Source: a virus. From it: 25,190 nucleotides of DNA. Below are positions 1-25,190 of this stretch, piece after piece. The stretch is from positions 1 through 25,190 of IMG/VR virus record IMGVR_UViG_3300031746_001495, one strand, 5' to 3'. Numbering within the stretch: position 1 is the stretch's first letter; each line of letters starts with the position of its first letter. The notes below the pieces were generated by a model that worked only from the letters and a program-made list of their open reading frames with translations, ran no database searches and was not told the DNA's origin. The translations under genes and the position numbers were made by a program.

Positions 1-63
1 GAAGAAATAGAGAAAGAAAATGAACCACAAAAAGATAAAAAAGAGGATACTAAAGCTAAATGA
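1..63 (+). CDS. C-terminal end of an unidentified protein (partial)
   Basis: Reading from base 1 in frame 1 gives about 20 residues of a very charged tail (EEIEKENEPQKDKKEDTKAK) before a TGA at 61-63. The gene starts outside the window, so its function cannot be judged. Lys/Glu-rich tails like this are common on small phage proteins. The following small reading frame starts inside it, which fits the tightly overlapped start of the packaging module. Confidence 0.55.
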   Translation, partial: EEIEKENEPQKDKKEDTKAK

Positions 64-148
64 TTACTGGCATCCTGAACTATTCGTTCTAATGCCGGTG
101 ATTATTTATATCTGTATAATTCTATGGTTGATATACCAGAAGATATAG
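20..148 (+). CDS. Possible small single-span membrane protein upstream of terS
   Basis: An ATG at 20 opens 42 codons. The first 14 residues are strongly basic (MNHKKIKKRILKLN). A hydrophobic segment follows at about residues 20-39 (ELFVLMPVIIYICIILWLIY), and the protein ends QKI. This is the layout of a small inner-membrane protein with its basic N-terminus inside the cell. It overlaps the end of the preceding gene and the first 25 bases of terS in another frame. No Shine-Dalgarno site is visible, as for most genes here. It may be an overlapping phage gene or chance coding; a matching hydrophobic frame in relatives would settle it. No function is assigned. Confidence 0.4.
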   Translation: MNHKKIKKRILKLNDYWHPELFVLMPVIIYICIILWLIYQKI

Positions 149-465
149 CTGATAATCAGCAAGAAAACAACAAAAAAGTAATAGGAAAACCATTTCCTCC
201 TGGAGTTTCGGGCAATCCAAAAGGCAGACCGAAGGGCAAGACAATGAAGGAATATGCAAGAGAATTCTTAATGAGTATGACCGATGATAAGAAACTTGAA
301 TTTCTCAATACTTTATCAAAGGAAGTCGTGTGGAAAATGGCGGAAGGAAATCCACATCAGGATACAGATATAAAGCACGATGTCTCTGATAATCTATTTG
401 AGTTAATAAACAATGCAATTGGAAAAGGAGAAAGCGATACAATTCCAGGAGAAGATAAGGAATGA
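124..465 (+). CDS. terS: Small terminase subunit (TerS), DUF5681-like
   Basis: This 113-residue protein probably recognises the phage DNA and recruits the large terminase for packaging. Residues 23-40 carry the pattern FPPGVSGNPKGRPKGKT, the signature of a DUF5681-type N-terminal region found in many phage small terminases. An alpha-helical segment (KEYAREFLMSM onward) and an acidic tail follow. Its 3' end overlaps the start of the large terminase gene by 53 bases, the expected partner and order. No Shine-Dalgarno is seen before the ATG. Call by motif and position; the DNA-binding mode is inferred. Confidence 0.8.
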   Translation: MVDIPEDIADNQQENNKKVIGKPFPPGVSGNPKGRPKGKTMKEYAREFLMSMTDDKKLEFLNTLSKEVVWKMAEGNPHQDTDIKHDVSDNLFELINNAIGKGESDTIPGEDKE

Positions 466-1786
466 ACCTAAATGGTTTTTTGATACCATTCTTAAAAGAC
501 CTCTTTGGGCAAAAGAAGAGGAGATTTTGCTTGCTGTAAAAGATAATAGAGATGTATCTGTCAGAAGTTGTAATGCTTCGGGCAAGACTTATACGGCTGG
601 TGGGATAGTGCATTGGTATCTTATGGGATTTGAAGATGCTGTGGTTATCACAACCGCCCCAACAGGAAGGCAGGTTAAAGAAGTATTATGGAGAGAGATT
701 AAAGCGGGTTGTTCTGGTAGGCACTTATATCCCATAAACTCTGTTTTAGAAACTAAAATAGGGCTTGGAGATAAATGCTTTGCTTTAGGATTGGCTACAG
801 ATACTCCCGATCAATTTCAGGGGTTTCACTCAAAGAACTTGATGGTTATAGTTGACGAAGCGTCCGGTGTTGATGACACTATTTTTGAAGCAATAGACGG
901 ATTAAAACCAACAAGGATACTATTATTAGGAAACCCATTAAGGACAACTGGAAGATTCGCAAACACTTTTAAGGAAGAAGGAATTAAAAAGATTGCTATT
1001 TCGGCATTTGATACTCCAAACTTAAAAGAGGGAAGAATAGTAATTCCCGGGTTGATAACAAAAGAAGACGTAGAGAAGATTAAGCAAAGATATGGTGAAG
1101 ATAGCGATGTTTATAGGGTTAGGATATTGGGGGAGTTTCCAAAAGCAGAATCAGATGTCTTAATTTCAATTGATGAGGTATATCAGGCAATAAATAGGGA
1201 AGTTGTTGTTAATCCGCAATTTGAAAAGAAAATGGGGGTTGATATTGCAAGATATGGAGATGACAGAAGTGTTATAGTAATTAGGCAAATGGAAAAGGTT
1301 TTAAGAAAAGAAGTTATACAAGGGGCAGATTTAATGAGTTTGGCGGGGCAGATAATAAAGATAGCAAAAGAAGATTATGTGAAGCCAGAGAATATAAACT
1401 TAGATGTTATAGGAATGGGGGCTGGAGTTGTTGACAGGTTGAGGGAACAGGGCTGGAAAGTTAATGGGATAAATGTTGCGATGCCAGCCCAAGATCCTGA
1501 ACATTATGCTAATTTGCGGGCAGAACTTTATAATAAAATCAAAGATTGGATTAAGAAAGCACAACTGACGAAAGATGACGACTGGTATGAGTTAACAAAT
1601 GTAAAATATAAATTTACATCAAAAGGACAAATGATAATGGAGAAAAAGGAAGATATGAAAAAGCGGGGAATACCAAGCCCAGATGTTGCGGATGCCCTGA
1701 CATTAACATTTGCAAGTATGGGAATAATATCTTATCAGCAGGCATCAAAACCTGTATTACCCTACTATCCCGAAATGGGATTTTAA
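413..1786 (+). CDS. terL: Large terminase subunit (TerL), packaging ATPase and nuclease
   Basis: This 457-residue packaging motor has the full TerL layout. The ATPase domain has a Walker A-like loop RSCNASGKT at residues 51-59, a Walker B strand NLMVIVDEA with acidic residues D148 and E149, and a coupling-type LLLGNP motif near 170-176. The RNase H-like nuclease domain shows its acidic metal ligands at D277 (GVDIARYGDD), D331 (INLDVIGMGAG) and D424/D427 (SPDVADAL). The length is normal for the family and all key residues are present, so it looks intact. It cuts and translocates concatemeric DNA into the prohead through the portal encoded at 4036. It overlaps terS and is followed 4 bases later by the sugar cassette instead of the portal, which is unusual. 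Confidence 0.95.
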   Translation: MQLEKEKAIQFQEKIRNEPKWFFDTILKRPLWAKEEEILLAVKDNRDVSVRSCNASGKTYTAGGIVHWYLMGFEDAVVITTAPTGRQVKEVLWREIKAGCSGRHLYPINSVLETKIGLGDKCFALGLATDTPDQFQGFHSKNLMVIVDEASGVDDTIFEAIDGLKPTRILLLGNPLRTTGRFANTFKEEGIKKIAISAFDTPNLKEGRIVIPGLITKEDVEKIKQRYGEDSDVYRVRILGEFPKAESDVLISIDEVYQAINREVVVNPQFEKKMGVDIARYGDDRSVIVIRQMEKVLRKEVIQGADLMSLAGQIIKIAKEDYVKPENINLDVIGMGAGVVDRLREQGWKVNGINVAMPAQDPEHYANLRAELYNKIKDWIKKAQLTKDDDWYELTNVKYKFTSKGQMIMEKKEDMKKRGIPSPDVADALTLTFASMGIISYQQASKPVLPYYPEMGF

Positions 1787-1790
1787 ACAT

Positions 1791-2663
1791 ATGAAATACA
1801 AATCAATTATAGGTCTTAGTGGTGGTTTAGATAGTTCAATGACCGCTTGGTTAATCGGCAAAGAAAAGCCATTAGCCCTTATAGTCGATAACCATTGGAA
1901 CACAGACATAGCCAACAGGAATATAATAAGGATCATCAACCATTTCCAACTGGACTACCTGTGGATTAAAGTTGACCGAGAGCAGTTCAGGGATTTGCAG
2001 TTAGCGTTTATAAAGTCTGGAATATCAAATATAGAAATCCCAACAGACCACATTTTATATGCTTTAGTTTATAAAGTAGCTGATATGGTTGGGGCTAAGG
2101 TTATTTACAATGGCGGGAATCCCCAGACAGAAGGGAATATGCCAGAAGAGTGGGGATATAATGCAAGAGACTTGAAGTTCATCAAGGCGATACATAAAAG
2201 ATTCGGTGAAAAGCCGATGGATAAAGTGCCGACATTGTCTTTGCTGGGCTATCTCTATTACATATTCATCAAGAGAATCAAGATAGTCCAGCCATTAGAG
2301 GACACAGACTACAACGTAAAAAGAGCGAAGGAACTATTAAAGAAAGAAATCGGCTGGGAGGATTACGGAGACAAACACGAAGAATCAATCTATACAAAGT
2401 GGTTTCAGCAGACTTACTTGCCTGAAAAATTCGGAAGAGACAAAAGAATACCTCATTATCAGGCATTAGTTAATTCCTGGCAGATGACAGAAGAGGAAAT
2501 GCAGGAAAGATTAAAGACAAAACCAATTAATAAATTAGAACCATTTAATATTGACTGGCGGAATATTCCCATAACAACATACAAGGATTATCCCAACGAT
2601 TCTTGGGTATTCAATCAAACCAGTCCTCTGATGAAGTTAGGAAGAAAAATAATAAAACATTAA
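1791..2663 (+). CDS. N-acetyl sugar amidotransferase-like PP-loop enzyme (WbpG/PseA family)
   Basis: This 290-residue protein has an N-terminal PP-loop GLSGGLDSS (residues 8-16), which binds ATP and adenylates its substrate. Further family marks are a TDI..RN segment, EIPTDH, a GNPQTEG stretch followed by MPEEWGY and PTLS, and near residue 195 a run reading KHEESIYTKWFQ then LPEKFGRDKR. These match the WbpG/PseA/LegG family, which converts an acetamido sugar to an acetamidino sugar using ammonia in surface glycan synthesis. Bacterial members, as I recall, are longer and begin with a cysteine motif; that part is missing here, so this is a shorter, single-domain form. No HisH/HisF-like ammonia partner is in the window. 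It abuts the glycosyltransferase-like gene (TAA then ATG), so the two probably act together. Substrate unknown; family call fairly sure. Confidence 0.8.
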   Translation: MKYKSIIGLSGGLDSSMTAWLIGKEKPLALIVDNHWNTDIANRNIIRIINHFQLDYLWIKVDREQFRDLQLAFIKSGISNIEIPTDHILYALVYKVADMVGAKVIYNGGNPQTEGNMPEEWGYNARDLKFIKAIHKRFGEKPMDKVPTLSLLGYLYYIFIKRIKIVQPLEDTDYNVKRAKELLKKEIGWEDYGDKHEESIYTKWFQQTYLPEKFGRDKRIPHYQALVNSWQMTEEEMQERLKTKPINKLEPFNIDWRNIPITTYKDYPNDSWVFNQTSPLMKLGRKIIKH

Positions 2664-3500
2664 ATGAAACTTTGCACTTCAACCTCACACGCTGAACCGA
2701 ACAACAAGATTTCGTCTTTTGAGGTAAAGGCCCTGAAGGTTTGGAAGATGGAAAGATACGAATGGCCAAAAGACATTAGAGAACCGGTTGTATTTTTTGG
2801 AATGTATCATATCGGGGACTATCTTCGATTTATAAAGCACTGGGGAAAAAAGATTATTGTTTGGACTGGGGGAGATATTGTGAATCTCAAAAAGAAATAC
2901 TTATTTAGCACTGGGAAAAACTTCTGGCTGTCAAAACTACTGACTTGGATTCCAGCTTATAAACTATTCCAAAATACAGAATCTTATTGCGAAAATGAAT
3001 TAGAGCAAAGAGAATTAAGGAAGTTAGGAATCAAATCAAAAATAAAACCTACTTTCTTAGAGGAGATAAATGACTTTCCGATTTCATTTAAACCATCAAA
3101 GAACCCGACTGTTTATGTCTCAATAAGAAAAGGCACAGAAAACGATTATGGTTTTAAATTAGTGGAGAGGTTGCGAAAGATTCTTCCCGATATTAACTTC
3201 TATATCTTTGACGGGACAACTTCAAACAGGGAATTCAACAAAAAGATAAGAAACTTCCATTGCGGCTTCAGACCAAACAAGCACGATGGATTTTCAGAGA
3301 TAACAGCCAAGTCAGTTTTAATGGGACAGTATCCGATAACAAGGATCAAATATCCGATGATAGACCATTATGAGACTGAGGAGGAACTAATTGTGTTATT
3401 GAAGGATTTAAAAAATAAAAAAGAGCCAAATATAAAAGCCAGAGATTATTATAGGAAAATTCTTAATAATTTGCCTTTCTTAAAATGTTGCAATCAATAG
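2664..3500 (+). CDS. Glycosyltransferase-like protein (GT-B fold type)
   Basis: This 278-residue protein starts directly after the stop of the amidotransferase gene. The N-terminal half contains VVFFGMYHIGDYLRF and KKIIVWTGGDI, patterns seen in GT-B glycosyltransferase-like proteins. The C-terminal half has a Rossmann-like strand PTVYVSIRKG and the stretch FRPNKHDGFSEITAKSVLMGQ followed by YPI. There the acidic residue and the small/hydrophobic helix resemble the nucleotide-sugar binding end of GT4-like enzymes. It probably transfers a sugar, perhaps one modified by the upstream amidotransferase, onto a phage or host surface structure. No signal peptide or membrane span is seen. The exact GT family is not recognised, and donor and acceptor are unknown. 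Confidence 0.6.
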   Translation: MKLCTSTSHAEPNNKISSFEVKALKVWKMERYEWPKDIREPVVFFGMYHIGDYLRFIKHWGKKIIVWTGGDIVNLKKKYLFSTGKNFWLSKLLTWIPAYKLFQNTESYCENELEQRELRKLGIKSKIKPTFLEEINDFPISFKPSKNPTVYVSIRKGTENDYGFKLVERLRKILPDINFYIFDGTTSNREFNKKIRNFHCGFRPNKHDGFSEITAKSVLMGQYPITRIKYPMIDHYETEEELIVLLKDLKNKKEPNIKARDYYRKILNNLPFLKCCNQ

Positions 3501-3694
3501 CTAAATCTAAGATAGAACTGGAGATAGAAAATATGTTGCCCAAAGAGGCGGAATTATTGAAGAATTATTTTATTCTTTTAATTGGGGCCGGAATACATAA
3601 AATAAGGAATGGAAAATTAATATTATATTTTAACGAAGATGGTTTAATGCAAATAGGAACAAATGAGATAATCTGGAAGAAAAAAAGGAAATGA
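3485..3694 (+). CDS. Hypothetical small protein
   Basis: This 69-residue protein is of unknown function. It overlaps the glycosyltransferase-like gene by 16 bases. An alternative ATG at 3532, preceded by the gaaaat context typical of starts in this genome, would give a protein of about 53 residues beginning MLPKEAELLKNYF. The sequence is an amphipathic helix followed by short strands (KLILYF, GTNEIIW) and a basic tail KKKRK. It is the last gene before a 340-base stretch without coding sequence. No family recognised. Confidence 0.6.
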   Translation: MLQSIAKSKIELEIENMLPKEAELLKNYFILLIGAGIHKIRNGKLILYFNEDGLMQIGTNEIIWKKKRK

Positions 3695-4035
3695 TATGGC
3701 ACTTTTCGCTAAAAATTAAGCACAAAATTCGGTATAGTAGAAGGAGTTAATAACGATAAGGTGAACTTTACGTTCATTTCATCGTTTATATTTTTAACCC
3801 ACTCGCCATTATCACTTGGTTCAGCTCCCGCTTCTTTTGACACCTCCAAGGACAAAGGATTTAAGGAACAATTAAATAGTCTAACTCTTACATAGAGCGG
3901 ACACAATAATATATCAATTAATTTTGGTATAGTTCTGTGTCCGCTTTTTATTTCAAGGGGGATGATTATTAGTATCTTCGGATACTTCACCCAGGCGTAA
4001 CCAGTCGCCTTGAGATAAAAACTAATTTATAAACT
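3695..4035 (+). ncRNA. Gene-free stretch with several hairpins; candidate structured leader or ncRNA
   Basis: No convincing gene lies in these 341 bases. Four stems are visible. (1) 3752-3786 is a long hairpin of about 15 pairs around the loop tttac, with one mismatch and two G.U pairs. (2) 3895-3905 pairs with 3936-3946 (GCGGACACA with TGTGTCCGC, 10 perfect pairs) around a 30-base loop and is followed by T-rich DNA. (3) 3971-3986 is a 6-bp stem closed by a C(TTCG)G tetraloop. (4) AGGCG at 3993-3997 pairs with CGCCT at 4006-4010. The G.U pairs and the UUCG loop favour the + strand. A CCGCTTC near 3828-3834 could pair with GAGCGG (3895-3900) in competition with stem 2. It may be a leader controlling the portal gene or a separate RNA. 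Confidence 0.45.
3895..3949 (+). terminator. Possible intrinsic terminator (10-bp stem, T-run)
   Basis: Stem AGCGGACACA (3896-3905) with TGTGTCCGCT (3936-3945) is perfect, extends by a G.T pair, and is followed by TTTT then A. The 30-base AT-rich loop is long for a terminator, so a role as an RNA-processing or regulatory hairpin is equally possible. It would separate the packaging/sugar genes from the portal operon. Confidence 0.4.
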
Positions 4036-5763
4036 ATGGAAATAAATACTCAAACACCACTCATCAACGATGAACTAATGGTAAAACTAAACACTGAAAA
4101 GCGGTCGGCTTTGGAATTTCAGAAAAGACGCCACGAAGAATGGACAGATAATTATGAACTATACCGCAATAAAGTCAAGACCAACAGATTAACCCAAAGA
4201 CAAGCGGTAGTAGTGCCCTTAATGAAAGAATCTATTAAGACCTTATTTTCAGATATTGATGAAATCCCTACTTTTGAGTTCAAAGAAAAAGGCGGGGACA
4301 GACAAAAGGAATTATACTTACAAGCTAGATGGGAAGATGACGCAGATAGGATAAACTTTGAGGGAGTGGATGCTATTGACAAAAAGACTGCTTTATTATA
4401 TGGCAGGGCTTTTAAAAAGATTAACTTTACTGGCGGCGAGTTTGAGGTTTATAACTTAGACAACTTTGATATTTTAATTGATCCATTGGTAAATCCTTTG
4501 GACATTGAAACAGCACGATACATTACTCACCAAAACATTTTTAGAAGCTTACGTGACATCCTGGCTGATGAGAAATACGAACCAGAGGCCAAAAATCGGC
4601 TAAAAGACTACATCAACTCAAAAGACACAATGGTTACTTCGGCTATAAATAAAGAGATATTTGAAGAAAAACAGGAAAGGTTAAAATCAATGGGGCTTGA
4701 GAAAGATGAATTCCAATTATTCCCAGCGGGTGATGTGATAGTGAACCTAACTGAGCATTACACTTGGCTATGGGACAAGGCAACCAAGAAGTTTATCAGA
4801 TACGTTATAGTTTATGCTGATGACGCAATCAGGTTATATATGGCTCCATTAAAAGAAGCAATCGGAGTGGACTTTCTGCCTTTTGTAACCTGGGGCGAGG
4901 ATATGGAAACACAGGACTTTTGGAATGATGGGCCAGCAGATTTAATAAGGACTCCCAATAAAATACTGAATGTATTCTTTAGCCAGATGATAGAAAATAG
5001 AACCCTAAAGAACTTCCAGATGCATTGGTATGACGCCACTGCGCCAAACTATGTGCCACAAACTTATGAACCAGGGCCGGGAAGAATGTTGCCAGCTCCA
5101 GGAAAACCAGGAGAAGTAATCCAACCAGTTGAAGTATCGGGTTTAGAAGATGTAATGACCCAGATGGATTTCTTGATTAAATTGATAGAGAGAGGAACTT
5201 CAGCAACTGCTATCCAAAAGGGAGTATCAGAAAAAGCCCAGATAACTTTAGGTGAAGTCCAAACCCTATTAGGTCAAGCAAAAGAAAAAGCCATAACAAT
5301 GGCTAAATTTTACCGCAGATCGCACAAAGAATTAGGTATGAAGTATTGGCAGATGTTACAGGCCAACGATAAGGGCAAGAGGACTTTATATAAAGTATCT
5401 TCAAAGGGTAAGGTATATCCCAAAGAACTAAGACCTTCTGATTGGATTTCAAAAGAAGGATATAAGGTTGAGGTTAAGTCAAGTTCAGAGCAGGAAGCGG
5501 AAGATGTTAAATCCATAGAGAAGTGGACTTATATCAAACAACAATTCCCAGACAACCCAGTAGTGGCCAAAATAGCGGCCAGGAGAACGCTAGAGATAGG
5601 AGACGTGACGGCTGAAGAGTTAAAACAGATTGAGGAGTTTGAGGAAAAGAAAGCGGAGATGATGATGCAACAGCCGATGATGGGGCAACAAATGGGACAG
5701 CAAATGGGACAACCGCAACCGCAAATACAACCAATGGCTAAACCATTAACACAACCAGCATAA
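4036..5763 (+). CDS. Portal protein
   Basis: This 575-residue protein is probably the dodecameric ring at the capsid vertex through which DNA is packaged and ejected. Evidence: the length; the N-terminal helical region with RRHEEWTDNYELYRNK; the YGRAFKKINF and NLDNFDILIDPLVNPLDIE stretches typical of portal wing/stem regions; a central EDMETQDFWNDGPADLIRTPNKILN segment; and a long helical C-terminal part. The extreme C-terminus is low-complexity, rich in Met, Gln and Pro (MMGQQMGQQMGQPQ), encoded by short tandem repeats around 5685-5712. It comes after TerL as expected, though displaced by the sugar cassette and the structured intergenic stretch. The start context aaactATG lacks a Shine-Dalgarno. 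Good confidence by layout; no single diagnostic motif. Confidence 0.8.
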   Translation: MEINTQTPLINDELMVKLNTEKRSALEFQKRRHEEWTDNYELYRNKVKTNRLTQRQAVVVPLMKESIKTLFSDIDEIPTFEFKEKGGDRQKELYLQARWEDDADRINFEGVDAIDKKTALLYGRAFKKINFTGGEFEVYNLDNFDILIDPLVNPLDIETARYITHQNIFRSLRDILADEKYEPEAKNRLKDYINSKDTMVTSAINKEIFEEKQERLKSMGLEKDEFQLFPAGDVIVNLTEHYTWLWDKATKKFIRYVIVYADDAIRLYMAPLKEAIGVDFLPFVTWGEDMETQDFWNDGPADLIRTPNKILNVFFSQMIENRTLKNFQMHWYDATAPNYVPQTYEPGPGRMLPAPGKPGEVIQPVEVSGLEDVMTQMDFLIKLIERGTSATAIQKGVSEKAQITLGEVQTLLGQAKEKAITMAKFYRRSHKELGMKYWQMLQANDKGKRTLYKVSSKGKVYPKELRPSDWISKEGYKVEVKSSSEQEAEDVKSIEKWTYIKQQFPDNPVVAKIAARRTLEIGDVTAEELKQIEEFEEKKAEMMMQQPMMGQQMGQQMGQPQPQIQPMAKPLTQPA

Positions 5764-5764
5764 T

Positions 5765-7642
5765 ATGAAAGAAGAATCAGTAGATGATATTTTAAAAAAT
5801 GCCATTCAGAAAGCCGTTGATTTGGCTTCCCACGAAATGGCAATCCTTAAATCGACTGGCAACAGGGCGATGTTTGAACGTAAGACAAAAGAACTTGAAG
5901 AACACATAAACGACAAATCAGCCCAATCAAGGGCGATAATAGAGGGAAAGATAAAACAACTGGAAGGAAAGATTCCAGAGAAGTTTGACCCCAAAGAGAT
6001 AAAAGACCAGATTATATCAGAAACTAAAAAGAATAATAAGTCAATAACGGGGATAAAGAAACAAATAACAAAGATACAAGATTCTTTAGATGAAACAAAA
6101 CAATTGACAACCAACGCAGACGAGGCGATTAAAGAAAAGATAGCCAATTTCAAAGTTCATTTAAAACATAAAGATTTAGAGGATATATGGCCAGACGACC
6201 ATCATCTAGAGCTTCACTTATTAGAATCACATCCTGGACTAAATGCTACGACACAAGACATAAATGACTTGGTAAGTGGTGGATATGCAGACAGATTACA
6301 TACCCACAAGATACCACAAGTTGAGATACTTCACGGTAGTAGTGGGGGAAGTAAAGTTTCTGACTTGGCTTATGGGGTAGCGTGGGATGGAATAACAGAT
6401 TTCGCACCTTCTAAGAACGCTGTTTATGACAAAATAGAAACAATAACGGCTGGAGATTTGGAAAATATAGTTGAAGATTTAACCCCGCAATTAGGTGGAA
6501 ATTTAGATGGACAGGCATTCACTATTACAACCACAAATACAATATCGGGGGGAATAGTAAGAACAAATAATTATCAGAATTTAGGCGGGACAGAAAGTTT
6601 TATCTGGAGTGCTGGAGATGATTGGTGGGAATTATCAGATGATTTTCATATGGTTGGGGTAATAACTGGAGTTGCAAGTTATAACGGATTAGTCGTAACG
6701 GCTAACACTGGAGTAATTACGACCGGAACTTGGAATGGAACAGATATAGCAGTAGCAGATGGCGGAACTGGATTAGGAGCGATAGCTGATGGTTCTGTCT
6801 TGGTTACAAATGCGGCAAACGTCTTATCAGCTATTACTTGGCACGCAGCAGGAACTAAGATTCTGACTAATATAGACGGAACTATATCTTGGGAGGCGGC
6901 AGGAGCTGGTGCGGCTACTGCTTGGGATGATATTGGCGACCCAGACGCAGATGGAACTGTTGCTTTCGCAGGGTTTGAACAGACATTAAGTTCTACTTTA
7001 AACGAAGCGGCGCACACTACTTTAACAATTTATAACAGCACGGCCGATTTAACAGCGGCAGTAACACTTTTAAAACTAACCTATAACGATGATGGCGATG
7101 CTGATGGAACTTACTTTGAATGCTTGGATCACGGCTCAGCAGATAGTAAGTTTAAAATAGCGGCAGATGGGAATACTTCAGTGGCAGGTTGGTTAACGGT
7201 AGTAGATGAGGTATATGGAGCGGGATGGGATGGTTCTACCCAGGTTCCTACTAAAAATGCTGTTTATGACAAAATTCAGACTTTAGGTGGTTCTACTTTA
7301 TTTCAACATAGATGGATAGCCAATGGTCCATATCAAGCGGGGACATTAGTTGATGGAGGTTATATTTCAGATAGTTCTTTTTCAATAACTGGAGTATGGA
7401 TTTACAGAGGAACTGCCGGAACGGCAAGTTCAACAATTTTAGATATACATAAAAACGGGGTTACGATGTACACGACTCAAGCGAATAGGCCGACGATTGC
7501 CTGGGACGATGGAGATAGCAAGGTTGATTGTACCCTTCCGGATGTCGTGACAATCAGTGCAGGTGACATTATCACTATGGATATAGACCAGAAAGAAACC
7601 GGAACCCCAAAGGATTTAATATTAATAATTCAAGGATCATAA
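5765..7642 (+). CDS. Fibre/adhesin-like virion protein with coiled-coil N-terminus
   Basis: This 625-residue protein follows the portal stop by one base (TAA-T-ATG). Residues 1-130 are charged, helical and coiled-coil-like (heptad runs in KTKELEEHINDK and KQITKIQDSLDETKQ). The rest is Gly/Thr/Asp-rich beta sequence of tail-fibre type, including TGVITTGTWNGTDIAVADGG. A module reading YG.(A/G)WDG....P(S/T)KNAVYDKI occurs twice, near residues 200-222 and 484-504. The last 110 residues (from LFQHRWIANGPY) look like a small jelly-roll-type domain. Such proteins act as tail or head fibres that contact the host surface. The coiled coil could trimerise or anchor it to the portal/neck. Specific attachment and receptor are unknown. 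Confidence 0.65.
   Translation: MKEESVDDILKNAIQKAVDLASHEMAILKSTGNRAMFERKTKELEEHINDKSAQSRAIIEGKIKQLEGKIPEKFDPKEIKDQIISETKKNNKSITGIKKQITKIQDSLDETKQLTTNADEAIKEKIANFKVHLKHKDLEDIWPDDHHLELHLLESHPGLNATTQDINDLVSGGYADRLHTHKIPQVEILHGSSGGSKVSDLAYGVAWDGITDFAPSKNAVYDKIETITAGDLENIVEDLTPQLGGNLDGQAFTITTTNTISGGIVRTNNYQNLGGTESFIWSAGDDWWELSDDFHMVGVITGVASYNGLVVTANTGVITTGTWNGTDIAVADGGTGLGAIADGSVLVTNAANVLSAITWHAAGTKILTNIDGTISWEAAGAGAATAWDDIGDPDADGTVAFAGFEQTLSSTLNEAAHTTLTIYNSTADLTAAVTLLKLTYNDDGDADGTYFECLDHGSADSKFKIAADGNTSVAGWLTVVDEVYGAGWDGSTQVPTKNAVYDKIQTLGGSTLFQHRWIANGPYQAGTLVDGGYISDSSFSITGVWIYRGTAGTASSTILDIHKNGVTMYTTQANRPTIAWDDGDSKVDCTLPDVVTISAGDIITMDIDQKETGTPKDLILIIQGS
6419..7275 (+). repeat. Dispersed intragenic repeat in the fibre gene
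   Basis: The 17-mer GCTGTTTATGACAAAAT occurs at 6419-6435 and again at 7259-7275. Each copy lies in a conserved protein module (AWDG/GWDG ... KNAVYDKI). The copies flank the central part of the fibre, suggesting internal duplication of a beta-structural unit. Confidence 0.7.
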
Positions 7643-7646
7643 ATTT

Positions 7647-8945
7647 ATGGCAACATACACACCTCAAGACGCAACTGGCGTCTTAATAAGCGACATATCA
7701 AAGGGAGCTCAAACCAATGACGTTAAGGTCACATTAGATAGTGAAGCAATAACTATTGCTGGGGCCCAAACTTTAGCAACTGTAACCAATGTAACCACAC
7801 TTGGCACAATAACCAATGCTGTCGCAGTAACAAATGCCGGTATTACATCTATTGATGGAAAGATGGTTTCAGGAACGGATATTGGTGATGTAACTGTAAA
7901 TAATGCTGGTAGTGTAAATGCAGTTAACATACAAGACGGTGGCAATACGATTACAGTAGATGGGACAATAACAGCTGATCTTTCTGCGACAGATAATGCC
8001 GTATTAGACACAATGGTAACGGCTTTACAACTTATAGATAATGCCGTTTCTGGAGCAGGATTTAACATTACCCAAGTAAATGGTGAAACCATAGATGTAG
8101 GAGCAGGAACTGAAGCAACTGCGATTAGGGTAACTTTACCAACTGATGGTACGGGGGTTGTTAAATTGGGGGCAGGAACAGCCGAAATAGGTAAACTTGC
8201 GGCAGGAACCGCAGGTATCGGAAAACTTGTTACAAACTCTGGTGTAGATATCGGAGATGTAGATGTAACAAGTATAATCCCTGGTGTTGGTGCTACTAAT
8301 TTAGGAAAAGCAATAGATACTGCCTTAGGAGCAACCGACACTGGAGTATTAGCTTTAGCAGTCAGAGATGATACTTTAAATATCCGTTCTGGGACAGAAA
8401 ACGATGTTGAACCGTTACATACGGATGCAGTTGGTGCTTTATGGACAGACCCTCAAGGAAATGTAGCTCACGATGCTGGTGATTCCGGTAATCCAATTAA
8501 GATAGGAGCAATAGCAATAACAGCTTTATCTGGAGCGACTATGGTAGCCGCAGCAGATAGAACTAATTTATATGCCGATGAAGATGGGATTCAAGTAGTG
8601 AAACTTCAAACTACTAATAACGATATGTTGGTGGAAAGAGTTTCCAACACAGACGGGGCTTCAACTGCTTCAACGGTATTCGGGGCAACGGCTAACTGCT
8701 ACAACTGCATAACAACAATTATAGTTCACAACGCCCACGCTTCCACGAACGGATATGTAGATATAAGGGATGGAACAGCGGGAACGGTTTTAGCGACATT
8801 ACCTTTGCCGGCCAATGGTGGAACAGCAATTAGCTTTCCAGTTCCATTAAGACAAACAACAGTTAATACCGCTTTGGCATTTGATGTTTCGGCGGCAATT
8901 ACAACAGTTTATTTAACTTTTATAGGATATAAGAGCAAAGCATAA
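7647..8945 (+). CDS. Beta-rich structural protein, probable fibre or capsid decoration protein
   Basis: This 432-residue protein is rich in Thr, Val, Ala and Gly. The N-terminal half has irregular beta repeats (TNVTTLGTITNAVAVTNAG; later VKLGAGTAEIGKLAAGTAGIGKL), suggestive of a beta-helix or solenoid shaft. Around residues 235-260 comes ALAVRDDTLNIRSG with a GALWTDPQGN stretch, a pattern seen in phage structural proteins. The C-terminal 120 residues (from MLVERVSNTDGAST) form an apparent compact beta-sandwich with two cysteines in ANCYNC. Together with the flanking genes it forms a block of surface proteins. It could be a fibre partner or a head decoration; the sequence does not decide. Confidence 0.55.
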   Translation: MATYTPQDATGVLISDISKGAQTNDVKVTLDSEAITIAGAQTLATVTNVTTLGTITNAVAVTNAGITSIDGKMVSGTDIGDVTVNNAGSVNAVNIQDGGNTITVDGTITADLSATDNAVLDTMVTALQLIDNAVSGAGFNITQVNGETIDVGAGTEATAIRVTLPTDGTGVVKLGAGTAEIGKLAAGTAGIGKLVTNSGVDIGDVDVTSIIPGVGATNLGKAIDTALGATDTGVLALAVRDDTLNIRSGTENDVEPLHTDAVGALWTDPQGNVAHDAGDSGNPIKIGAIAITALSGATMVAAADRTNLYADEDGIQVVKLQTTNNDMLVERVSNTDGASTASTVFGATANCYNCITTIIVHNAHASTNGYVDIRDGTAGTVLATLPLPANGGTAISFPVPLRQTTVNTALAFDVSAAITTVYLTFIGYKSKA

Positions 8946-8948
8946 TAT

Positions 8949-9005
8949 ATGCCAGACCCAGCTTCAACAAATTTAACATCAGATAATATACCCTTATGGC
9001 AGTAG
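8949..9005 (+). CDS. Possible 18-residue peptide between two fibre genes
   Basis: A short frame MPDPASTNLTSDNIPLWQ starts at ATG 8949 just after the previous stop, in the taatatATG context used by real genes here. It ends 10 bases into the next gene. It might be a translated coupling peptide that carries ribosomes to the 8996 start, or chance. No known relative. Confidence 0.25.
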   Translation: MPDPASTNLTSDNIPLWQ

Positions 9006-10984
9006 CATACGATTCAGCGGGAGCAGGAGCGGGAACGGAAACCAATCTTGCTTCATTAGATGTAGTATGTCCAGCAATAATAGCTGCGGGTGATATTCTT
9101 ATTGCTCACGTTATTTATACGGGTACAACCACTGGCCCATCAACACCTGCTAACTGGACGGCTTTATATGGCCCAGCAAATGTAGGTTCTACTGCTGCAA
9201 CGGCAAGACATTGGGTATTCGGGAAAATCGCAATCGGAGATGAAGACGGAACCACTATCGGCTTTGGAACAGCAGGAGGAACTGAAGGCCGTGCAGGAAG
9301 GATTTATAGATTTACAGGCCGTGTTACTGGCACGATTGCTCAATGCGTTCCCTCTGCCAGTTTTTCAACTACTGCTCACGATACTGACCCTCAAGGCCCG
9401 GCAGTAACTACAACCTTAGCCGGTGCTTTGGCAGTTGCTTGTATGTGTCAGGACGATAATAATACCGAGGAAGCTATCGTAAATATGACTGGTGGCACTT
9501 GGGGAGGTCACATTGAATACTCAAATGCCACTTGGGGACCACAAGGAATTGTACTTTACTTAAACACTGCTACCCCCACTGCTAATCCAGGGACTATTAC
9601 TGGTGGAGCTATGGTTGCCGCCAATGATGAGGCGGGAACGATTGGATTTGAAATAAGACACTCCTCAGCAACCCCCCCGACAACAACCATTGATACCCCC
9701 GACAACAACGCCACAGGAGTAAGTATAACCCCAGATTTGCTCTTTACAGGAACAGACGACAGTTCAGATGAAGTGGAATATGAGGTACAGGTGGATACGG
9801 CAGTAGGGTTTAATAGTGGTGCTGGTTCTCTAATAACAAATTCCACAACTAAATATGAAGATGCGATGTATGCTGGTTCCATGATTAAAAAGGGACAGTC
9901 GTTTACTGCAATTGCAACTAATTTAACAGCATTAAAAGTAAATTTAAAAAAAACATTAAGTCCAACTGGTACTATAACAGCATATTTATATAATGCTGAT
10001 GCGGGTCCTCCCTATGCCCCTACTGGTGGGGCTTTAGCGACTTCTACTAATAGTATAAATGTAAGTACCGACTTAACTACAAGTTATCAGCAAAAAACTT
10101 TTAATTTTAATAATTATACGTTATCAGCGGCAACGGTATATGTTATAACTTTTGAATTTACAAGTACAAGTTCTGATTCGTCTAATTATATTTCTTCTTA
10201 TTATAGTGGAGATTCAATTTCAGGAAATCGTTCTACTTATGTTTCTTCGTGGACAGGAAATACTTCCTATGATTGTGAATGTGAAATATGGACTTCAAGT
10301 GGTTCTGGTCCCCTCCTTGACATCCTCTCCTCCACCGAAGACCCCTCACACTTTGCAGGCACAGGTTCTCCTTCTCCTTTTCCTTCAGGAAATCAGATAA
10401 CTTATTCGGTTCAGGCGGCGGCAGGATTATTAAATAACACGGCTTACTATTGGAGAGTAAAAGCCAAAGACGCTTTAGGAACGAATACTTGGGGGGCGTG
10501 GAGTTTAGGGGACGCTTCAGATGGATATAACAAGTTCACGACAGTGACGGCGGGAGGAACTTGTGCTCTTACGGGAACCGTAGCATCAGCACCACCAACA
10601 GAAGCGAATATAGTTACTGGGGGAAAGACAATTATTTTAACTTTGACTGGTGATACTTGGGTAGCGACAGTAGGACAGGATAATGCCATCACCACGGCAC
10701 TTATAGCGGGTATTGATTCGGCTCAATCAGAAGGAACAGGTTGGGATGCGGTGGTTAAAGCCAATATGGTATTTACAGATATTAGCCGAGATTCTAATAC
10801 AGTAGTTACGGTTACATTAGGGGCTGAAGCAACTTATGATATTACAGCCACAGAAACAATTACAGTTACTATTCCAGCTTCGGCGGTAACCCTTGCGGCT
10901 CAAATAGTGGCAACACCGACATTCACGGTTACGCCAGTCGGAGGGGTAAATAACAATAATCTTTTAATATTAGGGACAGGATAA
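8996..10984 (+). CDS. Multidomain adhesin-like protein with inserted anchor/carbohydrate-type module
   Basis: This 662-residue protein shows four parts. Residues 1-225 are a beta-sandwich like those on many phage surface proteins. From about 230 a fibronectin-III-like domain begins (PPTTTIDTPDNNATGVSITPD... EVEYEVQVDTA). It is interrupted at about 278-440 by a module (GQSFTA, LTALKVNLKK, ITAYLYNAD, YVITFEF, YDCECEIWTS) resembling the choice-of-anchor R type beta domain, then resumes (QITYSVQAAAGLLNNTAYYWRVKAKDA). Residues 520-650 (TCALTGTVASAPPTEANIVTGG... VTVTIPASAV) form a bacterial surface-type beta domain. The inserted part is more AT-rich at the DNA level than its flanks, which are C-rich. 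Likely role: host binding on the virion surface. Receptor unknown. Confidence 0.6.
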   Translation: MAVAYDSAGAGAGTETNLASLDVVCPAIIAAGDILIAHVIYTGTTTGPSTPANWTALYGPANVGSTAATARHWVFGKIAIGDEDGTTIGFGTAGGTEGRAGRIYRFTGRVTGTIAQCVPSASFSTTAHDTDPQGPAVTTTLAGALAVACMCQDDNNTEEAIVNMTGGTWGGHIEYSNATWGPQGIVLYLNTATPTANPGTITGGAMVAANDEAGTIGFEIRHSSATPPTTTIDTPDNNATGVSITPDLLFTGTDDSSDEVEYEVQVDTAVGFNSGAGSLITNSTTKYEDAMYAGSMIKKGQSFTAIATNLTALKVNLKKTLSPTGTITAYLYNADAGPPYAPTGGALATSTNSINVSTDLTTSYQQKTFNFNNYTLSAATVYVITFEFTSTSSDSSNYISSYYSGDSISGNRSTYVSSWTGNTSYDCECEIWTSSGSGPLLDILSSTEDPSHFAGTGSPSPFPSGNQITYSVQAAAGLLNNTAYYWRVKAKDALGTNTWGAWSLGDASDGYNKFTTVTAGGTCALTGTVASAPPTEANIVTGGKTIILTLTGDTWVATVGQDNAITTALIAGIDSAQSEGTGWDAVVKANMVFTDISRDSNTVVTVTLGAEATYDITATETITVTIPASAVTLAAQIVATPTFTVTPVGGVNNNNLLILGTG

Positions 10985-10988
10985 ATAT

Positions 10989-11309
10989 ATGCACCAACTA
11001 TTAGAAAAATTATTAACAAAAAGAAAAATAACAAATGTAAACGAGTTAACCGTAGAAGAGGCGGAACAATTTGATTCCTGGCAAAAGACGCTGACCGAAG
11101 GTGAAATGTCGGTTGAGAAGATAAGAGATTTCTGTCAGGCGCAGTTAGACATTATAAAAGGGCAGATGAAAGGGATAGACAATACTCCGCAAAAGAATGA
11201 AAGACTGACAACATACTTTAACATCTATGACGCTTTAATAACTTTAATTAACTCCCCACAAAGCGAAAGGGAATCATTAGAGAAATATTTAAATCAACTT
11301 TTAAAATAA
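10989..11309 (+). CDS. Small helical phage protein of unknown function
   Basis: This 106-residue, almost entirely helical protein reads MHQLLEKLLTKRKI... VEEAEQFDSWQKTLTEGE... VEKIRDFCQAQLDIIKGQ, with an EKYLNQLLK end. I have a loose memory of similar small helical proteins encoded near portal or scaffold genes of uncultured phages, but no function. No membrane segment or catalytic motif. It sits four bases after the adhesin gene and one base before the next small gene (TAA-T-ATG), so it is part of the same transcript. A minor head or assembly protein is possible. Confidence 0.65.
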   Translation: MHQLLEKLLTKRKITNVNELTVEEAEQFDSWQKTLTEGEMSVEKIRDFCQAQLDIIKGQMKGIDNTPQKNERLTTYFNIYDALITLINSPQSERESLEKYLNQLLK

Positions 11310-11310
11310 T

Positions 11311-11442
11311 ATGCCCTTTAAATCAGAAAAGCAAAGGAGATACCTTTGGAAACACGAGCCAGAAGTAGCCAAAAAATGGGCTAAGAAATATGGTTCTAAA
11401 ATCAAAAAGTCGATAAAAAAAGCATCATTTAAAAAAGGTTAA
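11311..11442 (+). CDS. Small basic phage protein, MPFKSE-QRR family
   Basis: This 43-residue protein begins MPFKSEKQRRYLWKHEPEVAKKW and ends in a Lys-rich tail (KKSIKKASFKKG). The opening pattern MPFKSE(K/A)QRR(W/Y) followed by KPE.A..W is a recurrent family of tiny phage proteins, often encoded near structural genes, of unknown function. The strong positive charge suggests nucleic-acid contact or a structural role in the head. Start context is TAA-T-ATG after the previous gene. Real gene by family resemblance, although short. Confidence 0.7.
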   Translation: MPFKSEKQRRYLWKHEPEVAKKWAKKYGSKIKKSIKKASFKKG

Positions 11443-11447
11443 ACAAT

Positions 11448-11504
11448 ATGAAATTAAGAAGAAGACACTGGACTGGGAATCAACGTGCAGGGTCAAGAGG
11501 ATAA
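11448..11504 (+). CDS. Possible 18-residue arginine-rich peptide
   Basis: ATG at 11448, in the acaatATG context, opens MKLRRRHWTGNQRAGSRG before two stops. The basic composition matches the neighbouring gene, but the frame is too short to support on its own. The rest of the interval up to 11623 holds only short frames and small hairpins (for example GAGG-acaaaa-CCTC near 11561-11574). Confidence 0.25.
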   Translation: MKLRRRHWTGNQRAGSRG

Positions 11505-11623
11505 TAAACTTCAGAGCCATTAAAGGCACAGAAGCCGCGAAAGAAAACGCGTTAAAATAAGAGGACAAAACCTCGTTAAAAAATGTAAAGGTCGACTATT
11601 CATAGTTAAGTCGTAAAATTACT

Positions 11624-12277
11624 ATGCTTAAAAAATTAGAAGATGTAAAACCAGTTTCAGAACCATCACCTGAACCAATCGCTGAACCCGTCAACCCAGA
11701 CGTTAAACCGGAGGAAAAGGTGCCAGTTACAGAGGAAATAGCACCAAAACCAGCGGCTCAAGAACCCGGTCCCGTTCCCTACAAGAGATTTCAAGAGGTG
11801 AACGACAAAGCCAAAATTCTTGAGGAAGAGTTAAAAATAGCGAGAGAATCCTCTGTTTCTCCTGAGAAACTTGCTGAATTACCTGATTGGGAATTGATGA
11901 CAGAAACCGAAAAATATCTGGCCAAAGAACTGATGAACCTGAAGGAAAAGACTAAATGGGAAGAGGACTTTACTAGGGCAAAAAAGACATTCCCGGAATT
12001 AGGGGACAAAGCGGCAGAGTTCAAAGACTTTGCTTACAAGTATCCTAAATCTGTGGATGTAGAAGTTCTGGCAAAATCATTCCTATTCAAGCCAGCTTCA
12101 GAACCAGTTGAAAAGCCAGCCAATAAAGGATTAGAAAAACCAACAGGAGGTTCAAGGCAAGTTCCAGCACCCGGACTTACTCTGGATGAGATTAAGAGAC
12201 TGAGGGAGAACCAACCCAAACTATACGAAAAGATGGTTATAGAAGGGAAACTCCCAAAAAAGTTGCCAGAGAAGTAG
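11624..12277 (+). CDS. Capsid scaffolding protein (probable)
   Basis: This 217-residue protein lies directly before the major capsid gene, the usual place for the scaffold that guides prohead assembly and is then released. Residues 1-50 are Pro/Glu-rich and disordered (PVSEPSPEPIAEPVNPD). A highly charged helical region then contains PYKRFQEVNDKAKILEEELKIA, a pattern common in phage scaffold proteins. The C-terminus is basic and helical (LTLDEIKRLRENQPKLYEKM... KLPKKLPEK), fitting a coat-binding helix-turn-helix. No protease motif is seen. Start context attactATG without Shine-Dalgarno. Confidence 0.75.
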   Translation: MLKKLEDVKPVSEPSPEPIAEPVNPDVKPEEKVPVTEEIAPKPAAQEPGPVPYKRFQEVNDKAKILEEELKIARESSVSPEKLAELPDWELMTETEKYLAKELMNLKEKTKWEEDFTRAKKTFPELGDKAAEFKDFAYKYPKSVDVEVLAKSFLFKPASEPVEKPANKGLEKPTGGSRQVPAPGLTLDEIKRLRENQPKLYEKMVIEGKLPKKLPEK

Positions 12278-12316
12278 GGGACAGGTCGCAGGAGAAATCT
12301 TTATTAGAATGAAAAT

Positions 12317-13597
12317 ATGGCTTTAACAAATTTCGGAGAAGCATTTGCAAAGAATTGTCTGAGAAAGTTTTATTTCAAAGCATTAGCTCCTGCAATTTGC
12401 AATACTGATTACGAAGGAGAGGTGAAAGCACTTGGAGATCAGGTTACTATCCTGATGTTCTTGAACGACATAGCGTTAACAACCTATGCGGCTAACACCA
12501 ATATGACTACCGAGTATCCGGTTGATACTGAATCCCATTTACAGATTGACAGAGCAAAATACTGGAACTTCAATATTGACAGAGTGGATAGGTTATTCAC
12601 TTATGTTGATGACGAAGACAGCACCTTGATTGAGAACGCTGGTGATGTTTTAACTAGGGCGATTGACACTGATATGATGAAGAAAATATCAGAAGAGTGT
12701 CAAGCAGGGCACATTGTTCCTAATGGCCCATCAGAGGCAGGAACATTTAACCTTGTTATTGGAAGCGCCAACACTTATGTCACCATTACTACTGCGGCAT
12801 CGTGGGGTGTAGCCACCTTAACTGGTGTGTTTCAAGATGAACCCCGTATTGCTGGAGAAGCTAACGGCTGGCCTACAAATATAGTTGGAAGAGGGTTTAG
12901 AACCTGTTCGAGCAAGATTAACTCACCGTGGTATAGGATCACAGCGAGAACAAACTCGTCAGTTATTACCTTCAACAACTGGGATGGAAGCACAACCGGC
13001 GATGGAATATCAGGTTGTTACATAAAGGGTATGTGGTTAGGAGCAGGTCTCACAGTCGGTGGAACTTGCGGAGTGAGTTATGGTTGCCAGATTGAAGGAT
13101 ACAGAGATACAGCAATCACCGCAACTAATATATACGCATTGGTTTGCGAGGCAGCACAGAAACTTGATGAAGAGGGAATTCCGACAGAAGACAGGCACTT
13201 AATAATCCCAGCTTGGTTCAAGGCACGCTTGATTCAGGCGACACAACTCCAGCCAGATATTGCTATGTATTACACAGATACTGTAATAAACGGCAAGGTT
13301 GGAAGAGTGTCAGGATTTGACTTACACCTGACATCAGATGACAGGTTTAGCACTTGTGTTTCACCCATAATAGATATGGGTTCTACAGGAGACTGGAGTG
13401 CGGTAACCGGAACAGGATACTTGATACCAGCAGTTCATAAGAGCTTTATCACCTTCGCTCATAAATGGGCGGAATCAAGGGTGGTAGACGCTGAATTACA
13501 GTTCGCTAAGTTATATCAGGGTTTGAACTTATGGGGTTTCAAGGTGTTACCTTTAAGAAGGAAAGCAGGTGCGGTTATCTACGGACACCCAGCTTAG
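12317..13597 (+). CDS. Major capsid protein, HK97-fold, P22 coat-like, with insertion domain
   Basis: This 426-residue protein is the likely shell subunit. Support: position after the scaffold; an N-terminal arm (MALTNFGEAFAKNCLRKFYFKAL); a beta-rich E-loop-like region (KALGDQVTILMFLNDIALTTY); a spine-helix-like segment (ENAGDVLTRAIDTDMMKKISEE); and a P-domain stretch typical of P22-type coats, EAAQKLDEEGIPTEDRHLIIPAW (277-300). It ends in VDAELQFAKLYQGLNLWGFKVLPLRR. Residues about 137-268 form a Gly/Thr/Ser-rich insertion with several cysteines (C197, C234, C251, C257), comparable in place to the P22 I-domain. An AGGAG lies at 12290-12294, too far from the ATG at 12317 to act as a normal ribosome site. 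Confidence 0.85.
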   Translation: MALTNFGEAFAKNCLRKFYFKALAPAICNTDYEGEVKALGDQVTILMFLNDIALTTYAANTNMTTEYPVDTESHLQIDRAKYWNFNIDRVDRLFTYVDDEDSTLIENAGDVLTRAIDTDMMKKISEECQAGHIVPNGPSEAGTFNLVIGSANTYVTITTAASWGVATLTGVFQDEPRIAGEANGWPTNIVGRGFRTCSSKINSPWYRITARTNSSVITFNNWDGSTTGDGISGCYIKGMWLGAGLTVGGTCGVSYGCQIEGYRDTAITATNIYALVCEAAQKLDEEGIPTEDRHLIIPAWFKARLIQATQLQPDIAMYYTDTVINGKVGRVSGFDLHLTSDDRFSTCVSPIIDMGSTGDWSAVTGTGYLIPAVHKSFITFAHKWAESRVVDAELQFAKLYQGLNLWGFKVLPLRRKAGAVIYGHPA

Positions 13598-13631
13598 TAG
13601 TTAGTTAGTTACGAAATTTAACAACTTGTGG

Positions 13632-13698
13632 ATGTTCTGGATTCTTGGCCTCGTAGCGCAATCTGCGAAGGCCAAGACCAGATTGTGATTCAGAACAT
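13632..13698 (+). promoter_or_regulatory. Three-tier hairpin in the gap after the major capsid gene
   Basis: ATGTTCTG (13632-13639) pairs with CAGAACAT (13691-13698). Inside it, TCTTGGCCT (13643-13651) pairs with AGGCCAAGA (13669-13677), nine perfect pairs. At the tip, CGCA (13657-13660) pairs with TGCG (13664-13667). No T-run follows, so it is not a classic terminator. It may protect the 3' end of the abundant capsid message, be an RNase III site, or partly halt transcription into the next genes. Confidence 0.6.
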
Positions 13699-13710
13699 TA
13701 CAATAAAACT

Positions 13711-14349
13711 ATGTGGTTTAAAAAGAAAATAACAAATATATTTGACCAACTGCCGATGTTGTGTTCTCACTGCAATAAGTCTTTTCCGAAAAATGTGATA
13801 GTTTGCCCCCATTGTAAAGAAGAATTAGTAAAGACATCGCCAAGACCAGGCAGAGACCAACAAACTTCAGTCCAGTATGGGGAAAGGCAGGGAAAAGAGT
13901 TATCCCAGCCGGTATTTAATACAGAGACGAACTCAATAGAACTTCATATCAGGGATGAAAAATACCCGATGAGATGTTTTCCCAGACACCACGTATTACA
14001 CGGGCCATTAGCGCCATTAAAAAGGTATATTAAGAATTTAGTGATAGAACAGTTGGTGAAATGCTTGCCCTACAAGATACCGGATGAGAATTTAGCCGAA
14101 CCAGTAAGGGAAATAGCAAGAGTATTTGATTTATTAGTGGAAGTGGAAGATGAGCCGGAAATGAAACGGCTGATGGGACAGTTCAAAGACGCCATCTGTA
14201 TGGTATTGCAAGAGGATGACGCTTGGAGATATACAGTCCAGATGTTCCTGCAGAAGTTAGATATGAAAAAAATGAAATTAAGCGAGGCGGACATTTATTA
14301 TTTTAAAGGCAAAAGTTTCGATGTCAACAAGGCACTAAACATTAAATAA
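13711..14349 (+). CDS. Zinc-ribbon protein of unknown function, head-neck module
   Basis: This 212-residue protein has an N-terminal zinc ribbon: two CxxC pairs at about residues 18-21 and 32-35 (CSHCNKSFPKNVIVCPHC). The middle has beta strands (SIELHIRDEKYPMRCF), then a helical half with acidic stretches (VEVEDEPEMKRLMGQF) and a basic end. It lies between the capsid and tail genes and is probably a minor structural or assembly protein. The zinc ribbon may mediate protein or DNA contact. No homologous family recognised. It is followed one base later by the next gene. Confidence 0.65.
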   Translation: MWFKKKITNIFDQLPMLCSHCNKSFPKNVIVCPHCKEELVKTSPRPGRDQQTSVQYGERQGKELSQPVFNTETNSIELHIRDEKYPMRCFPRHHVLHGPLAPLKRYIKNLVIEQLVKCLPYKIPDENLAEPVREIARVFDLLVEVEDEPEMKRLMGQFKDAICMVLQEDDAWRYTVQMFLQKLDMKKMKLSEADIYYFKGKSFDVNKALNIK

Positions 14350-14350
14350 A

Positions 14351-15796
14351 ATGGGAATACTTTCATACATTATAAAATCATTCAGAGGCGGAATATCAGA
14401 TGAAGCCGATAAGGGAATAGCTGGTTCTTTTAAATACAGCTATTGCGCAGATATTCATAAAAAGAAAGATTCATTTTCCGCCCAGCAGGCAATGTTGAGG
14501 GAAACTTCGGGGGATTTAATGACTGACCTTCCGAGATGGTTTGTTCCCTGTTCGAAAGACGGGACTACCTATGCTTTTGGTGATGGCGGAACTATTTACA
14601 CAAGGTCAGGTGGCGGGATTTGGGGCTCCCCATACCACGATGCCAACGGGGCTATTAAGGGCGCTTACTGTTGGACATTCCACGATGGTTCAACCTATCT
14701 TATTTGGGGGACAGATACTTCAGTATCAAGAAAACAAATCTGGACAACTAATTCGGGGGCGAATTGGGGAAATGTGGAGTTAAACTGGAAAACAAATCTG
14801 ACTTCGGCTACCTGGCACACAATGGAGAATGCCTGCGGAAACTTAATGATATGCAATGGGCTTTATCTGGCGATGATTGACTACACGGCCAACTACACGC
14901 CCGAGGCATTGAATATAAGACCCGAAAATCTCACTAAATGCTTAGAGGAAAGGGATGATAATGTAATTATAGGTTCTACCCGGCCGGATAATGATGAAAG
15001 GAGTTATATCTGGTCTTGGATTACCACAGCCCTAAATTGGGTTCAGAAAAAGAAGATACCAGCACCAGGAGTGAATGCTTTGATTTATACCGAATATCCA
15101 TTCTTACAAGCAGGAACTAACGGGCAGTTATTCTATTCTGATTTTACTAATGTAGTTCCAGTTCATTCAGTTCCAGGCGGGGGATATTGTAATCCGGGTG
15201 GAGTTTGCGAAGATGAGAATCTGGCTTTATTTGGGATGTATGGCGGAACTTATCCTGGAATATGGTCTTATGGTAGGAAGAACAAAAACAGACCTTTAGT
15301 TTTAAATTATGAATATAGGATGTCTCCGACAACAACGGGAAGCAACGTAACAGAGATAGGGGCGGTGGCGAATATAAATGGATTACTATTAGCTTCTTGG
15401 AAAACATTAGAAGGAACAGCTGGCGAATTAAATTATGGGGTTGATTGTGCCAGCACATCGCAAAAAGCATCATCCATTTATGAGGGACTGGAGTTTGACG
15501 GCGAGATGCCGCACATAGAGAAATACTTCCAGAATGTAAAGGTTTCAATGGAGCCATTGTCAGCTGGTTGTTTAGTCCAATGTAAATACAAGATAGACAG
15601 AGGTTCTTGGACAGATGCCAAAACAGGCGAGGGTGGAATTTACTTTAATAAAACAGGGGCAACTGATGGAATTTTTGTAATAGGGCAAAGGGGAAAAATA
15701 ATAGAAATAGGATTAACTTTAACATCGAGTGGGAATTATAGCCCAGAAATATTAAGCATCACGACTTTTTTAGGTCGCGAGCAAGATGAATATTAA
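14351..15796 (+). CDS. Beta-propeller-like short-tail (nozzle/hub) protein
   Basis: This 481-residue protein opens SFRGGISDEADKGIAGSFKYSYCADIHKKKDSF, an opening (GGIS...GI.GSF..) that I associate with tail nozzle proteins of short-tailed phages. It then shows repeated blade-like units with WxxS/G turns (TIYTRSGGGIWGSPYHD, YLIWGTDTSVSRKQIW, QLFYSDFTNVVPVHSVPG, GIWSYGRKNK), fitting a beta-propeller. The C-terminal 130 residues form a beta-sandwich-like part (VKVSMEPLSAGCLVQCKYKI). In P22 and T7-like virions a propeller protein forms the tail hub or nozzle below the adaptor ring, and the adaptor candidate follows directly here. Function assigned from order and fold signs only. Confidence 0.6.
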   Translation: MGILSYIIKSFRGGISDEADKGIAGSFKYSYCADIHKKKDSFSAQQAMLRETSGDLMTDLPRWFVPCSKDGTTYAFGDGGTIYTRSGGGIWGSPYHDANGAIKGAYCWTFHDGSTYLIWGTDTSVSRKQIWTTNSGANWGNVELNWKTNLTSATWHTMENACGNLMICNGLYLAMIDYTANYTPEALNIRPENLTKCLEERDDNVIIGSTRPDNDERSYIWSWITTALNWVQKKKIPAPGVNALIYTEYPFLQAGTNGQLFYSDFTNVVPVHSVPGGGYCNPGGVCEDENLALFGMYGGTYPGIWSYGRKNKNRPLVLNYEYRMSPTTTGSNVTEIGAVANINGLLLASWKTLEGTAGELNYGVDCASTSQKASSIYEGLEFDGEMPHIEKYFQNVKVSMEPLSAGCLVQCKYKIDRGSWTDAKTGEGGIYFNKTGATDGIFVIGQRGKIIEIGLTLTSSGNYSPEILSITTFLGREQDEY

Positions 15797-15810
15797 ATAA
15801 ATAAAACAAT

Positions 15811-16521
15811 ATGTTATACGCAGATTTGCAATTACAAAGTATAGTTCGTATGGGCATTGATACAACATCAACATTTATAACCGAGACGATGATTAGAAAT
15901 TGGCTTGATATGGGCCATAAGTGGGCGGCCTCTTATAAGAAGTGGCCAATGACCGAGTATATGGACATCTCTGGAACATTCACTAATGGAACGATTGCTT
16001 ATAATTATCCAAACACCAATTTTAAGACAGATTCTATAAGAGGATTGGCAATAGGTTCTATGACCGCCGGGGGAGCAACCATATTTGATAAAAAGATTTT
16101 TACTGATTTTGCAAAGTATATGGTGGACTATCCAACAGGGACAGATGAGATATTTTCTGATTATGGCAGGATTTTATATATCAATCCAAACTGCACATCA
16201 GGAACGATAATGAGTTTCGGCCAACTGACTCCGCCGACTTTAGGATTGGTGGCTTCTTCTACTGCCAGCACAGTATTTTCAAATTATGACGAGGAAGGAG
16301 ATGATGCAATTATAGACAAAGTTTGTTCTTATGGATTCAGGAGAATGAAAAAATTCCAGGAGGCGATAGATTTCGAGAATAGGGCAAGAATGACATTAGA
16401 CGAACTATGGAAAAGGATTCAAGACGAACAGGCGCTATACCAAACCAAAGACCGCCCAATTTGGGAAAGGTTTAATGTAGTCAAGGGCGAAAACGAAAAC
16501 GAAAATCCATTGCAATTTTAA
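15811..16521 (+). CDS. Head-tail adaptor protein (gp4/gp11-like)
   Basis: This 236-residue protein contains, near residues 25-50, ETMIRNWLDMGHKWAASYKKWPMTEY, a helical pattern shared by adaptor proteins that sit beneath the portal ring in short-tailed phages. Beta strands follow (GTIAYNYPNTNFKTDSIRGLAIG), then a C-terminal helical region (YGFRRMKKFQEAIDFENRARMTLDELWKRIQ) and an acidic Asn/Glu tail. It probably links portal to the tail tube/propeller. Flanked by the propeller-like gene and a fibre gene. No Shine-Dalgarno before the ATG. Confidence 0.65.
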   Translation: MLYADLQLQSIVRMGIDTTSTFITETMIRNWLDMGHKWAASYKKWPMTEYMDISGTFTNGTIAYNYPNTNFKTDSIRGLAIGSMTAGGATIFDKKIFTDFAKYMVDYPTGTDEIFSDYGRILYINPNCTSGTIMSFGQLTPPTLGLVASSTASTVFSNYDEEGDDAIIDKVCSYGFRRMKKFQEAIDFENRARMTLDELWKRIQDEQALYQTKDRPIWERFNVVKGENENENPLQF

Positions 16522-16522
16522 T

Positions 16523-18097
16523 ATGCCAAGCGATATTTTATACAACGAGGAAAAAGATGATGAGCCATTAGTGTCGGTAACAACAGAAACAGACAATGCT
16601 TTACCAGTGGAAACCACACCCCAATCGGCCCAGCTTTTAATAAGCCCGACAATAGTAGGAAAGTATTTGAATATAGAAGCAAACGGGGATGTGACGATAG
16701 GGGACTATGCGGCTGGGCAGGGGATATTCTGGGATCAATCAGCAGGAACATTGAGCATCTTAGGAGGATTGGTTGTTGACCATTTAGATATACCAGATTT
16801 GGTAACAGCCGATTCATTCCACGTAGATACGGCAGGAAACACTTGGTGGGGGAGTGTGCTAATAGGAGGTGCAGTAGCCAAGGTTCTTAAAAATGGGGCA
16901 GCCACTTTTACAAATATACAAATAACCGGAGTCCAGGCAGGTTCTTCATTAGATAGCACATACTTAACAGCAATCAATTCGGCTAAATTAAATTTAGCCG
17001 ACAGGGGATGGTCGCAAACTTGTGTCTTCTCGGTAACCGATGCCGATACAGTATCTTGGGCGGCTGGAACATTTGTTACATCGGATGCAACAACTTATAA
17101 TATTGCGGTAAATAACACAGATGTCAGATTGACGGCCGCAGGATTAGCCAGCCCAATGAACGCCAGAGTTTATATTTATTTAGATATTGGAACATCAACA
17201 ACTGAATATTGTTGCACTTATACAGCCACCACGGCAGTAGGTGCTGGAAAATGTATTGTGGCAACAGCCATAAATGGGGCAGTGGAAGCGGAGTTTGAGG
17301 TATTTGGCGGAGTTGGGGGTTCTAATATAAATGCTTCGCAGATAGTGACTGGTTCACTTACGGCTAATGAAATAGCGGCAACTACCATTACATCGGGAAA
17401 AATGAATGTGGCTACTTTATCAAGTATTGTTGCAGATTTAGGAACTATCACCGCAGGCTCAATTACACTTAATGCACTTTTAGGGACAACAGTTATAACA
17501 TTAGCTGAAGGTAGGTTTAATTATCCATACACCAAAGGAACAGTAATGTATTTTAACAATGATGGATATACTCAATCAGGATCAACCAGAACTCCAATTA
17601 TGACTCAACTTAGTGTAGATATTGGGACTCCTAATGCTTATGTTCAGAGTGTCTCTCTTGCGGGAGGAGCTGAAGATTGGGATAAAGATTTTGATTTTAA
17701 TTTGGTATGCAAAAGCACTACAGGTGCAAATGATGCTGATGCTTTTGTGGGATTGCATATTGCAGCAACAACTATTCCAACAACTGCCAGACACATAGGA
17801 TTTTATTTTGATTCCAATGTTTTATACGCTTCAAACGCCGATGGAACGACTCAGAAAAAGACTGATATTAGTGCCGGATTAACTTTAGGAAATTGGAATA
17901 GTTATAAATTCATATTTGATGCGGGAACGAATGTCAAGTTTTATGTGAATGATGCTTTAAAAGCCACCCACACGACTAATTTACCAGCAACGGGAACTGC
18001 TGATTATCCAGCTATCCATACCGTAGCCGCTCGTATTAGTGCAAATGGCGGAATTTATATAAAACATACACCAACTTGTGTAATCGCTGATTTATAA
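16523..18097 (+). CDS. Tail fibre / receptor-binding protein with lectin-like C-terminus
   Basis: This 524-residue protein starts one base after the adaptor stop (TAA-T-ATG). Its central region has fibre-type repeats such as TADSFHVDTAGNTWWGS, NASQIVTGSLTANEIAATTI and SSIVADLGTITAGSITL, patterns found where a fibre shaft passes into the tip. The C-terminal 180 residues, from EGRFNYPYTKGTVMYFNNDGY, look like a concanavalin/LamG-type sandwich with the typical tail LGNWNSYKFIFDAGTNVKFYVNDALKA. Likely the main receptor-binding fibre attached to the short tail. Sugar specificity unknown. Confidence 0.7.
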   Translation: MPSDILYNEEKDDEPLVSVTTETDNALPVETTPQSAQLLISPTIVGKYLNIEANGDVTIGDYAAGQGIFWDQSAGTLSILGGLVVDHLDIPDLVTADSFHVDTAGNTWWGSVLIGGAVAKVLKNGAATFTNIQITGVQAGSSLDSTYLTAINSAKLNLADRGWSQTCVFSVTDADTVSWAAGTFVTSDATTYNIAVNNTDVRLTAAGLASPMNARVYIYLDIGTSTTEYCCTYTATTAVGAGKCIVATAINGAVEAEFEVFGGVGGSNINASQIVTGSLTANEIAATTITSGKMNVATLSSIVADLGTITAGSITLNALLGTTVITLAEGRFNYPYTKGTVMYFNNDGYTQSGSTRTPIMTQLSVDIGTPNAYVQSVSLAGGAEDWDKDFDFNLVCKSTTGANDADAFVGLHIAATTIPTTARHIGFYFDSNVLYASNADGTTQKKTDISAGLTLGNWNSYKFIFDAGTNVKFYVNDALKATHTTNLPATGTADYPAIHTVAARISANGGIYIKHTPTCVIADL

Positions 18098-18098
18098 T

Positions 18099-18260
18099 AT
18101 GAAATATACTTTTAATGTAAAAGACGACATAAATCTTTATCAAATAAAACTCTTGATTATTTTTCTGATACAATACTTGGAAACTAAACTTCCTCTGGAA
18201 ATAGATGACGCTATTACAAAAATTCCAGATGAAATTAAAAATCAATTTAAAAAGGTATAA
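18099..18260 (+). CDS. Small protein of unknown function between fibre and internal protein genes
   Basis: This 53-residue frame starts ATG 18099 one base after the fibre stop (TAA-T-ATG) and ends TAA 18260, four bases before the next gene. The protein (MKYTFNVKDD, then INLYQIKLLIIFLIQYLE, then a charged end) has a hydrophobic or amphipathic helix around residues 15-27. The fit between its flanks and the recurrent junction motif make it a likely real gene. It may be a small chaperone or fibre-assembly factor, but no family is recognised. Confidence 0.65.
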   Translation: MKYTFNVKDDINLYQIKLLIIFLIQYLETKLPLEIDDAITKIPDEIKNQFKKV

Positions 18261-18263
18261 ATT

Positions 18264-20219
18264 ATGGTAAATAAAACAATTATAGGAAAAGAGGTTTTAC
18301 CCGATGGTAGAATCTTAGAATATGGGGCAAGAGACCCCGCAACTGGCCAGAGGTATGAAATATTACATCCAGCACCAACTCCAACAGGGACAACACCAAC
18401 AACTCCGACTCCAACTCCGACTCCGACCCCTACTTCAACTCCGACACCAACTGCACCAACAATTGCTCCTACTGTATCGAAACCGAATATTACCCCAGAA
18501 ACGCCAGGAAATTATTACTGGACTATTAAAAATGGGACAGCGGTGATAGTTGATGCCTCTGGAAATCCAGTAGACACAACTACCCAAACTAATATTTTAA
18601 TGAATGTTGGCTGGGATTTTACTAAGATACCTAAATATGGGGCAACTACTCCCACAACACCGACTGCACCAACCACATCGCAACCAGTAGCGCCTTCACC
18701 GATTAGTGGGGCAACTACTATTCCAAAAACTATTAAGGTTCAAGGATTTGATATTGATCCTACAACTGGAAAACCAATAAATATACAAACTGGTCAACCA
18801 TTAACTCCAACTCAACCACAAACACCGACTCAAACTACAACTACACCCACGACTCCAAAAACTCCGACCACCCAAACAACCCCGCAGATAGAAGCAATTC
18901 AGGCACAACTTAAAGACCTTCAGGCGCAACAGGCGGCAATGACACAATATGGAGTAAGTGATACTAATATGCTGGAAAAAGACGCTGAAGGGAATTATGT
19001 GAAAAAAGAAGTTGCGCCAAAAACGCCAGACCAAGTAAGGGATGAGGTTTATACAAAATATGGAATAGATACTGCAATTAAGGATTGGGCAAATGCGCCA
19101 ACTAAGAGTTTTGAAGAAATCTATAAAGAAATCCTTACCAATTCAGGAATAGCCGATATTAAGGCAAGTATAGATAAGATAACCGCTGATATAAATAAAG
19201 CAGATGCTGATTATAATACGGCGGTAGGGGATATAAACGATAACCCTTGGATTTCTGAAGCTGGCAGGGTAGGGAAGATAGAAAAATTAAATATAAACTA
19301 TGAACAGACAAGAAAGAGACTGGATAACCAACTTACATTAGCAACCGGACAACAGGATAAATTAAAAGAAGAAGCATCAAAGATAGCAACAGAAACTTTA
19401 ACTGCTTATGATAAACAACATCAATATGATAAAGCGATCTTGGATTTCTATATTACAAGGGCGGAAGCGGAAATTGAAGCCGAGTTGACAGCCCAAACAG
19501 AGGAACAGACGTTTAGGTATCAGACCTACCCTGATTACTTAACGAAAATGAAAGCATTAACTACGCCTGAAAAACCAACAATAGTAGGAAGTGAAAAACT
19601 TGGCTATTATGCTTATTATCCAGATGGAACTAAAACATTGATATTGGGAGGCGTGGGAGAAAATTCAGAATTAGGGGAATTATTAACAATAGATCAATCC
19701 GCCAAATATGGAGTTCCCTATGGAACAACCAAAGGACAACTTATGGGACAAACCTTATCGGCAAACGCAGGAAAAGCAGAAAGTAATTATGTGAAGATAG
19801 GATTAGAAGCCGTCAAGGCAATTAAGAGTTTAGATGGTTTTGCCGTTACCGTTGAATCAAATGGAACTTGGAAATATGATTCTAATAGAGTAAGAGGCTT
19901 AACCGGAGAAATACATAAACTAAATTCTATGATGAATCCAGATGCCAGAACTCTAAAAATGAATATAGATAGTGCTATTTTATCTATGATTTATAACAAC
20001 ACTGGTAAAACAATGAATGAAAAAGAATTAGATGCTCAAAGAGGTATATATATGCCTCAATATTGGGATGATGCAGATTCGGCGATGAAAAGAATCGCAA
20101 AACTTGAAACAGACTTTATGCTAAGTTTTGCTGGCTCTTATGCCTATCAAGAAGTAGGCGAAGAATATACTTCGGGGTCGGTCGTAAGTATTAACGGAAC
20201 AAATTCTACAGTTCAATAA
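18264..20219 (+). CDS. Large internal/ejection-type virion protein with Pro/Thr-rich linkers
   Basis: This 651-residue protein begins with a short folded unit (NKTIIGKEVLPDGRILEYGARDPATGQRYE). A Pro/Thr repeat tract follows (residues 35-70), then a small domain (NYYWTIKNGTAVIVDASGNPVD), a second Pro/Thr/Gln tract (about 125-210) and a long helical, coiled-coil-rich region (IEAIQAQLKDLQAQQAAM; KASIDKITADINKADADYN; RAEAEIEAELTAQTEEQ). The C-terminal third mixes beta and helix (YYAYYPDGTKTLILGG; LNSMMNPDARTLKMNIDSAIL). Size, position before another large helical protein and after the fibre fit the large internal proteins that short-tailed phages eject with the DNA. No lytic transglycosylase motif is visible. 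The role is inferred from context. Confidence 0.5.
   Translation: MVNKTIIGKEVLPDGRILEYGARDPATGQRYEILHPAPTPTGTTPTTPTPTPTPTPTSTPTPTAPTIAPTVSKPNITPETPGNYYWTIKNGTAVIVDASGNPVDTTTQTNILMNVGWDFTKIPKYGATTPTTPTAPTTSQPVAPSPISGATTIPKTIKVQGFDIDPTTGKPINIQTGQPLTPTQPQTPTQTTTTPTTPKTPTTQTTPQIEAIQAQLKDLQAQQAAMTQYGVSDTNMLEKDAEGNYVKKEVAPKTPDQVRDEVYTKYGIDTAIKDWANAPTKSFEEIYKEILTNSGIADIKASIDKITADINKADADYNTAVGDINDNPWISEAGRVGKIEKLNINYEQTRKRLDNQLTLATGQQDKLKEEASKIATETLTAYDKQHQYDKAILDFYITRAEAEIEAELTAQTEEQTFRYQTYPDYLTKMKALTTPEKPTIVGSEKLGYYAYYPDGTKTLILGGVGENSELGELLTIDQSAKYGVPYGTTKGQLMGQTLSANAGKAESNYVKIGLEAVKAIKSLDGFAVTVESNGTWKYDSNRVRGLTGEIHKLNSMMNPDARTLKMNIDSAILSMIYNNTGKTMNEKELDAQRGIYMPQYWDDADSAMKRIAKLETDFMLSFAGSYAYQEVGEEYTSGSVVSINGTNSTVQ
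18376..18460 (+). repeat. Pro/Thr-encoding low-complexity tract
   Basis: Short tandem units of the kind ccaactccgact encode an alternating Thr-Pro run (residues about 38-66 of the internal protein). A second, less regular Pro/Thr/Gln tract lies around 18640-18890. Such tracts form extended flexible linkers and vary in length by slippage. Confidence 0.8.
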
Positions 20220-20223
20220 AAAT

Positions 20224-21927
20224 ATGGACATAATATCTAAAGAACAATTACAACAACTTAAAGCTAAGGGAGCTTCTATTAAAGTGATTTCAAAATCAAT
20301 ACAGACTGGTGGTTATGTTCCCCCAAAATTTACACCCTCCAGTGGAACAACTTCAGTCAAAAAACCATTCTTAGAAAAAGTAGGTGATATTTTCACTCCT
20401 TTACTTACAACCTTTGGAAGGACTTTGGCAATGGGCGACTATATAAAGGCCCAGGATGCAGGAATGAAATCTTGGCAAGATATTGGAAATGTAATGATGA
20501 ATAGATGGAAAACAAATCCCAACTTAACAAAAGAACAAAAACAGAAAGAGTTTAAAGTATGGCAAGATTCAGTGCCAAAAATAATAGAACAGCATCCCGA
20601 TTTTAATAAGACAATAGGACAGATAGCTGGTGAGGCATTACAAACTGGAACGACACTATTAACTTTAGCAGAAGCAGTTCCAGGGATAGCCAAAGGAATT
20701 ACAGGAATGGTAGGCAAAATTCCTGGAGTTGGAAAGGGATTAGCACAATTAGGAGCAACAGAAATCGCCACTCCAACATTAGGCAAAACATTAGGGATGA
20801 AATTCTTGGCTGTTCCAGAAGGATTTACCAAATCAGCAATTCTTCAAAGGGCAGGAATTAGCGCTACTTATGGAACAACCTATGGGGTAGCGAAAGCATT
20901 AAAAGAAAAACAAGACCCATTAAAGGCCTTCCAAACAATAGCAACTGGAGGAATTTCTTCTGGTTTGATTTCTTTAGGAGTGGACGGGATTTTGTTAGGA
21001 ATAAATAAGTTTATTGAAAAATATGGCCCATCAATATCGGAAACAATGACAGGTAGACCAAAACAGGCATTTAAGACCCAATATGAAAATCCCGAAGAGG
21101 CAGAGGCGGCCTTTAAGCGAGTTAGTGAAGAATCAAAGAAATTTAAATATGGTGGCGGTGAAAGGGTTGTTACAGAAGAGGCAGAGGGTGCTATTAAAGA
21201 TTTCAGAACTGGATTAAGTAAAGAATATAAACAAAATGTGGCAAAATTGGCAAAAACATACAAAGGTCCGGATATGATACTTAATGAAGACCAACAAAGA
21301 TTACTTTTAAAAATTAAAGATGATTTTCCAACAGCATTACCCAATCTGCCAAAAGATATTTCAGGACCAATGAGTCCAAGATCCTTCGTTGATTTATATG
21401 AAGATATAAATAATATTGGAAGAAAAATGGTGGGGAAACCAACTGATGCTGCTCAACGAATAATGGAAGCCAAAGATGTGTTTAAGAATTTAGGAATAAA
21501 ATCTTATGGTGGAAAGACTGGAGAATTTGCGACAATGCTAAGTGATTATTCTACGAAGGTAACTATCCTTAATAATATGGATGATATGGTTAATGCCTGG
21601 AAAACAAATCCAAGAGCAGTCACGGGAGCAACTAAACAATTATTGGGGGCATTTAAAGAGAATTATTATTCTTATCTTGATACGATAGGAAAATTTGAGC
21701 AATTAACTGGAAAGAGTTTTATAAATGAAATATCAACCTTAGTAACACAAAAATATATGCCAGTTTATGGGGCAGTTGATTCCAGCGATATTATGAGAGT
21801 TTTAGGACTTCCATTATTCTCACCAAGAATTCACGCAGCAATAGGAAGAGGAATAATCACCACTAATGCGAAAATCATCAATGATTTAATATTGAGAAAG
21901 TATATTATTCCGCAAGGTTGGAAATAA
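20224..21927 (+). CDS. Large helical virion protein, possible DNA-ejection protein
   Basis: This 567-residue protein starts four bases after the previous large gene. Residues 130-260 hold repeated Gly/Ala-rich hydrophobic stretches (IAGEALQTGTTLLTLAEAVPGIAKGITGMVGKIPGVGKGL; ATGGISSGLISLGVDGILLGI) that could insert into a membrane. Charged helices flank them (EAEAAFKRVSEESKKFKYGGGE). Amphipathic Gly-rich helices between soluble helical arms are typical of ejection proteins that form the trans-envelope channel in short-tailed phages. The end (GLPLFSPRIHAAIGRGIITT) is again hydrophobic. No enzyme motif is seen. It is the last of the + strand virion genes before the lysis-like region. Confidence 0.5.
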   Translation: MDIISKEQLQQLKAKGASIKVISKSIQTGGYVPPKFTPSSGTTSVKKPFLEKVGDIFTPLLTTFGRTLAMGDYIKAQDAGMKSWQDIGNVMMNRWKTNPNLTKEQKQKEFKVWQDSVPKIIEQHPDFNKTIGQIAGEALQTGTTLLTLAEAVPGIAKGITGMVGKIPGVGKGLAQLGATEIATPTLGKTLGMKFLAVPEGFTKSAILQRAGISATYGTTYGVAKALKEKQDPLKAFQTIATGGISSGLISLGVDGILLGINKFIEKYGPSISETMTGRPKQAFKTQYENPEEAEAAFKRVSEESKKFKYGGGERVVTEEAEGAIKDFRTGLSKEYKQNVAKLAKTYKGPDMILNEDQQRLLLKIKDDFPTALPNLPKDISGPMSPRSFVDLYEDINNIGRKMVGKPTDAAQRIMEAKDVFKNLGIKSYGGKTGEFATMLSDYSTKVTILNNMDDMVNAWKTNPRAVTGATKQLLGAFKENYYSYLDTIGKFEQLTGKSFINEISTLVTQKYMPVYGAVDSSDIMRVLGLPLFSPRIHAAIGRGIITTNAKIINDLILRKYIIPQGWK

Positions 21928-21934
21928 GAGTAAA

Positions 21935-22015
21935 TTAGCCGTATGTGTTTTTTAATATCACATACAAAAATCCTACAACAATAATGAAGATTACAAATCC
22001 GAGAATAAAAATCAT
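21935..22015 (-). CDS. Minus-strand 26-residue membrane microprotein (candidate)
   Basis: The minus strand reads ATG at 22015 to a stop at 21935. The product is almost one transmembrane helix: MIFILGFVIFIIVVGFLY then VILKNTYG. A sigma70-like promoter lies just upstream on the same strand (see 22024-22051), which would start a nearly leaderless message. This would be the only leftward gene in the window and would read into the 3' end of the 20224 gene. Single-helix peptides of this size include type I toxins and small phage lysis or exclusion peptides. It could also be chance hydrophobic coding in AT-rich DNA. Confidence 0.4.
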   Translation of the reverse strand: MIFILGFVIFIIVVGFLYVILKNTYG

Positions 22016-22023
22016 ATTATTCC

Positions 22024-22051
22024 ATTATACCTAACCCAATAACAAAGTCAA
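22024..22051 (-). promoter_or_regulatory. Minus-strand sigma70-type promoter candidate
   Basis: On the minus strand the -35 TTGACT (22051-22046) and a perfect -10 TATAAT (22029-22024) are separated by 16 bases. Eight bases separate the -10 from the ATG at 22015, so transcription would begin at or next to the start codon. The -35 overlaps the start region of the opposite gene at 22053. Confidence 0.45.
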
Positions 22052-22052
22052 T

Positions 22053-22259
22053 ATGAAAGAAAATAACAAACAAAATATAGACATAGCCAGAGTAGAAGAA
22101 AGACTTACCTCTTTAGAAGAGAGGTTTGAGAGGTTCTGTAATAATGAATTCAAGCACTTACAGGACAAATTTGATGAAATGTCCACCAAGTTATTCTGGG
22201 GCTTTATTGTGGGAATAGCAAGTATTTTGATAGTTCAAGTCTTATTGAAATTTTTTTAA
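22053..22259 (+). CDS. Coiled-coil plus transmembrane protein, XhlA-like lysis accessory
   Basis: This 68-residue protein has a charged coiled-coil N-terminal part (IARVEERLTSLEERFERFCNNEFKHLQDKFDEM, about residues 10-42) and one C-terminal transmembrane helix (FWGFIVGIASILIVQVLLKFF). This is the layout of XhlA/haemolysin-type small phage proteins that work beside a holin. It lies at the end of the virion genes, where lysis genes are expected. A spanin or other small membrane protein is possible. No Shine-Dalgarno before ATG 22053. Confidence 0.6.
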   Translation: MKENNKQNIDIARVEERLTSLEERFERFCNNEFKHLQDKFDEMSTKLFWGFIVGIASILIVQVLLKFF

Positions 22260-22264
22260 ATAGC

Positions 22265-22294
22265 TTGACAACATCGCTTGCTCTCTGATATAAT
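22265..22294 (+). promoter_or_regulatory. Consensus sigma70 promoter
   Basis: A perfect -35 TTGACA (22265-22270) and a perfect -10 TATAAT (22289-22294) are separated by 18 bases. The expected start is near 22301. It is the clearest promoter in the window and drives the phosphoesterase and the genes behind it. It points to a host that uses an ordinary housekeeping sigma factor. Confidence 0.85.
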
Positions 22295-22305
22295 TCAAAT
22301 ACCAC

Positions 22306-22343
22306 ACCAGAGAGTAGGCTTTTAGCTTAAATCTGGTTTTTTT
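22306..22343 (+). terminator. Attenuator-like hairpin and T-run between promoter and start codon
   Basis: ACCAGA (22306-22311) pairs with TCTGGT (22332-22337). Inside, TAGGCT (22315-22320) pairs with AGCTTA (22324-22329) with one G.U, around the loop TTT. Seven T residues (22337-22343) follow and run directly into the ATG of the phosphoesterase. This has the form of an intrinsic terminator about 5-40 bases after the predicted transcription start, so transcription could stop before the gene. An upstream-encoded antitermination or a small RNA product is possible. Confidence 0.6.
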
Positions 22344-23126
22344 ATGATTTATTTAGAATGTGCGATACAGGAAAAATGGGCATATATTTTGCCTTTGGGC
22401 GATCTTCATTTTTCCGACAAAGCATTCAGAGAATTGAGTTATAAAAAGTTGTTAGGATACAGGGATTGGGTATTAGAAAATCCTAACGCAAGAGTAGTTC
22501 TGGGCGGGGATATGTTTAATGTGGCAACTTTGATAAGCAAAACCTCTCCTTTTAGCCAGAGAATGTCTATGAATGATGAAATGAAAGAGATTGTGGAGAT
22601 ACTTTCCCCGATCAAAAAACAGATAGCCGGAGCAATAGAAGGCAACCACGAGTTTAGGGCTATGGATTTTATGGATTTGTCCCTAACCGAAACCCTTTGC
22701 GGAAAACTGGACATTCCTTATATGGGAATTTCGGGGGTAATAAACTTTAAGGTAGGAAAAAAGGGAAGTAAGACTGGCGGCCAATGGCATCAAAATTACT
22801 ATATCTATTTCCATCACACTACCGGAGGAGGCCAAACAATCGGCGGGGGATTAAACAGGGTAGAGAAGTTAGGAAACATAGTGGAAGGAGTTGATTGTTA
22901 TTGCGGATTCCATAACCATAAACTTTCAATGGCCAAATCAATAATCTACCGGCCTAACCCTGATAGCAAAAAAGTAGAGGAAAGAGTTATCAGCCATCTT
23001 ACTTGCGGAGGATACCTTCAATATGACGGTTCTTATGCGGAAAAAGGAATGTTAAGGCCGACTAAATTAGGAAGTCCGAGAATCCGGCTTGATGGCACAA
23101 AAAAAGATTTACATATAAGTCTTTAG
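22344..23126 (+). CDS. Calcineurin-like metallophosphoesterase
   Basis: This 260-residue protein has the ordered metal-binding motifs of the family: GDLH (D20, H22), GGDMFN (D56, N59), GNHE (N101, H102), an HH pair (H157-H158) and GFHNH (H190, H192). All expected ligands are present, so an active dinuclear metal phosphoesterase is likely. Substrates in this superfamily range from nucleotides to nucleic acids and phosphoproteins; phage members may act on DNA, RNA or nucleotides, and none can be chosen here. It has its own strong promoter and a terminator-like leader, so it is separated from the virion operon. ATG follows a T-run with no room for a Shine-Dalgarno. Confidence 0.85.
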   Translation: MIYLECAIQEKWAYILPLGDLHFSDKAFRELSYKKLLGYRDWVLENPNARVVLGGDMFNVATLISKTSPFSQRMSMNDEMKEIVEILSPIKKQIAGAIEGNHEFRAMDFMDLSLTETLCGKLDIPYMGISGVINFKVGKKGSKTGGQWHQNYYIYFHHTTGGGQTIGGGLNRVEKLGNIVEGVDCYCGFHNHKLSMAKSIIYRPNPDSKKVEERVISHLTCGGYLQYDGSYAEKGMLRPTKLGSPRIRLDGTKKDLHISL

Positions 23127-23135
23127 TTCTTTCTA

Positions 23136-23366
23136 TGCTATTAGTGAGCGTGAATGCCAGCAAAAATTGGCTTGAACCTCTAAAGATGATAACTTGTTGC
23201 AGGGCGAAAGCCCTGTCTCGGTCTAAAAACCGTAAGCAACTTTAAAGAGGTTGACTTAAGAACACAGGTTGAAAGTCCTACAAAGTGTTCGGAGAAATAC
23301 CGACCGCCAGGGAGGTGTATCCTTACCCATCATAAGGTTAAACCTTAAAACCGTTCGCTAATAGCA
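23136..23366 (+). ncRNA. Compact structured RNA closed by a 15-bp stem, upstream of a small HNH gene
   Basis: TGCTATTAGTGAGCG (23136-23150) pairs along its full length with CGTTCGCTAATAGCA (23352-23366), with two G.U pairs. Inside lie: a hairpin 23156-23171 (GCCAG/TTGGC, loop CAAAAA); a stem AACCTCT/AGAGGTT (23175-23181/23246-23252); within it GTTGC/GCAAC (23196-23200/23236-23240) enclosing AGGGC-GAAA-GCCCT (23201-23214) and CGGT/ACCG (23219-23222/23229-23232); then GAACAC/GTGTTC (23260-23265/23285-23290); and TAAGGT/ACCTTA (23333-23338/23342-23347). The GAAA tetraloop and G.U pairs set the + strand. It contains no gene. The class is unknown: group I and II intron cores were looked for and not found. 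Confidence 0.65.
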
Positions 23367-23367
23367 C

Positions 23368-23429
23368 AGAGGGAGCTATACAATATTATGGTATAACCTC
23401 GTTTGAGGTAAATACCATAATAACCCTCT
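23368..23429 (+). ncRNA. Long hairpin just before the small HNH gene
   Basis: AGAGGG (23368-23373) pairs with CCCTCT (23424-23429), TATTATGGTAT (23384-23394) pairs perfectly with ATACCATAATA (23412-23422), and ACCTC (23396-23400) pairs with GAGGT (23405-23409) around GTTT. It follows the 15-bp closed RNA by one base and precedes the ribosome site of the HNH gene by about ten bases. It is probably part of the same RNA or the leader of the HNH gene. Confidence 0.65.
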
Positions 23430-23438
23430 AAAGTTCTT

Positions 23439-23449
23439 TGAAGGTGAGA
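23439..23449 (+). promoter_or_regulatory. Shine-Dalgarno site for the small HNH gene
   Basis: TGAAGGTGAGA contains AAGGTGA, six bases or so ahead of the TTG start at 23452. It is one of the few clear ribosome-binding sites in the window and decides this start over internal codons. Confidence 0.6.
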
Positions 23450-23451
23450 TT

Positions 23452-23664
23452 TTGGGAAAAAGCACTCATCATATAATTCCTCGTAGTAGGCATGGCCCAA
23501 ATAATGGTGAAAACCTCATTTCAGTAAGTTCAAGGAGACACAACTTATACCATAGTTTGTTTCAAAACGCACTTCCTGAAGAGATAGTGCAATTACTGAA
23601 CATTGAGTTCTGGAATGAGCATTACCAAATCTCCATAAAGGAGGTGAAAATTGGCAAAATCTAA
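23452..23664 (+). CDS. Small HNH endonuclease-like protein (TTG start)
   Basis: This 70-residue protein reads STHHIIPRSRHGPNNGENL at its start (residues 4-22), then SSRRHNLYHSLFQN and PEEIVQLLNIEFWNE. The HH, the Asn of GENL and the final H..YH form an HNH/beta-beta-alpha metal site without zinc-binding cysteines. I recall this short family from Patescibacteria genomes. It could nick DNA as a homing or defence nuclease. It starts with TTG after a good Shine-Dalgarno, directly behind two structured RNA elements, which suggests a mobile or regulated unit. It is much too short to be an IscB protein. Confidence 0.65.
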   Translation: MGKSTHHIIPRSRHGPNNGENLISVSSRRHNLYHSLFQNALPEEIVQLLNIEFWNEHYQISIKEVKIGKI

Positions 23665-23707
23665 TTTTCATCTCCCGTTTTTCTATCACGCAAGGATTGT
23701 GCAATAA
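23638..23707 (+). CDS. Possible 18-codon micro-ORF behind a perfect Shine-Dalgarno
   Basis: Within the 3' end of the HNH gene lies AAGGAGGTGA (23638-23647), a perfect anti-SD complement. Four bases later a TTG (23651) opens 18 codons (L/MAKSNFHLPFFYHARIVQ) ending TAA 23705-23707. It overlaps the HNH gene by 14 bases. It could be a translated peptide, the remnant of a longer gene, or a leader peptide. Just behind it are two small hairpins, 23699-23713 (GTGCAA/TTGCAC) and 23724-23740 (TGTTCC/GGAACA). Confidence 0.35.
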
Positions 23708-23890
23708 TTGCACATTGCAAGTATGTTCCAAAAAGGAACAAACTGGAGATATAAATATCCATATTTCAAATTAAACGTTAAATATGAAACAAGTAGGCAA
23801 CTTATGACCAAAAACCGAAACAAGAGTTGTCAACAAGTTGTCTACATTAACTATATCCAATTATAGCCAAATGAAACTACTTTCAAAAAT
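23708..23890 (+). other. Non-coding interval with small hairpins
   Basis: The interval contains the hairpins TGTTCC-aaaaa-GGAACA (23724-23740) and GATAT/ATATC near 23747-23758, and a repeated TTGTC (around 23827-23842). No convincing gene is seen; a 20-codon frame starting near 23804 is not supported. Weak -35/-10-like pairs near 23827-23870 do not match consensus well enough to call. Confidence 0.4.
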
Positions 23891-24043
23891 ATGAAAAGGA
23901 AAATGAAAAAATCTGATGTATGCAATTTAAAATGTCCCTTTTGCGGGGCAATTATTAAAGGAAAAGTCCCAGAAGGTTTAAATTTAGATAAAGTTATAGA
24001 TTTAATAAATAAAATAAAAATATGCCAACATACAAAGACTTAG
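23891..24043 (+). CDS. Small zinc-finger-like protein
   Basis: This 50-residue protein starts ATG 23891 in the aaaaatATG context. It has a cysteine cluster C11, C15, C18 (VCNLKCPFCGAI) and a C-terminal C45 and H47 (ICQHTKT), a likely zinc site, joined by a helix (LNLDKVIDLINKIK). It overlaps the start of the next gene by 22 bases in another frame, a sign of translational coupling. Function unknown; it could be a transcription regulator or accessory to the following protein. Confidence 0.6.
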   Translation: MKRKMKKSDVCNLKCPFCGAIIKGKVPEGLNLDKVIDLINKIKICQHTKT

Positions 24044-24576
24044 TTCGACAATTAGGTTACGGAGTAATAGGTAGTGGATTTTCAATACTCCAAAACGGAT
24101 ATTCTGATTTAAAGCCAGCGATTTTTGATGTGGGTAAAATTAAGAACACTTTTGTCCAGTATGGATTTCCTAATGTTCCCACTGGTGAAGCTGATTATGA
24201 ATATGCTTTTTTAACCCCCGAAGTATTAGAGCCGATTTTATGGGACGTAATGACCTTGCTCCATAAGACAAAATACAAATTGAATATGACCGATTGTGAT
24301 GATTTTGCCTATACCCTGACTGCCTTAATGAGTATGCTCTTTGGGATAAATACTTGCGGCACTATTTTAGGCAGGGCAGATAATAAAAACACAGGAGCCC
24401 CAATTGGCGGGCATTATTTCAATTTCCCGATAACTTATAAGAATGGACTATTTGAGATGTGGTGCTGCGATGCCTTAAATCCACTTACGATTACAAAAAT
24501 AGAAAAAGGAAAGCCAATTATTATCGGAGACTGGCGTTATGTAGTTACAGATACTAGCTCCGCTCGTTATTTCTAA
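24022..24576 (+). CDS. Papain/transglutaminase-fold cysteine peptidase-like protein
   Basis: This 184-residue protein carries a likely Cys-His-Asp triad in the order of the papain/transglutaminase fold: C92 in MTDCDDFAYTL, H131 in GGHYFNFPI and D150 in WCCDALNP. Similar DCxxFA...GHAFN proteins occur in phages. It may act as a peptidoglycan-cleaving lysis enzyme or a virion peptidase; the nearby small membrane proteins favour lysis, but this is inference. No signal peptide is seen. Its last eight residues, DTSSARYF, are repeated at the end of the following homing endonuclease, so the 3' end of this gene seems to have been replaced or duplicated by that element. Confidence 0.6.
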   Translation: MPTYKDLVRQLGYGVIGSGFSILQNGYSDLKPAIFDVGKIKNTFVQYGFPNVPTGEADYEYAFLTPEVLEPILWDVMTLLHKTKYKLNMTDCDDFAYTLTALMSMLFGINTCGTILGRADNKNTGAPIGGHYFNFPITYKNGLFEMWCCDALNPLTITKIEKGKPIIIGDWRYVVTDTSSARYF

Positions 24577-25090
24577 AATTATGCCAAGAGGAATTTATCA
24601 ACATAAACCACTTTCGGAAGAACATAAAAGGAAAATAGGTAATGCAGAAAAAGGGGAAAAACATTGGACTTATGGAAAACCTCGTTTAGAAGAAACGAAA
24701 AGAAAGATTAGTCAGAAATTAAAAGGAAATGTTAAGTGGTGGATTGGAAGACATCATTCAGAAGAATCAAAACAAAAAATGAGTAAGGCACGAATTGGAA
24801 GGTTTGGAAAAGAAAATCATTGGAATTGGAAAGGAGGCGTTTCTTCAGAAGATGAGCCAATAAAACGAAGTCTAGAATATACTATTTGGCGGAATGAAGT
24901 TTATAGGAAAGATAATTGGACTTGTCGTTTATGTGGAAAGAAATGTAGAAAAGGAGACATAGTTGCTCATCACCTTAAATTATTTTCAGAATTTCCAGAA
25001 TTAAGATTTAGTATCAAAAATGGAATTGTTTTGTGTAGAAGTTGTCATATAAAAATACATCACGATACCAGTTCTGCCCGTTATTTTTAA
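24550..25090 (+). repeat. Recoded 27-base duplication of a gene 3' end (24550-24576 and 25064-25090)
   Basis: Both copies encode DTSSARYF and a TAA stop. They agree at 22 of 27 bases, and all five differences are C/T changes at third codon positions (ACT/ACC, AGC/AGT, TCC/TCT, GCT/GCC, TTC/TTT). The first copy ends the cysteine-peptidase-like gene; the second ends the NUMOD3-HNH gene in frame. The bases beside the copies are unrelated. Confidence 0.85.
24581..25090 (+). CDS. Homing endonuclease, NUMOD3 repeats plus HNH domain
   Basis: This 169-residue free-standing homing nuclease starts four bases after the previous gene. Three NUMOD3 DNA-binding units are seen at about residues 10-25 (LSEEHKRKIG), 35-50 (RLEETKRKIS) and 59-73 (SEESKQKMSKARIG). 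The C-terminal HNH domain (about 100-161) has IWRNEVYRKDNWTCRLCG, zinc cysteines C115/C118 and C152/C155, the catalytic HH at H130-H131 and the closing CHIKIHH. All key residues are kept. After the usual family end the protein runs on into DTSSARYF, identical to the end of the upstream protein. It probably cuts uninvaded versions of the upstream gene's 3' end and so spreads itself. No intron core is seen around it. Confidence 0.9.
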   Translation: MPRGIYQHKPLSEEHKRKIGNAEKGEKHWTYGKPRLEETKRKISQKLKGNVKWWIGRHHSEESKQKMSKARIGRFGKENHWNWKGGVSSEDEPIKRSLEYTIWRNEVYRKDNWTCRLCGKKCRKGDIVAHHLKLFSEFPELRFSIKNGIVLCRSCHIKIHHDTSSARYF

Positions 25091-25123
25091 AGTCGAACTA
25101 TTAACCAAAGCTCGAAAAATAAA

Positions 25124-25190
25124 ATGTTTGAATTTTTATTGACAGTTCTTGAGGTAGCGGTAGTATTCGTTATCTTCAAGTTCTTATTCG
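25124..25190 (+). CDS. Start of a small membrane protein (partial), holin candidate
   Basis: ATG 25124 in the ataaaATG context opens MFEFLLTVLEVAVVFVIFKF then LF, running out of the window. It is almost entirely hydrophobic and reads as an N-terminal transmembrane helix. Behind a cysteine-peptidase-like gene it may be a holin or other lysis protein. The incomplete sequence allows no firmer call. Confidence 0.5.
   Translation, partial: MFEFLLTVLEVAVVFVIFKFLF

Follow-up and report, generated by a model that had tools for sequence, protein, structure and literature searches.

Mobile open reading frames that replace the C-terminus of the gene they enter have been described in fungal mitochondria, in atp6 of Allomyces macrogynus and in atp6, atp9, cox2 and nad3 of Glomus (PMC3630166). 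In these systems, an endonuclease gene has entered a conserved gene close to its 3' end, and a C-terminus borne by the element restores that gene; the native C-terminus is duplicated downstream and is the better DNA match to uninvaded relatives (PMC3630166). An earlier note on the DNA studied here had pointed to such an element, with an endonuclease and a new C-terminus, from a fungal mitochondrial atp6, and the same report describes it. Among phages, the free-standing Seg and Mob endonucleases of the T-even group spread by intronless homing. According to the sections of one account considered here (PMC2988022), some of them split genes whose function is kept (Aeh1 nrdA/mobE, T4 gene 60/mobA), and the site is spared cleavage by distance or by sequence divergence. 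Our search of the open-access literature found no phage report of an element that carries a recoded replacement end.

In this report, we analyzed a 25,190-base IMG/VR record (hereafter, the window) from a tailed phage with a terminase, an SU10-like portal and a major head protein. Near its end, a gene for a NUMOD3-HNH nuclease follows a putative cysteine-peptidase gene, and the two unrelated proteins have the same C-terminus. We propose, with a probability of about 0.83, that a free-standing homing element has replaced the 3' end of its target gene and that the displaced original end now serves as the tail of the nuclease. As in the fungal mobile ORFs, a duplicated C-terminus flanks the endonuclease ORF. 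Those ORFs, however, encode LAGLIDADG or GIY-YIG enzymes and reside in mitochondrial genomes, whereas the enzyme here is of the NUMOD3-HNH kind and is found on a phage contig. Further, the replaced ends are mostly longer in fungi, while phage tails of only 8-9 codons occur, and in the phage elements, unlike the fungal ones, the displaced native tail often becomes the C-terminus of the nuclease itself. The likeness to the Seg and Mob enzymes lies in free-standing phage nuclease genes, lacking introns and inteins, beside conserved genes; a substitute, recoded host-gene end carried by the element, as proposed for the phage elements considered here, is not described in those sections (PMC2988022). 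In broad terms, the arrangement in the window falls under intronless homing by free-standing phage nucleases.

The target and nuclease genes

Table 1. Features of the locus, in coordinates of the window
Feature	Coordinates	Strand	Basis
Target gene, 184 aa, cysteine-peptidase/transglutaminase-like (CDDFA ... GGHYFN motifs), 3' end putatively replaced	24022..24576	+	ORF
Upstream tail copy, 8 codons and stop (DTSSARYF*)	24550..24576	+	Putative element-borne, recoded replacement end
Junction, AATT, 4 bases, target stop to nuclease start	24577..24580	+	Sequence
NUMOD3-HNH homing endonuclease gene, 169 aa	24581..25090	+	Pfam, PHROG, conserved residues
Downstream tail copy and stop, in nuclease frame	25064..25090	+	Putatively the target's own original 3' end, now displaced (analogues: L119, L198)
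Putative mobile unit, 514 bases (replacement tail and nuclease body)	24550..25063	+	Spacing of the copies

The product of the target gene (the 24022 gene) has no match in Pfam, PHROGs or NCBIfam. Its CDDFA and GGHYFN motifs resemble the pattern of transglutaminase-like cysteine peptidases, according to a motif search in genomes. A comparison of 34 loci selected by pattern located the CDDFA-GHxxN pair in five weakly similar proteins as well (L271, L276, L281, L286 and L287; E 5e-4 to 0.02). The genome scan with CDDFA...GHxxN returned weakly similar proteins only, all without the DTSSARYF tail, and direct searches of IMG/VR, GTDB genomes and INPHARED phages found no relatives of the gene. The peptide-pattern searches require an exact 8-residue block, and relatives near 60% identity could escape them. 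The structure of the protein as predicted without an alignment (pLDDT 41) is too poor for use.

The nuclease is recognized by Pfam (NUMOD3, 1.5e-23, three repeats; HNH, 2.1e-5) and by PHROG (HNH endonuclease, 1.1e-14). It has both the NUMOD3 repeats and an HNH/zinc domain with its catalytic residues; the conserved HNH/zinc positions are D111, T114, C115, C118, H131, N147 and C152. An Rfam scan of the region detected no group I intron or other element. The nuclease gene resides outside any intron or intein, as the target and nuclease ORFs abut with no splicing element between them.

The duplicated tail

Direct reading of the DNA gives GATACTAGCTCCGCTCGTTATTTCTAA for positions 24550-24576 and GATACCAGTTCTGCCCGTTATTTTTAA for positions 25064-25090, each of which codes for DTSSARYF and a stop. 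The copies are offset by 514 bases and agree at 22 of 27 nucleotides. All five differences are silent C/T changes at third positions of sense codons, just as the earlier note had reported; the chance that all five would fall on the eight sense third positions is 7e-4. The similarity has a sharp edge at either side. The left one coincides exactly with the first GAT, upstream of which there is no likeness. Downstream of the coding part, the copies share only TAA and one further A.

Recurrence among related nucleases

To the yield of two alignment-based scans (80 loci with related NUMOD/HNH genes each), we added the window, two loci found earlier and a few from annotated phages, and we removed one redundant copy. 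The resulting survey comprised 166 loci from IMG/VR and phage records with a nuclease ORF (138 clusters at 90%; individual loci carry L numbers). For each locus, we compared the C-termini of upstream genes with the stretch that begins where the nuclease domain ends; mismatched loci provided the control. In about ten loci besides the window, the C-terminus of the upstream gene is present a second time, in diverged form, where the nuclease ends or shortly beyond. A local test returned strong same-locus matches in L245, L100, L155 and L119, with an expectation near zero for each, and also placed L247 and L094 (expectation 0.07) above the window. In an anchored test, in which both matches end at C-termini and lie in the nuclease frame, ten rows scored at least 31, against about 0.2 expected from the mismatched-locus control: L100, L155, L119, the window, L121, L173, L174, L089, L198 and L123. 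Two of these rows are not independent, since L173 and L121 are one contig, of which L174 is a sibling. In this protein test alone, the 8-codon tail of the window has an expectation of 0.08; the DNA test is much stronger. These expectations are conservative because the control pool includes true methyltransferase homologues.

The invaded genes are diverse. L119, L121 and L130 are sited in the 3' ends of ParB-type DNA methyltransferase genes, and the nucleases of L121 and L130 are 54% and 62% identical, respectively, to that of L119. In L198, the terminase ends in YAEHLPQNYSY and the nuclease in LDHLPQTFAY, with a portal-like gene directly after; this case, in which the tail is short, parallels the window best. 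The target in L155 is a small HTH gene. In L100, the element divides a glycosyltransferase in mid-gene: one copy of a duplicated stretch closes the N-terminal half and the other closes the nuclease, after which the C-terminal half restarts at an ATG that overlaps the nuclease stop. L089 shows near-synonymous recoding like that of the window (ILETLRSRK against ILETLRSKK, with 8/9 amino acids and 16/27 nucleotides identical), and L123 and L130 are weaker cases. The tail copies of L119, L121, L155, L100 and L245 have 50-59% protein identity over 15-26 residues. Copies are spaced 540-869 bases apart at the other loci, compared with the 514 of the window. In L245, L094 and L222, the displaced tail is found behind the nuclease or out of its frame. 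It is in frame in about 5 of 8 independent cases, too few for us to claim selection for in-frame over out-of-frame tails.

The host gene tails differ from case to case, the methyltransferase group excepted; therefore, the tail of the nuclease follows the neighboring gene and not the nuclease family. The earlier note had also stated that nucleases of this type end near the final His. This is only roughly right: the tails vary greatly across the relatives, in part because they read into displaced host tails.

Several loci have peculiarities of their own. In L100 (573-3594), ATGA start-stop overlaps occur at both junctions, and the duplicated stretch spans about 22 codons. The methyltransferase frame of L119 (536-1800) is broken near 1460 into two overlapping ORFs, by a frameshift or a sequencing error. 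L247 (1152-1325, 1879-3324) could be a 5' mirror image of the arrangement: the ORF before the nuclease resembles the N-terminal part of a downstream ParB/methyltransferase-like gene that has an N-terminus of its own. In L138 (2420-3877) and L096 (1888-3078), the nuclease is fused in front of a host gene; the HNH ORF continues in frame into a GDP-mannose-dehydratase-like protein in the former and into a transketolase-like N-terminal half in the latter.

Empty sites in relatives

Uninvaded relatives were found for two loci analogous to the window. Nine relatives of the L198 terminase were fetched besides its own contig, eight of which (L252-L259; L252 and L253 appear to be the same) reach the C-terminus. 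All eight have an LPxx(F/Y)xY-like tail, more divergent in L254 and L258, and run straight into a portal-like gene with no nuclease. The L119-type methyltransferase is uninvaded in Vibrio phage 1.213.O, where a small gene similar to the downstream gene of L119 comes after it. The tail of this uninvaded protein matches the nuclease-tail copy of L119 at 15/21 residues versus 10/21 for the host gene's own end; for Psychrobacter phage pOW20-A, the figures are 14/17 versus 8/17. Because the uninvaded tails match the nuclease-tail copy better, the original end of the L119 gene most likely lies behind the nuclease, and the new end most likely arrived with the element, in line with what the earlier note had suggested for the window. 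For L121, L130 and L198, the uninvaded relatives at hand do not discriminate between the original and the substitute copy.

The architecture suggested in the earlier note, in which an element enters just inside the 3' end of its target, places a replacement end upstream and leaves the displaced end as the tail of the nuclease, is strongly supported by loci with homologous nucleases (the terminase of L198 and the methyltransferases of L119, L121 and L130) and by the uninvaded relatives of L198 and L119. At the window, the support is less direct: none of the collections searched yielded the 24022 gene in uninvaded form, and we infer from the analogous loci which of its two copies is the original.

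Proposed mechanism and alternatives

We propose that the NUMOD3-HNH gene, without an intron or intein, entered the 24022 gene at a point eight codons short of the stop. What moves would be a unit of two parts, a substitute for the 3' end of the target gene and, after it, the nuclease body. Once invaded, the target gene would read into this substitute and so keep its C-terminus, and the original end, displaced in frame behind the nuclease, would supply the latter with a tail and a stop codon. In a mixed infection, the nuclease would cut the 3' end of the gene where a co-infecting phage has it in uninvaded form. Repair templated by the invaded genome would then copy the unit in, with the gene body on one side and the displaced tail and downstream DNA on the other as homology arms. 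Being spelled differently, the substitute end would keep the nuclease from cutting its own genome and would keep the two copies from recombining with loss of the element. For a free-standing nuclease of the T-even phages, Bonocora et al., in 2011, reportedly described a site spared by a bypassed cassette. Through synonymous recoding, the invaded gene of the window would have lost the cleavage site and become immune, but immunity may have another source than the recoded tail, because free-standing nucleases of the T4 type often cut away from the insertion site, as the sections considered here relate (PMC2988022).

An unlikely, but the most serious, alternative is that of target-site duplication, in which break repair at the insertion of the nuclease duplicated the last 27 bases of the gene and the copies then diverged silently, with no foreign or previously recoded tail. 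The two window copies, which differ by silent transitions only, do fit a common 27-base ancestor. Changes confined to third positions would, however, imply that each copy, the nuclease tail among them, has been under purifying selection. Further, the copies in L119 are unequally distant from the uninvaded relatives, the host gene's own end being the divergent one, and the 50-59% protein identity seen at several loci is more like import from a diverged homologue.

Much less credible is the notion that unrelated proteins have DTSSARYF in common as a C-terminal tag with a function, such as one in processing, packaging or targeting. An exact match in two unrelated proteins with silent DNA differences is what such a tag would leave, but the ending is absent from the other 22 genes checked in the window. 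A degenerate D-T-x-x-A-R-Y-F-stop pattern, which covered the CGN codons of arginine, was present in no other IMG/VR contig. Related nucleases, moreover, end in the tails of their own, differing upstream genes. We therefore reject the tag, for which the earlier note had named many unrelated proteins of the phage group with this ending as the sign. Although the tail is short, at 8 codons, a chance resemblance of the two C-termini is the least plausible reading of all, given a binomial probability of about 5e-9 for at least 22/27 identities at this composition and the recurrence of the pattern at related loci above the control.

Replacement of the target's end by a homing element, our preferred reading, has consequences beyond this locus. 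It is probable, in our estimation, that tailed phages harbor a widespread class of HNH homing elements that bring a recoded end replacement for the gene they cut, a natural form of cut-and-rescue that has arisen on many target genes, and that the variable C-terminus of the nuclease is an evicted host-gene end. Such a class hints at how a homing gene that lacks an intron can reside in essential phage genes (terminase, portal, methyltransferase) non-lethally and without a splicing element. It would partially explain the variable C-termini of phage HNH nucleases. It further predicts which of the nuclease tails come from an evicted host gene, so that target genes and sites could be read from sequence alone. 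It would also be a natural counterpart to recoded-rescue gene drives. Synthetic home-and-rescue drives cut an essential gene and carry a recoded rescue copy of it. The likeness is in logic only: the drives are engineered, whereas the phage arrangement is natural and concerns no more of the gene than its 3' end.

Surroundings of the locus

One contig, IMGVR_UViG_3300031999_004559, is 96-99% identical to the window over most of positions 1-22677, where it ends, short of the locus; a search with the neighboring metallophosphoesterase gene recovered this contig again and no other. Almost no DNA match to it exists in window positions 7179-10980 and 17106-18234, the latter having a single 60-base match. 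These hypervariable modules take in the C-terminal part of the 16523 gene as well as structural genes that are large and repetitive. Shortly before the region described here, a small HNH-like ORF (23452-23664) has the pattern HHIIPRSRxG...N...RxHxxxH. A PP-loop ATPase-like gene with an SGGLDSS motif (1791-2663) lies between the terminase and the portal of the window, and IMGVR_UViG_3300031999_004559 has a cluster resembling sugar/nucleotide-sugar biosynthesis genes upstream of its terminase.
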